Source: Polynucleobacter sp. UK-Kesae-W10
GTDB taxonomy: Bacteria; Pseudomonadota; Gammaproteobacteria; Burkholderiales; Burkholderiaceae
DNA: 64,000 nucleotides
Reading direction: 5' to 3'
Assembly: GCF_018881575.1 (NCBI RefSeq)
Contig: NZ_JACVQB010000001.1
Coordinates: forward strand, 48,986-112,985
The notes under the pieces were generated by a model. The model had not been told where the DNA came from. It searched no databases and saw nothing but the letters and a program-made list of their open reading frames with translations. How positions within the stretch are numbered: position 1 is the stretch's first letter; each line of letters opens with the position of its first letter. Shown here piece after piece: positions 1-64,000 of the stretch. The position numbers were made by a program, and so were the translations under genes.

Positions 1-331
1 TCGCTCCTGCTGGGTATAACTTGAAAGCAACGATGCCTTCTGCTTTTGCTTTGCGCACCTCTTCTGCTGAAGTGTTATCGGTCAGATACAAAGTCATCAA
101 GGGTGTAAAACTTGAAATACCCAATGAATGAAGATTCTGTTGAATACGTGCTTGATATGCTTTTGCCAAATCTACAGTAGTCACTGGAGGCTTCAAATTG
201 GGCATGATGATGGCGCGCGCAAACTGACGTGCAGTATCTGCCAAGACATCCTTCATGACTTCGCCGTCACGAATATGGAGATGCCAATCGTCTGGCTGAA
301 TGAGTTCAATTTTAGTGAGGCTGTTGGACAT
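1..331 (-). CDS. pyrC: Dihydroorotase (PyrC), C-terminus outside window
   Basis: Catalyses the reversible cyclisation of N-carbamoyl-aspartate to dihydroorotate, the third step of pyrimidine synthesis, in the cytosol. Only the first 110 or so codons are in the window; the gene runs off the left edge. The N-terminus carries the metal-binding [10 protein letters not shown] motif with the HxH pair at residues 17 and 19, followed by [11 protein letters not shown], which is typical of the class II (PyrC, roughly 345-residue) dihydroorotases. The ATG at 331 follows the stop of the upstream glycerate kinase gene by a single base, so the two are almost certainly cotranscribed. Recognition is firm despite truncation. 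Confidence 0.95.
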
Positions 332-332
332 A

Positions 333-1676
333 TTATTTATTAAGCAAGATGATGCGGAAGTCATTTACATTCGTTAGTGTAGGGCCAGTTTCCACTAAAG
401 CTCCTAATTCTGCAAAGAAGCCATAACAATCGTGTGCAGCCAAGAATGTTTGTGGCGCAAGCTTTTCGGATTGGCCAGCTTTGCGAATGACACCATCGAA
501 CCAAGCGCCCGCATTCTTTTCGCTGCCATCAATTCCATCAGTATCGGCAGCTAAAGCTGCCAGGTTTGGCATGTCTGCGCTAGCAGCTAGCAGCGACAGT
601 AAATACTCACTACAACGACCACCACGCCCCTTGATGCCAGCGGGAATCGTAACGGTGCACTCACCCCCAGAAATCAAGGCCAAGGGCTTATCGGCCTTAG
701 AAAAATGCTCGCGCGCCAATTGCGCATGTGCAATACCCACCTCTTGAGCCTCACCTGTGATTGTGTCGCCCAGAACTATTGGCTCATAACCCATAGCAAG
801 TACATAGTTTGCAGCCGCTTCTAAGCTTTTATATGCCGTTGCAATGACATGATTAGAGACTTGTGCATCTACTAAATCAATATCTTTCAATGTCTCAGGC
901 TTTTCGCCTGCCAAACCTTGCTTGAGATGGTTTAAAACGGAGGCAGGAATTACCTCCTGATTTAAACCATGGCTTTCTAAAATATTGAGCGCATCCAAGT
1001 AAGTTGAATAGTCAGCAGCACAAGGACCGCTAGCAATATCTGCTGGCGAATCTCCCGTCACATCTGAAATCAAGAGCGCTTCCACTCTTGCGCCACGAGC
1101 GCTTGCAACCCGCGCTAAATTACCCCCTAAGATTGCAGATAAATGCTTACGGACAACATTCATCTCTTCAATAGGGGCACCACTGCGCAGCAATGCTTCA
1201 GTGGTTTTGCGCATATCCTCAATCGAGATGCCTTCAACCGGCAAGGTGAGAAGGCTAGAGCCTCCGCCAGAGACCAAGGCAATGAGAACATCTCCTACTT
1301 GTAACTGCGTTGCCAGATTTAAGATCGCCTTAGCGCCATCCATACCGGCTTGATCTGGGACTGGGTGCCCGGCTTCCACAATCTGGATATGCGTAGTTGG
1401 AGAGCTGTGTCCATAGCGCGTTAGAACGACTCCCTCGATACTTGCTTGAGGCCAATGTGCTTTTGCATAGGTCTCGAGTGCGCTTGCCATGGAAGCGCTA
1501 GCTTTACCGGCACCTACTACCAAGCACTTTCCTTTGGGCTCTTGTCCAGCCGGAAATATCTTTGCTAAATATTGCGGAACAATGATTTGCGGATCCGCCA
1601 CCGCTACAGCAGCCGCAAAGGCATTTTTAAGAATGTCTTCTATGGTAATGGATGGATTATTTAGCTGCGTCATCAA
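333..1676 (-). CDS. Glycerate 2-kinase, MOFRL family
   Basis: Predicted to phosphorylate D-glycerate to 2-phosphoglycerate, linking glyoxylate or tartrate metabolism to lower glycolysis. The 447-residue protein has the family layout: an N-terminal domain with VGAGKAS at 54-60, GHPVPD at 103-108 and the glycine-rich SGGGSS at 136-141, then a C-terminal MOFRL domain with SGGECTV, a GRGGRCSEY stretch and a DGIDGSE motif. Members are often labelled hydroxypyruvate reductase (TtuD) in databases, but the family contains GckA-type kinases and no reductase fold is visible. It sits directly upstream of pyrC with a one-base gap and 6 bases downstream of the ABC exporter gene. Confidence 0.88.
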
Positions 1677-1682
1677 GTTATT

Positions 1683-3506
1683 CTAATCAAGTGCAGCACG
1701 CTCTTGCATTTGCCACATTTCTGAATATCTTCCTTTGGCTGCCAGTAGTTCAAGATGAGTACCGCGCTCAACAATCTGTCCATGCTCCATCACCAAAATT
1801 TGGTCAGCATGAACAATAGTGGAGAGTCGATGCGCAATGATGAGGGTTGTACGGTTTTTAGCCAAACTCAGCAACTCTTCCTGAAATGCCCTTTCGGTTT
1901 TCGAATCTAAAGCAGAGGTAGCCTCATCAAAAATCAACATAGCTGGCTTTTTGAGCAAGGTTCTGGCAATGGCAACACGCTGCTTCTCACCGCCCGATAA
2001 TTTCAAGCCTCGCTCACCAACCTGAGTGTCATAACCCTCTGGCAAGCGCTTAATGAAGCCATCAATCTGTGCAGCCCTAGCGGCCTCTTGCACCTCTTCA
2101 ATTGAGGCCGAAGGATTGCCGTAAGCAATGTTGTAGCCAATCGTGTCATTAAACAAAACGGTGTCTTGGGGAACAATGCCAATTGCTTTGCGCAAACTTG
2201 CCTGGGTCACATCTTGAATATTTTGACCATCAATCACAATTTTTCCTGACTGAACATCGTAGAAACGAAAGAGCAGCCTTGCCAAGGTACTCTTACCAGC
2301 ACCACTTTGTCCTACCACTGCGGTAATCGTACCAGCAGGAATATTAAAGCTGATATCACGCAAAATTTCACGTTTAGCATCGTAATGAAAAGAGACATTC
2401 TCAAAACGAACATCAGGGCCATGACCATAATTGTCAATTTTTAGAGGGTGTGCATTGGGTGAGTCTGCAATCTCTTTATCAGTATTGAGTAAAGAGAACA
2501 TGCGATCCATATCTGTTAATGATTGCTTAATCTCCCGATAGATCACACCCAAAAAGTTCAGTGGGATATACAACTGAATCATTAAGGTATTCACTAGAAC
2601 CAAATCGCCCAGCGTCATCGTGCCATTAACCACGCCAAGCGTAGCGCGCCACAGAATCAACATCAAACCGATTGCAATAATGATTTGCTGACCAAGATTT
2701 AAGAAAGCCAAGGTCTTTTGCGACTTCACCGCAGCGGATTGATAACGCAATAGATTTTCATCATAGCGACTGGCCTCAAAGGCTTCGTTACCAAAATACT
2801 TCACTGTCTCAAAATTCAATAAAGAATCAATCGCTTTTTGGTTCGCCTTGGAATCCATATCATTCATGGTGCGGCGATAGTGGGTACGCCACTCTGTGAC
2901 AACGATGGTAAAAATAATATAAAGGACTAACGCAACTAAAGTGATCGCAGCAAACCAAATATCGTAGGAGTACGCAAAGTAACCCAACACCAAACAGAAT
3001 TCTATGAGTGTTGGGAGAATGCTATATAGCGAATATGAGATTAGCGATTGAATGCCGCGTGTACCACGTTCTATATCGCGACTTACTCCACCCGTTTGGC
3101 GGGCCAAATGAAAACTCAGGGCTAGGGAGTGTAGATGCTCAAACACTTGCAAGGCTACTTTACGCACTGCATTTTGGGTAACGCGTGCAAATAATGCTTC
3201 GCGCAATTCAGCAAACAAAGAGGCTGATATTCGTAACAAACCATACGCAATAATGATGCCCACAGGCACAACCAACAAAGCCTGGGGAGAGTCCGCTTTT
3301 ACATCCAAAGAGTCAATTAACTCTTTCATTAAGATTGGAATACCTAAGTTCGCAAACTTCGCCGCAATGAGGCAGCTCAGCGCCAAAACTACCCGAATAC
3401 GATATTCCAATAGGTAAGGCAGGAGATCGCGAATCACACGCCAATCACCCCGTTGAGGTGTTTTTGAATCTGCGTTACTACGATGGTGTCCCGATGAATG
3501 TCTCAT
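1683..3506 (-). CDS. ABC exporter, Atm1/HMT1 type (fused membrane and ATPase)
   Basis: A half-size exporter that should work as a homodimer in the inner membrane. The membrane domain occupies about residues 35-330, the nucleotide-binding domain about 365-600. Walker A is GQSGAGKST at 399-407, the signature LSGGEKQR is at 503-510, and Walker B with D-loop (LIFDEATSALD) at 524-534. Two stretches are typical of the Atm1/ABCB7 branch: the TGGVSRDIERGTRGI region at 138-152 and NFETVKYFGNE at 231-241. Bacterial homologues move glutathione conjugates or glutathione-metal complexes; the substrate here is not shown by the sequence. The window also holds gshB, but far away, so this is only a loose functional link. 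Confidence 0.88.
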   Translation of the reverse strand: MRHSSGHHRSNADSKTPQRGDWRVIRDLLPYLLEYRIRVVLALSCLIAAKFANLGIPILMKELIDSLDVKADSPQALLVVPVGIIIAYGLLRISASLFAELREALFARVTQNAVRKVALQVFEHLHSLALSFHLARQTGGVSRDIERGTRGIQSLISYSLYSILPTLIEFCLVLGYFAYSYDIWFAAITLVALVLYIIFTIVVTEWRTHYRRTMNDMDSKANQKAIDSLLNFETVKYFGNEAFEASRYDENLLRYQSAAVKSQKTLAFLNLGQQIIIAIGLMLILWRATLGVVNGTMTLGDLVLVNTLMIQLYIPLNFLGVIYREIKQSLTDMDRMFSLLNTDKEIADSPNAHPLKIDNYGHGPDVRFENVSFHYDAKREILRDISFNIPAGTITAVVGQSGAGKSTLARLLFRFYDVQSGKIVIDGQNIQDVTQASLRKAIGIVPQDTVLFNDTIGYNIAYGNPSASIEEVQEAARAAQIDGFIKRLPEGYDTQVGERGLKLSGGEKQRVAIARTLLKKPAMLIFDEATSALDSKTERAFQEELLSLAKNRTTLIIAHRLSTIVHADQILVMEHGQIVERGTHLELLAAKGRYSEMWQMQERAALD

Positions 3507-3515
3507 CGTTCTATC

Positions 3516-3974
3516 TTATTCGCTTCTAGTGGAGTTCGCTGAGAACAATTTCAGAATCGCGTCACCATTGCTAGGCGAAAAACATTTCTTTGCAGCCTGC
3601 TCAAATGGCAACCACTCATAAGCTACATGCTCCCGGGGAGCTAGCTTAACGAGGGTATTGTCGGGAACCTGAAGTGCAAACCAATACTCAGTATTACGTG
3701 TCACACCGGGCGCATAGCGAAAGCGCCATTCTGGATAAATTTCATACTCGATGTGGTGATGCATATTACGCAGGGCACCAGCCGGCAATTGATCGACAGC
3801 AATACCTGTCTCCTCAAAAACCTCACGAGCAGCTGCGAATGCTAAATCTTCGTCAGGCGCATCTAAGCTACCGGTAACCGATTGCCAAAAATCTTTTCGA
3901 TCTGCACGCTCTATCAATAAAACATCCCCATTCGATTTATAGATGACAACTAAAACCGAAATAGGGATTTTCAA
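3516..3974 (-). CDS. nudB: Dihydroneopterin triphosphate diphosphatase (NudB), Nudix
   Basis: Likely removes pyrophosphate from dihydroneopterin triphosphate in folate synthesis. The 152-residue protein is one Nudix domain with the box starting at Gly35 and ending in REVFEETGI at 50-58, the metal-coordinating glutamates being in that helix. Length and the opening KIPISVLVVIY match NudB. It lies 28 bases downstream of aspS in the same direction, the usual aspS-nudB arrangement in proteobacteria, which supports the specific name over a generic Nudix label. The end of the upstream Atm1-type gene's start is 9 bases away, so the whole block is probably transcribed together. Confidence 0.85.
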   Translation of the reverse strand: MKIPISVLVVIYKSNGDVLLIERADRKDFWQSVTGSLDAPDEDLAFAAAREVFEETGIAVDQLPAGALRNMHHHIEYEIYPEWRFRYAPGVTRNTEYWFALQVPDNTLVKLAPREHVAYEWLPFEQAAKKCFSPSNGDAILKLFSANSTRSE

Positions 3975-4002
3975 GGTAGCTTGAGGCGCCGCTTAAATAG
4001 TT

Positions 4003-5802
4003 TTAAGCAGCTGGTGTTGCTTGACGCAAACGAATATGTAGCTCACGTAACTGACGCTCATCCACTGGACTAGGAGCTTGGGTCAGCAAGCACTGCGCGC
4101 GCTGTGTTTTAGGGAAAGCAATCACATCACGGATGGATTCAGCACCAGTCATCATCGTCACGATGCGATCTAAACCAAACGCAATACCACCGTGAGGAGG
4201 TGCACCGTACTGGAGAGCATCCAATAAGAATCCAAATTTTGCTTGCGCCTCTTCAGCGCCAATCTTCAGAGCACGGAATACTTGGCTTTGTACTGCCTCT
4301 TGGTGAATACGAACCGATCCGCCACCAATCTCGCTACCGTTAAGTACCATGTCATAGGCTTTCGCCAAGCACTTGCCTGGATCAGATTCCAGATATTGCA
4401 TATGCTCATCCTTAGGACTGGTGAATGGATGATGGCAAGCAACCCAACGTGCTTCACCTTCATCGTAATCAAACATCGGGAAATCAACGACCCATAACGG
4501 CTTCCAGCCTTCAGTAAAGAGACCATGTGCTTTACCCCAAGCAGAATGGCCAATACGCAAACGTAAATTACCAATCGCGTCGTTGACTACCTTTTCTTTA
4601 TCCGCACCAAAGAAAATAATATCGCCATCTTTAGCACCAGTGCGCTTCAAAATTCCTTCGATAGCAGCATCATGCAAATTCTTCACAATCGGTGATTGCA
4701 AACCATTGCGGCCTTCAGCAACCGAATTCACCTTGATCCACGCCAAACCTTTGGCGCCATAGATGCTGACAAACTGAGTGTAGTCATCGATCTCACTACG
4801 GCTAATCTCAGCACCACCTGGTACGCATAAGCCCACTACACGGCCGCCAACCTGATTTGCAGCGCCTGAGAACACCTTGAAATCCACGTCTTTCATTAAA
4901 TCGGTTAATTCGGTGAATTCAAAGTTCACACGTAAATCTGGCTTATCGGAACCAAAGCGCGCCATACCCTCTGAGTAAGGCATGGTCGGGAATGGATTAG
5001 GCAATTCCACATTCATCGTTTTCTTGAAAATATGACGAATCATGTTTTCAAATAAATCACGGATTTCCAGTTCGCTCAAGAAAGCCGTTTCACAGTCAAT
5101 CTGCGTAAATTCAGGCTGACGGTCTGCGCGCAAATCTTCATCGCGGAAGCATTTGGTAATTTGGTAGTAGCGATCAAAACCAGCAACCATCAACAACTGC
5201 TTAAACAACTGCGGCGATTGAGGTAACGCAAAGAAATGGCCGTCATGCACACGTGATGGAACCAAATAGTCACGAGCGCCTTCAGGTGTACTCTTAGTGA
5301 GCATTGGCGTTTCAATATCAATAAAACCCATATCATCCAAATAGCGACGGCACTCCATAGCGACGTTGTAACGTAAACGCAAATTCTTTTGCATTTGCGG
5401 ACGACGCAAATCGAGCACACGATGCGTCAAGCGAGTCGTCTCCGATAAATTCTCATCATCCAATTGGAATGGAGGCGTAATAGAAGCATTGAGAATTGCC
5501 AAGCTATGGCAAAGAATCTCTACTTTTCCACTGACTAAATCTGTGTTTTCAGTACCGGCAGGACGCGCACGCACAAGGCCTTCAATCTGAATACAGAACT
5601 CATTACGCACTTGCTCAGCCAGCGCAAACATTTCTGGACGATCTGGATCGCAGACGACTTGCACAAATCCTTCACGGTCACGCAGGTCAATAAAAATCAC
5701 GCCTCCATGGTCACGACGGCGATTAACCCATCCGGAGAGAGTAACCTCTTGACCAATCAGTGAATCGGTTACTTGGCCACAAGTATGACTACGCATTGAC
5801 AT
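4003..5802 (-). CDS. aspS: Aspartyl-tRNA synthetase
   Basis: Charges tRNA-Asp, and possibly tRNA-Asn in organisms that use the indirect route. The 599-residue class II synthetase has the N-terminal anticodon-binding OB fold ([19 protein letters not shown] near residues 25-43), motif 2 ([18 protein letters not shown]) and motif 3 ([10 protein letters not shown]) near residue 555, with the bacterial GAD insertion between them. Two in-frame starts are possible, ATG at 5802 and ATG at 5796; the second gives the commonly seen MRSHTCG beginning. Whether it is discriminating or non-discriminating cannot be told without knowing if gatCAB is encoded elsewhere. Confidence 0.97.
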
Positions 5803-5818
5803 AACAATTTCCTATAAA

Positions 5819-6472
5819 TCAAAAATGGTGTGGCGTCTGGCTTGAAGCTAGGCCACTAGAATTATTTGGCGGAACAGAGCCCATTGAAACAATATGTTTC
5901 AGAGCCTCTTCTACACTCATCTCCAGCTCAATCGTTTGTGCACGAGGCACGATCATGAAAAAGCCAGAGGTCGGATTAGGGGTGGTTGGCAGAAATACAT
6001 TCACGTATCCATCGCCTAACTTAGCGGTCACCTCTTTAGCAGGTGTACCCGTCTGAAATGCAATCACCCATGAGTCTGCATGAGGATAACGAATTAATAG
6101 CGCTTTACTAAACGCCTGACCACTGCCAGAAAATAAAGTAGAGGAAACTTGCTGAACGCTGGAATAAATAGAGCGAACTACGGGGATGCGATTGACAAAT
6201 TTGTCCCACACCTTTAGCCACCATTGACCAGCAAAATTAATTGCCAATAATCCGGTTGCCAAAATAACCGCAACTACGATCAAAATGCCAACGCCCGGTA
6301 ATTCGCGGAAATGCTGCAGGTCAGCAGCAAACTGATGCGGGAAAATGGCGATGATGGCTTGCATCACAGAACCAAAAACACCGTCGAGCAAACCTAAGCC
6401 CCAGGTAATCACCCAAATGGTGACCGCCATGGGAGCCCATACGAGAATGCCAGCGATAAAGTATTTTTTCAT
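5819..6472 (-). CDS. DUF502 family membrane protein
   Basis: A 217-residue inner-membrane protein of unknown biochemical role. Two hydrophobic segments are evident, about residues 5-27 and 60-82, followed by a soluble part beginning with the conserved IPVVRSIYSSVQQV motif (about 96-109). The family is usually found next to aspS in betaproteobacteria, as here (16 bases upstream of aspS). The carboxyl end is rich in Ser, Asn and Pro and looks disordered. No enzymatic motif is visible. Naming beyond the domain family is not justified. Confidence 0.85.
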   Translation of the reverse strand: MKKYFIAGILVWAPMAVTIWVITWGLGLLDGVFGSVMQAIIAIFPHQFAADLQHFRELPGVGILIVVAVILATGLLAINFAGQWWLKVWDKFVNRIPVVRSIYSSVQQVSSTLFSGSGQAFSKALLIRYPHADSWVIAFQTGTPAKEVTAKLGDGYVNVFLPTTPNPTSGFFMIVPRAQTIELEMSVEEALKHIVSMGSVPPNNSSGLASSQTPHHF

Positions 6473-6483
6473 GTGTTCTGCCT

Positions 6484-6504
6484 AACCCGCTATTTTAGCG
6501 GTTT
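6484..6504. other. Imperfect hairpin between ubiB and the DUF502 gene
   Basis: Two 9-base arms, AACCCGCTA and TAGCGGTTT, are separated by three bases and have one mismatch. It lies in the 52-base gap between ubiB and the DUF502 gene. No run of T follows on either strand, so it is not a clear intrinsic terminator; it could be an RNA-stabilising hairpin within an operon. Confidence 0.4.
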
Positions 6505-6524
6505 AGCAGCCAGTCAGCGAGAGA

Positions 6525-8111
6525 CTAATAAATGCGTAGGCCGATGATCAAAATACCGGCCAAAAACCCACCCGCGAATAACAAAGAGCCTACCAAGAGG
6601 CGATGTGTGCGTCTTTCCTGCAATAAAAGGGCCTTTAAGACCTCTAATTCACCATTTTGGTCCTGAATTTGGTGTCGCCCTTGCGCCAGGCTATCGGCAA
6701 TCAAACGCGGTAAAGTCGGCAGGATTTTGGCCCAGGTGGGAGCCTCCTCCTTGATGCCATCCAGTAAACCCCTCCAACCCAGCTGTTTACTGACCCATTT
6801 TTCTAGGATCGGCTTGGCGGTCTTCCATAAATCCAAATCGGGGTCTAGCTGACGGGCCAAACCCTCAACATTCAATAGGGTTTTTTGCAATAAGGTGAGT
6901 TGCGGCTGAATCTCCACCTTAAATCGACGAGAGGTCTGGAATAAGCGCATCAACACAATACCCAGCGAGATCTCTTTCAAGGGTCTATCAAAATAAGGCT
7001 CACAAACTGAACGGACTGCCCCTTCTAATTCTTCAACGCGCGTATTTGCCGGAACCCAACCCGATTCAATATGCAACTCTGCAACCCGGCGGTAATCGCG
7101 ATTGAAAAATGCTAAAAAGTTCAACGCTAAATAATTTTTATCTAACTCACTCAGCGCACCCACAATACCAAAATCGAGTGAGATGAAGCGGCCAAAAGTT
7201 TCAGGCTCTAAGCTGATCATGATATTTCCTGGATGCATATCTGCATGGAAAAATCCATACTCAAACACCTGGGTAAAAAAGATCTCTACGCCATCTGCTG
7301 CTAATTTTTTAAAGTCCACACCCGCTGCGCGTAATTCCGCGGTGCGGCCAATCGATATGCCATGCATTCTCTCCATGACAATCACATTGGTATGGCATAA
7401 ATCCCAATACATCTCTGGAATCATGAGCTTTTTGGAATCGACAAAATAGCGACGCAACTGGCTGGCATTTGCCGCCTCGCGCATCAGATCCAACTCATCA
7501 TGCAAGTACGTATCGAATTCTGCGACATTCTCACGCGGTTTTAAGCGGCGTCCGTCTTCAGAACTCTTTTCGATGATTTTTGCCAAGTCATACATCAAGG
7601 CAAGATCACCCTCAATGACCGGCAAGATGCCAGGGCGCAAGACCTTGATTGCTACAGCTTTATCAGCCCACTCTGGATGTTTTTCGGTCGCCCGCAAGAC
7701 TCCAAAATGCACTTGGGCAACCGAAGCACTGGCTACTGGTGTGGCATCAAAACTAATAAAGATCTCTTCAATTGACTGACCTAAGGCTTCTTCAATCAAA
7801 CGACGGGATTCTGCATTTGAAAAAGGTGGGACCTGATCTTGCAACTTAGCCAACTCATTAGAAATATCTTCTGGCAGTAGGTCACGACGCGTTGAGAGCA
7901 CCTGACCAAACTTCACAAAAATTGGGCCTAGTGCCTCGAGTGTTAAACGGATACGTTCGCCTCTAGGTAAGTTGGTACCTGGAGATGTCCAGCACACAAC
8001 CGTTAAAAAGCTACGGCTAATTCCAGGCTTGAGTACATCGCGTAATAAGGGCAATAAGCCATAACGCCATGCGGTAAAAAAAATGAAAGACAGACGAGCA
8101 AGTCGACGCAC
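6525..8111 (-). CDS. ubiB: Ubiquinone biosynthesis kinase-like protein UbiB
   Basis: An atypical protein-kinase-like ATPase (ABC1/ADCK family) needed for ubiquinone synthesis and lipid handling of quinone intermediates at the inner membrane. The 528-residue protein carries the family hallmark KFGQ at 67-70, the alanine-rich loop replacing the kinase glycine loop ([10 protein letters not shown] near 125-135), the catalytic-loop-like [11 protein letters not shown] and DFG (SLDFGIVG). Two hydrophobic segments at the extreme C-terminus should anchor it. The predicted start is GTG at 8111. ubiJ ends 3 bases upstream, so the two are translated from one transcript; UbiJ is an accessory of the same pathway. 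Confidence 0.95.
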
Positions 8112-8114
8112 GAT

Positions 8115-8732
8115 TTATTTAGCCTTTTGCTCTAAAAATTGAATGCGCTTTTCCAAGCGATCCACAGAATCTCGTAATTCATTTAAAGCAGATTTACGAA
8201 CCATAAAATCTCGTTTATTCAAAAGCACTTTCTTCTCTTCGCTGACATACTCAAGGACATTGTCCAGCAAGTCTGTTGCTGCAGATTTAGTAGCTGTGAC
8301 AAAACGCTTACCCTGCTGGACAGCAAAATGCGCCGGCGCATCTCCAACCAAGCGTGCCAAGTCCTCTTCATACTCCCAGCGCAGCTGGCCAGCCAAACGT
8401 CCAATCAATTGTGCCAAGTCGGCATCGCCAGTAATTTTGACGGCCTTAAACGCCTGTTCTTTTAAATTGCCAGGACTAGCCATTAAATCACTCAGGGCTT
8501 TTGCAGACACCTCCAGCGCAAGTGATGGAGCTTCTAAGTCCTTTAGAACACCCAAGGATCCGCTCGGCTTAATTTCAAAGCATAGCTTACCAACTGGGAT
8601 CTGGAGCAGCACTGTTTTGCCTTGATGCTTGGCTAACTCGGCACAAGCCCAAGGTTCATTCTTCAATACATGATTAATCCCCCGGCAAGCAGCGCTGGCA
8701 GCAATCGTATGGGAGGAAGACAAAGTGTTCAT
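8115..8732 (-). CDS. ubiJ: Ubiquinone accessory factor UbiJ (SCP2 domain)
   Basis: A 205-residue SCP2-type lipid-binding protein. The family assists the hydroxylation steps of aerobic ubiquinone synthesis with UbiK and binds the hydrophobic intermediates. The SCP2 fold covers about residues 15-120; the C-terminus (about 170-205) is a charged amphipathic helix, DSVDRLEKRIQFLEQKAK, probably a coiled coil. The pairing with ubiB, 3 bases downstream, and ubiE nearby supports the name. The start is odd: the ATG at 8732 sits only 8 bases after a strong rho-independent-type hairpin and has no visible ribosome-binding site, yet there is no better start nearby. Confidence 0.88.
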   Translation of the reverse strand: MNTLSSSHTIAASAACRGINHVLKNEPWACAELAKHQGKTVLLQIPVGKLCFEIKPSGSLGVLKDLEAPSLALEVSAKALSDLMASPGNLKEQAFKAVKITGDADLAQLIGRLAGQLRWEYEEDLARLVGDAPAHFAVQQGKRFVTATKSAATDLLDNVLEYVSEEKKVLLNKRDFMVRKSALNELRDSVDRLEKRIQFLEQKAK

Positions 8733-8738
8733 TAGTGT

Positions 8739-8764
8739 AAAAAACCCGCACGAAGGCGGGTTTT
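8739..8764 (-). terminator. Intrinsic terminator after the Tim44-like gene
   Basis: On the minus strand a 9-base-pair stem (AAAACCCGC pairing with GCGGGTTTT) with a CTTCGT loop is followed by T residues. It lies about 20 bases after the stop of the Tim44-like gene and immediately before the ubiJ start codon. Clear by structure; whether it terminates fully is uncertain because of its position. Confidence 0.85.
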
Positions 8765-8785
8765 CCTGCGGAAAGTACCTAAAGC

Positions 8786-9700
8786 TTAAACCAACTGAGA
8801 GATACCCGCTAGTACCCAGCCTCCAGGGCCTTCTACCGGCTTGCTTAAATTCCAGATTTCCGAAAAGTCCGTTGCAGGAGCGCCTGGTTGTTCACAAATC
8901 ACGCCGCTGAACTGAACGCTACAGAAATAATGCGCTTCACTTGTTTCAATACCCAATAAACGGGCATTAATCGTGATGACGTCTGTCTGGTTCACGCTAT
9001 CAGAGCGTCCTGCCAAATCCTGACGAATGGTGGCAAACATCTCGGGCGTCGTGAATTCTTGTAATGAAGGAAGATCGCCCAAATCCCAGGCTTTTTGTAA
9101 TGTCACAAAGTACTGCTTCGCATTTTCTAAAAAGGTGCGCTCGTCAAAGCCAGGGGGTAAGGTGGATTGAAAATCTTTTGGATCGGCACTCACGCCTGCA
9201 AAGGCATTGGCTGCCGGAGTAAATCCAGGCTCTTGTCTTGGCACTTGATCCAGATTTGCTCTTTGCATGCCTGAGCTTGGGATTTGGCCAGGCTGAACGG
9301 CACTAGACATTGCAGGCAACAATTTACGAATGAGAAACATGATTACAAAACCTACCAACATTGCAATCAGCAAGCCAGTAATCAGGGATGAAGCAGCCTC
9401 ACCCAAACCAAAATGGGATAGGAGATAACCAATCCCCAAACCCGCAGCCAACCCGCCCAAAATTCCGCCCATACCGCCAAAGCGACTGGGTGGAGGTGTC
9501 TGTGGAACAGCTGGTGCCGGATTTGTAGCTTGTGCTGGCTGGGCCGGCTTTTGCACAGGTGCAGCCTGTTTTTGTATAGGGGCACTGGGTGCGCGACCAA
9601 AACTTCTACCGCCACCAAGACGCGCTGCATCGACTGAACTAATAGATGCAAATACTAGCGTTAAGCTTAAAAAAATTGCTTTGAAAAAATGTTTATTCAT
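8786..9700 (-). CDS. Tim44-like domain membrane protein
   Basis: A 304-residue protein starting MNKHFFKAIFL with a cleavable-looking signal (cleavage after VDA, about residue 25). A low-complexity Ala/Pro/Gln linker (about 35-75) follows, then one glycine-rich hydrophobic segment and a stronger one (about 105-130, ending in FLIRKLLP), and a C-terminal Tim44-like domain from about 185 to the end. Bacterial Tim44-like proteins are poorly understood; roles in membrane binding or transport are inferred from the mitochondrial homologue. The ATG at 9700 is preferred because GAGGGG lies 9 bases upstream; longer versions would overlap ubiE. Located between ubiE and ubiJ. Confidence 0.82.
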   Translation of the reverse strand: MNKHFFKAIFLSLTLVFASISSVDAARLGGGRSFGRAPSAPIQKQAAPVQKPAQPAQATNPAPAVPQTPPPSRFGGMGGILGGLAAGLGIGYLLSHFGLGEAASSLITGLLIAMLVGFVIMFLIRKLLPAMSSAVQPGQIPSSGMQRANLDQVPRQEPGFTPAANAFAGVSADPKDFQSTLPPGFDERTFLENAKQYFVTLQKAWDLGDLPSLQEFTTPEMFATIRQDLAGRSDSVNQTDVITINARLLGIETSEAHYFCSVQFSGVICEQPGAPATDFSEIWNLSKPVEGPGGWVLAGISQLV

Positions 9701-9767
9701 TTTTTGTAACCCCTCTGATAACTGCTGTACTTCTTTAGCTTTTAAGAGTTTAAAAACTATATGACTT

Positions 9768-10511
9768 TCAGTATTTAATACCAATATGTAAGGCAACGAT
9801 ACCCCCAGTCATTCTGTGGGTTTCAACTTCATTAAAGCCAACACCCAGCATCATGTCTTTTAAGGTTTCGGCATCCGGGTGCATCCGAATCGACTCCGCT
9901 AAATAGCGATAGCTTTCAGAGTCTTGTGCAATCTTCTCGCCAAGCCAAGGCAATACTTTGAATGAATAGGCGTCATACACAGGCTGCAAGAATGCATCGG
10001 GCTTGGAAAACTCTAAAACTAAAACTCGACCACCTGGTTTGATGACTCGACACATCTCACCCAAGGCAACATCTTTGTGAGTCATGTTACGCAAACCAAA
10101 GGCAACAGTGACGACGTCAAAATGATTATTCGGGAAAGGAATTTTTTCTGCATCAAACTGAACACAAGGCAAGGCCATGCCGCGATCGAGCAGACGATCA
10201 CGCCCAACACCCAACATCGATGCATTGATATCACTAAGCCAAACCTGTGCTTCTGGGTTTTTTCCCCAGTCAGTCGCTTTTGCAAATGCAGCAGCCAAAT
10301 CACCAGTACCGCCGGCAATATCTAACACTTTTTGACCAGGACGAACATTAGCCCTGGCAATCGTAATTTTTTTCCAAACACGGTGTAAACCAAAGGACAT
10401 CAAGTCATTCATCACGTCATATTTACTAGCGACTGAGTGAAATACCTCGGCGACTTTTCCGGCCTTCTCAGCCTCATCAACGCTTTGATATCCGAAGTGG
10501 GTTTTACTCAT
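9768..10511 (-). CDS. ubiE: Ubiquinone/menaquinone C-methyltransferase UbiE
   Basis: S-adenosylmethionine-dependent C-methyltransferase acting on demethoxyubiquinol in ubiquinone synthesis. The protein (247 residues from the ATG at 10511) has motif I as LDIAGGTGD at 63-71, then [13 protein letters not shown] and [13 protein letters not shown], all diagnostic of UbiE/COQ5. It ends KY like most members. The start overlaps the stop of the DUF971 gene by one base (TAATG), which sets the start and shows translational coupling. With ubiJ and ubiB downstream it forms a quinone-biosynthesis block. Confidence 0.96.
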
Positions 10512-10906
10512 TAGTGACTTCCACAAGAATGGCCATGTGTATGACCGGTCTGCGCCATTGGTGCATCTCGATCAAGACCTGCTGCTGCTAATTTAGCTAA
10601 ATGCTCTTTCCATACCTGCTCTTGGTTTTCGCACAAGTAATGCAAGAACTCCCAGGAATACAAGCCTGAATCGTGCCCGTCAGAAAAAGTAGGCTTCAAG
10701 GCATAACGACCTACCGGCTCAAGGCTCGAAATCAATACGTCGCGCTTGCCAGTTTGCAGCGTTTCCTGACCGGGTCCATGCCCTTGCACTTCAGCAGAGG
10801 GTGAAACCACACGCAGCAACTCAAAAGGCAAGCGATAGGAAGCGCCCTCGTAAGAAAGCTCTAAAACCTTTGACTGTTGATGCACAACAATATTATTTGG
10901 AATCAT
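10511..10906 (-). CDS. DUF971 domain protein
   Basis: A 131-residue cytosolic protein made of one DUF971 domain, related to the N-terminal part of gamma-butyrobetaine hydroxylases (GBBH-like N). The recognisable stretch is [31 protein letters not shown], quoted here in parts: [18 protein letters not shown] then VVSPSAEV. The tail is histidine-rich ([10 protein letters not shown]) and could bind a metal ion. In Fe-S scaffold proteins the domain is fused to Mrp/ApbC, so an Fe-S connection is possible but unproven. It overlaps by one base both its upstream and downstream neighbours (TAATG junctions), so it is part of the operon running from the DUF3683 oxidoreductase to ubiE. Confidence 0.85.
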
Positions 10907-13900
10907 TAGACCAAGACCCTTTCAATACCGCCTTGATTGGCTTTAGCAACATAGTCTTGCATCCAGTTTTCACCCAGAAGTTTCTGGGCCATTTCGACTA
11001 CGATGTAATCGGCAGTGGTATCACTATCTGCATCAAAACGGGTTAAGCCTTGCAAGCAGGAAGGACAACTAGTGAGCACCTTAACATCGCCAGTGAAATT
11101 GTCCTTGCGCAAATCATTCGCGCCTTTTTCCATTTCAATCTGCTTACGGAAACGTACTTGAGTCGAAATATCAGGACGTGTCACGGCCAAGGTGCCAGAC
11201 TCACCGCAGCAACGGTCATTCTTTCCAATGGCTTTGCCATCTTCTAACTGAATGAGTTCATTTACTGTCTTCAAAGGATCTTGCAACTTCATCGGGGAGT
11301 GGCAAGGATCGTGATACATATACTTCACACCAGTTACTCCAGAAAGCTTAACGCCCTTCTCGGCCAAGAATTCGTGGATGTCGATAATGCGGCACCCAGG
11401 GAATATTTGCTCAAACTGATAACCCGCTAGCTGGTCATAACAAGTGCCGCAAGAAACGACTACGGTTTTGATATCCAAATAGTTCAAGGTGTTAGCCACT
11501 CGGTGAAAAAGGACGCGGTTATCCGTAATCATCTTCTCCGCTTTATCAAAATCACCATTGCCACGCTGTGGATAGCCGCAACATAAGTAGCCAGGAGGCA
11601 GGACCGTTTGCACGCCGACATTCCACAACATCGCTTGAGTAGCCAAGCCCACTTGAGAGAACAAGCGCTCCGATCCACATCCAGGGAAATAGAAGACCGC
11701 CTCAGTATCGGCAGAAGTAGTCTTCGGATCGCGAATAATCGGTACGTAATTGGCATCCTCAATATCCAAGAGCGCACGGGCTGTTTTCTTCGGCAAATTA
11801 CCCGGCATCTTCTTATTTACAAAGAAAATAACCTGCTCTTTAATGCTTGGCTTACCTACGGTTGCCGGAGGATGCGCAGTTTGTTTTTTTGCAAACTTAC
11901 GTAATACGTCATTGCCTAAGCGCTGCAATTTATAGCCCCAGCCAATCATTGCCTTGCGCGCCAAATGAATAGTCTCAGGACTAGTGGCATTTAAGAAGAA
12001 CATGGAAGCTGCAGTACCCGGATTGAAACGTTGCTGCCCCATCTTGCGCAAGAGATTGCGCATATTCATAGTGACATCACCAAAGTCAATTTTCACTGGA
12101 CACGGGGTCAAGCACTTGTGGCAAACCGTGCAGTGAGCTGCAACGTCATCAAACATTTCCCAATGACGAATCGAAACGCCACGACGGGTTTGCTCTTCGT
12201 ATAAAAATGCTTCGATCAACAAGGAAGTAGCCAAAATTTTGTCACGCGGGCTATACAGCAAGTTTGCACGTGGCACATGCGTTGAGCAAACTGGCTTGCA
12301 CTTCCCGCAACGTAAACAATCTTTCACGCTATCAGCAATCGCGCCAATATCACTCTGCTGCATGATGATAGATTCATGTCCCATCAACCCAAAGCTAGGC
12401 GTATAGGCCATGCTGAGGTCAGCATGCGGCATCAACTTGCCTTTATTAAAGCGACCTTCAGGGTCAACGCGGTTCTTGTAACTGCGGAAGTCTTTTAATT
12501 CTGCTTCAGTCAAGTACTCCAACTTAGTAATACCAATGCCGTGTTCACCAGAAATCACGCCATCTAATGAGCGAGCCAACCTCATGATGCGGTCAACTGC
12601 GCGATGGGCATCTTGCAACATCTCATAGTCATCCGAGTTCACTGGAATATTGGTATGTACGTTTCCATCTCCTGCGTGCATATGCAATGCAACAAAGACA
12701 CGTTTACGCAAAATATTTTTATGAATCGCCTCTAACTCGGCCAGGATTGGTTCAAAAGCCAAGCCGCCGAAAATGATACGCAACTCTGAACGAACTTCTT
12801 CTTTCCATGAAGCGCGCAAACTGTAATTCTGTAGTTGCGGAAAATAATGATCCATCTGCGTGAGCCAGTCAGCCCAGCGAGTACGTACCTTGGCTATGAG
12901 CTCTAAAGCCTGTTGAACGCGGTCACCTAAGATTTCCGCTGTTGGGATTTCATAGTCATCCTCACTCTTACCCAATGGCAAGGCGCTTTTTTTCAAAAAG
13001 GCTTCGAGGCCATCCAGAACTTGTAATTTGTTCTTTAGAGACAGTTCGATATTGATGCGATCGATGCCATCGGTGTATTCACCCATCCGCGGCAAAGGAA
13101 TCACCACATCCTCATTGATCTTAAAGGCATTAGTGTGGCGTGCAATCGCTGCTGTGCGAGCACGATCCAACCAGAACTTCTTACGGGCCTCAGCACTAAC
13201 TGCCACAAAACCTTCACCCACACGTAAGTTCGCCATGCGCACTACTTCACTGGTTGCAGCAGCAACAGCCTCTTCGTCATCACCAGCAATATCACCAATC
13301 AATACCATCTTCGGCAAGCTATTGCGCTTAGATTTAGTGGAATAACCCACCGCTCTCAAGTAGCGATCATCTAAGTGCTCAAGGCCAGCCAAAATAGGGC
13401 CGCCTTGCTTGCTTAAACCATCCAAGTAAGCCTTGATCTCCACAATACTTGGAATAGCTTCGCGCGCTTGACCAAAGAACTCTAAGCAAACAGTGCGCAT
13501 AAATTTAGGCATGCGATGCAATACCCAAGTTGCGCTGGTGATCAAACCATCACAACCTTCTTTTTGTACGCCTGGTAAGCCAGACAAAAATTTGTCGGTA
13601 ACGTCTTTACCCAAGCCTTCTTTGCGGAATCGTTTACCTTCAACTTCTAATATTTCAGTTTTCAAAATGCGTTGGCCAGGCTCACTATTGCCATCAGACC
13701 AAATCAATTCAAAACGAACTAACTCTGCATCATGAATCTTACCGAGGTTGTGATCAAGACGAATAACATCCAACCAATTACCTTCAGGATCCACCATGCG
13801 CCAGCTGGCTAAGTTATCCAGAGCAGTGCCCCAAAGAACAGCTTTCTTACCGCCCGCATTCATGGCGATATTGCCGCCGATGCAACTTGCATCAGCAGAA

Positions 13901-14745
13901 GTAGGATCAACCGCAAACACAAGGCCAGCATGCTCTGCAGCATCTGATACGCGACGCGTGACAACGCCAGCACCAGTAAAGATGGTGGAGACTGCGTGAT
14001 CTACACCCGGTAGATGTTTACTCTTCACGCCATCGATTTGTTGCAGCTTCTCAGTGTTGATGACTGCAGACATTGCATACAAGGGGATCGCACCGCCTGT
14101 ATATCCAGTGCCTCCTCCACGAGGAATAATCGTGAGACCCAAATCCACGCACGCTTTTACCAAGCCAGGAATTTCAGATTCGTAATCCGGCTTAAGTACG
14201 ACTAGCGGAAACTCAACACGCCAGTCAGTTGCATCGGTTACGTGTGCAGCGCGTGATACGCCATCAAAACAAATATTGTCACTAGCGGTGTGACGACCGA
14301 GTTCTTTACGAGCACGCTTACGAATTTGCTCAACTTCTTTGAAGCCGTTCTCAAAACTCTCGATTGCGCGATAGGCAGCGCTTAATAAAATTTCGACCTG
14401 CTCTGCAGAGTCTCCGTTATTACGCTTCTTTACTTCGCCTAGGCGATGCCAGAGGGCATCGATCAATTGTTTACGACGCTCGGGGCTGTCTAGTAAATCA
14501 TCTTGTAAGAATGGGTTGCGTTGAACCACCCAAATATCACCCAGAATTTCAAACAACATGCGAGCGGAGCGACCGGTGCGACGAACACCACGCAGCTCAT
14601 TCAGAACGCGCCAAGACTCCTCGCCCAATAAGCGAATAACGATCTCTCGGTCAGAAAAAGAGGTGTAGTTGTAGGGAATTTCACGAAGACGGGGGGAACC
14701 TGCCTCAGCATCCAACAACTGGTTCAAAGCTAGTGGTGCGTTCAT
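10906..14745 (-). CDS. DUF3683 FAD/Fe-S oxidoreductase (D-2-hydroxyacid dehydrogenase-like)
   Basis: A 1279-residue multidomain oxidoreductase. Order: DUF3683 region (about 1-175) of unknown role; FAD-binding type 4 domain with [12 protein letters not shown] at 208-219 and [10 protein letters not shown] near 290; FAD-oxidase C-terminal domain with [14 protein letters not shown] and the GEHGIG motif; two 4Fe-4S motifs ([11 protein letters not shown] and [12 protein letters not shown]) near 810 and 870; and two CCG domains ([20 protein letters not shown] and HDPCHS/CCGESGT). The closest characterised relatives are Dld2/YdiJ/GlcD-type dehydrogenases of D-lactate, D-2-hydroxyglutarate or glycolate. 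Substrate is not assigned. A membrane anchor is absent; electrons probably go to the quinone pool, fitting the downstream ubiE. Confidence 0.85.
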
Positions 14746-14879
14746 AGCGACATATTTGATAAATAAGCATTTTAATTGAGTGAACCTGATAGTGGCAGGA
14801 AACCAAGAAAGTTGCTGCCGGAATCCATAAACCCTTGCAAATCTAAGGGCTTAGGGGTCATCCGTGGTACGCTCATTGG
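14746..14879. promoter_or_regulatory. Divergent intergenic region between the DUF3683 gene and ilvA
   Basis: This 134-base gap must hold the start signals for both genes. It contains no convincing -35/-10 pair by eye and no T-box, leader peptide or attenuator that would explain amino-acid control of ilvA. Reported so the gap is accounted for. Confidence 0.4.
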
Positions 14880-16400
14880 ATGGCAACGAACTATTTAAAG
14901 AAAATTTTATCGGCTCGCGTCTATGACGTGGCCAGGGAAACTGAGCTACAGCTCGCCCCAGAACTTACCAAGCGCTTAGGTAACAGGGTCTTACTCAAAA
15001 GAGAGGACAACCAGCCGGTTTTCTCCTTCAAACTGCGGGGCGCCTATAACAAAATGGCCCATTTACCCCCAGAAGCCTTAAAACGTGGGGTTATTGCTGC
15101 TTCTGCAGGTAATCACGCTCAGGGCGTGGCCCTCTCAGCAGCCAAAATGAAGTGCAAGGCCGTCATCGTGATGCCGGTAACAACTCCCAGCGTCAAAATT
15201 GATGCGGTCAAGGCTCGGGGTGGCTCTTGGACAGAAATCATCCTGCACGGGGAATCCTATAGCGATGCCTTCCAGCATTCCGAGGCAATTGCTAAAAAAC
15301 GGGGTCTCACCTTTGTGCACCCATTTGATGATCCAGACGTCATCGCTGGGCAAGGCACTATCGCCCAAGAAATTTTTGCGCAACATCCAGAACCGATTGA
15401 TGCCGTATTTGTCGCTATTGGGGGTGGTGGCCTGATTGCTGGTATTGGTGAGTATGTCAAGGCGGTTAGCCCAAAAACAAAAGTGATCGGGGTGCAAGCT
15501 TCCGACTCTGATGCTATGAATCAATCCCTCAAAGCAGGTAAGCGCATTGAGATGAAAGATGTCGGACTGTTTTCTGACGGTACGGCAGTTAAATTAGTTG
15601 GTAAAGAAACTTTTCGTATTTGCAAAAAAGTGGTTGATGAAATTATCACCGTCGACACTGATGAAATCTGTGCGGCTATTAACGATGTATTTACGGATAC
15701 CCGCAGCATCCTTGAACCCGCTGGCGCTCTAGCCATTGCAGGCATGAAGAAGTATGTTGAGAAAAAGCGCATTCAGAAAAAAACTTTAGTGGCCGTGGCT
15801 TGCGGCGCCAATATGAACTTCAGCCGCCTGCGCTTTGTGGCAGAACGTGCAGACGTTGGTGAGTTCCGTGAAGCAGTATTCGCAGTAACGATTCCTGAAG
15901 AGCGCGGGTCTTTCAAACGATTCTGTGAATTACTTGGCAAACGTAATGTCACCGAATTTAACTATCGCATTGGCGATCAAAGTGAAGCGCATATTTTTGT
16001 CGGCATCAGTACGCAAAAGGCGGGTGATAGTGAGGCCATTGCAAAACATTTCCGTAAAGCAAAGTTTGCAACGATCGATCTTACGCACGATGAGTTGGCA
16101 AAATCGCATTTACGCCACATGGTCGGTGGGCACTCGGCACTTGCTAAAGATGAATTGCTCTATCGCTTTGAATTCCCAGAGCGCCCTGGTGCTTTAATGA
16201 AATTCCTCACTAGCATGGCGCCAAACTGGAACATCAGCCTATTCCACTACCGCAACCATGGCGCGGACTACGGCCGTATCTTGGTTGGCATACAGGTTCC
16301 CAAGAACGAGCAAAAGAAATTCCAAAAATTCTTAACTACTTTGGGCTACCCACATTGGGATGAAAGCAACAACCCAGCTTATCGCCTATTTCTGAAATAA
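14880..16400 (+). CDS. ilvA: Biosynthetic threonine ammonia-lyase (threonine deaminase)
   Basis: Converts threonine to 2-oxobutanoate, the first step in isoleucine synthesis. The 506-residue protein has the PLP domain (1-320) with Lys51 in SFKLRGAYNKM as the Schiff-base lysine and the phosphate-binding glycine loop AIGGGGLIAG near 180. The C-terminal 325-500 region holds two ACT-like regulatory domains, so it is the long, isoleucine-inhibited form rather than the catabolic TdcB. The 5'-nucleotidase gene starts 12 bases downstream and queF 16 bases after that, making a three-gene unit with no obvious pathway link. Confidence 0.96.
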   Translation: MATNYLKKILSARVYDVARETELQLAPELTKRLGNRVLLKREDNQPVFSFKLRGAYNKMAHLPPEALKRGVIAASAGNHAQGVALSAAKMKCKAVIVMPVTTPSVKIDAVKARGGSWTEIILHGESYSDAFQHSEAIAKKRGLTFVHPFDDPDVIAGQGTIAQEIFAQHPEPIDAVFVAIGGGGLIAGIGEYVKAVSPKTKVIGVQASDSDAMNQSLKAGKRIEMKDVGLFSDGTAVKLVGKETFRICKKVVDEIITVDTDEICAAINDVFTDTRSILEPAGALAIAGMKKYVEKKRIQKKTLVAVACGANMNFSRLRFVAERADVGEFREAVFAVTIPEERGSFKRFCELLGKRNVTEFNYRIGDQSEAHIFVGISTQKAGDSEAIAKHFRKAKFATIDLTHDELAKSHLRHMVGGHSALAKDELLYRFEFPERPGALMKFLTSMAPNWNISLFHYRNHGADYGRILVGIQVPKNEQKKFQKFLTTLGYPHWDESNNPAYRLFLK

Positions 16401-16412
16401 GGCAAATCAACG

Positions 16413-17321
16413 ATGTCATACACACTCACCGGAAAACTTGTCGTAGCGATCTCTTCGCGCGCCCTGTTCGACTTTGAAGAAGAAAATCGCATCTTCGAAT
16501 CGACCGATGACAGTGCCTATATGAAATTACAGCTAGAGCGCCTGAGTGAAGCAGCTCAAAAAGGGGTGGCCTTCCCTTTAGTCAAAAAATTACTCGCTTT
16601 TAATGAAGAAGGTGAACAGCGAGTGGAAGTGGTTATTCTCTCGCGCAACGATCCCGTTAGTGGCTTGCGCGTCTTCCGCTCTGCCGAGCACCATGGCTTA
16701 CATCTGGAGCGCGGCGTATTTACCAGAGGCAGACCTCCATACCATTACCTGCGCTCACTCCACGCAAACCTCTTCTTATCTGCAAATGAAGATGATGTGC
16801 GCGCAACTATTGATGCAGGCTTTCCAGCTGCACGGGTGTATCCAGAGTCGAGCAAAACGGCAGAGTCTCATCCCAATGAAATCCGCATCGCTTTTGACGG
16901 AGACGCAGTGCTCTTCTCTGATGAGGCTGAGCAAGTGTTTCAGAAAAAAGGGTTAGAGGCTTTTGTGGATCACGAAAGCAAGAAGGTCGATATTCCCTTG
17001 CCACCGGGACCCTTTAAGCCACTCTTAGAAGCGCTCCATAGACTACAGCGCTCTACCAGTGAGAATGGCATGCGCATTCGGACAGCTTTAGTGACTGCGC
17101 GCTCTGCACCTGCACATGAACGGGCAATCCGCACACTCATGGCCTGGGGTATTGATGTTGATGAAGCGATGTTCTTAGGCGGCCTTTCTAAGAGCGAGTT
17201 CTTAAGAGAGTTTGAGCCCGACTTTTTCTTTGATGATCAAACTGGGCATTGCCAATCAGCAGCCTCTGTTGCCCCGACAGGCCACGTTGTGTCCGGCGTC
17301 TCAAACAAACCTAAGCAGTAA
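16413..17321 (+). CDS. Cytosolic 5'-nucleotidase family protein
   Basis: A 302-residue member of the 5'-nucleotidase family related to eukaryotic cytosolic 5'-nucleotidase I. It starts YTLTGKLVVAISSRALFDFEEE, quoted in parts as KLVVAISSRALFDFEEEN, and has the characteristic FRSAEHHGLHLERGVFTRG and RIAFDGDAVLFSDEAE stretches, the latter carrying the HAD-like DGDAVLF motif. FFDDQTGHC near the C-terminus supplies the usual acidic pair. It should hydrolyse nucleoside monophosphates, but the preferred nucleotide is unknown. It starts 12 bases after ilvA and ends 16 bases before queF. Confidence 0.85.
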   Translation: MSYTLTGKLVVAISSRALFDFEEENRIFESTDDSAYMKLQLERLSEAAQKGVAFPLVKKLLAFNEEGEQRVEVVILSRNDPVSGLRVFRSAEHHGLHLERGVFTRGRPPYHYLRSLHANLFLSANEDDVRATIDAGFPAARVYPESSKTAESHPNEIRIAFDGDAVLFSDEAEQVFQKKGLEAFVDHESKKVDIPLPPGPFKPLLEALHRLQRSTSENGMRIRTALVTARSAPAHERAIRTLMAWGIDVDEAMFLGGLSKSEFLREFEPDFFFDDQTGHCQSAASVAPTGHVVSGVSNKPKQ

Positions 17322-17337
17322 GTAAGCAAAGTAAGTT

Positions 17338-18165
17338 ATGGCAACCATTCCACTTGGACAATCAACCCAATATCCAGATCAATACGATCCAGGTCTGTTA
17401 TTTCCGATTCCCAGAATGGAGAATCGCAAGAAACTGGGCTTGAGAGAGGGTCAAGCATTACCCTTTGTGGGAGTGGATATTTGGAATGCCTTTGAACTCA
17501 GTTGGCTCAATCCAAAAGGAAAGCCTCAAATTGCATTAGCAGAGTTTCAAATTCCAGCCGACTCTCCCAATATGATTGAGTCTAAATCTTTCAAACTCTT
17601 TCTCAATAGTCTCAATAGCGCACGCTTTGAAAATGAGAACGAAGTTAAGGCAAGGCTCATTACAGATTTATCGGCAGTGGCTGGTAGCAAAATCACTACA
17701 CGTATACACTCAAGTGAAGCAGTCGCCAAAAAAGGGATGCAAGAAATGGGCGGCATCTTAATGGACAGACTTGATATTGAGATCGACCCCAGCTTGCCTG
17801 CCGATCCAAGCCTACTTAGCGTGAATGAGTCCTTTGGCCCCATCGAACAATGCTTGGTATCTCACTTACTGAAGTCCAACTGCCCCGTAACCGGTCAACC
17901 AGACTGGGCTAGCGTACAGATTCGTTATCAAGGCCGCCCTATTTTGGAAGAAGGCTTGTTGCGCTATCTGATTGGCTTTAGACAGCTCGGTGAATTTCAT
18001 GAGCACTGCGTTGAAACGATCTTTACGGATATCAAACGTCAGTGCAAACCAGAAAAGCTTTCTGTGTATGCGCGATATACGCGCCGTGGCGGTTTAGATA
18101 TCAACCCATTCCGCACCGATCACAATGCAGCATGGCCTGAAAATATCCGGCATGCACGCCAATAA
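17338..18165 (+). CDS. queF: NADPH-dependent 7-cyano-7-deazaguanine reductase QueF (type II)
   Basis: Reduces preQ0 to preQ1 in queuosine synthesis. At 275 residues it is the long, bimodular (tandem T-fold) type II enzyme of E. coli rather than the short Bacillus form. The ESKSFKLFLNS motif at 81-91 is the NADPH/substrate signature and Cys182 in SNCPVTGQPDW is the covalent catalytic cysteine. The C-terminal YTRRGGLDINPFR is also typical. No preQ1 riboswitch is visible upstream: the gap to the preceding gene is only 16 bases. A bidirectional terminator follows. Confidence 0.97.
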   Translation: MATIPLGQSTQYPDQYDPGLLFPIPRMENRKKLGLREGQALPFVGVDIWNAFELSWLNPKGKPQIALAEFQIPADSPNMIESKSFKLFLNSLNSARFENENEVKARLITDLSAVAGSKITTRIHSSEAVAKKGMQEMGGILMDRLDIEIDPSLPADPSLLSVNESFGPIEQCLVSHLLKSNCPVTGQPDWASVQIRYQGRPILEEGLLRYLIGFRQLGEFHEHCVETIFTDIKRQCKPEKLSVYARYTRRGGLDINPFRTDHNAAWPENIRHARQ

Positions 18166-18186
18166 ATACTTTTAATGTAGGCAAAT

Positions 18187-18223
18187 AAAAAACCCCTTGT
18201 AGGAAGTCCTAAAAGGGGTTTTT
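18187..18223. terminator. Bidirectional terminator between queF and ssb
   Basis: A-rich and T-rich flanks surround a stem (AAAACCCCTT against AAGGGGTTTT) with an inner AGGA/TCCT pairing. It is followed by T on both strands and sits between the convergent queF (+) and ssb (-) genes, so it can serve both. Confidence 0.9.
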
Positions 18224-18258
18224 GCTATTACGGTAAGGACCGCACTAGTCGGCGTTAC

Positions 18259-18714
18259 TTAAAACGGAATATCGTCATCCATTGCGCCAAGCGATGCCGC
18301 GTTCGATGAAGCTGGCGCAGACTGCTCAGCCGGCTTTGAGCGGCTATAACTTTCGCCACCATCACCACTGCCGCCTACTGGCTTGCCACCAAGCATTTGC
18401 ATCGTTTCTGCAACGATCTCAGTGGAATACTTTTCTTGGCCACTGGCATCAGTCCATTTACGCGTGCGCAAACGACCTTCAACATAAACTTGCGAACCTT
18501 TTTTGAGGTACTGACCAGCGATTTCAGCAAGCTTGCCAAAGAATGCAACGCGATGCCATTCTGTGGTTTCTTTCATTTCGCCAGTTTGTTTGTCTTTGTA
18601 GCGATCAGATGTTGCTACTGAAATATTTGTAACGGCGTCGCCGCTTGGCATGTAACGCGTTTCTGGATCACGTCCTACGTTACCTACGATGATGACCTTA
18701 TTTACCGAAGCCAT
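18259..18714 (-). CDS. ssb: Single-stranded DNA-binding protein
   Basis: Binds single-stranded DNA as a tetramer in replication, repair and recombination. The 151-residue protein has an N-terminal OB fold (residues 1-108) beginning [21 protein letters not shown], quoted as [14 protein letters not shown], a Gly/Ser/Ala-rich linker, and the acidic tip DDDIPF that recruits partner proteins. uvrA and ssb are neighbours in many proteobacteria; here an MFS gene separates them on the ssb strand. Upstream 80 bases contain three spaced copies of AGCAGT (see findings). Confidence 0.97.
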
Positions 18715-18794
18715 GTTGTCTCCCGAAGAAAAATACTGCTGTTATTACTGCTAAAAATAAACTGCTCGCTTAAATTCAATTAATGAAGCTGCGG

Positions 18795-19979
18795 TTATGT
18801 CTTTGTGGCTACATCCTTGGATTCTGTTGCTCTCGTTGGCATTTCACCCATCGACCAGGCAATTATAAGCCAGCAAACTAAGAGCACCGCACCCATTACA
18901 AAGACCGATAACTGGCCATGGCTATCCATCAAGTAACCGCCCAAAGCAGCACCTGTAAACAGGCCAATTGACTGCGTCGTGTTGTATACGCCTAAGGCGG
19001 TGCCCTTGGATTCTTTTGCAAAACGCGAGACCAAAGATGGCTGCAAGGCTTCTAGTAAGTTAAAGCCTACGAAATAAACCAATAATGCAATTGCAATCGA
19101 GCTAATAGAAGCGGTATTCGTAAACAGAATTTCTGCAATCAATAACAACACAATTGCAAATAACAAAATAGAGCGTAACTGTTGCTTCTTCTCACCAAAA
19201 ATCAAAATCGGTGCCATGAAAAAAAATGACAGTAAAACAACTGGCAAGTAAATTTCCCAATGTGAAGAAAGGGGTAAGCCAGCTTGAACGAGTAAACGGG
19301 GCACAACCAAAAACATCGCTACTTGGGTGGCATGCAAGACAAACACGCCAATATTCAGTCGGACCAATTCAGGGCGAAAAAACACTTCTTTCAAAGAAGC
19401 CTGCTGTACTTTTACTTCTGGCTTGTTTGATGGCAAAACGTAGTAAGTCACAAATATCGCCATCACACCCAAAATCGCGAGAACCATAAAAATGCCACTC
19501 AAACTAATGACGCGATAAATCGGCGCAGCAATCACTAAAGATAATGCAAATGACAAGGCAATACTGCCGCCAACCAGAGCCATTGCCCGCGTTCTCACCT
19601 GTTCTCGGGTAAGGTCGGCCACCCAAGCGGAGATAGCGGCTGAGACAGCGCCCGCGCCCATTACTCCACGCCCGATGGCGATCCAGAGCAAATCATCCTT
19701 GGCAGCGCAAATGAGGGCACCAGCCACAAACAAGGATAGGCCCCATAAAACAACGGGTTTGCGGCCGATCCGATCAGATAAGCGCCCCAAAGGGATGTAA
19801 AAGCAGGCCTGAACAATATTGAAAATCCCCAGCGTCAAACCAACCCAAAGGGCATGCTCGCCACCGGGCAAGCCCCGTGCATGAAGACTAAAGACGGGCA
19901 AAAGCAAAAACAGGCCCAGCATACGGAGCCCGAAGATGCCTGCTAAGGCCAGAGTGGAGCGAAGTTCAGAAGGATTCAT
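18795..19979 (-). CDS. MFS transporter (12 membrane segments)
   Basis: A 394-residue major facilitator transporter with about 12 hydrophobic segments. The loop between segments 2 and 3 has the MFS signature GRLSDRIGRKPVV. A second conserved loop, ALGVYNTTQSIGLFTGAALGG, lies in the second half. The gene lies upstream of ssb and divergent from uvrA, an arrangement seen in other Burkholderiales, where it is annotated only as an MFS permease, sometimes as YajR-like. The substrate cannot be read from the sequence. Start ATG at 19979 leaves 37 bases to the uvrA start. Confidence 0.9.
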   Translation of the reverse strand: MNPSELRSTLALAGIFGLRMLGLFLLLPVFSLHARGLPGGEHALWVGLTLGIFNIVQACFYIPLGRLSDRIGRKPVVLWGLSLFVAGALICAAKDDLLWIAIGRGVMGAGAVSAAISAWVADLTREQVRTRAMALVGGSIALSFALSLVIAAPIYRVISLSGIFMVLAILGVMAIFVTYYVLPSNKPEVKVQQASLKEVFFRPELVRLNIGVFVLHATQVAMFLVVPRLLVQAGLPLSSHWEIYLPVVLLSFFFMAPILIFGEKKQQLRSILLFAIVLLLIAEILFTNTASISSIAIALLVYFVGFNLLEALQPSLVSRFAKESKGTALGVYNTTQSIGLFTGAALGGYLMDSHGQLSVFVMGAVLLVCWLIIAWSMGEMPTRATESKDVATKT

Positions 19980-20016
19980 GGGAAAGGGCTATATTAACAA
20001 GTTACGCTAAAAAATC

Positions 20017-22905
20017 ATGAATAACGAAATCAAAATCCGCGGTGCCCGCACCCATAACCTCAAAAACATCAATCTAGACATTCCTAGAGAGAAATTAGTC
20101 GTCTTGACTGGCCTATCCGGTTCCGGCAAAAGCTCGCTTGCTTTTGACACCCTATATGCTGAAGGTCAACGTCGTTACGTCGAGTCTCTCTCTGCATATG
20201 CGCGCCAATTTTTGCAGCTCATGGAAAAGCCAGATGTCGATACGATTGAAGGGCTCTCTCCTGCCATCTCGATTGAGCAAAAAGCGACTAGCCATAACCC
20301 GCGCTCTACTGTCGGTACGGTTACTGAAATTCATGATTACCTGCGCCTCTTGTTTGCTCGTGCTGGTACCCCACATTGCCCAGAACATGATCTGCCGTTA
20401 GAAGCACAAAGCGTTTCACAAATGGTCGACACCGTGTTGTCCATGCCGGAAGATACGAAGCTCATGATTTTGGCTCCTGTGGTCAGTGAGCGCAAAGGTG
20501 AGTTTGTGGATCTCTTTCAGGACCTGCAGGCACAAGGCTTTGTGCGCTTTCGCGTGCGCTCTGGTGGCGGTACTGCCAATGTTGCTAAAGCAGAAATTTT
20601 TGAAGTAGATCAATTACCAGCATTGAAGAAGAATGATAAGCACTCCATTGAAGTGGTGGTAGATCGCATTAAAGTTCGCCCTGATATTCAACAACGTCTT
20701 GCTGAATCATTTGAAACAGCACTGCGTCTAGCGGATGGCAAGGCCATGATTGTGGATATGGATACGGGCAAAGAGATGATTTTCTCGAGCAAGTTTGCTT
20801 GTCCAGTATGTTCGTATTCCCTACAAGAACTTGAACCACGCCTGTTTTCATTTAACAATCCGATGGGCGCCTGCCCCTCCTGCGATGGTCTTGGCCATCA
20901 ATCATTCTTTGATCCTAAGCGCATCGTGGCGCATCCTGATCTTTCTTTGGCCTCAGGAGCAATCAAAGGCTGGGATCGCCGTAATCAGTTTTATTTCAAA
21001 TTGCTACAGACCCTGGCCAAGCATGGCGGTTTTGATGTCGAGAAGCCATTTGAATCACTTTCCAAGAAACAACAAGACCTGATTCTCTTGGGGTCCGGAG
21101 ACATCACTATTCCATTTGAATACATTAATGAGCGCGGTAAAAATAGCATTCGCGAACATGCATTTGAAGGTATTGTTGCCAATTTTGAGCGTCGTTATCG
21201 AGAGACCGATTCCGTAACGGTGCGTGAAGAGCTTTCTCGCTATCAAAACGTCCAAACCTGCCCCGAATGTAATGGCAGTCGTTTGCGTAAGGAAGCACGC
21301 TTTGTTAAAGTCGGCGATAAAAAACAATCCCGCGCCATCTATGAGATCAGTGCACTGCCACTCAAAGAAGCAAAAGAATATTTTGAGTCCCTTGAACTCA
21401 AAGGGGCAAAGCGTGAAATCGCCGATAAGATCGTTAAAGAAATTAGTGCGCGTTTGCGCTTCTTAAATGACGTTGGCTTAGATTACCTCTCTCTAGAGCG
21501 CAGCGCCGACACCTTGTCTGGTGGCGAAGCCCAGCGTATCCGCCTTGCTAGTCAAATTGGTTCTGGCCTAACCGGAGTGATGTACGTATTAGATGAACCC
21601 TCCATTGGCCTTCATCAACGTGATAACGATCGACTGATTGGCACCCTAAAACATTTACGCGATCTTGGTAATAGCGTCTTAGTGGTTGAGCATGACGAGG
21701 ATATGATCCGCGCATCTGACTGGGTGATTGATATTGGTCCAGGAGCTGGCGTACATGGCGGTGAGGTGGTAGCAGAAGGAACGCCTGCGGAAGTAGAAGC
21801 CAATCCAAAGTCTTTAACTGGTGCTTATCTTGCTGGACGTGAAGCCATTGCAGTTCCAGAAAAACGCATTCCAGTGAATGATCGCTTTTTAGAAATCATT
21901 GGAGCGCGCGGCAACAATTTGCAATCGGTACACGCCAAAATTCCAGTCGGCCTATTAACCTGCGTTACCGGCGTCTCCGGCTCTGGAAAATCAACCCTCA
22001 TTAATGACACCTTGCATCATGCAGTGGCACAACACCTTTATGGCTCGAACGCTGAACCAGCAGCCCATGACGCCATTAAAGGCTTAGAGCATTTTGACAA
22101 AGTCATTAGCGTTGACCAATCTCCGATTGGCAGAACCCCACGCTCAAATCCCGCTACCTATACAGGCCTATTCACCCCGATTCGTGAACTCTTTGCTGGT
22201 GTACCAGCATCGCGTGAACGTGGTTATGAAGCCGGGCGCTTCTCTTTCAACGTAAAAGGTGGTCGTTGCGATGCATGCGAAGGTGATGGCGTTCTCAAAG
22301 TGGAAATGCACTTCTTGCCAGACGTCTATGTACCTTGTGATGTCTGTCACGGTAAACGTTACAACCGCGAAACCTTAGACATTCGCTACAAAGGTAAGAA
22401 TATTCACGAAGTGCTCTCGATGACTATTGAGCAAGCCCATGAATTCTTTGAAGCAGTTCCAGTTGTAAAGCGTAAGCTCAAAACACTCTTGGATGTGGGC
22501 CTTGGATATGTGAAGCTGGGGCAAAGCGCTACCACCCTCTCTGGGGGCGAAGCCCAACGCGTCAAGCTTTCTCTTGAACTTTCTAAGCGTGACACGGGCA
22601 GAACCTTATATATCTTGGATGAGCCAACAACCGGCTTACATTTTCATGACATTCAGTTGTTATTGACTGTGATTCAAACATTGAAAAAGCAGGGCAATAC
22701 GATTGTCATCATTGAGCACAACTTGGATGTCATTAAGACTGCCGACTGGATTATTGATCTAGGCCCTAAAGGGGGTGCTGGCGGCGGTCAGATTATTGCT
22801 ACCGGTACGCCCGAGGATGTTGCTAAAAATGAAGTGAGTTTTACTGGTCACTATTTAGCGCCATTACTTACTCGCAAATCTGCTCCTGCCAAGAAAAAGA
22901 AATAA
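20017..22905 (+). CDS. uvrA: Excinuclease ABC subunit A
   Basis: DNA-damage recognition ATPase of nucleotide excision repair. The 962-residue protein carries both ABC ATPase halves: Walker [10 protein letters not shown] at 32-40 and GVSGSGKST in the second half near 655, each with an LSGGEAQR signature, and zinc modules CPVC/CPSCDG in the first half and [17 protein letters not shown] in the second. Length is normal for UvrA and the reading frame is intact. The C-terminus ends in a Lys-rich KKKK tail. No SOS box was recognised in the 37-base gap to the divergent MFS gene, so LexA control is not supported. Confidence 0.98.
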
Positions 22906-22941
22906 CAAAAGCAGAGCTAGTGAAGCGTTTTTAGGATGATC

Positions 22942-24924
22942 TCAGAGTAATTTAGCTTCTGCCAAATCGGTTGCTTCTGAATTGCCTGAGATCACCAAAA
23001 TATCGTTAGCCTCTAAAGTCAATTCTGGCGTCAACACCAACTTGACGTAATCTGCGTTACGGCCCTTGCGACGCACCGCCTGAACGCTAACGCCTTCATT
23101 CTCCAGATGGAGATCTCCAAGGGTTTTTCCAACGGCCTGTGAGTTAGGCAATAAGGTAATGGAATGTAGGCGCCAAGATTCATTGGAGCCAAAATCATCA
23201 TCGCTTGCCCCGCGGAAGTATCCCCGCAATAAGCTATAGCGCTCCTCGCGCGCAGTTGTAATCCGTCGCACCACCTTACGCATGGGGATGCCCATGATTA
23301 ATAAGACGTGCGAAGCGATCATCAAACTGCCCTCAATCAACTCGGGAACGACTTCTGTAGCGCCGGCCGCTTGTAACTTAGCTATATCGGCATCATCTCG
23401 GGTGCGAACCAATACTGTCATGCCTGGTCGCAAATGCTCAACCTGACGAAGTACACGCAAGCTCGCAACCGTATCGGCATAGGTGATGACAACCGTTTTC
23501 GCTCTGGATAAGCCAGCAGCTACTAAATAGTTCTCGCGACTCGCATCACCATAAACAACATTGTCTCCAGCAGCAGCCGCTTCTTTGACGCGATCAGGAT
23601 CCAAGTCCAAAGCAATGTAGGGGATTTTTTCCTGATCTAGCATCCGCGCCAAGCTTTGGCCAGAGCGTCCGAAACCACAAATAATCACATGGTTTTCATT
23701 GCGCACACTCTTAGATGCAACGCGTGTCAATGCGAGTGATTGCAACAGCCATTCATTACTAGAAAAGCGCATCGCAATTCGATCGCTGTATTGAATCAGG
23801 AATGGCGCGCAGAACATAGACAGCAACATGGCAGCAAGTACTGCTTGGCTTAAGGCAGGATCAATTAAGTCCAAGCCATCAATTTGATTTAATAAAACGA
23901 AACCGAATTCACCAGCCTGCGCTAAGCACAAGCCCGTTCTGATGGAGATGCCCGTACTCGAACCAAAGGCCCGAGATAACAAAGCAATCAGACCAAATTT
24001 AAAAATGAGGGGGCCGATTAAGAGCAACACCACCAACATCCACTGCGCATAGATCACGTGGAAATCAAGCAGCATGCCGATCGTAATAAAAAACAGTCCC
24101 AACAACACATCACGAAACGGTTTGACATCCTCTTCGACCTGATGTCGATAAGGCGTTTCAGAAATCAACATGCCTGCCAGAAATGCACCGAGCGCAAGCG
24201 ATAAGCCAAAGTGCTCAGTTAAACCAGCCATACCCAAGACAATCAACAACAAATTGAGCATGAACAACTCTTGTGAGCGAAGCTTGGCCACCAATCTAAA
24301 CCAGCGACTCATGAGCGTTTGCCCAATAAAGAAAATCAGCGCCAGCGCGACTGTAATTTTGATTGAGGCAGTAGTAAGAGCCAAGAAAAGATCTTTAGGA
24401 TTTTTTCCTAAAGAGGGAAGCAAAATTAATAGGAAGACAACCGCTAAATCTTGGAAGAGTAAGATACCGACTACATTGCGACCATGCTCTGTTTCCAACT
24501 CCGATCGATCAGAAATGAGTTTGGTCACAATCGCTGTTGAGGACATGGCTAAAGCACCCCCCAAAGCAATCGCAGCCTGCCACGAAATGGGATACACCCA
24601 ATTCATCAATAAACTGACTGGGACCGCCAGCAACATGGTTAACACGACTTGGCTGCCACCTAGACCGAAAACAATCGTGCGCATAGAACGCAATTTATGA
24701 AGATTGAATTCCAGGCCAATGGAGAACATCAAGAAAACCACCCCAAATTCAGCCAAATACTTGACGGTGGCAGAGTCGTTCGCCAAACCCAGGGCATTAG
24801 GCCCAATCAAGACGCCAATGGCCAAATAGCCCAAAATAGGGGGTAAGCCAAAATAGCGGAAAATAACCACTCCGGCCACACCTGAAGCCAAGAGAATGAG
24901 GGTTAATTGAAGGACTGACGGCAT
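22942..24924 (-). CDS. Kef-type monovalent cation:proton antiporter with RCK domains
   Basis: A 660-residue CPA2-family antiporter. About 12-13 hydrophobic segments span residues 1-385. A Rossmann RCK (TrkA-N) domain begins with VIICGFGRSGQSLARML near 410 and an RCK-C domain occupies about 570-655. This KefB/KefC/YbaL layout suggests potassium efflux controlled by NAD(H) or glutathione adducts; no ancillary KefF or KefG gene is next to it. It is transcribed away from kdsD, and the two ATG codons are separated by just 11 bases, so its promoter must lie inside the kdsD coding region or be very compact. Confidence 0.9.
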   Translation of the reverse strand: MPSVLQLTLILLASGVAGVVIFRYFGLPPILGYLAIGVLIGPNALGLANDSATVKYLAEFGVVFLMFSIGLEFNLHKLRSMRTIVFGLGGSQVVLTMLLAVPVSLLMNWVYPISWQAAIALGGALAMSSTAIVTKLISDRSELETEHGRNVVGILLFQDLAVVFLLILLPSLGKNPKDLFLALTTASIKITVALALIFFIGQTLMSRWFRLVAKLRSQELFMLNLLLIVLGMAGLTEHFGLSLALGAFLAGMLISETPYRHQVEEDVKPFRDVLLGLFFITIGMLLDFHVIYAQWMLVVLLLIGPLIFKFGLIALLSRAFGSSTGISIRTGLCLAQAGEFGFVLLNQIDGLDLIDPALSQAVLAAMLLSMFCAPFLIQYSDRIAMRFSSNEWLLQSLALTRVASKSVRNENHVIICGFGRSGQSLARMLDQEKIPYIALDLDPDRVKEAAAAGDNVVYGDASRENYLVAAGLSRAKTVVITYADTVASLRVLRQVEHLRPGMTVLVRTRDDADIAKLQAAGATEVVPELIEGSLMIASHVLLIMGIPMRKVVRRITTAREERYSLLRGYFRGASDDDFGSNESWRLHSITLLPNSQAVGKTLGDLHLENEGVSVQAVRRKGRNADYVKLVLTPELTLEANDILVISGNSEATDLAEAKLL

Positions 24925-24935
24925 ATACTTACTCG

Positions 24936-25928
24936 ATGATAGCTAAGACTCGTGAACGTACCCTAAAGCTTGCACGCGACACCCTCTCTATTGAGGCTGC
25001 TGCACTGCAAACCATGCGTGATCGCCTTGAGGGTGTTAATGCTGACGCCCTAGTACATGCAGTAGAGCTACTGCATGGCTGCAAAGGCAGGATTGTGGTC
25101 TCTGGAATAGGCAAATCTGGGCACATCGCCCGCAAAATTGCAGCCACCTTTGCCTCCACTGGATCGCCAGCCTTTTTTGTACACCCAGCCGAAGCCAGTC
25201 ATGGTGACCTAGGTATGGTGACTCGGGATGATGTCTTTGTAGCTCTCTCCAACTCTGGCGAAACCGAAGAGTTGCTCACGATTGTTCCAATCGTAAAAAG
25301 AACTGGCGCAAAGTTGATTGCCTTAACAGGCGCTCCGACTTCATCGCTTGCCAAATTAGCAGATGCGCACTTAGATACCAGCGTCGAGAAAGAAGCATGC
25401 CCCCTCAATCTCGCGCCCACCACTAGCACTACCGCTGCACTCGCCATGGGTGATGCTTTAGCGGTTGCCTTATTAGATGCTCGTGGCTTTCAGGCGGAGG
25501 ATTTCATTCGCTCTCACCCAGGCGGTCGTCTGGGTCGCAAACAACTCGCACACGTCAGTGAAGTCATGCGTAGTTTTGAGGACACTCCAAAAATCTCTAT
25601 TACAGCCAATCTACAAGAGGCTCTGCTAGAGATGACTGCCAAGCGTATGGGTATGGTTGTCACGCTAGATGACAAACAAAAAGTCTTTGGAATATTGACA
25701 GATGGTGATTTGCGCCGCTTATTAGAAAAGAGTACTGATTTAAGTGGCATCACTTTACAAAATGCCACCACATCTAGTCCCCGCACTATTCCACCAGAGC
25801 TTTTAGCTGAAGAGGCGATTGAGATGATGGAAAAACATCGCATCAATCACCTAGTAGTTACTGATCCAGACGGTCGTTTACTCGGCGCCTTGAATTTGCA
25901 TGACCTCTTTGCGGCAAAAGTCATTTAA
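24936..25928 (+). CDS. kdsD: Arabinose-5-phosphate isomerase (SIS-CBS)
   Basis: Converts ribulose 5-phosphate to arabinose 5-phosphate, the first committed step to Kdo for lipopolysaccharide. The 330-residue protein has an SIS domain (about 40-175) with VSGIGKSGHIARKIAATFASTG, quoted as GIGKSGHIARKIAATF, and HPAEASHGDLGMV, followed by two CBS domains (about 210-330). Start MIAKTRE matches relatives. It heads the kdsD-kdsC-lptC-lptA-lptB run. The start is only 11 bases from the divergent antiporter start. Confidence 0.96.
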   Translation: MIAKTRERTLKLARDTLSIEAAALQTMRDRLEGVNADALVHAVELLHGCKGRIVVSGIGKSGHIARKIAATFASTGSPAFFVHPAEASHGDLGMVTRDDVFVALSNSGETEELLTIVPIVKRTGAKLIALTGAPTSSLAKLADAHLDTSVEKEACPLNLAPTTSTTAALAMGDALAVALLDARGFQAEDFIRSHPGGRLGRKQLAHVSEVMRSFEDTPKISITANLQEALLEMTAKRMGMVVTLDDKQKVFGILTDGDLRRLLEKSTDLSGITLQNATTSSPRTIPPELLAEEAIEMMEKHRINHLVVTDPDGRLLGALNLHDLFAAKVI

Positions 25929-25951
25929 TCCTCCTCAATTGTTTGAAACAC

Positions 25952-26524
25952 ATGCCTAGCGCCTTTAACGCCCACAATACCAACCCGCTATCCCAGCACC
26001 CACAAGCCTGGGAGCGTGCAGGAAACATCAAGTTGCTCGTACTGGATGTCGACGGCGTACTAACCAACGGTCAGGTATGGATTGGTGCTGACGGCAAAGA
26101 ATCTCTCAAGGCATTTGATATCCAAGACGGACTTGGTATCAAATTGCTAGAGCAATCTGGCATACCGACTGTCATCATCACAGGCAGAAATTCAAAAATG
26201 GTATTAGCGCGTTGTGAAGAATTAGGAATTCAACACGTGCATATGGGCGTTGAAAACAAAGCAATTGCTCTGGCTGAAGTTCTCAAAACCCTCAAACTCA
26301 CATCGAGCGATTGCGCTGTGATGGGTGATGATTGGCCAGATCTTGCGATGATGAAAAATGCAGGTTTAAAAATTGCCCCCGCACAAGCACATGAAGCCGT
26401 TAAAGAATTTGCTCACTTTGTCACCACCAAAGCCGGCGGGAACAGTGCAGTGCGTGAAGTATGTGATTTGATTTTGAAGGCGCAAAATCTCTACGGCCCT
26501 TTGCTGGATAAAGCACGTAACTAA
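25952..26524 (+). CDS. kdsC: 3-deoxy-manno-octulosonate-8-phosphatase KdsC
   Basis: Removes the phosphate from Kdo 8-phosphate. A compact HAD-superfamily enzyme (190 residues from the ATG at 25952) with motif I LVLDVDGVLTNG, motif II ITGRNS and motif III/IV GDDWPDLAMM; it lacks a cap domain, as KdsC does. An in-frame TTG at 25943 would add three residues; neither start has a strong ribosome-binding site. kdsD lies immediately upstream and lptC starts 3 bases after the stop, so synthesis of Kdo and export of finished lipopolysaccharide are coexpressed. Confidence 0.95.
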   Translation: MPSAFNAHNTNPLSQHPQAWERAGNIKLLVLDVDGVLTNGQVWIGADGKESLKAFDIQDGLGIKLLEQSGIPTVIITGRNSKMVLARCEELGIQHVHMGVENKAIALAEVLKTLKLTSSDCAVMGDDWPDLAMMKNAGLKIAPAQAHEAVKEFAHFVTTKAGGNSAVREVCDLILKAQNLYGPLLDKARN

Positions 26525-26527
26525 GCA

Positions 26528-27169
26528 ATGGATTTAAACCCTCAACATATCAAGCTCAGTATTGGGCGCACGCTACTGCGACTCATGCCTTTGATATTGA
26601 TGGGCAGCCTAACACTGGCAACCTTTTGGCTTGTTCAAAAAAATACTCCGCCAGAAAGCTCAATGCTAGAACGCGTTCGCCTGCATGAGCCTGACTACAT
26701 CATTCATGACGGCGCTCTTTCTGCCCTGAATGAACTAGGATCAACCAAATATAGAATTTTGGGCAACAAAGTAACTCACTACGACGATGATGCTTCGATT
26801 GACATCGAGACCCCACGGATGCGCCTCTTTCAACCAGATAAAGCCCCGGTAACCGTGAAATCTAATACCGGCCATTTGGATGGTGACCTCACCGTTTTGG
26901 AATTATTTGATAACGCCTCTATCTTTCGTCCGGCACAAGCAGCCACTGCGACAGAACCTGCAACCCTTCGTATGTTGGCCTCTTCTAGCTATTTCAAGGT
27001 ACTGATCAACGACGACATCATTGAAACTGATAGGCCCATTACCCTAGAGCAGGGGATTTCCATCATGAATTCAACTGAAGGTGGAATTTTTAATAACATC
27101 CAACAAAGCATGACACTCTCAGGACAAGTTAAGGGTCGCATCGAACGTGCCCCTAGAACTGCGCAATAA
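26528..27169 (+). CDS. lptC: LPS export protein LptC
   Basis: Bitopic inner-membrane component of the Lpt bridge, receiving lipopolysaccharide from LptBFG and passing it to LptA. The 213-residue protein has one N-terminal membrane segment (about 17-37, with LRLMPLILMGSLTLATF) and a periplasmic beta-jellyroll. Position between kdsC and lptA makes the assignment firm even though LptC sequences diverge strongly. The start of lptA falls just after its stop. Confidence 0.92.
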   Translation: MDLNPQHIKLSIGRTLLRLMPLILMGSLTLATFWLVQKNTPPESSMLERVRLHEPDYIIHDGALSALNELGSTKYRILGNKVTHYDDDASIDIETPRMRLFQPDKAPVTVKSNTGHLDGDLTVLELFDNASIFRPAQAATATEPATLRMLASSSYFKVLINDDIIETDRPITLEQGISIMNSTEGGIFNNIQQSMTLSGQVKGRIERAPRTAQ

Positions 27170-27173
27170 AATA

Positions 27174-27731
27174 ATGCATATGAGCAACTCTCTCAAGCCA
27201 TGGATTATTTTGTGCGCCCTCACGCTGAGTCATCTCACGTTTGCTGAAAAAGCAGATCAAGACAAACCGATCATCCTCGAAGCAGAAAAAGTTTCAGTGA
27301 ATGATGTTCAACAAAGCTACGATTTAAACGGACAGGTACTGCTGATTAAGGGCAGCATCATTGTGACTGGTGAAGATGGCCATATTCAAGTTGATCCTGA
27401 AGGTTATGAATTTGTTGACGTCAAAGGTAGCCCTGATACCGCTGCCACCTTTAGACAGCGCAGAGAAGGTCCTGCAGATGAATACATGCATGGACGAGGC
27501 ACCCAAGTCAGCTATAACGCCAAAACTGAAGTGCTCACCATTACCGGTGACGCTAGCCTCAAACGCTCTTTGAATATGCAAATGCTTGACCAGCTTCAGG
27601 GTTGGAAAATTGAGTACGACGACATCACAGAACGCTACCGAGTGACACCGCCTGCTAATACAAAGCCAGAAGACCTCCCCTTAGCTAGAGCCATCCTTTC
27701 ACCCAGACGAAAAGCTACACTAGAGAAATGA
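27174..27731 (+). CDS. lptA: Periplasmic LPS transport protein LptA
   Basis: Forms the periplasmic filament that carries lipopolysaccharide to the outer membrane. From the ATG at 27174 the protein has 185 residues with a signal peptide (hydrophobic [16 protein letters not shown], cleavage after FA) and an OstA-like repeat fold containing DDVQQSYD-type and [11 protein letters not shown] strands typical of the family. A GTG at 27147 and an ATG at 27180 are other possible starts; the GTG would put the start inside lptC. lptB overlaps its stop by 4 bases. Confidence 0.92.
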
Positions 27732-28489
27732 CAACGGATTCCACCAACAACACCGCCACGCTCAGTGCCCATAATTTACAAAAGCGCTATGGCTCAAGAA
27801 CCGTTGTGCGGGATGTTTCCGTTCAAGTGAAATGCGGCGAAGTCGTTGGACTATTAGGTCCGAATGGTGCTGGCAAAACAACTTCTTTCTACATGATTGT
27901 TGGCCTGGTTCCACTCGATGGCGGTCGCATCATCCTAGATGGAACGGATATCACCCACTTGCCCATTCATGAGCGCGCCCGCATGGGCTTGTCATACTTA
28001 CCTCAAGAAGCCTCTGTTTTTAGAAAACTGAATGTCGCTGAAAATATCCAAGCCGTACTTGAGCTTCAGGTTCAAGGCGGAAAGCCATTATCCAAAGGGG
28101 AAATCGCTGATCGCTTAGATGAGCTCTTAGGCGAACTCCAAATTAGTCATTTACGAAACAATCCAGCCTTATCGCTTTCTGGTGGCGAACGCCGTCGCGT
28201 TGAGATTGCCAGAGCACTAGCCTCTCAACCAAAATTCATCTTGTTGGACGAGCCATTTGCAGGCGTTGACCCTATTGCTGTTGGGGAGATTCAACGTATT
28301 GTTCGCTTTTTACGTGACCGTCAGATTGGCGTCCTCATTACCGACCATAACGTTCGGGAGACCTTGGGCATCTGTGATCACGCCTACATCATTAGCGAGG
28401 GAAGCGTGCTGGCAGAAGGTAAGCCTGATCAAATTATTCAAAACGATGCCGTACGCAGAGTCTATCTGGGCGAAAACTTCCGCATGTAA
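27728..28489 (+). CDS. lptB: LPS export ABC ATPase LptB
   Basis: ATPase of the LptBFG complex in the cytoplasm. The 253-residue protein has Walker [10 protein letters not shown] at 44-52, the signature [12 protein letters not shown] near 150 and Walker [14 protein letters not shown] near 170. It overlaps lptA by four bases (ATGA). In most relatives rpoN follows directly; here 182 bases separate its stop from hpf and no rpoN is present. Confidence 0.97.
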
Positions 28490-28671
28490 GCGGGATCAGG
28501 ATTTGCCCGAATTTCATTAATAAAAATGCTTTCCCTCTTGGTTTTCGGCAAATTCGCTGATACGCTGGAGGCTCATGGTTCACTTTCCAAAAAAAACTGC
28601 TAAATCTTCATAGGGGCTAACTGCGCACCCCGGGTGTTCGCCTGCGCACGCTTTGATAAAAGGAGTTGCTA
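28490..28671. promoter_or_regulatory. lptB-hpf intergenic region with paired TGCGCAC sites
   Basis: This 182-base gap takes the place of rpoN in related genomes. Six-frame reading shows no remnant of a sigma-54 coding sequence. It holds two direct copies of TGCGCAC (28622-28628 and 28643-28649) 21 bases apart, the first inside a possible hairpin (GCGCACC, loop CCG, GGTG then CGC). A good AAAGGAG ribosome-binding site precedes hpf. A promoter for hpf is likely here but none stands out. Confidence 0.5.
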
Positions 28672-28995
28672 ATGAATTTAAAAATTAATAGCCGTCATGT
28701 CGAAGTTACCCCAGCCATGCGTACGCACCTGGAGGCCGGCTTAGCTAAAATTCGTAAGCACTTCGACCACGTGATTGACGCTTCTGCCTTTTTGGTCGTC
28801 GACAATGCCAAGGAAAAGGATCTGCGTCAAAGCGCTGAGATCACCATTCACCTCAAAGGCAAGGAATTATTTGCCGAAGCCCACAACGCAGACCTATATC
28901 ACGCCATGGATGCCGTGGTCGACAAACTGGAGCGTCAGGTTGTTAAACACAAAGAAAAAATCCAAGATCACCATCACGAAAAGCATTTTGAGTGA
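28672..28995 (+). CDS. hpf: Ribosome hibernation-promoting factor (short HPF)
   Basis: A 107-residue ribosome-associated protein that stabilises inactive 100S ribosomes or protects 70S in stationary phase. It has the sigma-54 modulation/S30EA fold: MNLKINSRHVEVTPAMRTHLE at the start, quoted as NLKINSRHVEVTPAMR, and AHNADLYHAMDAVVDKLERQV in the second half, with a His/Lys-rich tail. Short form without the long C-terminal dimerisation domain. The ATG at 28672 has AGGAG 7 bases upstream; a TTG two codons earlier is unlikely. Confidence 0.96.
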   Translation: MNLKINSRHVEVTPAMRTHLEAGLAKIRKHFDHVIDASAFLVVDNAKEKDLRQSAEITIHLKGKELFAEAHNADLYHAMDAVVDKLERQVVKHKEKIQDHHHEKHFE

Positions 28996-29028
28996 TTACC
29001 CCCGTCAGGACACCTATAATCATTTGTA

Positions 29029-29490
29029 ATGAATGCCCTGACCAATCTTTTTACTCCTGACTGCATTGCATTAGATAACCCAGCCAAAAACCGGGCTGAT
29101 GCATTTGCAGCTGCAGGAGCACTCTTTGCCAAGAAAATCGGCATTGACTCAAACGCAGTTGTGGAATTCCTGAACGCGCGTGAAGATCTCGGCTCAACCG
29201 CACTAGGAGCGGGTGTTGCAATCCCTCACGGGCGGGTTAAAGGCTTAAAGCAACCTGCCGCTGCCTTTATGAAACTCAAGGATCCTATTGAATTTGCTGC
29301 GCCCGATGGCGAGCCTGTTTCTATCTTGATTTTTTTATTGGTCCCTGAAAAAGCCACGCAACAGCATCTAGAGATTCTTTCCTCTATTGCCCAACTCTTA
29401 TCTGACTCAGATACGCGTAGTACCCTAACTTCTGCGCATGACCCAGAAAAGGTTTGTGAGCTACTTCAACAGTGGGGTCCAGCTAAGTGA
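29029..29490 (+). CDS. ptsN: Nitrogen-regulatory PTS EIIA (PtsN)
   Basis: EIIA-Ntr phosphoacceptor at the end of the regulatory phosphotransfer chain. The 153-residue protein has the conserved phosphorylation site His67 in GVAIPHGRV. In characterised bacteria it controls potassium transport and stress responses according to its phosphorylation state. It overlaps hprK by one base (TGATG). The donors HPr and EI are encoded near 62 kb of the window, so the chain is complete in this region. Confidence 0.95.
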
Positions 29491-30476
29491 TGACGCAACC
29501 CCTCCTGCTAGATGGCGTAACCGCACAGCAGATTTTTGACGACAATGTTTCTGATCTAAAACTTTCTTGGATCGGCGGTCTTGAAGGTGCAGACCGAACC
29601 TTCCCGCCAGAAGCAGTCAAAGCAGCTGCAGCCAGTTCTGACCTAGTAGGTCACTTGAATTTGATTCACCCAAGCCGTATCCAAATTTTTGGCGAGCAAG
29701 AGGTTGACTATCATGCTGCGCTTGAGCCCAAGCAGAAACAAGAGCAAATTGCGAGCCTGATTTCTAAAACGCCGCCTTGCGTGATTGTGGCTGATGGTAA
29801 AGCTGCCGATCCAGATCTACAGCTTTTTTGCCAACGCTCTTCTACACCCCTCTTTACAACCGCGATCTCTGCTGCGGAAGTCATTGACCACCTACGCACT
29901 TACTTAACCAAAATTGGCGCCCCACAAATTACGATGCACGGGGTATTTATGGATATTTTGGGTTTAGGCGTTTTACTTACCGGTGAATCCGGCCTTGGTA
30001 AAAGTGAATTGGGTTTGGAATTAATTTCTCGTGGGCATGGCTTAGTAGCTGACGATGCGGTTGATTTTGCGCGCCTGGGGCCGGACTACATTGAAGGTCG
30101 TTGCCCAGTGATCTTGCGTAACCTTTTAGAGGTACGCGGGTTGGGCCTGCTCGATATCCGTACTATTTTTGGCGAGACTGCTGTCCGTCGCAAACTAAAG
30201 TTACGCCTGATTGTCCAACTGGTTCGCAGAACCGATGGTGAGTTTGAGCGCCTGCCATTAGAGGCACAACACATCGATGTACTTGGTATCCCTATTCGTA
30301 CCGTCAAAATCCAAGTGGCTGCTGGCCGCAACTTGGCCGTTCTGGTAGAAGCTGCCGTCCGAAATACGATTTTGCAATTACGCGGCATTGATACGCTGAA
30401 AGAATTCATTGAGCGCCAGCGCGTTCAAATGAATGCAGAGGCCGACTCAATCAAGTCCCAAGGTCGTCTACTTTAA
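29490..30476 (+). CDS. hprK: HPr kinase/phosphorylase
   Basis: Phosphorylates HPr on serine 46 and can reverse this. The 328-residue protein has the diagnostic P-loop GESGLGKSE at 165-173, the preceding [15 protein letters not shown] and the following [12 protein letters not shown]. The C-terminal signature with [14 protein letters not shown] is also present. The start ATG at 29490 overlaps the ptsN stop (TGATG); a GTG one codon earlier is less likely. rapZ starts 3 bases after its stop. Its likely substrate is the HPr at 62.5 kb, which keeps Ser46. Confidence 0.96.
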
Positions 30477-30479
30477 GTT

Positions 30480-31370
30480 ATGCAAATTAATCTGATTACC
30501 GGAATCTCAGGCTCGGGTAAATCAGTTGCCCTGCGGGCTTTTGAGGATGCAGGTTATGACTGTGTTGATAACCTTCCGGTATCACTCTTAGAAAATCTCA
30601 TTAGTACTCTTGCAAAAGAGAATAGCGAACGCGTAGCTGTTGCCATTGATGCGCGCCGGGGTCAGTCCATTGCCGACCTTCCCTCCATTTTGGAAAATCT
30701 ACGCCGCAACCATCAGGTGCGAGTCGTTTTCCTCAATGCGGATACCAATACCTTGGTTCAGCGCTTTTCCGAAACACGGCGTAGACATCCCTTATCCAGC
30801 AACTCTAAAGAAACCCAATCGGCTACCCTGATTGAGGCAATTGATAAAGAACGTAATCTGCTTGAGCCCCTGCGCGCCCAAGCGCATAGCATTGATACCA
30901 GCAACCTGCCTGCGCATGCGCTGCGCTCGTGGATTCAAGATTTACTAAAAGATAAACCTGTTGGCTTAACGGTGATTTTTGAATCGTTTGGATTTAAAAA
31001 AGGGGTTCCAAGCGAGGCAGATTTAGTCTTTGATGTTCGCTGTCTACCAAACCCCCATTACGATAAAGTCTTAAGACCGCTCACAGGTAACGACAAGCCC
31101 GTAAAAGAGTTCCTGGAAAAAATTCCAGAGGTTGTCAGCATGGAGAGTGACATTACTCAATTTATCGATAAATGGCTGCCGCACTATATTGCTGATGGAC
31201 GGAGTTATTTGACTGTTGCTATTGGTTGTACTGGTGGACAACATCGTTCTGTCTATCTTGTGAACCGAATTAGCGAACACTTCCGCGCGCAAAAAGAATT
31301 AATCTCGCTACAGATTAATTTTTTAGACCGTCACCGCGAACTAGACTCAATCCCTGCAACAAAACTTTAA
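30480..31370 (+). CDS. rapZ: RNase adapter protein RapZ (YvcJ family)
   Basis: A nucleotide-binding protein; in E. coli RapZ binds small RNAs and targets them to RNase E to control GlmS, in others its role is less clear. The 296-residue protein has Walker A GISGSGKS at 8-15 and the conserved C-terminal VAIGCTGGQHRSVYL motif. No GlmZ-like RNA was seen nearby. The last 56 bases overlap the 3' end of the convergent mutY gene, so the two messages are antisense over that stretch. Confidence 0.94.
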   Translation: MQINLITGISGSGKSVALRAFEDAGYDCVDNLPVSLLENLISTLAKENSERVAVAIDARRGQSIADLPSILENLRRNHQVRVVFLNADTNTLVQRFSETRRRHPLSSNSKETQSATLIEAIDKERNLLEPLRAQAHSIDTSNLPAHALRSWIQDLLKDKPVGLTVIFESFGFKKGVPSEADLVFDVRCLPNPHYDKVLRPLTGNDKPVKEFLEKIPEVVSMESDITQFIDKWLPHYIADGRSYLTVAIGCTGGQHRSVYLVNRISEHFRAQKELISLQINFLDRHRELDSIPATKL

Positions 31371-32445
31371 TCGGTTGTGGCAAGCCGTAACGGCCCAACT
31401 GGGCTAAAGGAATCCACTGAAAATCAGCCCCCAAGGGAGCAACAGGTTGATTCATTTCCACCACCCAAATATGCATCCACAAGCGCCGATGGGTAAAAAC
31501 ATGCTTCACATCAGCATGCCGCTCAAAGCGTTTACAGGCTTTCACCCAAGCCGAAGCCTTCTCTGTCGGCATCGTGATTTCCACTAACTCCTTTAGGTTG
31601 GGCGTATTGCGCTGACTCAGGTCGCTTTTAGGCTCCCAGGGAGTCTCAGGCAGCGACCATAAGCCGCCCCAAATGGCTTTGCTGGCACGCTTTTGCAACA
31701 GAATGGCATTCCCGGATCGAATCAGGAGCATTTCACAATCAAACTCGGGTGATTTTGCTTTGATGGTTTTGTGCGGCAGAGTAAGCACTTGATCACTTAA
31801 GTTAGCTTGGCATTCTTTTTCAAATGGGCATCTTTTCTCGCCACTTAAACAAACTGGCTTACGAGCAGTACACCAGGTAGCACCAAAGTCCATTAACGCT
31901 TGCGTATAGACCGGCATATCTTTTGGCTTACTCGGCAATAATTCATCAGCGATCTGCCATAAACGATCATTAACAGCCTTATCTTGGATGGCGCCCTCTA
32001 CGGCGAAGAGGCGCGCCAAAATCCGTTTGACATTGGCATCGAGAATCGGTGCTCTTTTATGAAAAGCAAACGCGGCAATAGCACCAGCAGTAGAACGTCC
32101 AATGCCTTTTAGTTGCTCCAGTAACTTTGGATCACTCGGAAATACGCCTTCATAGTCACTCATTACCTGCTGCGCACAGGCATGTAAATTTCTCGCGCGT
32201 GAGTAATATCCCAAACCCGCCCACTCAGCTAACACCTCATCAATATTGGCTGCAGCTAATTTTTTAACATTCGGAAAACGTTTTATAAAGCGAGGGTATC
32301 GCTCAAGAACAGTCGCAACTTGGGTTTGCTGCAACATAATCTCAGACACCCAGACGGCATAGGGATCTCGATTCCCCTGCCAAGGCAAGCCTGATCGCCC
32401 ACTCTGTCCATGCCAAGCAATCAGCTTTTGCGAGAAAGTACTCAT
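31315..32445 (-). CDS. mutY: A/G-specific adenine DNA glycosylase MutY
   Basis: Removes adenine opposite 8-oxoguanine. From the ATG at 32445 it has 376 residues: a HhH-GPD catalytic domain with Glu35 in WVSEIMLQQTQ, the hairpin LKGIGRSTAGAI and Asp137 in PILDANVKR; an Fe-S motif; and a C-terminal Nudix-like MutT domain. The four iron-sulphur cysteines at 192, 199, 206 and 212 follow C-x6-C-x6-C-x5-C instead of the usual C-x6-C-x2-C-x5-C (see findings). It overlaps the mutM stop by one base (TGATG), which fixes this start. Its 3' end overlaps rapZ. Confidence 0.96.
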   Translation of the reverse strand: MSTFSQKLIAWHGQSGRSGLPWQGNRDPYAVWVSEIMLQQTQVATVLERYPRFIKRFPNVKKLAAANIDEVLAEWAGLGYYSRARNLHACAQQVMSDYEGVFPSDPKLLEQLKGIGRSTAGAIAAFAFHKRAPILDANVKRILARLFAVEGAIQDKAVNDRLWQIADELLPSKPKDMPVYTQALMDFGATWCTARKPVCLSGEKRCPFEKECQANLSDQVLTLPHKTIKAKSPEFDCEMLLIRSGNAILLQKRASKAIWGGLWSLPETPWEPKSDLSQRNTPNLKELVEITMPTEKASAWVKACKRFERHADVKHVFTHRRLWMHIWVVEMNQPVAPLGADFQWIPLAQLGRYGLPQPIKVLLQGLSLVRGDGLKN

Positions 32446-33281
32446 CAGCGCTTTTGACACACTGGACAAAAATACGTAGAACGCTGCCCTTGCACAATTT
32501 GTTTGATGGGCGTTTTGCATACCTTGCAAGGTTGATCCTTGCGGTCATACACCTTGGTCTGCACCATGAAGTGCCCAGGATCGCCATCGCTATTCACAAA
32601 ATCTTTTAAAGAGCTGCCGCCTGCATCGATGGCTTTTTTCAAAATCAATCTGACTGCAGCAGCTAAGCGTACGCATTGTGGTCGCGTGAGCTTGCCAGCA
32701 GCTTTTGCTGGATGAATGCCCGCCTCGAATAAGCTCTCAGAGCAGTAAATATTGCCCACACCCACTACCGCCTGTCCAGCCAATAAAAATTGCTTAACGG
32801 CAACGCTCCGCTTTCGAGAAGCGTCGTATAAAAGTTGTGCGCCTTGTTCGCTAGCAAAGCCAGGAGAGAAAGGTTCAATACCCAGTTTTTGCAACAGCGG
32901 ATTTTGATCGATCGGCCCTTTGCTATGGGGGTGCCATAAAACGGCTCCAAATTTACGAGGATCGTGCAGACGTAAGCTCAACTTCGCAAACTCAAAGGTA
33001 ACCCGATCGTGCAACTTCAAGGGTTCTGAGAGTGGCAATACTCGCAAGGTTCCAGTCATCCCCAAATGAATCAGCAAATGGCCTGTATCTAGCTCTATAA
33101 GCAAATACTTCCCACGCCGCTCAATAGAGTGGACTTTTTGCCCTGGCAAGAGTTTCGATAAATTGCTAGGGACGGGCCAACGCAGACGTCCATCCAGAAT
33201 TTTGACCGCAGTAATGCTGCGCCCCAAAAGATGGGGGGCAATTCCTAATTTCGTGACCTCTACTTCTGGAAGTTCTGGCAT
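32445..33281 (-). CDS. mutM: Formamidopyrimidine-DNA glycosylase MutM (Fpg)
   Basis: Excises 8-oxoguanine and other oxidised purines and cuts the abasic site. The 278-residue protein starts with the conserved PELPEVE (catalytic Pro2 and Glu3), has Lys58 in RRGKYLLIEL, and ends in a zinc finger (CKVCKTPIKQ ... YFCPVCQ). mutM and mutY, which act on the same lesion, are translationally coupled here through a TGATG junction. It diverges from the TPR-LolB gene across about 35 bases. Confidence 0.97.
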   Translation of the reverse strand: MPELPEVEVTKLGIAPHLLGRSITAVKILDGRLRWPVPSNLSKLLPGQKVHSIERRGKYLLIELDTGHLLIHLGMTGTLRVLPLSEPLKLHDRVTFEFAKLSLRLHDPRKFGAVLWHPHSKGPIDQNPLLQKLGIEPFSPGFASEQGAQLLYDASRKRSVAVKQFLLAGQAVVGVGNIYCSESLFEAGIHPAKAAGKLTRPQCVRLAAAVRLILKKAIDAGGSSLKDFVNSDGDPGHFMVQTKVYDRKDQPCKVCKTPIKQIVQGQRSTYFCPVCQKR

Positions 33282-33316
33282 GAAGCAATTGTAGATTCGC
33301 GGATTAGAATGTGCTT

Positions 33317-34804
33317 ATGAGCAAATTCACACTTAAATCCTTTTTGCGGGGTTTATTCATCGGCACCCTCACCCTGGGGGCAGGCTTTTCTGGACAACTC
33401 TTTGCCCAGGCCAATGGGATGCAAACGGGAGAGGCGGTGTTTGAAGTGCTGGCTTCCGAAATCGCTTTGCAGCGCGGAGAGGCCGGCCTGGCGTACAGCA
33501 CCTATATGGAAATGGCCCGCCAATACAAAGACCCCCGCCTTGCACAAAGGGCAATGGAGATCGGGATTGCGGGTGGCTCACCCAATTTGGCCCTCCAGGC
33601 CGCCCAAGAGTGGGACAGTCTTTCACCAGCCTCACAAACAAAACCAAAAGAAGTATTAATCACCTTGCTGGCCTTGAGTAATCGCTGGCCTGATACCGTT
33701 AAACCAGCGATCGCATTACTGAGCCAACAAACTCCAGCGCAACAAGAAAATACCTTGTTGCAGTTACAAACTTTGCTAGGCAAAGCAAAAGATGAGTCAG
33801 AAGCGCTCCGCTCCTTTTATGCCATTGCCTCCACTGTCAAAGTTTCTCCAAAGGATCCTGGTCTGCTATACACCTATGCCATGTCCGCTGAAAAAGTGGG
33901 ACGCCTGGATGTGATGGAGAAATCCTTGCGAGAAATTTTGCGTAAAAATCCAAACGACGTAAATGCACTAAATGCACTCGGTTACTCCCTAGCAGATCGC
34001 AACCTGAAATTATCGGAAGCGTTTGCATTGATCAGCAAAGCCCATCAGCTTTCGCCAAAAGACGCTTTTATTTTGGATAGCTTAGGGTGGGTGAATTTTC
34101 GACTTGGTAAAAATGCATTGGCATTGGAACAATTGCAGCAAGCATTCAATCTGTCTCCACAAGCTGATATTGCTGCACACGAGGGCGAAGTGTTGTGGGC
34201 CATGAACCGCAAAACTGAGGCCGAAGAAATTTGGCGCCAAGGTCAAAAATTAGATGCAAATAACCCGACACTACAAGAAACACTGAAGCGTCTCAAGCCA
34301 GACTGGACCAGCTCTGAGCAAGCAAAGACGGGCTCATGGGACGGTCGCTTTGCGGTAAAAGTCATCGGCATCACAGATACCCAAAATCAGGGCGGATCGG
34401 GTGGCTTTACGTTGACGCAAGATCAGCTGAAGGACATCTTAGAGATTCGTAACCCGATGGGTGGATCCATTGCAAAAATTACGATCACTCCTGGTGAAGC
34501 TACATTAGAGCGTGATGGTCAAGTAGTTACTGCGGTTGATGCGGATACCTTAATTCAAAATACTTTGGGACTTCCATTGCCAGCGCGCGGCCTCTCTAAT
34601 TGGCTCAGAGGAGAAGTCAGACCAGGTAGCGAAGCAAGCGTGGAACGCAATGCAAAAGGCCAAGTAAGCAAAATCATTCAAGATGGTTGGAGCCTGGCAT
34701 ACAGCTGGGGCAATAACAATCGTTTAGAGAAATTAACCATGACTCGATCTTCAAACATTGGATCGATCGATATCCGTCTTGTCTTTGATCAAGCGAATGA
34801 GTGA
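33317..34804 (+). CDS. TPR protein fused to an outer-membrane LolB domain
   Basis: One uninterrupted 495-residue reading frame with two parts. Residues 1-32 look like a type I signal peptide (hydrophobic GLFIGTLTLGAGFSGQLFAQA); no lipobox cysteine is present. Residues about 40-325 are tetratricopeptide repeats (for example NPNDVNALNALGYSLADRN and SPKDAFILDSLGWVNFRLG). Residues about 341-491 match LolB: WDGRFAVKV, EIRNPMGGSIAKI, TPGEATLERDG, LPLPARGLSNWLRG and QDGWSLAYSW line up with the E. coli protein. The next gene is ispE, as for lolB elsewhere, which supports the identity. The domain should accept lipoproteins from LolA at the outer membrane. A GTG at 33311 is an alternative start. Confidence 0.82.
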   Translation: MSKFTLKSFLRGLFIGTLTLGAGFSGQLFAQANGMQTGEAVFEVLASEIALQRGEAGLAYSTYMEMARQYKDPRLAQRAMEIGIAGGSPNLALQAAQEWDSLSPASQTKPKEVLITLLALSNRWPDTVKPAIALLSQQTPAQQENTLLQLQTLLGKAKDESEALRSFYAIASTVKVSPKDPGLLYTYAMSAEKVGRLDVMEKSLREILRKNPNDVNALNALGYSLADRNLKLSEAFALISKAHQLSPKDAFILDSLGWVNFRLGKNALALEQLQQAFNLSPQADIAAHEGEVLWAMNRKTEAEEIWRQGQKLDANNPTLQETLKRLKPDWTSSEQAKTGSWDGRFAVKVIGITDTQNQGGSGGFTLTQDQLKDILEIRNPMGGSIAKITITPGEATLERDGQVVTAVDADTLIQNTLGLPLPARGLSNWLRGEVRPGSEASVERNAKGQVSKIIQDGWSLAYSWGNNNRLEKLTMTRSSNIGSIDIRLVFDQANE

Positions 34805-35681
34805 AGCGTATTTTCAGTCTCTGACACTTCGCTCACCAGCAAAGATCAATTTATTTCTGCACATTGTTGGGCAACGTGCAGATGGTTACCACTTGCTTCA
34901 ATCTGTTTTTCAGCTCATCGATTGGTGTGACACCCTCACCCTCAAGGCGATTCCTGAAAATGAAATTCGCCGAATTGGGCCTATTGAAGGCGTTCCAGCA
35001 GAGCAGGATTTGGTAGTCAGGGCTGCAAAATTATTAAAAGATTTTTGCAAGCTTGATTGTGGGGTAGAGATTGGTCTGTATAAGGAAATTCCCATGGGCG
35101 CTGGACTGGGGGGAGGCTCATCTGATGCAGCAAGCACCCTAATCGGCCTAAACGCTCTCTGGAATCTACATCTGAGCAAAGAGATACTCTGCGAACTGGG
35201 CCTCAAGCTTGGGGCAGACGTGCCATTTTTCATTTTTGGGAAAAACGCATTTGTCGAAGGGATAGGGGAGAAAATCCAAGAAATTTCCCTAGAAAATCAT
35301 GACTTTTTGGTGATCTTTCCCAATCAGGGCATCCCCACTGTACGAATTTTTCAAGACCCTCAATTGACCCGAGACCATGCTCCGATTACAATTGATGGCT
35401 TTCTTGCATCGTCGCCCTTAAATCAAACCAATGATTGTCAGGCGGTAGCGATGCGGATTTGTCCTGAAGTGAAGCAAGCTTTGGATTGGATTGGCCAAGC
35501 AGTACCGGGCTCCGTGCCTCGTATGTCTGGCTCCGGAAGTAGCGTTTTTGCCGTCTTAGAACCTAAGACCGACCTCGCAAAACTGGAAAATCTTCTACAA
35601 AATCTTCCTAAAGGGTGGATAGGTCGGGTTGTTCGGGGGCTAAATAAAAATCCCGCTTACAATTTGATTTCTTCAGATTGA
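34797..35681 (+). CDS. ispE: 4-diphosphocytidyl-2-C-methyl-D-erythritol kinase
   Basis: Phosphorylates CDP-methylerythritol in the non-mevalonate isoprenoid pathway. The protein (294 residues from the ATG at 34797) has the GHMP-kinase phosphate loop PMGAGLGGGSSDAAS, the SPAKINLFLHIVGQRADGYH opening (quoted as SPAKINLFLHIVGQR), and a C-terminal RMSGSGSSVFA motif. The start overlaps the TPR-LolB stop by 8 bases, so the genes are coupled. tRNA-Gln begins 5 bases downstream with no terminator between. Confidence 0.95.
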   Translation: MSEAYFQSLTLRSPAKINLFLHIVGQRADGYHLLQSVFQLIDWCDTLTLKAIPENEIRRIGPIEGVPAEQDLVVRAAKLLKDFCKLDCGVEIGLYKEIPMGAGLGGGSSDAASTLIGLNALWNLHLSKEILCELGLKLGADVPFFIFGKNAFVEGIGEKIQEISLENHDFLVIFPNQGIPTVRIFQDPQLTRDHAPITIDGFLASSPLNQTNDCQAVAMRICPEVKQALDWIGQAVPGSVPRMSGSGSSVFAVLEPKTDLAKLENLLQNLPKGWIGRVVRGLNKNPAYNLISSD

Positions 35682-35686
35682 TCCGT

Positions 35687-35763
35687 AGGGGAATCGCCAA
35701 GCTGGTTAAGGCACTGGATTTTGATTCCAGCATGCGAAGGTTCGAATCCTTCTTCCCCTGCCA
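35687..35763 (+). tRNA. tRNA-Gln (anticodon TTG)
   Basis: Cloverleaf is complete: acceptor AGGGGAA pairs with TTCCCCT, discriminator G and an encoded CCA follow; the anticodon stem CTGGA/TCCAG frames ATTTTGAT with TTG; the T arm contains GGTTCGAATCC. The tRNA starts 5 bases after the ispE stop and has no promoter of its own in that space, so it is probably processed from the ispE transcript. Confidence 0.97.
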
Positions 35764-35817
35764 AACACTGTAGAAACGACAAAGATAACCTTTTGACCCT
35801 ACAAAACCCTTAAGACC

Positions 35818-36783
35818 ATGTCCTCCACAAACTCTGATTTATTGACTTTATTTACAGGTAACGCAAATCCGGTTTTGGCTGAGGCTGTAGCCAAAGAGCT
35901 CAAGCTGCCAATGGGCAAAGCTTTTGTAGGTCGTTTCTCAGACGGTGAAATCCAAGTAGAAATTCAAGAAAACGTTCGCGGCAAAAACGTCGTTGTCATC
36001 CAATCAACCTGTGCACCAACCAATGACAGCTTGATGGAGCTGATGATCATGATCGATGCCCTAAAGCGAGCATCTGCCAGCCGCATCACAGCAGTTATTC
36101 CTTACTTTGGTTATGCCCGTCAAGACCGTCGTCCACGCTCAGCGCGTGTTGCGATCTCAGCCCGCATTGTTGCAAATATGCTTCAATCCGTTGCCGGTAT
36201 TGAGCGAGTCCTCACCATGGACCTTCACGCCGACCAAATCCAGGGCTTTTTTGATATCCCTGTAGACAATATTTATGCCTCACCAGTTTTACTGGCTGAC
36301 TTACAAGCGCAAAAGACCCAAAAAGACCTCATTATTGTTTCCCCAGACATTGGTGGCGTAGTACGCGCCCGCGCAATGGCCAAGCAACTGGGTACTGATT
36401 TGGCGATTATTGATAAACGTCGTCCCAAGGCGAACGTTTCTGAAGTAATGCATCTGATTGGTGAAGTAGAAGGCCGTCACTGCGTCATCATGGATGACAT
36501 CATTGATACCGGCGGAACCCTCTGTAAGGCCGCTGAGGCGCTTAAAGAGCGTGGCGCTAAGGGTGTTACTGCCTACTGCACTCACGCCGTGCTTTCAGGC
36601 GGTGCTGTAGCCCGTATTGCAGCCTCCCAATTGGATGAACTCGTCGTTACCGACACCATCCCATTGACTGCAGAAGCATCAAAAGTCAGCAAAATACGTC
36701 AATTGACCGTTGCTCCACTGCTGGCCGAGACCCTGTCGCGCATCAGCAAGGGCGATTCAGTCATGTCCATGTTCGCCGAATAA
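35818..36783 (+). CDS. prs: Ribose-phosphate pyrophosphokinase
   Basis: Makes PRPP from ribose 5-phosphate and ATP for purine, pyrimidine, histidine, tryptophan and NAD synthesis. The 321-residue protein is class I with [20 protein letters not shown] (quoted as [13 protein letters not shown]), [12 protein letters not shown] and the PRPP loop [18 protein letters not shown]. Gene order lolB-ispE-tRNA-prs-rplY-pth is conserved in betaproteobacteria. The 54 bases before it contain no clear Shine-Dalgarno. Confidence 0.97.
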
Positions 36784-36816
36784 GCCAAAAAACACCGTTT
36801 TACCCCGTTTTTTGGC
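36784..36816. terminator. Possible terminator or hairpin after prs
   Basis: Ten-base arms GCCAAAAAAC and GTTTTTTGGC surround a 13-base loop immediately after the prs stop. The 3' arm carries the T run instead of following the stem, so termination is possible but not certain. It could instead separate prs from rplY messages. Confidence 0.45.
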
Positions 36817-36857
36817 AGTTTTGAGGCGTTTGTAGGCAAAAACCTCCATTCCCACGA

Positions 36858-36863
36858 TATAAT
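36858..36863 (+). promoter_or_regulatory. Candidate -10 element for rplY
   Basis: A perfect TATAAT lies 55 bases before the rplY ATG. No good -35 is found at 16-18 bases upstream; the best (TTGTAG) is 22 bases away, so this is only a partial promoter call. Confidence 0.35.
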
Positions 36864-36918
36864 CGAAGGCTTTTCTGTTTGGTCGCGAACGGAAATTAAC
36901 CTTTAAAGGGAATTAAAT

Positions 36919-37563
36919 ATGAAAGTTGTAGCCTTTGAAAGAAGCGTACAGGGAACGGGTGCGAGCCGCCGTCTGCGCAATTCCGGAAAAACTCCGGGAA
37001 TCGTTTACGGTAGTAAAGATCCAGCCTTGGTCATTGAGTTAGACCATAACGCCTTATTCCATGCTCTCCGTAAAGAAGCATTTCACTCATCCATTTTGGA
37101 TTTGGAAATCAGTGGCAAAACACAAAAAGTGTTGTTGCGTGATTACCAAATGCATCCATTTAAACCATTAGTTTTGCACATCGACTTCCAGCGCGTTTCT
37201 GCGACTGAAAAAGTTCACATGCGCGTTCCACTGCACTTCACTAATGCTGAAACTTCAGCCGCTGTGAAATTGCAAGGTGCCGTCATCAGCCACATCGTCA
37301 ATGACATCGAAGTATCTTGCTTACCAGCAGATTTGCCAGAGTTCATTGAAGTGGACTTGAGCAAAATTGAAGTGGGTCACTCTGTTCATGCCAAAGACCT
37401 CAACCTACCTAAAGGTGTTTCTTTGGTGTTGCACGTTGAGCAAGAGAACCCAGTGATTGCAAATGCTCGTGTTCCAGCTGTTAAAGCTGCTGAGACTGAA
37501 GAAGCGGCTCCTGCGGCAGCTCCAGCAGCCGCTCCTGCTGCCGAAGCAAAGGACAAGGCTTAA
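36919..37563 (+). CDS. rplY: Ribosomal protein bL25 (CTC form)
   Basis: Binds 5S rRNA in the large subunit. At 214 residues it is the long CTC type: an N-terminal 5S-binding domain (1-95, with [18 protein letters not shown]) and a C-terminal beta domain (96-190), then an Ala/Pro/Glu-rich disordered tail ([18 protein letters not shown]). The start has AAAGGG upstream; a palindrome CCTTTAAAGG (36900-36909) covers this ribosome-binding site. A strong terminator follows. Confidence 0.96.
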
Positions 37564-37590
37564 TTTATTAAGTCAACTTGTTTGCGAAAT

Positions 37591-37619
37591 AAAGCCCGCG
37601 CAAGCGGGCTTTATTTTTT
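37591..37619 (+). terminator. Intrinsic terminator after rplY
   Basis: Stem AAAGCCCGC/GCGGGCTTT with a GCAA tetraloop followed by ATTTTTT, 28 bases after the rplY stop. pth starts 41 bases later and must have its own promoter or rely on read-through. Confidence 0.92.
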
Positions 37620-37659
37620 CTCTTTTGTATAAATGCTTGTATATCTTTAAACTCTGGAC

Positions 37660-38516
<857 letters not shown>

Positions 38517-38529
38517 TTAAGCAAGCACC

Positions 38530-39042
<513 letters not shown>

Positions 39043-39063
39043 TTATCAGCTACAGGCAAGAGT

Positions 39064-39636
39064 TTAGCCCCTTCTACCCCGAAATAGACAAGCTTTTACC
39101 TGGCCAGCCTCTAAGTATTTTCCACAATGCCAGGAGGGTAAGAGCGCTTCAATCTCCTCTCGCTGCCGAGTCGCTGGAAATTCAACATAAATGCCGCCAC
39201 CAGTAGCGTCATCACAGACCCTGCCAGCCTCAAGTACAGCCCGGTCTAGTAAAGAGGCGTCTTGAAAGGGTGGGTCAATAAAAATGAGATGACTTGATTG
39301 ATCTGGGAGGCGCTTTAAAAACTCAATACTATCCCCATGAATCAGCTCGACCTTGCCAGGAACAGGAGAAGACTGCAACAAGGAAAAATTCCTTTGGAGG
39401 TTTGTGTGGGCTTTTTTATCTCGCTCAATGAGAACCACCTCACTTGCTCCACGAGAAGCGGCTTCAAAACCTAAGGCGCCAGTGCCAGCAAATAAGTCGA
39501 GGCACTTCAGACCTGTTAAGTCCTGCCCCAGCCAATTAAATAGCGTCTCCCGAACACGATCTGTGCTTGGTCGTAAACCCGGCAAATCTAATACCGACAA
39601 GAGACGACTTCTCCAAGCGCCCCCAATAATGCGCAC
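39064..39636 (-). CDS. rsmD: 16S rRNA (guanine-966-N2) methyltransferase RsmD
   Basis: Methylates G966 of 16S rRNA in the 30S subunit. The 190-residue protein opens RIIGGAWRSRLL, carries motif I CLDLFAGTGALGFEAASRGA, quoted as DLFAGTGALGFEAASRG, and the catalytic DPPF (FIDPPFQD). The start is a GTG at 39636 because no ATG or TTG codon lies upstream in frame before a stop near the M16 gene. rsmD follows the second M16 peptidase-family gene, as in many relatives. Confidence 0.94.
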   Translation of the reverse strand: MRIIGGAWRSRLLSVLDLPGLRPSTDRVRETLFNWLGQDLTGLKCLDLFAGTGALGFEAASRGASEVVLIERDKKAHTNLQRNFSLLQSSPVPGKVELIHGDSIEFLKRLPDQSSHLIFIDPPFQDASLLDRAVLEAGRVCDDATGGGIYVEFPATRQREEIEALLPSWHCGKYLEAGQVKACLFRGRRG

Positions 39637-39673
39637 TTTTTTGGGAGGCTCTGCCTTGAATAGCTTTGCGGGC

Positions 39674-41011
39674 TTATTTATTTTGAGCCCCTAAGACCAC
39701 AATTTTCATGCGATCCATTGCTAAATATTTTTGGAATGCGGCACGCACTTGATCCAAGGTCACCGCATCTACTTGTTTGGTCCAAGTTTCCATAGTGTCT
39801 AGAGGCAAATCATTCCAGACAATTGCTGACACGTTATCTAATAATTTACGATTGTTATCAATGCGCAATGGATAGCCATTAATGAGATTTGCTTTCGCCG
39901 CAGTAAGCTCAGAAACCGTAGGTCCATCAGCGATAAATTTTTCAATTGTGCTACTCATCACCTCGAGAGCCAAAGCACTTTGATCACCCTTTGTTTGCAA
40001 ACCGGCCTGAAAGATGCCATTGTCTTTGCCAGGTGCAAAATAACTAAAAACACTATAGGCTAGACCACGCTTCTCACGCACTTCGCTCATCAGGCGCGAT
40101 ACAAAACCACCTCCACCCAATACATAGTTGCCAACCAGCAAAGGGAAGTAATCTGGGTTATTGCGTGCCACCGCCGTCATGCCCATGGCAATGTGTGCCT
40201 GCTGAGAATCAAAGGGGATTTGCACCTCACGCTGCGCAAGCGGCTCAATCGGGGAGCGTTGCAGTTGAGGTAATGCTGGTATCGCCGGGCCCGAATCAGG
40301 TATCTTTTTTAAAAGCACTTGAACTATCTCATTGGCTTGCGCTTGATCTACATCACCCACAATACTGATTTGCATGCGATCGCCGCGATAAAACTGCTGA
40401 TGAAATCGCATTAAATCAGCAACAGTAATCGAGCTGATTGATTTAGGGGAAGGAGTCTGTGCCAATGGATAGCTACCGTAAACCATTTTTTTGAAACGGC
40501 GCTCTAATACATATTCTGGTTTTGTTTCAGCCTCTAGCAAGCCCGTAATCGTTCTTTGCTTTTCACGTGCCACGATATTGGCGTCGTAAGTGGGGGCGCC
40601 TAACATCGTTGATGCCAATTGCACGGCCCTATCTCGCAAATCTTTTCTACTGAGAGTCCGTATACGCAAAATGGCACGCTCGCCACTAACAGAAAATCCA
40701 ATGCTAGCTCCCAAATCAGCGATCTCATCGGCGATTTGCGCTTCATTCAATAAACCCTTATCGCTGCGCGCCCCATAGCTCATCAGGCCTGCAGTTAGAT
40801 CTGCCAGACCGCTCTTACCCAGAGGGTCGTAGCGATCGCCAGCATCAATACTGACCTCAATATCGACCATCGGCAGGGCCTGGGTTTGAACCAAGTGGGC
40901 CTTGGCGCCTTTATAAGCCTCTAACTTTTCGATTGGCAGGATGGCTTGTGCATGAGTGCATATGCCCAGCGTAATAAAGCAGATAGCAATGATGCGATTG
41001 AAGGTGCTCAT
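39674..41011 (-). CDS. M16 peptidase family protein, non-catalytic subunit
   Basis: A 445-residue periplasmic protein with a signal peptide (IAICFITLGICTHAQA, cleavage about 23) and two M16 lobes. The zinc motif HxxEH is replaced by GLADLTAGLM, so it cannot bind the catalytic zinc. It overlaps its upstream partner by one base (TAATG) and the partner keeps the motif; the pair resembles heterodimeric processing peptidases. A conserved RGDRMQISIVGDV (AFYRGDRM) and GGGGFVSRLMSEVREKRGLAYS stretch (quoted as GGGGFVSRLMSEVREKR) is present. Confidence 0.88.
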   Translation of the reverse strand: MSTFNRIIAICFITLGICTHAQAILPIEKLEAYKGAKAHLVQTQALPMVDIEVSIDAGDRYDPLGKSGLADLTAGLMSYGARSDKGLLNEAQIADEIADLGASIGFSVSGERAILRIRTLSRKDLRDRAVQLASTMLGAPTYDANIVAREKQRTITGLLEAETKPEYVLERRFKKMVYGSYPLAQTPSPKSISSITVADLMRFHQQFYRGDRMQISIVGDVDQAQANEIVQVLLKKIPDSGPAIPALPQLQRSPIEPLAQREVQIPFDSQQAHIAMGMTAVARNNPDYFPLLVGNYVLGGGGFVSRLMSEVREKRGLAYSVFSYFAPGKDNGIFQAGLQTKGDQSALALEVMSSTIEKFIADGPTVSELTAAKANLINGYPLRIDNNRKLLDNVSAIVWNDLPLDTMETWTKQVDAVTLDQVRAAFQKYLAMDRMKIVVLGAQNK

Positions 41012-42375
41012 TATTTACCTTCCTTGCCTACCAAATTACGCGCCTGCGGATCTAACACTGCAATGGTCAAACCCTCATCCAATAAATATTTTTGTGCGAC
41101 TGCTTGCACTTGCTCAGGAGTAATCGTTTGCATCTTTTCAAGCATATAGTCGATGTCTCTCCAAGAAAATCCTGCCATCTCAGTGCTACCAATTTCCATG
41201 GCCTGACCAAAAATAGAATCACGTTTGTAAATTTGCTCAGAAAGAATGCGCACTTTAATTCGTTTGAGCTCAGACTCCAAGATGCCTTTTTGTTTTAGTT
41301 CTTCGAGGGCTTTACGAATACTCGCTTGGGCTTGAGCCACTGATTTTCCCTTAGCCATCGTTGCGCTAATTTGAAATAATTCAGGTCCACGAGAAATCAT
41401 GTCGTAACCAACGCCCACATCATTGACTACCTTTTCTTGCTTAACCAAGACTCGATTCAGGCGAGCGTTGTCATAGCCATCCAATACCGCCGTCAGTAAT
41501 TCCAAGGCATAGGGCTCGGGGTTATCTAGCTTGCCAGGCTCAAGACGAGGCACTTTCCAGGCCATGGTAATTTGCGCACTATCGGCTGGCGCCTTTACCT
41601 GAACCTGTTTAATACCTTTTTGTGGTGGCTCAATCTGAGGCTTACGTACCGGCAACTCTTGTGCAGCATGCACGCCATAATATTTCTCCACACTGTCCAA
41701 TACTTGCTTGGCATCCACATCACCGGTAATGACCACTATTGCATTATTGGGTTTATACCAACTGCGATACCAATCCCGCGCATCACTAGGCTTCATATTT
41801 TGTAAGTCATTCATCCAACCAACCACCGGATGTCGATATGGCGAGCTCATATACGCAGTTGCCATTAAAGACTCATTGAGCAGACTGTTAGGATTATCTT
41901 CAGTGCGCAAACGACGCTCTTCTATTACCACCTGAATTTCTTTGAAGAACTCAGCATCATCAAAATTTAAATTTGACATGCGGTCTGCCTCTAGCTTCAT
42001 GACATCGTCCAATTTGGACTTTTCAATCTGCTGAAAATACGCGGTGTAATCGCGGGAAGTAAATGCATTTTCTCGTCCGCCTACTGCGGCGACCAAACGA
42101 GAAAACTCACCGGCCTTTACTTTTTCAGTCCCTTTGAACATCATGTGCTCAAGAACGTGGGCTACACCAGTACGTCCATTGGTTTCATCCATAGAGCCAG
42201 CGCGATACCAAACCATATGCGCCACTGTGGGAGCGCGATGGTCCTCCCGGACAATCAATTTCAGGCCGTTACTTAATAAAAATTCATGGGTATCCGCCTG
42301 ATCTTTCGCCATAGCCCAAGGTGATTGGGCAAACAACAAAAATAGGAAGGAAATTCGGAGTAAATTGGAGCGCAT
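41011..42375 (-). CDS. M16 family zinc metallopeptidase, catalytic subunit
   Basis: A 454-residue periplasmic peptidase with a signal peptide (ISFLFLLFAQSPWAMA, cleavage about 24). The HxxEH zinc motif is intact in HVLEHMMFKGT (about 78-82) and the downstream glutamate lies in the EADRMSNLNF/VVIEERRLR region. It starts 63 bases from the divergent ftsY gene. Together with the following gene it likely forms a heterodimer that degrades or processes peptides; the physiological substrate is unknown. Confidence 0.92.
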   Translation of the reverse strand: MRSNLLRISFLFLLFAQSPWAMAKDQADTHEFLLSNGLKLIVREDHRAPTVAHMVWYRAGSMDETNGRTGVAHVLEHMMFKGTEKVKAGEFSRLVAAVGGRENAFTSRDYTAYFQQIEKSKLDDVMKLEADRMSNLNFDDAEFFKEIQVVIEERRLRTEDNPNSLLNESLMATAYMSSPYRHPVVGWMNDLQNMKPSDARDWYRSWYKPNNAIVVITGDVDAKQVLDSVEKYYGVHAAQELPVRKPQIEPPQKGIKQVQVKAPADSAQITMAWKVPRLEPGKLDNPEPYALELLTAVLDGYDNARLNRVLVKQEKVVNDVGVGYDMISRGPELFQISATMAKGKSVAQAQASIRKALEELKQKGILESELKRIKVRILSEQIYKRDSIFGQAMEIGSTEMAGFSWRDIDYMLEKMQTITPEQVQAVAQKYLLDEGLTIAVLDPQARNLVGKEGK

Positions 42376-42438
42376 CTGCTAAATCACCATATCCCAAGAA
42401 TTAAATTGATAAGATGCAAGGATTAAATTGTATCGATT

Positions 42439-43329
42439 ATGTTCGGCTTACGTAAAACCCTCGGATCCTTATTTAAATCAAGCAAGACGGACGAAGCTTG
42501 GTTTGATTCCTTAGAAGAATCACTGATTCAAAGTGATGTTGGCCTACCCACGACTGAACAATTGATTAGCAAGCTACGCAAAGCCGCTAAGTCTGAAAAG
42601 GCATCCAGTCCTGAAGAGCTCCAGACCCTCCTGATTCAAGAAGTGGCCACTTTGCTACAAGCGCTAGAGCCAAGCCCAAACCCTTTATTTGCAAGCCTCA
42701 AAGAGAATATTCCCGAAGTTTGGTTAGTTGTTGGCGTCAATGGCGCTGGCAAAACCACCACCATTGGAAAACTGTGTCGACTCTTTCAATCTCAGGGCAA
42801 GTCGGTACTCTTGGCAGCAGGAGACACCTTCCGAGCCGCAGCCCGCAACCAACTCCAGGAATGGGGCGGACGTAACCAGGTAGATGTCATTAGCCAAGAA
42901 GGCGGCGATGCGGCTGCCGTAGCGCATGATTCGATCCATTCCGCTATCTCACGCAAAAGCGATATTCTGATTATTGATACCGCGGGACGTCTTGCCACCC
43001 AAGACAATCTGATGGAAGAGCTCAAAAAGGTGAAGCGCGTCATTGGCAAGGCTTTACCAGGCGCGCCACACCACACACTTTTAGTGCTAGATGGCAATAC
43101 CGGTCAAAATGGTTTGAGCCAAGTAAAAGCTTTCCATGCGGCTTTAGGGCTCACCGGGATCATCGTTACCAAGCTTGATGGCACGGCGAAAGGCGGCGTG
43201 ATCTGCGCTCTAGCCCATACCTTGCAAGACGGTCCAAAACCAGCTGTCCTGGCCCTAGGAAAAGGTGAGGGAATTGAAGATTTAGCACCCTTCTCTGCCA
43301 GCCAATATTCAGCTGAATTATTCAACTAA
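42439..43329 (+). CDS. ftsY: Signal recognition particle receptor FtsY
   Basis: Docking GTPase for co-translational insertion of membrane proteins. The 296-residue protein is an NG domain with Walker A GVNGAGKTT at 99-107, DTAGR and TKLDGTAKGG. The acidic A domain found in E. coli (about 200 residues) is absent; the short N-terminus with FGLRKTLGSLF could be the amphipathic membrane-binding helix. rpoH starts 93 bases after. Confidence 0.96.
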   Translation: MFGLRKTLGSLFKSSKTDEAWFDSLEESLIQSDVGLPTTEQLISKLRKAAKSEKASSPEELQTLLIQEVATLLQALEPSPNPLFASLKENIPEVWLVVGVNGAGKTTTIGKLCRLFQSQGKSVLLAAGDTFRAAARNQLQEWGGRNQVDVISQEGGDAAAVAHDSIHSAISRKSDILIIDTAGRLATQDNLMEELKKVKRVIGKALPGAPHHTLLVLDGNTGQNGLSQVKAFHAALGLTGIIVTKLDGTAKGGVICALAHTLQDGPKPAVLALGKGEGIEDLAPFSASQYSAELFN

Positions 43330-43357
43330 ATCAAATAGTTACAGATATATAAAAGGA

Positions 43358-43384
43358 TTAGCACTCTCTTGACAAGAGTGCTAA
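43358..43384 (+). promoter_or_regulatory. CIRCE element (HrcA operator) upstream of rpoH
   Basis: Perfect match to TTAGCACTC-N9-GAGTGCTAA: left arm 43358-43366, nine-base spacer 43367-43375, right arm 43376-43384. It lies 39 bases before the rpoH start codon. HrcA binds this site in heat-shock operons; here the repressor gene itself is not in the window. Confidence 0.93.
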
Positions 43385-43400
43385 AATAAACTTCTATAAA
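43369..43400 (+). promoter_or_regulatory. rpoH promoter overlapping CIRCE
   Basis: A consensus -35 TTGACA (43369-43374) falls wholly within the CIRCE spacer. The -10 is less clear: TTCTAT at 43392-43397 gives a 17-base spacer, while TATAAA at 43395-43400 gives 20. HrcA binding would block RNA polymerase directly. No sigma-32 or sigma-E promoter was recognised. Confidence 0.5.
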
Positions 43401-43422
43401 CACCTAATATTTATTAAAAAAA

Positions 43423-44346
43423 ATGGTTCAAAAGAAATCTGACAAACCGAATTTGCAAAGGCTGCCTGTAGCGCAGGCTGCAGCGGCGTCTGCATTTCCA
43501 ATGCTGCCATCCCTTGGGGTCGGCACACTCGATTCTTACATTGCGTACGTGAATCGCGTACCAATGCTGAGCGCTGCAGAAGAGTTACATCTGGCGCAGG
43601 AATTTCGTCGCACTGAAAATGTTGAAGCCGCTAAAACTTTAGTGCTCTCGCATTTGCGTTTAGTGGTTTCCGTTGCACGCCAATACCTTGGCTATGGCAT
43701 TCCACATGCTGACCTAATTCAAGAAGGCAATATTGGTCTCATGAAAGCAGTAAAGCGTTATGACCCAAACAACGGCGCTCGACTTGTATCCTATGCCATT
43801 CATTGGATCAAAGCTGAAATTCATGAGTACATTCTCAAGAACTGGCGCTTGGTCAAAATGGCAACGACTAAGGCGCAACGTAAGCTCTTCTTCAATTTAC
43901 GCAGCAATAAACCAACCTTGAGCGCACTTACACCAGGTGAAGTAGATGCTCTCGCCAAGGCCCTGGATGTAAAGGGTTCTGACGTTAAAGAAATGGAAAT
44001 GCGCCTCGCTGGTGGAGACATTGCATTAGAAGGTGATGATAGCGATGATGAGGCCGCTTATGCGCCGATTCAATGGCTTGCCGACAGCAGTCAAGAGCCA
44101 ACAGAACGCATCGCCAGTACTGAAGCGGATGCGATGCAAGGTCCTAAGTTGGATCAAGCCTTAATGTCTTTGGATGAACGTAGTCGCAATATCGTTCAAT
44201 CCCGGTGGCTCGCTATGGATGCTGATGGCAATGGCACTAAAACATTGCATGATTTAGCTGACGAATACGGCATCTCCGCTGAGCGCGTACGTCAAATTGA
44301 GACTGCAGCTCTCAAAAAAATGCGCGGCATGTTGCAAGCGGCTTAA
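43423..44346 (+). CDS. rpoH: Heat-shock sigma factor RpoH (sigma-32)
   Basis: Sigma factor for heat-shock genes. The 307-residue protein has the conserved RpoH box QRKLFFNLR at 152-160, sigma region 2 (DLIQEGNIGLMKAVKRYDP, 97-115) and region 4 helix-turn-helix with LADEYGISAERVRQIE near the C-terminus. Start ATG has no strong ribosome-binding site in the AT-rich leader. A hairpin (GCGGCT/AGCCGC, 44338-44354) covers the stop codon. Control by CIRCE suggests HrcA represses the heat-shock sigma factor gene, adding feedback to the sigma-32 pathway. Confidence 0.96.
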   Translation: MVQKKSDKPNLQRLPVAQAAAASAFPMLPSLGVGTLDSYIAYVNRVPMLSAAEELHLAQEFRRTENVEAAKTLVLSHLRLVVSVARQYLGYGIPHADLIQEGNIGLMKAVKRYDPNNGARLVSYAIHWIKAEIHEYILKNWRLVKMATTKAQRKLFFNLRSNKPTLSALTPGEVDALAKALDVKGSDVKEMEMRLAGGDIALEGDDSDDEAAYAPIQWLADSSQEPTERIASTEADAMQGPKLDQALMSLDERSRNIVQSRWLAMDADGNGTKTLHDLADEYGISAERVRQIETAALKKMRGMLQAA

Positions 44347-44354
44347 TCAGCCGC
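44338..44354. other. Hairpin over the rpoH stop codon
   Basis: Six-base arms GCGGCT and AGCCGC flank TAATC, which contains the rpoH TAA. No T run follows, so it is not a standard terminator; it may protect the 3' end or assist termination between the convergent rpoH and SCO genes. Confidence 0.4.
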
Positions 44355-44369
44355 CTTGCCGACATACTC

Positions 44370-44960
44370 TTACTTCAGCAGTTCTTTCAAGTCATGCGCC
44401 AAGGTCTCTGGGCCTTGCGCATGCTTGATGTACAAACGAAGACGGCCTTCTGGATCAAACGCATAACTGCCAGCTGTGTGATCAATGGTGTATGAACCAG
44501 GACTGCTGCCAGGCACTTTCTTGTAATAAATCTTAAAGTCTTTAGTAACCTTCTCTAAGGCAGCTTCATCTGCTGGTCGTAAACCCAAAAAGCGTGGATC
44601 AAAGGATGGAACATACTGTTTCAAGATCACCGCTGTGTCGCGCTCAGGATCAACTGTTACAAACAGTACCTGCACCTTATCTGACTGAGGCCCCATGAGT
44701 GCCATGACCTGCTGCATTTCCGTCAAGGTAGTCGGACAAATATCGGGACACTGGGTATAGCCAAAAAACATGACCACCACTTTGCCCTTAAAGTCAGCCA
44801 AAGTTCTGATATTCCCATCTGGATCAAGCAGACTAAAGTCTTTGCCAAACGAGGTGCTACCGGTAATGTCGATGTTTTTAAATTCAGGCTTAGGGCTGCA
44901 CGCAGCTAGCAATACCAACAGAAATGCAATAAACATGCTGCGGAATAAAGTCATCTTCAT
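44370..44960 (-). CDS. SCO1/SenC copper chaperone for cytochrome oxidase
   Basis: Delivers or maintains copper for the CuA centre. The 196-residue lipoprotein has a lipobox LLAAC (Cys21) and a thioredoxin fold with the copper-binding CPDIC motif (about 73-77) and a downstream histidine in TIDHTAGSY. It follows ctaB by one base at the end of the SURF1-ctaA-ctaB run, fitting a job in oxidase assembly. Confidence 0.95.
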   Translation of the reverse strand: MKMTLFRSMFIAFLLVLLAACSPKPEFKNIDITGSTSFGKDFSLLDPDGNIRTLADFKGKVVVMFFGYTQCPDICPTTLTEMQQVMALMGPQSDKVQVLFVTVDPERDTAVILKQYVPSFDPRFLGLRPADEAALEKVTKDFKIYYKKVPGSSPGSYTIDHTAGSYAFDPEGRLRLYIKHAQGPETLAHDLKELLK

Positions 44961-44961
44961 C

Positions 44962-45855
44962 TCAAAGAAAATAGTGGTCTAACAGCAGCGCTGCAAAGAG
45001 CAAGGACAAATAAGTGATTGAAAAACGAAATGTCTTTTTAGCTAAAGCATCGCTATAAGAAATAAATAGCGCGATTACATAGGCCAAGAACATCAAGCCT
45101 AAAACAATCGCAGAAATCAAATAGACCATACCGCTCATGCCGTAGATATAAGGCAACAATGTTGCTGCAATCAAAATCAAGGTATAGAGCAAAATATTGA
45201 GCAAGGTAAAGCGTTCACCATGGGTCACAGGGAGCATTGGAAGCCCTGATTGAACATAATCATCGCGACGATATAAAGCCAAGGCCCAGAAATGTGGGGG
45301 TGTCCAAACAAAAATAATAAGAACGAGCAGCCAAGCCTCTGCAGAGAGAGTATTGGTTACTGCCGCCCAACCCAGTGCTGGTGGCATTGCCCCTGAAAGA
45401 CCGCCAATCACAATATTCTGTGGCGTAGCAGGCTTGAGGAGCCAAGTGTAAATCACTGCATAGCCTACAAAGGTGGCTAACGTTAACCACATGGTTAGGG
45501 GATTGCAAAAATTCCACAAAATAATCATCCCCAAAGATCCAAGAATGATTGAGAAAACAATAATGTGAAATGGTGTGACCTCACCTGTAGCGGAAGGGCG
45601 CCATGCTGTGCGCTTCATTTTGGCGTCTACTGCTTGCTCGATGAGACAGTTCACTGCAAATGCCGCACCCGCCAATAACCAGATCCCAACAATACCGCCA
45701 AAGAGAACGGGGTACGGGACCATGCCGGGAGTAGCCAAGAACATACCAATCACAGCGCAAAAAACGGCCAGCTGAGTCACTCTAGGTTTAGTGAGGACCC
45801 AGTACTGACGCCAGCGCGGTAGCGCTGCTGAAGGAGTGGATTGCGGTGTACTCAT
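44962..45855 (-). CDS. ctaB: Protoheme IX farnesyltransferase (heme O synthase)
   Basis: Adds farnesyl to heme B to make heme O, the precursor of heme A for the aa3 oxidase. From the ATG at 45855 (297 residues) it has about nine membrane segments and the prenyltransferase Asp/Asn motif [15 protein letters not shown] at 69-83. Start chosen because it overlaps the ctaA stop (TGA over ATG) and matches relatives. ctaA encodes the next step, heme A synthase. Confidence 0.96.
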
Positions 45856-46979
45856 AGCTTTGCAGTCTGCATTCGAATTGGTGACTTCCAAGAGGCCCAA
45901 TAACTCATTCTGACCAAACAGAATACTAAAGCAGCTGAACCAGCAGTATGTAATAAGGCTGCTGCTAGGGGCCACTGAAACACTACGTTTGAAATACCAG
46001 TGATGATTTGAAGTGTTAACAGGGAAAACAGAAGCTTGGCAAAACGCCCAAGCTCAGGCACTGCTGTATTGCTAGCACGCAAGGCTCTCACCCCGACCAC
46101 CGAGAGGGTAATGAATAGCACTATGGCAAATAGGCGATGTGCCCAATGGATAGTCTGTAAAGCAACAGGGGAAATATATTCGCCTTGCGCATTCAAGCCC
46201 AGTTGACGCCACAGCGTAAAGCCTTCAGACCAATTTGTTTCTGGCCACGCAGCACCCAAGCAAGTTGGAAAATCAGGGCAGGCTAAGACAGCGTAATTGG
46301 TACTCACCCAAGCACCCAAAAATATTTGTATAAAGAGGGTGATAAAGGCCAACAATAATAACTTTGCAGGCAGAGGACGAATACGCATAACCCTGACGGC
46401 TGAGGATTTATCAATCCAAGCTTGCTGAGCGTAAGCTGTTAAGCAAGCCAACAAGACCAAGGCTAGCATCAAATGAATCGTCACAATGATAGGTTGCAAT
46501 TTGAGAGTGACTGTCCAAGCACCAAATGCCCCTTGTATACAAACCAATAGCAATAAGGCCATACTGCCGAGTAAGGGGGATTTGCCCAAGGCTTTTACTT
46601 TGCTAAAGGCTAAAGCAAGCTGCACAATGATTAAGGTGCCCACTGTCATTGCTAGATAGCGGTGAATCATTTCAATCCAAGCCTTAATGACCGTTACAGG
46701 GCCGCTAGGTAAAGCCATCTCTGCTTGCTGAATGTCACCAAGGGCATGCAATGGATTTGAGGTGCCATAGCAACCAGGCCAGTCAGGGCAACCCAAGCCA
46801 GAATCCGTTAAGCGGGTAAATGCACCAAACACAATCAAATCAAAAGTCATAAAGACCAACACCCAATTGAGCTTCTGAAAAAAACTATAGCCCGGTCTTG
46901 ATCCAACATAAGCTAAAGGTAGGCCTGCGAATACGATCGCAATTCCAGCTAACTCCAAGAACAAAATCAGATGGGGCAT
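45852..46979 (-). CDS. ctaA: Heme A synthase (COX15/CtaA)
   Basis: Oxidises the C8 methyl of heme O to formyl, giving heme A. The 375-residue membrane protein has about eight membrane segments and the paired histidines of CtaA, including those in EMIHRYLAM and [10 protein letters not shown]. Overlaps both neighbours (TAATG upstream, TGA/ATG downstream), so the assembly genes are translationally coupled. Confidence 0.95.
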
Positions 46980-47635
46980 TACAGAGTCTCACCCTTATGA
47001 TTGAGACGCAACAGTTTTTCTAGGTCTTTTTTAATTGCAGCAAATTCTTTAGGAGAATTGGTTACGGGGATCAGCATCATTTTTGCTGGGCTTGGATCAA
47101 GCAACTGAATTTGATCGCCAGCACCCTCACGATTGAGCCATCCCAAAAATTCTGCACGCTGTTTGGGATCGGTTGGTAGTGAAACCACCTTAAAGCCTGC
47201 AACCTGTTCATCATATGCTTTTGCCACCTCTGGATCGATGGACTTGCCATCTAAATTGACCCACATGAGCTGCACTCGACCACTTTCCCTACCCACCGCA
47301 ACCTTTACCTGTCGCATTAGAAAGAGCGCTTCAATACATTTCTGATCCTGAATTTGACACTCTCCTGCAGGACGCGCAATCAACAGAGTCCACTTACCTT
47401 GCAGAGGAACACTGAACCATGTTGGATTAGCCTCTTGCGCTGGATGTACTAAGGTACCAAAGTTGGTTTTTCCACCCTCGGGCTTAATCACGTAATAAGC
47501 AAAATAAGATGCCAGGACCGGAGCAGCGCAGGCAAGCAGTAAGAGCAGCATTTGGATGCGCCCGCGACGAGTCTGTGCATTAATAGCGGAAGAATCCGCT
47601 TGTGATGCTGGTATCAACAATTCTTTATCACTCAC
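46979..47635 (-). CDS. Membrane-anchored thioredoxin-fold protein of oxidase locus
   Basis: A 218-residue protein of a family found between SURF1 and ctaA in Burkholderiales. One N-terminal membrane segment (about 26-48, MLLLLLACAAPVLASYFAYYV in parts: LLLLLACAAPVLASYFAYYV) is followed by a periplasmic thioredoxin-like domain with KWTLLIARPAGECQIQDQKC, giving a Cys-x6-Cys pair, and FLMRQVKVAVGRE. It may take part in disulfide or copper handling for the oxidase, by analogy with SCO; this is inference. Start is GTG at 47635, overlapping SURF1 by four bases. Confidence 0.75.
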   Translation of the reverse strand: MSDKELLIPASQADSSAINAQTRRGRIQMLLLLLACAAPVLASYFAYYVIKPEGGKTNFGTLVHPAQEANPTWFSVPLQGKWTLLIARPAGECQIQDQKCIEALFLMRQVKVAVGRESGRVQLMWVNLDGKSIDPEVAKAYDEQVAGFKVVSLPTDPKQRAEFLGWLNREGAGDQIQLLDPSPAKMMLIPVTNSPKEFAAIKKDLEKLLRLNHKGETL

Positions 47636-48432
47636 CCTAAATCCCCATTCACTACATTTCCTGGCCTATATTGGCGTAGGCCACTCAGCAACCAAAATAC
47701 AAAACCAGCAAAGGCCAAAGCAAACCACTGGAATGCATAAGCATAATGGCGATCGACTCCGCTTGTCAGGGGCGCCCACTCTCGCAGTAGGCCATCAGAA
47801 ACTCCAGACTCTTCTAAACGCAAAATAAAGGGGGCTTGTACCCAACCATGCAGCAGAGACTCTCGTCTTAAGTCAAAGTTTTGCGCAATACGGGGTTTAT
47901 TGGGATCTACATTGTCGCCTTCTGTGCCTAGGGCATAAACTTTGCCTGGATGAGCAAATACCAAGCCCTCAATATTCACTATGCCGGCCGGCGTCTCAAT
48001 CGGCGGCAAAGATTCACGACGTTCATTGTTTCGCGGTGCCCAACCTCGATTAACCCATAGCACCTCATCCCTACCTTCCAATTGAAAGGGCATCATCAGA
48101 TAAAAACCGGCTTGTGCTGTATTGCCTGCGCCACCCGCAGGGATTGGCCTAGGACGGTTATCTAGCCAGACGGCTGCCTCAGGGATATACCGACCACGAG
48201 CAATCATGCGACGCTCACCAGCCTCCTCTAAAGACCAGACAGCCGCATTCGCATTCAAGATAGGCATTTGTTGACGAGCTGCCAGGTTTTCCGCCAAAGC
48301 AATTTTGCCTTCGGCCCTGTTGAGCTGCCAAATTCCTGCCCCACAGCCTATGGCGATTACCAGCAAGGCTGATACAGTAGCAACTATGCGCTTTGCTATC
48401 AGTATGTCGAAGAGGCGATTAGAAGATTTCAA
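47632..48432 (-). CDS. SURF1 family oxidase assembly protein
   Basis: Assists heme A insertion into subunit I of cytochrome oxidase. The 266-residue protein has two membrane segments, one near the N-terminus (about 15-35) and one near the C-terminus (YAFQWFALAFAGFVFWLLSG), flanking a periplasmic SURF1 domain with LDNRPRP and GWVQAPFILRLEES. The start is TTG at 48432, since no ATG or GTG lies nearby in frame; it is separated from the divergent DUF2909 start by 14 bases, so the promoter must overlap that gene. Confidence 0.92.
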   Translation of the reverse strand: MKSSNRLFDILIAKRIVATVSALLVIAIGCGAGIWQLNRAEGKIALAENLAARQQMPILNANAAVWSLEEAGERRMIARGRYIPEAAVWLDNRPRPIPAGGAGNTAQAGFYLMMPFQLEGRDEVLWVNRGWAPRNNERRESLPPIETPAGIVNIEGLVFAHPGKVYALGTEGDNVDPNKPRIAQNFDLRRESLLHGWVQAPFILRLEESGVSDGLLREWAPLTSGVDRHYAYAFQWFALAFAGFVFWLLSGLRQYRPGNVVNGDLG

Positions 48433-48446
48433 GATAAGGGTTTGAA

Positions 48447-48659
48447 ATGAAGTGGATTATTCCAGTTGTACTGCTCATGATTGTGGCCAGCTTAGGCTCT
48501 GCTCTCTACTACATGATGAAAGACCGGGGCAATAGCTCAAGAATGGTTCGCTCTTTAATGCTACGCATCGGCTTGTCTCTTGCGCTCTTTATAGGCATCC
48601 TGATTGCCTACCGCTTTGGCTTGATTGAGGCGACAGGCATCAAAGTAGGCTACAACTAA
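48447..48659 (+). CDS. Twin-transmembrane DUF2909 protein
   Basis: A 70-residue protein with two hydrophobic segments, about 3-23 and 40-60. The family is confined mostly to proteobacterial cytochrome oxidase loci and has no known biochemical role. It is transcribed opposite to every other gene of the cluster, between SURF1 and ctaE, with AAGGG 8 bases before the ATG. A bidirectional terminator follows it. Function could be oxidase assembly or stability, inferred from context only. Confidence 0.85.
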   Translation: MKWIIPVVLLMIVASLGSALYYMMKDRGNSSRMVRSLMLRIGLSLALFIGILIAYRFGLIEATGIKVGYN

Positions 48660-48688
48660 ATTGCTTTAAAAACCGTACAGCTAAAAAC

Positions 48689-48716
48689 GAATCGGGGCTT
48701 ACAGCCCCGATTTTTA
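48689..48716. terminator. Bidirectional terminator between DUF2909 and ctaE
   Basis: Stem ATCGGGGCT/AGCCCCGAT with loop TAC and T/A runs on both sides, located between the convergent DUF2909 gene and ctaE. It ends the ctaC-ctaE operon on the minus strand and the DUF2909 transcript on the plus. Confidence 0.92.
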
Positions 48717-48721
48717 TTTCT

Positions 48722-49576
48722 TTACATCCAGTAAACAGCGATATACAGACCGAGCCAGACAACGTCAACGAAGTGCCAGTACCAGGCAGCGCCTTCAAAC
48801 GCAAAGTGATGCTCGGCAGTGAAATCACCACGGATCATACGACGCAAAACAATCGCCAACATCGTGCCGCCCAGGAATACGTGGAAACCATGGAAGCCGG
48901 TCAACATAAAGAAGGTTGAGCCATAGATGCCAGATGTCAGCTTCAGGTTCAACTCATGGTAAGCGTGGTAGTACTCGAATGCTTGGAAGCATAAGAATAC
49001 GAAACCTAATGCAACGGTGGCAGCCAAGAAGTTGATGGCTTTTTTAATGTGATTTTCAACTAATGCATGGTGTGCAATCGTGATCGTTACACCTGAGCTC
49101 AACAACAAGAAAGTATTGAGTGTTGGAATTGGCCAAGGACCCATCGTAGTGAACTTCTCCACCAAACCAGCAGGACCATCATTTGGCCAAACTGCTTGGA
49201 AATCAGGCCATAGCAATTTGCTCTCAACGTCACCCATCCAAGGCATTGCAATATTGCGCGCATAAAAGAGTGCGGCAAAGAATGCGCCAAAGAACATGAT
49301 TTCTGAAAAGATGAACCAAGCCATTGACCAACGATAAGAAATATCAACGTTCACACCGTTTTTACCAGTATTGGATTCAGCAATCGTGTCGCCAAACCAA
49401 TGGTAGAGCACAAATAGCACCCAGGCCACACCAGCAAGGGTCAGCGCACCGCCCCATGAAGTATGGTTGACCCAGCCAGTCATGCCGTAACCAAAGGCAA
49501 CTAAGCCAGCCGCTGCCATGGCAGGATGCCTAGATAGTCCAGGGACGAAATAGTAAGGGGTTGAATTGGATGACAT
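48722..49576 (-). CDS. ctaE: Cytochrome c oxidase subunit III
   Basis: Subunit III of the aa3 oxidase, stabilising subunit I. From the ATG at 49576 (284 residues) it has seven membrane segments and the conserved FEYYHAYHELN and HGFHVFLGG motifs and the ending HFVDVVWLGLYIAVYW. AGAGA lies before this start; a TTG six codons upstream is less likely. Last gene of the structural operon, followed by a terminator. Confidence 0.97.
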   Translation of the reverse strand: MSSNSTPYYFVPGLSRHPAMAAAGLVAFGYGMTGWVNHTSWGGALTLAGVAWVLFVLYHWFGDTIAESNTGKNGVNVDISYRWSMAWFIFSEIMFFGAFFAALFYARNIAMPWMGDVESKLLWPDFQAVWPNDGPAGLVEKFTTMGPWPIPTLNTFLLLSSGVTITIAHHALVENHIKKAINFLAATVALGFVFLCFQAFEYYHAYHELNLKLTSGIYGSTFFMLTGFHGFHVFLGGTMLAIVLRRMIRGDFTAEHHFAFEGAAWYWHFVDVVWLGLYIAVYWM

Positions 49577-49605
49577 CTTATTCTCTCTATTCAATCAAAA
49601 AATAA

Positions 49606-49806
49606 TCAATGGGACACAACTGCTTTCACTATCAAGAGCAGGATGGCCATAAAAATCAAGGCACCAACAACACCCGCAATGATAATGTGTACAAAACTTA
49701 ATGTAGCTACATCTTCTTGCAAACCAGACTGCTTACGCACCCCTAAAAAACCCCACATCACGGCTTTCATAGACTGCAAAAAAGAACTTTTCTTTTTCTC
49801 CATCAC
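49606..49806 (-). CDS. DUF2970 membrane protein
   Basis: A 66-residue protein with a basic N-terminus (EKKKSSFLQSMKAVMWGFLGVRK) quoted as KSSFLQSMKAVMWGFLGVRK, and one C-terminal membrane segment (about 38-62). The family is typical of the cytochrome oxidase locus of beta- and gammaproteobacteria; it is not biochemically characterised. It overlaps the ctaG stop by 4 bases and precedes ctaE by 29 bases. Confidence 0.85.
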   Translation of the reverse strand: MMEKKKSSFLQSMKAVMWGFLGVRKQSGLQEDVATLSFVHIIIAGVVGALIFMAILLLIVKAVVSH

Positions 49807-50393
49807 ACGCCTTTGGACTTGGGAGTCGTTGATCCAGCTGGTGGAACGCCAACACCTAATTCAAAGAAGGTATATGACAAAGTGATTGTTTTGACATCTT
49901 GCGGCAAGCCTGCATCGATCACAAAAACAACCGGCATTTTCTTCATTTCATGCGCAGCCAAAGTCTGCTGCTGAAAACAAAAACATTCTAATTTTGTAAA
50001 AAACTCTGTCGCGCTTTTCGGGGCATAGCTTGGTATCGCCTGCGCCTCAACTGAACGACCTAAATTATTGGTGACCTCATAAACAATCTCGGTCATCTCC
50101 CCAGGGTGAACTTCTAAAAAGTTTTTTACTGGCTTAAAAGTAAATGGGCCACGACTATTGGAGTCAAACTCAATGGTCACTTTGCGCGAGTAATCTACCT
50201 GAGTATTGCCAACCTTGTTTGGGCTAAATGCCCTCACACCGTAGTCGTTTTTACTAGTAACCACATTAATGCCAGTCACCTTGCACAAAGCTTGATACAT
50301 CGGCACCAAGGCATAACCAAAACCAAACATCATTACCGAAGCGATTAAGAGCTTCAATAAGATTTGGCGGTTAGCAGAATGGTTGGCTGTCAT
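49803..50393 (-). CDS. ctaG: Cytochrome c oxidase assembly protein CtaG/Cox11
   Basis: Copper chaperone for the CuB site in subunit I. From the ATG at 50393 (196 residues) it has one N-terminal membrane segment (about 10-30), then a periplasmic domain with the copper-binding CFCF motif (KLECFCFQQQTL) and VFVIDAG near the end. A small assembly gene lies between it and ctaD. Start chosen because a longer version would run into that gene. Confidence 0.95.
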   Translation of the reverse strand: MTANHSANRQILLKLLIASVMMFGFGYALVPMYQALCKVTGINVVTSKNDYGVRAFSPNKVGNTQVDYSRKVTIEFDSNSRGPFTFKPVKNFLEVHPGEMTEIVYEVTNNLGRSVEAQAIPSYAPKSATEFFTKLECFCFQQQTLAAHEMKKMPVVFVIDAGLPQDVKTITLSYTFFELGVGVPPAGSTTPKSKGV

Positions 50394-50407
50394 GTTTACT
50401 GTTAGGT

Positions 50408-50539
50408 TTAACCTAAAACGCTCCACTTCATCACAATGCCAATAAAAAACACTACGGCAATGCTCAAAAGAATCAGCCCTAGGCGGCGATTATTCGCTGC
50501 CAGGGCTGCTTTAGAAGACGAATTAAATTCCTGCTTCAC
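50408..50539 (-). CDS. Cytochrome oxidase small assembly protein
   Basis: A 43-codon gene not listed as a large ORF, read directly from the minus strand from a GTG at 50539 to TAA at 50410-50408. It overlaps the last 17 bases of ctaD and ends 14 bases before ctaG. The product begins [20 protein letters not shown] and continues with one membrane segment ([20 protein letters not shown]). The NNRRL-LIL-AVVFF layout matches the short cytochrome oxidase small assembly family of Burkholderiales. GGAG lies 7 bases before the GTG. Function is inferred from context; start is less certain than existence. Confidence 0.75.
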
Positions 50540-52142
50540 GCAACTGCTCCGCATTTGGAGGAGTTTCAAAAGTGTGATGTGGAGCTGGTGAAGGCACAGT
50601 CCACTCTAAACCTTTAGCACCATCCCAAGGCTTGGCTGGAGCTTTCTCACCATGACCACGATATGCAGGCAATGCTACACAGAACAAGAAGTAAACCTGA
50701 GCTAAACCAAAACCTAATGCGCCGATAGAAGCGATCATGTTGAAGTCAGCAAACTGCGTTGGGTAGTCAGCATAGCGACGTGGCATACCTGCAAGACCCA
50801 AGAAGTGCATTGGGAAGAAGGTGATGTTAAAGAAGATCATGGAAGCCCAGAAATGGATCTTGCCACGAGTTTCGCTAGCCATACGACCAGTCCACTTTGG
50901 ACACCAGTAGTAGAAACCTGCAAACATGGCAAACAATGAACCGGCTACCAACACATAGTGGAAGTGGGCAACAACATAATAGGTATCTTGCAAGCCAATA
51001 TCAATTGGCGCCATCGCCAAAATCAAACCAGTGAAGCCACCCATCGTAAATACGAAAATAAAACCAACAGCCCACAACATTGGTGTTTCAAAGGTCATAG
51101 ACCCTTTCCACATTGTTGCAACCCAGTTAAAAATTTTCACACCAGTTGGAACAGCAATCAACATCGTTGCGTACATGAAGAACAGCTGACCAGTTACAGG
51201 CATACCAGTTGCAAACATGTGGTGCGCCCAAACGATGAATGACAAGATCGCGATAGACGATGTTGCATAAACCATGGAGCTGTAACCAAACAGAGTTTTT
51301 CTGGAGAAAGCTGGGACGATTTCACTCACAATTCCGAATGCAGGAAGAATCATGATGTAAACCTCTGGGTGACCAAAGAACCAGAAAATATGCTGGAACA
51401 TGATTGGGTCACCGCCACCTACTGCAGAGAAGAATGAAGTACCGAAATGACGGTCAGTCAAGACCATAGTGATTGCGCCCGCCAATACAGGCATCACAGC
51501 AATCAACAAGTAGGCAGTAATCAACCAGGTCCAGCAGAACATTGGCATCTTCATCAATGTCATGCCAGGAGCGCGCATATTCAAAATGGTCACGATGATG
51601 TTGATCGAGCCCATGATGGATGAAGCACCCAACAAGTGGAGAGCAAAAATACCCATGTCCAAACCAGGACCCATTTGTGAGGTCAATGGTGCATAAATCG
51701 TCCAACCACCAGATGGAGCGCCGCCAGGAGCCAAGAAAGAGCTTAGCAATAAAGTAGCCGCTACAGGAAGAATCCAGAAGCTAAAGTTATTCATACGGGC
51801 AAAGGCCATATCGGATGCGCCGATTTGCAATGGAACCATCCAGTTTGCAAAACCAACGAAGGCCGGCATGATCGCGCCGAACACCATCACCAAACCGTGC
51901 ATGGTGGTGAGCTGGTTAAAGAATTCTGGGCGGAAGAATTGCAAGCCAGGCTGGAACAATTCCAAACGAATTCCCAAGGCCATCGTTCCACCAGCTAATA
52001 AGCTGATAAACGAGAAGATCAAATACATCGTACCGATGTCTTTGTGGTTGGTTGCAAACAACCAACGACGCCAACCATGTGGCGTGTGATCATCATGCGC
52101 GTGATCGTGTGCGTGATCGTGGGTAGTAGAGACTGTGCTCAT
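50523..52142 (-). CDS. ctaD: Cytochrome c oxidase subunit I
   Basis: Catalytic subunit with heme a and the a3-CuB centre. The 539-residue protein has 12 membrane segments, [13 protein letters not shown] and AHHMFATGM for CuB and the proton path, and the heme histidines of VAHFHYVLV. The N-terminus is extremely histidine-rich ([17 protein letters not shown]), perhaps metal-binding. Followed at once by the small assembly gene. Confidence 0.98.
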
Positions 52143-52182
52143 GAATTACTCCGGTTTCGTTTATCTGTTATTCGTTAATGGA

Positions 52183-53340
52183 TTACTGGCCGCCACGTGC
52201 GGTAATAATTTCTTGGGTCTGAATCACTTCACCCGTCTTATTACCCCAGGAGTTACGGGTATAGGTAATGACTGCGGCAATGTCACCATCAGACAGTACG
52301 CCAGCCCATTTCGGCATTGCATTTTTACCGTTTAGCAAAATATTGAATTGGCCTGCTTTAGGACCATTCACTACTTTGCTGCCATCCAATGCTGGGAATG
52401 CGCCTGCACCTTTGCCGTTCGGCTGGTGACAAGCAGCGCAGTTAGCTGCATACACTTTTGCGCCACGTTCTTTTTGCTCTTCCAAGGTGTAAACCTTAGA
52501 AGGATCATCGCCGCCAGCGCCCATTTCTTTTTTCTTCTGAGCAACCCAAGCGGTGTAATCATCTTGTGAAACGACTTTCACAACAATCGGCATGAAAGCG
52601 TGTTCGGCTCCGCACAACTCAGAACACTGACCGCGGAATGTGCCAATAGTGTCAGCCTTAAACCAAGTGTCACGCACGAAGCCTGGAATCGCATCTTGCT
52701 TTACGCCGAAAGCAGGAATAGTCCAAGAGTGAATGACGTCGTTTGCTGTAGTGATCAAACGAATCTTTTTTCCAACCGGTACAACAAGCTCGTTATCCAC
52801 TTCCATCAAATAGGTATTCGATTTTGGTTCCAAGTTATTGATAGCCTCACGAGAGGTTGCCAAGGTTGAAAGGAAGCTAATACCTTCTCCCTCACCTTTG
52901 ATGTAGTCGTAACCCCATTTCCACTGGTAACCTGTAGTCTTAATGGTGATGTCTGAATTGGTGGTGTCTTTCATTGCCACTACTGTTTTCGTTGCAGGCA
53001 ATGCCATGCCAATCACAATTAACAATGGAATCACAGTCCAAACGATTTCAACCAGAGTGCTCTCGTGGAATGAAGCCGACTTGTGTCCCAATGATTTGCG
53101 GTGCTTCAAAATGGAGTAGAACATCACACCAAAAACACCCACAAAAATAAATGCGCAAATCGCAAGCATCATCCAGTGCAACCAATGGATTTCCTGCATG
53201 ATTTTGGTAGCTGGGGCTGCGAAATTCAGCTGATTTACAGCTGGGCCGCCAGGCATATTCTCTGTTGCGTGTGCCAAAGCTGTGCCAAAGGCTGCTACTA
53301 AGTAGAGCGATGCCCTAGTGACTTTTCCAAATAAATTCAT
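52183..53340 (-). CDS. ctaC: Cytochrome c oxidase subunit II with fused cytochrome c
   Basis: Binds the CuA centre and a C-terminal heme c, so it is a caa3-type subunit II. The 385-residue protein has a signal peptide, two membrane segments (about 53-75 and 95-115), the CuA motif GQCSELCGAEHAFMP and a cytochrome c domain with CAACHQPNGKG and an axial methionine in NAMPKWAG. ctaD follows 40 bases later. First gene of the operon, with a promoter in the preceding 180 bases. Confidence 0.97.
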   Translation of the reverse strand: MNLFGKVTRASLYLVAAFGTALAHATENMPGGPAVNQLNFAAPATKIMQEIHWLHWMMLAICAFIFVGVFGVMFYSILKHRKSLGHKSASFHESTLVEIVWTVIPLLIVIGMALPATKTVVAMKDTTNSDITIKTTGYQWKWGYDYIKGEGEGISFLSTLATSREAINNLEPKSNTYLMEVDNELVVPVGKKIRLITTANDVIHSWTIPAFGVKQDAIPGFVRDTWFKADTIGTFRGQCSELCGAEHAFMPIVVKVVSQDDYTAWVAQKKKEMGAGGDDPSKVYTLEEQKERGAKVYAANCAACHQPNGKGAGAFPALDGSKVVNGPKAGQFNILLNGKNAMPKWAGVLSDGDIAAVITYTRNSWGNKTGEVIQTQEIITARGGQ

Positions 53341-53429
53341 CTTATTCTCTGTTTATTGTCGCGAGCACTGCAGCAAAAAGCGCCACAAAGTGCTCAAAAA
53401 GCGGTCTCAAGCCAATACATCCAGCGGTG

Positions 53430-53458
53430 ATTATAGGGTTAATTAGACTCAAGAACAA
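53430..53458 (-). promoter_or_regulatory. Candidate ctaC operon promoter
   Basis: On the minus strand, TTGTTC, a 17-base spacer and a perfect TATAAT precede ctaC by about 90 bases. The -35 is weak, so the call rests mostly on the -10 and spacing. The rest of the 180-base gap holds no gene. Confidence 0.5.
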
Positions 53459-53520
53459 ACAGGGATAACCCAGCCTGGTCCAATCTTGGTCGAGGTTTAA
53501 ATGATAGTAAGCACTTACAC

Positions 53521-54321
53521 TTAAGCAGAATCTGACCTAGTCTTGCGTCCAATTTGATTTAGATCAATATAGGCAACCTGATCCTTGGCTTTTGCAAGGT
53601 GCTTTCCGATTGCCCATGCATGCCCATACACCACTTCCAGCGTCAATTTTTGGGGTAATTGGCTGATATCTGCGCTTAGATTTGGCAATGAATGGACCAA
53701 TTTCAAAGCCTTGATATCGGCTAGCAATAAAGCCGACTTCTCGTAATCGAGGGTTAGATACTCCATATCCATGACGGGGTCAGAAAAACGCTCCGCCATC
53801 AAGGCATCACCCATATCGTGCATGTCCCAGGGGCTGACAAGATTTTTTAGCTGTAAAAGCCCAGTTTCGAGAGCGCGCAGCTCTTTACCGGTATCGGGAC
53901 CGAGATAACTGAAAGCAATTAAGCCGCCCTCGCGCAAAACACGCCAACACTCACTTAAAAATTGCTTAGGGTCCGGCAAGTCTTGCAGCAAGAGATCGCT
54001 GATGACTAAATCAACAGAATTATCAGGGAGCATGAATTTACCGCTCATTTGATATTGAGTAATCTCACCTGATTTTCCAGAAGAAAAAATAGAGCGCCAA
54101 TGGCATTTCGCTTTAGATCTCCATAGGGCAAATGAAGATGATGCATTCTCAGCAATGCTATGAATGCGTGCTTTGGGAAAGCGTTTTGCAAGGGCGTCAT
54201 GATGTCTCCCAGGAAAATCTGGAATAAGTAACACATCACGTACTTCTAATTTGACGATGTCGAGCTTTTGCAGCATGCGTTCTGCAATTTCAGCTTGTAA
54301 CCATCTGATTGGCTGGGTCAT
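53521..54321 (-). CDS. BioC-like SAM methyltransferase
   Basis: A 266-residue class I methyltransferase related to BioC, which methylates malonyl-ACP in biotin synthesis. Motif-like stretches are VDLVISDLLLQDLPDPKQFL and GGLIAFSYLGPDTGKEL, quoted as GLIAFSYLGPDTGKELR, typical of BioC-family proteins. However the glycine-rich motif I is weak (DVLLIPDFPGRHHDAL), so its activity is uncertain. Adjacent to comF, 23 bases away, a pairing seen elsewhere in Burkholderiales. The name BioC should be taken as family-level only. Confidence 0.65.
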   Translation of the reverse strand: MTQPIRWLQAEIAERMLQKLDIVKLEVRDVLLIPDFPGRHHDALAKRFPKARIHSIAENASSSFALWRSKAKCHWRSIFSSGKSGEITQYQMSGKFMLPDNSVDLVISDLLLQDLPDPKQFLSECWRVLREGGLIAFSYLGPDTGKELRALETGLLQLKNLVSPWDMHDMGDALMAERFSDPVMDMEYLTLDYEKSALLLADIKALKLVHSLPNLSADISQLPQKLTLEVVYGHAWAIGKHLAKAKDQVAYIDLNQIGRKTRSDSA

Positions 54322-54344
54322 TGACTCAGTATACTCAGCGCCCC

Positions 54345-55088
54345 ATGCGTTTTCTAGAGAAAATTTTTCGCGTACTCAGCACTGCACTTTTGCCAACGGA
54401 ATGTATTGCCTGCAAAGCGTTTCAAGCGCATTCCGTCTGTGCAAATTGCCTAGCAACCATCCACTGCAATAGCCTCATGCAGTATGAGTGTTGTTATCAA
54501 TGTGGCTTACCTCTCAATGCAAACGAGCTTAGCGAACATCAGTGCAGGCAATGCAAGGTGCAAGCACCCTACTTTGATGAAACCATTTGTCTTGATCGGT
54601 ATCAGGGAATTTTGCAAGATGCCTTGCATCAATTTAAATATCAAAAGAGATTGTCTTATGCATCAGGATTGGCTGATGTCTGGAATCACCTATTGAGCAC
54701 TTCATTAATCTCGACAGAGGCTCATTACTTAATGCCTGTACCGCTTAGCGTAAAAAAATTGCATACGCGCGGCTTTAATCAAAGTTGGGAGTTAGCCCGA
54801 AAACTAAGATGTAATGCAAACCTAGTGAAGCTACCATATGCCTTAAAACGTCACCATCATTCAGAACGCCAAGCAGGAAGCTCAAGAGATGAACGTTATC
54901 ACTCGATTCAACAAATGTTCTATATTGATGAAAAGTATCGAGAGCGATTACAAAATAAAATTGTGATCGTATTTGATGATGTCATGACTAGCGGCGCCAC
55001 CTTGAATGAGATTGCGCGTATTCTGAAGGACAATAAGGTCTCACGTGTCATTAACTGGGTATTACTCAGAGCAACTAAATCTCCCTAA
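54345..55088 (+). CDS. comF: ComF family phosphoribosyltransferase-like protein
   Basis: Homologue of the competence protein ComF/GntX. The protein (247 residues from the ATG at 54345) has an N-terminal zinc module with cysteine pairs CIAC (20-23), CANC (32-35), CYQC (50-53) and CRQC (67-70), and a C-terminal phosphoribosyltransferase-like fold with VIVFDDVMTSGATLNE. Role in DNA uptake is established for ComF in competent species; no other competence genes lie here. An in-frame TTG at 54309 would overlap the divergent gene and is unlikely. Confidence 0.88.
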   Translation: MRFLEKIFRVLSTALLPTECIACKAFQAHSVCANCLATIHCNSLMQYECCYQCGLPLNANELSEHQCRQCKVQAPYFDETICLDRYQGILQDALHQFKYQKRLSYASGLADVWNHLLSTSLISTEAHYLMPVPLSVKKLHTRGFNQSWELARKLRCNANLVKLPYALKRHHHSERQAGSSRDERYHSIQQMFYIDEKYRERLQNKIVIVFDDVMTSGATLNEIARILKDNKVSRVINWVLLRATKSP

Positions 55089-55106
55089 AAAAACAAAGAA
55101 TGCAGC

Positions 55107-55577
55107 ATGTTTAATATCGTTCTATTTGAACCAGAAATACCGCCCAATACAGGCAATATCATTCGCTTATGTGCCAATACTGGCGCAAAGCTTCATTTGA
55201 TTGAACCCTTGGGATTTCCCATGGAGGATGCTAAGTTAAGGCGCGCCGGTTTGGACTATCACGAGTTTGCGAGCATTAAAGTGCATGCAAGTTGGACCCA
55301 GTTTTTAGAGAACGAACATCCCGACCCCCAGCATCTTTATGCACTAACTACTAAAGGTAGTGGGAGCTTTCATGATGGCAAATATAAGCCGGGGGATTAT
55401 TTTGTTTTTGGCTCGGAAACGAAAGGCATCACCGAAGAAGTGCGTCATTCGATTCCAACATCAAATCAAATGCGCTTGGCAATGCAAGATAACAGTCGCA
55501 GTCTGAACTTATCGAATACTGTTGCAATTGTGGTTTACGAAGCCTGGCGCCAAAATGGTCTTACAGGCGGTAAATAA
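55107..55577 (+). CDS. trmL: tRNA (cytidine/uridine-34-2'-O)-methyltransferase TrmL
   Basis: Methylates the wobble ribose of tRNA-Leu. The 156-residue protein is a minimal SPOUT enzyme with NIVLFEPEIPPNTGNIIRLC, quoted as EPEIPPNTGNIIRLCANT, GSETKGI, and the trefoil-knot ending NDNSRSLNLSNTVAIVVYE (given in parts: SRSLNLSNTVAIVVYE). Usual length. Starts 18 bases after comF. Confidence 0.95.
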   Translation: MFNIVLFEPEIPPNTGNIIRLCANTGAKLHLIEPLGFPMEDAKLRRAGLDYHEFASIKVHASWTQFLENEHPDPQHLYALTTKGSGSFHDGKYKPGDYFVFGSETKGITEEVRHSIPTSNQMRLAMQDNSRSLNLSNTVAIVVYEAWRQNGLTGGK

Positions 55578-55586
55578 GCTGTAGTT

Positions 55587-56609
55587 CTACGCTTCAATTT
55601 TGGGATCACGTCCCATCAGCTTCTTAACCGCTTCTTTTGGAGTCAACTTACTCGAGAGAACCTCGCCCATCATGGCGGTAATTGGCATATCCACGCCTAA
55701 ACGCTTAGCGAGATCACTCACGGCAGCAGCGCATAAGACGCCTTCAGCCACATGACCTAAGCTGGCTAGGATTTCATTGAGAGACTTGCCCGCAGCCAAT
55801 TCAAGCCCAACCCGGCGATTACGAGAAAGATCGCCAGTTGCCGTCAGAATTAAATCGCCTACACCCGTAAGACCCATACAGGTTTCTGATTTACCGCCAG
55901 CCGCTTTTACTAAGCGCATCATTTCTGCCAAGCCGCGAGTGAGAACTGCAGCACGTGCATTTAACCCAAGCTGTAGGCCATCGCCAATTCCTGCAGCAAT
56001 TGCCAAAACATTCTTAACGGCACCACCTAATTCAACGCCGATCAAATCATCACTTGAGTAAACGCGCATATTGTCATGATGAAAAGCAGCTTGAACAATC
56101 TCGCAAAGCTGAGCTGACGCACTAGCAACCGTCAAAGCACATGGCATACCAGCGCCAACTTCGTGTGCAAAGCTTGGTCCAGACAATGCACCATAAGCAT
56201 GAGTTAACCCACGGCCATGCAATTGATGTTCACGCTCAACCACTTGATGAGGCAATAGCGCAGTTGCTGGCTCTAAGCCCTTGCACAACCAAATAATATT
56301 GAGGGGGTGTTTAGCAACTTGAAGTACTTGCGTAATCGTTTCCGCAAGACCGGACATCGGTGTTGCAACCACCAATAGATCCTGCTCAGAAAGCCTATTA
56401 ATAGCGGCAGAAAAGTCCGCTTCTAAATGTAGGTTTTTAGGAAGGTTAATGCCGGGTAAATAGGATTTATTTTCGCCACTCTGCGCAATCTCCTGAAGCT
56501 GATCAGCGCTGCGAGACCATAAGCAAACATCCCCATCCTGAAGATGACGCGCAGCTTGGGAGGCCATTGCGGTACCCCAAGCTCCAGCACCTAATAACGT
56601 CACCTTCAT
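55587..56609 (-). CDS. gpsA: Glycerol-3-phosphate dehydrogenase (NAD(P)+)
   Basis: Makes sn-glycerol 3-phosphate from DHAP for phospholipid synthesis. The 340-residue protein has the Rossmann motif GAGAWGTAMA at 7-16, GPSFAHEV, ELGGAVKNVLAIAAGIGDGL (quoted as LGGAVKNVLAIAAGIGDG) with the catalytic lysine, and GLTGVGDLILT. secB-gpsA is a common proteobacterial pair; secB ends 24 bases upstream. Confidence 0.97.
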   Translation of the reverse strand: MKVTLLGAGAWGTAMASQAARHLQDGDVCLWSRSADQLQEIAQSGENKSYLPGINLPKNLHLEADFSAAINRLSEQDLLVVATPMSGLAETITQVLQVAKHPLNIIWLCKGLEPATALLPHQVVEREHQLHGRGLTHAYGALSGPSFAHEVGAGMPCALTVASASAQLCEIVQAAFHHDNMRVYSSDDLIGVELGGAVKNVLAIAAGIGDGLQLGLNARAAVLTRGLAEMMRLVKAAGGKSETCMGLTGVGDLILTATGDLSRNRRVGLELAAGKSLNEILASLGHVAEGVLCAAAVSDLAKRLGVDMPITAMMGEVLSSKLTPKEAVKKLMGRDPKIEA

Positions 56610-56632
56610 TGATCGTGACCTAGATGATGACT

Positions 56633-57157
56633 TTAGTTAGGAAGAATAATTTTGCTTTCATCTGCAGCGGCACCCGGTGCACCTGCAGCCGCCTGCTGAG
56701 CCTTCATCAAGCGATGCTCATACATTGCGTGGAAATTAATTTCATTCAAGTGAATAGGCTGGAAACCGGCACGACCAATAATGTCAGCCATATTCGAGCG
56801 CAAATAAGGGTACAGAATCGTTGGGCAAGAGATTCCCAACATGAGATCCATTTGCTCTGGAGGGATGTTGCTGAATTCAAAAATGCCAGACTGATTAGCC
56901 TCTACCAAAAAGAGTACTTTGCCCTCGACGCGTGCTGTCATCGTAGAGGTAAGGGATACTTCAAACAGTCCTTCGCTCAAACGCTTCACCGCAACATCAA
57001 CCTCAACCTGTACTTGAGGCTCAGCAACGACCAAGAAAATTTCAGGGGCATTTGGTTGTTCTAAAGATAAATCTTTCAGGTAGATACGCTGAATTCGGAA
57101 TCCAGGTTCATTTGATCCGGCAGCACCATCTTGAGGAGCAGAAGATTGTTCAGTCAT
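56633..57157 (-). CDS. secB: Protein-export chaperone SecB
   Basis: Tetrameric chaperone that holds preproteins unfolded for SecA. The 174-residue protein has the SecB core [19 protein letters not shown] (quoted as [17 protein letters not shown]) and [18 protein letters not shown]. Start ATG at 57157 preferred over the GTG one codon upstream. grxC-secB-gpsA is a familiar cluster in proteobacteria and all three lie here in order on the minus strand. Confidence 0.97.
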
Positions 57158-57185
57158 CACAAGCTTTCTTTATTTATCTAATCTA

Positions 57186-57440
57186 TCAAACTAGCAGAGG
57201 ATCAAGCTTTCCAGCGCGATCCAAGGCCACTAAATCATCATATCCACCCACATGAGTCTCGCCAATATAAATTTGTGGGACAGTACGTCGACCAGTTCGG
57301 GTCATCATGATTTCACGTTGTGAGGGGTCGAGATCAATCAAAATCTTCTCTAAATTACTCACACCTTTTTTCAGCAATAGCTTTTCAGCCATCACGCAAT
57401 ATGGGCACACCTGGGTGCTGTACATCGTCACAGAAGGCAT
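57186..57440 (-). CDS. grxC: Glutaredoxin 3
   Basis: Glutathione-dependent oxidoreductase for ribonucleotide reductase and protein deglutathionylation. The 84-residue protein has the dithiol active site CPYC at 12-15, TVPQIYIG (cis-proline and glutathione contact) and GGYDDL. It lies between a rhodanese gene (9 bases upstream) and secB (28 bases downstream). Confidence 0.97.
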   Translation of the reverse strand: MPSVTMYSTQVCPYCVMAEKLLLKKGVSNLEKILIDLDPSQREIMMTRTGRRTVPQIYIGETHVGGYDDLVALDRAGKLDPLLV

Positions 57441-57449
57441 ATTTGTTCT

Positions 57450-57863
57450 CTATTTAACCAATGGTAGGGCGGCCTGCTTCCAAGCTTGGACGCCACCATC
57501 TAAAACCCCGGCCTCTGCAAAGCCCAATTTCTGAACCTCGGCCAGCGCCTTACGAGACAATGCGCCGGTATCACAGACCAAGACTACTGGACGCTTTCGA
57601 TCTAATTTCAGCGCTTCGATTGCGCCCACCAAGCCAGCTGCGCTGACCAATTTTGCTCCTGGCAAATGACCAGCCTTGAAGGCCTCCTCAGAGCGCAAAT
57701 CCAAAACATGAGATTTACGGCGATTAATCCAGATGGTCGCCTCGGTAGGGGACAAGCCCTTTCCGCTAATAAGCGTAGATAATGTAGGAAGGAACAGCGC
57801 TACGCCTGAAACCACTAAAAGGGCGATAAGCGCTAAATTATCAATTTGCGTGAGAAAGTTCAT
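57450..57863 (-). CDS. Membrane-anchored rhodanese-like protein
   Basis: A 137-residue protein (from the ATG at 57863; GTG at 57866 is one codon earlier) with one N-terminal membrane segment (about 9-31) and a rhodanese domain. LDLRSEEAFKAGHLPGA is the domain signature and Cys97 in VVLVCDTGALSRKAL is the putative catalytic cysteine, in a CDTGALSR loop, so sulfur transfer is plausible. Topology suggests the domain faces the cytoplasm or periplasm depending on orientation. Neighbours grxC and secB; the pair rhodanese-grxC is common in proteobacteria. Confidence 0.9.
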   Translation of the reverse strand: MNFLTQIDNLALIALLVVSGVALFLPTLSTLISGKGLSPTEATIWINRRKSHVLDLRSEEAFKAGHLPGAKLVSAAGLVGAIEALKLDRKRPVVLVCDTGALSRKALAEVQKLGFAEAGVLDGGVQAWKQAALPLVK

Positions 57864-57885
57864 CACCGGATTATAGAATGGCTCT

Positions 57886-58575
57886 ATGAAACAACTTGTC
57901 CTTATTCGTCATGGCGAATCCGCCTGGAACCTTGAAAACCGCTTTACTGGATGGGCGGACGTTGACTTAACCCCAAAAGGTGCCGAACAAGCCCTAGCAG
58001 CAGGTGAAAACCTCAAAAAAGCTGGCTATGAATTCGATATCGCCTATACCTCTGTTTTGAGGCGTGCTATTCGCACCCTCTGGAATGTTCAAGACACCAT
58101 GGATCTCATGTGGCTCCCAGTGGTTCATAGCTGGCGATTAAATGAACGTCACTATGGTGCGCTCACCGGACTGAACAAAGCAGAAACCGCTGAAAAATAT
58201 GGTGATGAGCAAGTTCATATTTGGCGACGTTCTTATGATGTGCGTCCACCTTTGTTGGAAAATGAGGATGAGCGCAATCCCAAACATGATCCGCGCTACT
58301 CAAAACTCAACGCTTCTGATATCCCCTTGGGTGAATGTCTCAAAGATAACGTTGAGCGCGTCCTACCACTATGGAATGAATCGATTGCTCCAGCACTAAA
58401 AGCGGGCAAGCGCGTATTACTAGTTGCACATGGCAACAGTATTCGCTCTTTAATTAAGTATTTGGATCAAATGTCTGATGAGGCCATCATGGAAATCAAT
58501 GTTCCTAATGGCGTTCCACTGGTATATGAGCTCGATGACAACCTGAAACCCATTCAACATTTCTATTTGGACTAA
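57886..58575 (+). CDS. gpmA: 2,3-bisphosphoglycerate-dependent phosphoglycerate mutase
   Basis: Interconverts 2- and 3-phosphoglycerate in glycolysis and gluconeogenesis. The 229-residue protein has [10 protein letters not shown] with catalytic His9, [21 protein letters not shown] and the second histidine in [12 protein letters not shown]. Divergent from the rhodanese gene by about 22 bases. The S41 protease gene starts 9 bases after the stop. Confidence 0.97.
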
Positions 58576-58584
58576 ACCAAAAAC

Positions 58585-60018
58585 ATGCGTCAATTTCTGA
58601 AGAACTTTGCCCTCATTGCCATTGGTCTTGTTGCTGGTGTAGCTGCCACCATCCAGCTCTCCGCAACCGCCCAGCAAGGTTCCCAGCTGCCGCTGGATGA
58701 GCTACGCACACTCTCTAATGTGTTTGCGCAAATCAAACGGGAATATGTTGAACCAATTGAAGACAAGCAACTATTAACAGATGCTGTCAAAGGTATGGTA
58801 AGCAGTCTTGATCCGCACTCTACATTCTTAGATAAAAAAGATTTTGCTGAAATGCAAGAGCAAACTTCTGGCAAGTTTGCTGGTTTAGGTATTGAGATTA
58901 CTTCTGAAGATGGAGTAGTAAAAGTACTCAACCCAATTGAAGACAGCCCTGCTGCACGCGCCGGTCTTCAAGCAGGTGATTTAATTACTCGCTTAGATGA
59001 CAAGCCCGTACGTGGAATGTCACTCGACAAAGCAGTACGGACTATGCGCGGTACACCGGGAACAAAAATTACTTTAACGGTCTACCGTAAGAGTGAGGAA
59101 CGTAGCTTTCCAGTTACGATCACGCGCGCCGAGATTAAAGTGCAGTCGGTAAAAGCCAAAATTTTGGATAACGATATTGCCTGGGTTCGCGTGACGAGCT
59201 TTCAAGAACGTACCGTACCGGATCTTGCAAAAAAACTAACTGATTTAGCCAATCAAGATCCAAAACTCAAGGGCATTATTTTGGATTTACGCAATAACGG
59301 TGGCGGCTTATTGCAAGGCGCTGTTGGAGTGGCAGCTGCTTTCTTACCCCCTGGCGCAGTCATTGTGTCCACAAAAGGTCAAGCACCAGACTCCCAGCAA
59401 GTATTTAATGCAACCCCGGCCATGTACCGCTTAAGCGAGCCAGGCGACCCATTAGCAGGCGTACCTGAGATCTTCAAGAAGCTCCCGATGGTGGTTCTAG
59501 TCAATGCTTACTCCGCATCTGCCTCTGAGATTGTTGCTGGCGCCCTGCAAGACTACAAGCGCGCAACCATCATTGGCAAGACCACTTTTGGCAAAGGCTC
59601 CGTACAAACAGTACGCCCCTTAACCAATGATTCCGCTTTGAAAATTACTACTGCTTACTACTACACCCCTAGCGGCAAATCGATTCAAGCATTTGGCATC
59701 AAACCGGATATCCCTGTAGACCAAAATAAAGATGGGGATCCTGATGACGTATTGATTACGCGTGAGATCGATAGCGAAAAGCATTTGCGCAATAAACAAT
59801 CGGCAGAAGATAAGCTAATTAAAGATCGCGAACAACGTCGTCTCGAAGAAATGCAGCGCATCGAAGAGAAAAACGCCAAGAAGACGCCTGAAGAAAAAGA
59901 AAAAGAGAAGAACAAAAAACCGCCAGAACTTGGTAGTGCTGATGACTTCATGCTTTCTCAGGCTGTAGCCTTTATCAATGGTCAACCGGTGAAGCGCTCT
60001 TCATCTAAGCTTGAGTAA
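58585..60018 (+). CDS. C-terminal processing protease, S41 family (CtpA-like)
   Basis: A 477-residue periplasmic serine protease. An N-terminal membrane segment or signal anchor (7-28) is followed by a PDZ domain (about 98-182) and the S41 catalytic domain (183-400), with Ser312 in NAYSASASEI and a lysine in the IIGKTTFGKGS stretch (331-338) forming the dyad. A basic/acidic low-complexity tail (390-440) rich in Glu, Lys and Arg likely forms a coil, and the end has VAFINGQPVKR. Substrates are unknown; relatives process outer-membrane and cell-wall enzymes. Confidence 0.92.
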   Translation: MRQFLKNFALIAIGLVAGVAATIQLSATAQQGSQLPLDELRTLSNVFAQIKREYVEPIEDKQLLTDAVKGMVSSLDPHSTFLDKKDFAEMQEQTSGKFAGLGIEITSEDGVVKVLNPIEDSPAARAGLQAGDLITRLDDKPVRGMSLDKAVRTMRGTPGTKITLTVYRKSEERSFPVTITRAEIKVQSVKAKILDNDIAWVRVTSFQERTVPDLAKKLTDLANQDPKLKGIILDLRNNGGGLLQGAVGVAAAFLPPGAVIVSTKGQAPDSQQVFNATPAMYRLSEPGDPLAGVPEIFKKLPMVVLVNAYSASASEIVAGALQDYKRATIIGKTTFGKGSVQTVRPLTNDSALKITTAYYYTPSGKSIQAFGIKPDIPVDQNKDGDPDDVLITREIDSEKHLRNKQSAEDKLIKDREQRRLEEMQRIEEKNAKKTPEEKEKEKNKKPPELGSADDFMLSQAVAFINGQPVKRSSSKLE

Positions 60019-60038
60019 TTCACTGTTCGGGCTAACCC

Positions 60039-60791
60039 ATGAATGACGAGCAGTTACTGCGCTACTCAAGGCATTTATTGCTTGAGGATATTGATGTCGA
60101 AGGTCAAGAGAAGCTCTTAAATGCCCATGCACTGGTCGTTGGGGCGGGTGGTTTAGGCAGTGCTGTAGCACCCTATTTGGCTGCAGCAGGGGTGGGCTAC
60201 ATTACCTTAGTGGATCACGACGACGTTGATCTGACTAACTTGCAACGTCAAATCATGCATACCGAATCTATGGTTGGCAAAAGCAAAGTCACATCTGGCA
60301 AGCATTTTTTGCAACAGCTCAACTCCAGCATTCGAGTAGAAACGATTCAAGCTAAAGTCAGCGCCTCATTACTAGATGAATTGCTACCTAGCGTCTCTAT
60401 TGTTTTAGATTGCACCGACAATTTTTTGACCCGGCACTTAATTAACAGCGCTTGTGTGACGCATCACACTCCACTGGTTTCTGGATCAGCACTTCGCTTT
60501 GATGGGCAGGTATCAGTATTTGATCCACGCAATAAAACCTCTCCCTGCTATGCCTGCATCTTTTCACCCGATGAAAGCTTTGAAGAGGTTAGCTGCTCCA
60601 CCATGGGAGTCTTTTCCCCGCTAGTTGGCATCATTGGGTCTATCCAGGCAGCCCAAGCATTACAAGTCTTAATTGGATTTGGGGAGCCCCTAGTTGGACG
60701 GATGCTACTTTGGAATGCCCGTGCTACTCAGGTAGATCAAATTCAGATTGCCCGCAACCCCGACTGCTCAGTCTGCGGTAATCTACATTAA
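60039..60791 (+). CDS. ThiF/MoeB/HesA-family adenylyltransferase
   Basis: A 250-residue E1-like enzyme that should adenylate the C-terminal glycine of a small ubiquitin-like sulfur carrier (MoaD or ThiS). It has the ATP-binding GAGGLGS at 35-41, DHDDVDLTNLQRQI, and two zinc-binding cysteine pairs, CYAC near 170 and CSVC at 245-248. No moaD, thiS or moaE gene is next to it, so its partner is undetermined. Starts 20 bases after the protease gene. Confidence 0.93.
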   Translation: MNDEQLLRYSRHLLLEDIDVEGQEKLLNAHALVVGAGGLGSAVAPYLAAAGVGYITLVDHDDVDLTNLQRQIMHTESMVGKSKVTSGKHFLQQLNSSIRVETIQAKVSASLLDELLPSVSIVLDCTDNFLTRHLINSACVTHHTPLVSGSALRFDGQVSVFDPRNKTSPCYACIFSPDESFEEVSCSTMGVFSPLVGIIGSIQAAQALQVLIGFGEPLVGRMLLWNARATQVDQIQIARNPDCSVCGNLH

Positions 60792-60795
60792 AAAA

Positions 60796-62550
60796 TTACG
60801 CTAGCAAGCGTTCCAATGCCTTTGCTTGAGCTTCCGGCTCATACGCTTTCAATACTCTCGGAAAGCGCGCTCTCAGCATGCCTACGTTGGCCTTCAGAAT
60901 CTCGCGCTTAACTAGTAACAACTGACTAAAGTGCATTGAGAAGTCTGTTAAACCCATGGCAAGCAGGAGTTTTGTTAGTGAAGGATCTCCAGCCATCTCT
61001 CCGCAGACAGCAACTGGAATATTGGCGCGCTTTGCCTGTTCAATAATATTGGCAATTAAATTCAAAATTGCCGGATGCAATGGATCGTACAGGTGGGCAA
61101 CCGCATGATCTGCCCGATCAATTGCTAAGGTGTATTGAATTAAGTCGTTCGTACCAATGGATAAGAAATCAAAACGGCTTATAAAGAGCGGCAATACCAA
61201 AGCTGCTGCCGGAATTTCAATCATGGCACCCACTTGAATATTGGGATTAAATGCTTGGCCGCGTTGATGTAATTGTTGCTTTGCCTTTTCAATCAAGCGG
61301 AAGGTTTCATCGATTTCTTTGGCATGCGCCAACATCGGAATCATGATGCGCGCCTGTCCATGCGCTGAAGCCCGTAGAATTGCCCTGAGCTGTGTCAAGA
61401 AAATTTCAGGCTCAGTCAAAGACCAGCGAATTGCTCTCAGACCCAGTGGTGATGTGCCCGTTTGCGATACATCGGTGCCGCCAGCGCCCAATGCTTTATC
61501 AGCACCCACGTCAATCGTACGGATATTGACTGGTAGTCCATGCATTAAATCGACTACGCGACGGTACTCTTGATATTGCTGCTCCTCATCTGGAAGTGCT
61601 TGTTTGCGATCCATAAATAGAAACTCAGATCGAAACAGTCCAACTCCCACTGCGCCCAACTTCACTGCCTGAATTGCATCTTCTGGCAGTTCAATATTGG
61701 CAAGCAACTCAATATCCACGCGATCGAGAGTTTCCGTCTTCGCGTGCTTAAGCTGCTGAAGTTTGCGAGCCTCTTTTGCTGCCTGGCTTTGTAACTTGCG
61801 GTACTCCGCCAACAACTGCTCATCTGGAGAAACAACTACTAAACCTTGTTCGCCATCCAGAATTAACCAATCTCCATGGCGAATCATTTCGCTGGCATGA
61901 CGTACTCCAACAACCGCTGGAATTTCCATGCTGCGCGCCACGATCGCGGTATGGGATGTTTTTCCACCCAAGTCGGTGACAAAGCCAGTGAATGCATGCT
62001 CTTTAAAACGCAACATATCGTGTGGCGCAATATCGTGGGCCACGATAATTGATTCGACGCCGATATCCGTGGCTGGCAAAAATTCAGAATCGTTTAGAAC
62101 ATCTTTCTTTTGCGCATTTAAAGCCTTGATCACGCGCTCTGCTACTTGGCGAATATCGTTTGCACGTTCTTTGAGATAGGGGTCCTCAATTTCGGCAAAT
62201 TGCTCCAGCAAATCATTAAGCTCGGTAGTTAATGCCCAGGCAGCATTCAGTCGCTGAGTACGAATTAATTTGATGGGCTTTTCAGCCAAAGCAGGATCAG
62301 CCAAAATCATTCCATGCACATCCAAAAACGCCGCCATCTCTTGAGGCGCGTCTTTAGGCAAACCTTGGCGCAATTGCTCTAACTCAAGGCGAACCTGATC
62401 AAAAGCATCTAATAACTTCTGGGCTTCTGCATCTTCTTTGCCAGGCTCAACCAAATAATGGCTTACCTCTAAAGCTGCACGCGAAATCAGTACCGCTTTG
62501 CCAATGGCAATGCCTTTCGATACTGGAATTCCGTGCAAGGCAAATGTCAT
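60796..62550 (-). CDS. ptsI: Phosphoenolpyruvate-protein phosphotransferase (EI)
   Basis: Transfers phosphate from phosphoenolpyruvate to HPr. The 584-residue protein has the phosphohistidine motif GGKTSHTAIVARS with His200 and the C-terminal PEP-binding domain with FRSEFLFMDR, MIEIPAAALV and GTNDLIQYTLAIDR. Lacks the GAF domain of PtsP. ptsH ends 2 bases upstream, and the manX-like gene precedes that, so the order is manX-ptsH-ptsI. Confidence 0.97.
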   Translation of the reverse strand: MTFALHGIPVSKGIAIGKAVLISRAALEVSHYLVEPGKEDAEAQKLLDAFDQVRLELEQLRQGLPKDAPQEMAAFLDVHGMILADPALAEKPIKLIRTQRLNAAWALTTELNDLLEQFAEIEDPYLKERANDIRQVAERVIKALNAQKKDVLNDSEFLPATDIGVESIIVAHDIAPHDMLRFKEHAFTGFVTDLGGKTSHTAIVARSMEIPAVVGVRHASEMIRHGDWLILDGEQGLVVVSPDEQLLAEYRKLQSQAAKEARKLQQLKHAKTETLDRVDIELLANIELPEDAIQAVKLGAVGVGLFRSEFLFMDRKQALPDEEQQYQEYRRVVDLMHGLPVNIRTIDVGADKALGAGGTDVSQTGTSPLGLRAIRWSLTEPEIFLTQLRAILRASAHGQARIMIPMLAHAKEIDETFRLIEKAKQQLHQRGQAFNPNIQVGAMIEIPAAALVLPLFISRFDFLSIGTNDLIQYTLAIDRADHAVAHLYDPLHPAILNLIANIIEQAKRANIPVAVCGEMAGDPSLTKLLLAMGLTDFSMHFSQLLLVKREILKANVGMLRARFPRVLKAYEPEAQAKALERLLA

Positions 62551-62552
62551 GC

Positions 62553-62822
62553 TTACTCACCCTCTCCAAAGCGATCATTAATGAGAGCGGTAATGGCCTG
62601 CATAGCTTCATCCGCCCTATCGCCAACAGTCTCTAAAGTTACTGTACTGCCAATACCGGCAGCGAGCATCATGACACCCATAATGCTCTTAGCATTAATT
62701 TGACGCCCATTGCGTGACAACAGTATTTCACAAGGAAATTGGGCTGCCAATTGCGACAGCTTTGCAGAAGCTCTTGCATGGAGCCCCAATTTATTAATGA
62801 TCTCGATTTCAGCAACTGGCAT
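62553..62822 (-). CDS. ptsH: HPr phosphocarrier protein
   Basis: Phosphocarrier between EI and EIIA proteins. From the ATG at 62822 (89 residues) it has His15 in GLHARAS, the site used by EI, and Ser46 in AKSIMGVMML, the site used by HPr kinase. Having both sites fits the presence of hprK at 29.5 kb. An upstream TTG would add 4 residues and is unlikely. Confidence 0.96.
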   Translation of the reverse strand: MPVAEIEIINKLGLHARASAKLSQLAAQFPCEILLSRNGRQINAKSIMGVMMLAAGIGSTVTLETVGDRADEAMQAITALINDRFGEGE

Positions 62823-62837
62823 AGTGCATCCCAACCT

Positions 62838-63260
62838 TTACTCTTGATCCATTTTTGCGCCAAGGCGCAAAATTCCATTTTGCCCACCAGCTAAAGCTTT
62901 TTTAGCCAACTCTTCCAGGCCTTCGCCACGATGGGAGACGCAGCGCATCAACATGGGAAGATTTAAACCTGCCAACACAATGACGGGAGCATTTAAGCCT
63001 GACAAGGGGCCGAGCGCCTCTAGTCTTGAGGCTACGTTTGCTGGCGTTGCCCCCATTACATCAGTCAATATCAGTACGCCATTGCCAGTGTTTACGCCAT
63101 AAGCTGCTTTTAAAACACGATCAAAGCTAGCCTTGATATCTTCATGCGGAGGGATATCAACAGCCCTAACTCTTTCAGGCAAGGCGCCAAAGGTATGCTC
63201 CACAAAACCAAGCATTGCACTGGCTACAGGTGTATGTGCAACGATTACGATTCCAGCCAT
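62838..63260 (-). CDS. PTS EIIA component, mannose (ManX/EIIA-Man) family
   Basis: A 140-residue single-domain protein with His9 in GIVIVAHTPVAS as the phosphoacceptor and LTDVMGATPANVA, matching the EIIA-Man/fructose family. No IIB, IIC or IID components are next to it, so it is probably regulatory and not part of a sugar permease. The ATG at 63260 is chosen because the gene would otherwise overlap gshB, which ends at 63262. It heads a manX-ptsH-ptsI run. Confidence 0.92.
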   Translation of the reverse strand: MAGIVIVAHTPVASAMLGFVEHTFGALPERVRAVDIPPHEDIKASFDRVLKAAYGVNTGNGVLILTDVMGATPANVASRLEALGPLSGLNAPVIVLAGLNLPMLMRCVSHRGEGLEELAKKALAGGQNGILRLGAKMDQE

Positions 63261-63261
63261 G

Positions 63262-64000
63262 TTATGACAATGCCCTTTCAAGCGCTTTTAACCAAAACTG
63301 CGGCACATCAAAATTACTTTGCTCGGTAATTTCGACAAAACAGGTTGGGCTAGTGACATTGATCTCGGTCAAATAGCCCCCGATTAAATCTAGACCAACT
63401 AAAAATAAACCACGCCCAAACAGTATTGGCGCGAGTTTTTCAGCCACACTTCTTTCATTCTCCGTCAGTGGCATTGCAACCCCTTTGCCACCAGCAGCCA
63501 AATTACCGCGAATCTCTTTACCTTGAGGAATGCGCGCTAACGCAAACGGAACAACTTCACCGCCAATCAGCAAGACCCGTTTATCGCCCTGAACAATTTC
63601 TGGTAAAAAACGTTGCACCATCAGGGTTCTAGCGCCATTTTCACCCAAGGTTTCCACAATGCTAGCTAAATTCAAACCATCAGAGCTCACTCGAAATACA
63701 CCCATCCCACCCATACCATCCAAGGGCTTAATCACAATATCGCGGTGCGTTTGATGAAACTCTTCTACTGCGCTCAGCTCACGCGTTACTAAGGTAGGGG
63801 GAATTAACTCAGGGAATTCAGTAATCGATAGTTTTTCCGAATGATCACGCACAGCTGCGGGATCATTAAATACTTTTGCACCCTGTCGCTGCGCAGCTGA
63901 GAGCATCCAAGTTGTATTGAGATACTCAATATCAAACGGTGGATCCGTTCTCATTAATACTGCTGAGAAGGATTTCAGCGAACGTGACTCTAGGGCTCCA
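63262..64000 (-). CDS. gshB: Glutathione synthase, N-terminus outside window
   Basis: Joins gamma-glutamylcysteine and glycine to make glutathione. The available C-terminal 246 residues carry the ATP-grasp features: VLMRTDPPFDIEYL, PLDGMGGMGVFRV, GDKRVLLIGGE, NLAAGGKG and the ending LDLIGGYLTEINVTSPTC. The frame continues to the window edge; the first part of the gene is outside. gshB upstream of the manX-ptsH-ptsI group is a familiar betaproteobacterial arrangement. Confidence 0.96.
   Translation of the reverse strand, partial: GALESRSLKSFSAVLMRTDPPFDIEYLNTTWMLSAAQRQGAKVFNDPAAVRDHSEKLSITEFPELIPPTLVTRELSAVEEFHQTHRDIVIKPLDGMGGMGVFRVSSDGLNLASIVETLGENGARTLMVQRFLPEIVQGDKRVLLIGGEVVPFALARIPQGKEIRGNLAAGGKGVAMPLTENERSVAEKLAPILFGRGLFLVGLDLIGGYLTEINVTSPTCFVEITEQSNFDVPQFWLKALERALS

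Follow-up and report, generated by a model that had tools for sequence, protein, structure and literature searches.

A fusion of LbcA and LolB without a lipobox in the genus Polynucleobacter

The locus and its reading frame

The DNA analysed here, referred to as the window, is a stretch of 64,000 nucleotides from Polynucleobacter sp. UK-Kesae-W10 (GCF_018881575.1, contig NZ_JACVQB010000001.1, positions 48,986 to 112,985 of the forward strand). At positions 33317–34804 of the window, an unbroken frame on the plus strand starts with ATG and encodes a protein of 495 residues, in which a type I-like signal peptide is followed by an all-helical part and then by a LolB domain. An earlier note, made from the letters of the window, had described a 495-residue frame with TPR repeats ahead of a C-terminal LolB; the frame is intact, and Pfam places TPR models at residues ~181–283 and LolB (PF03550) at residues 342–492. 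The same note had named ispE as the next gene. A gene with GHMP kinase domains, assigned as ispE, indeed begins at 34797 (34797–35681, plus strand), sharing 8 nucleotides with the 3′ end of the fusion gene (ATGAGTGA), and a tRNA-Gln gene lies downstream of ispE. The divergent neighbour upstream is mutM (32445–33281, minus strand). Farther along the window, the plus strand carries a gene for CtpA, a carboxyl-terminal processing protease that controls the cell wall (58585–60018; phmmer against P. aeruginosa CtpA, E 1e-109). The spacing between the fusion gene and ctpA looks near-constant, at ~24–25 kb, across several Polynucleobacter genomes.

A frame artefact or a mis-joining of two genes, a doubt raised together with the first description, was considered as an explanation of the long frame. 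The same protein was found in 145 of the 151 sampled Polynucleobacter genomes, nearly always as one unbroken frame of ~480–550 codons, and the few partial matches all lie in fragmented assemblies. Because the same frame recurs in the great majority of these genomes, an artefact of sequencing or joining is ruled out.

The two halves of the fusion protein

Judged by sequence, the TPR half of the fusion is a shortened LbcA, the adaptor of CtpA. Among all solved structures, the best match is LbcA of P. aeruginosa (PA4667; E 8.8e-44), and the next TPR protein follows at 1.4e-10. The TPR superhelix (33701–34297, plus strand, residues 129–327) was assigned to the C-terminal TPRs of LbcA by phmmer and Foldseek; residues 138–327 align to residues 350–540 of the LbcA chain (phmmer, i-E 6.4e-39), and the top Foldseek match of the model is LbcA in 7rqf (E 8e-12). 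Fold comparison does not discriminate well among TPR proteins; the assignment to LbcA rests on the sequence matches. Residues 36–128 (33422–33700, plus strand) are the equivalent of the N-terminal helical extension of LbcA (the adaptor domain, H1–H4) and align to chain residues 18–109 of 8sxe, a phmmer match that is weak alone (i-E 0.007) and is supported by the collinear alignment. Alignment with full-length relatives indicated that ~230–250 residues of the middle TPRs are absent, with both the N-terminal region and the final TPRs retained. The fusion accordingly does not contain the 11 TPRs of LbcA, and its helical part has 17 helices, compared with 29 in LbcA (PMC8764530). The earlier view of a TPR protein fused to LolB stands as far as the fusion itself is concerned; it had overlooked that the TPR half is LbcA, an identity to which the phmmer matches, the structures and the order of neighbouring genes all point.

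In P. aeruginosa, LbcA binds CtpA via its N-terminal helical extension, of which helix H1 is required, and its TPR spiral is thought to hold the substrates (PMC8764530, PMC11021448). PA4667 has been shown to be a lipoprotein, CtpA has a type I signal sequence and resides in the periplasm (PMC8764530), and lbcA and lolB share an operon (PMC6050968). The fusion resembles PA4667 (7rqf, 8sxe-h) in the match to the CtpA-binding extension, in the C-terminal TPRs, in the presence of CtpA in the genome and, as judged from relatives and from the P. aeruginosa operon, in its place directly before lolB, whereas it differs in the missing middle TPRs, in the fused LolB and in the lack of a lipobox, the last being mostly true of other Burkholderiaceae as well. 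The CtpA encoded in the window is the presumed partner of the LbcA part, and CtpA was found in all 20 Polynucleobacter genomes tested. Since the LbcA part is without the middle TPRs, it may activate CtpA or deliver substrates differently. NlpI–Prc of E. coli likewise combines a TPR adaptor with a C-terminal processing protease, but NlpI is unrelated in sequence and has no LolB part. Among other genomes, one Burkholderiaceae genome (99% complete) has LbcA and CtpA and no recognisable LolB, and two reduced genomes of 1.2 Mb keep LolB and CtpA, LbcA not being found there.

The LolB domain (34337–34792, plus strand, residues 341–492) was assigned by PF03550 (E 1.2e-24; 87.5 bits, cut-off 23.7) and by comparison of a structural model with crystal structures. 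PF03550 also matched in all 14 genus members tested; against the NCBIfam lolB equivalog TIGR00548, the fusion scores 44.6 bits, which is below the cut-off of 59.6. An AlphaFold2 model built on a 51-sequence alignment (mean pLDDT 88.9, pTM 0.77) contains the helices of the LbcA part followed by a barrel of strands with two helices. Residues 335–495 of the model form the LolB barrel, with Z 18–19 and an rmsd of 1.9–2.4 over 147–151 residues against LolB crystal structures, and the C-terminal part therefore does take the fold on which the first description depended. Its suggestion that a standalone lolB be sought elsewhere was followed in the complete genome of the window, where no second lolB was found, the sole other match having an E of 0.2 and an internal stop. 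Each of the 40 Polynucleobacter genomes in the family sample, the window's genome included, contains exactly one LolB.

Residues were mapped on a sequence of E. coli LolB in which Thr33, Trp52, Leu68, Met107 and Trp117 are numbered as in PMC10368991 and the hook-region stretch agrees with the 1iwm alignment. The hook residue of the fusion, Met381 (34457–34459, plus strand), aligns to Leu68 of E. coli LolB, and among the fused LolBs examined this position is always M, V, I, L or F. The position of Trp117 is Trp, and that of Trp52 is Leu, in all fused LolBs examined. In E. coli, a polar or charged residue at position 68, W52P and W117A all harm LolB function, and the hook residue is required for proper localisation (PMC10368991). 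The exchange of Trp52 for Leu, at a position where W52P is defective in E. coli, together with the equivalog score under the cut-off, may speak against LolB function. Compared with LolB of E. coli and its relatives (PF03550; 1iwm, 8cm1, 8orn), the fusion shares the barrel fold (rmsd ~2.0–2.4 over ~150 residues), the hydrophobic hook, Trp117, the position beside ispE and the status of sole LolB of the genome, whereas it has no lipobox and no cysteine, places LolB at the C-terminus of a longer polypeptide and has Leu in place of Trp52.

These differences bring in an alternative in which the LolB part no longer inserts lipoproteins and serves as a lipoprotein-binding arm. It would deliver lipidated substrates, namely cell-wall hydrolases and mis-sorted lipoproteins, to CtpA, and insertion would be left to LolA alone, in the manner of the bifunctional LolA of Caulobacter. 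LbcA is the CtpA adaptor and the known CtpA substrates of P. aeruginosa include several lipoproteins (PMC6050968, PMC11021448), a bifunctional LolA has been described from a species without LolB (PMC11784454), and both the loss of Trp52 and the low equivalog score would fit such a role. However, the hook is hydrophobic in every fused LolB, Trp117 is retained, the LolB part is as constrained as the LbcA part and the genome has no other lolB, and a LolB part reduced to binding is considered unlikely.

Loss of the lipid anchor and history of the fusion

The N-terminus of the fusion, MSKFTLKSFLRGLFIGTLTLGAGFSGQLFAQANG, is a type I-like signal peptide (33317–33406, plus strand, residues 1–30; pLDDT <50) without lipobox or cysteine, as had been noted at the outset, and the 495 residues contain no cysteine anywhere. 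In none of 68 fused proteins do the first 60 residues contain a strict lipobox, and beyond residue 60 all 68 are free of cysteine. A loose motif (AISC, AMSC or FSGC) in three of the 68 was considered as a hidden lipobox and rejected, because it is not conserved and precedes a plausible signal peptidase I site. A strict lipobox is present in 23 of 28 separate LolBs of Burkholderiaceae, and the remaining five have a near-lipobox (TAGC, LGAC or FSGC). LolB of Pseudomonas, likewise encoded by a separate gene next to lbcA, also has a lipobox. LbcAs of Burkholderiaceae are without a lipobox in 26 of 28 cases; by the same lipobox test, LbcA is often a lipoprotein in other Burkholderiales and in Pseudomonas. 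In the alignment, a short linker (34298–34336, plus strand, residues 328–340) occupies the place of the signal peptide and lipobox of the relatives' separate lolB. As the fusion starts with the LbcA signal peptide, which is mostly plain in Burkholderiaceae, it has lost the lipid anchor of LolB. As read from these alignments, the fusion joined two adjacent genes, retained the LbcA signal peptide and lost the LolB lipobox; by signal-peptide criteria, the predicted product is exported and is not lipidatable at an N-terminal lipobox cysteine.

The distribution of the fusion was examined at several taxonomic levels. All 117 Polynucleobacter genomes of at least 90% completeness have it, and representatives of other Burkholderiaceae genera with both genes at the locus have lbcA and lolB separate and adjacent, which answers in the affirmative, for Polynucleobacter, the earlier question of whether the fusion is fixed. 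Of 80 loci taken from genome contigs, 18 that are Polynucleobacter-like carry the fusion and a contig end truncates one more; in the 61 others the two genes are not fused. No other unbroken match spanning both halves occurs among the matches listed for the order sample (200 genomes) or the class sample (369 genomes), and single fusions in species outside these samples are possible. Matches in Pseudomonas, which tblastn had joined, were rejected as fusions, because a stop lies between lbcA and lolB.

In a tree of the C-terminal part of LbcA, Polynucleobacter forms one group (support 99/98), to which the Burkholderiales family f18 is adjacent with weak support (83/62). The LbcA of f18 is equally short and is unfused, and f18 may represent a stage before fusion. 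At the five f18 loci, and at one further locus that looks alike, the unfused LbcA has ~340 residues; the f18 gene in the place of lolB encodes a separate protein that keeps a lipobox-like cysteine and is unrecognised by Pfam. Two genera of other small-genome Burkholderiaceae (g21 and g22, five loci) have shortened, very divergent LbcAs together with divergent LolBs, and the shortening of LbcA in these genera is apparently independent.

Median dN/dS between close pairs, in values that are rough because dS is near 1, is 0.03 for the LbcA extension, 0.04 for the TPRs, 0.03 for LolB, 0.09 for the linker and 0.26 for the signal peptide. Purifying selection is thus strong on both halves. Within the mature protein, constraint is weakest in the linker, whose value exceeds those of both domains; over the full length, conservation is lowest in the signal peptide, and many relatives have a plausible signal peptidase I site at its end. 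The lower constraint on the linker and the presence of CtpA would suit a fusion that is a precursor only, in which a periplasmic protease, CtpA or another, cuts the linker to release a separate LbcA and a soluble LolB. However, the linker is short (~12–16 residues), lies between two ordered domains in the model and has no conserved motif in the alignment, making such processing more doubtful than the substrate-binding role considered above.

The fusion might also be held to the membrane or the wall by other means, namely an uncleaved signal peptide, binding of the TPRs to an outer-membrane protein, or peptidoglycan. TPRs are binding modules, and the earlier suggestion of tethering through TPR binding to a membrane partner may hold; a tether would remove the mis-sorting problem of a soluble LolB. 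On the other hand, the poor conservation of the signal peptide and its plausible cleavage site do not favour an uncleaved form, which would retain the protein at the inner membrane, and LbcA has no known partner beyond CtpA and its substrates. Taken as a whole, attachment by these means is the least probable of the alternatives.

Proposed function and significance

The fusion, a genus-wide joining of the adjacent genes lbcA and lolB, is probably a functional lipoprotein insertase that naturally has no lipid anchor and is borne by a CtpA adaptor. The same genome also encodes LolA, a LolC/E-type protein and CtpA. In the proposed mechanism, the fusion would still serve as the LolB of these cells: LolA would pass on lipoproteins coming from the LolC/E-type transporter, and the LolB barrel would insert them into the outer membrane via its hydrophobic hook without a lipid anchor. 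The LbcA part would bind and activate CtpA, placing an insertase and a protease adaptor in one molecule. In place of a lipid tether, the LbcA part or its partners, the membrane affinity of the hook, or the handover from LolA would have to provide correct outer-membrane targeting, and mis-sorting could be avoided by tethering through the LbcA part, by the affinity of the hook, or by the absence of Lpp-type lipoproteins that are toxic when mis-sorted.

Soluble LolB of E. coli (mLolB) takes lipoproteins from LolA (PMC10368991, PMC9457489), at the cost of mis-sorting to the inner membrane (PMC10368991, PMC9457489; reviewed in PMC11784454), and soluble versions of lipoproteins, LolB included, have been reviewed as functional in multicopy (PMC11784454). 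Since soluble LolB takes lipoproteins from LolA and stays functional in multicopy, an unanchored LolB is biochemically plausible. Both mLolB and the fusion are without a lipid anchor, but mLolB is an engineered laboratory construct, whereas the fusion is a natural protein, present in single copy and fixed across its genus. Outer-membrane insertion without an anchored LolB is also a feature of Caulobacter; in that bacterium a single LolA performs both tasks without any known LolB, whereas Polynucleobacter has LolA and a LolB domain.

A more far-reaching proposal, tentative and somewhat unlikely, is that lipoprotein insertion and CtpA proteolysis are coupled, such that one complex would receive each new outer-membrane lipoprotein and either insert it or hand it to the protease, and the anchor would be needless as the protease complex would provide the targeting. 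If this coupling is true, the conserved adjacency of lbcA and lolB in other Beta- and Gammaproteobacteria would be a sign of it as well, there acting between separate proteins. As far as the sequences indicate, the fusion could represent either a functional coupling or a tolerated accident between neighbouring genes in bacteria with small genomes.

A literature search found no paper on a LolB–TPR or LbcA–LolB fusion, and Polynucleobacter and LolB were mentioned together only in unrelated places of one paper; beyond the shared operon, no paper found in the search highlights a link between lbcA and lolB. LolB and LbcA themselves are known, and what is new is their fusion, with a traceable evolutionary history. 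The lipid anchor of LolB is believed to guard against insertion in the wrong membrane, and soluble E. coli versions work but were tested from multicopy plasmids (PMC11784454, PMC10368991). Polynucleobacter, a freshwater and mostly free-living genus with, by sequence, a single unanchored chromosomal LolB, would therefore provide a natural experiment on LolB anchoring, making the question of why LolB is lipid-anchored directly testable. In addition, the fusion suggests a connection of the Lol pathway with the LbcA–CtpA protease, whose adaptor gene stands beside lolB in many Beta- and Gammaproteobacteria.
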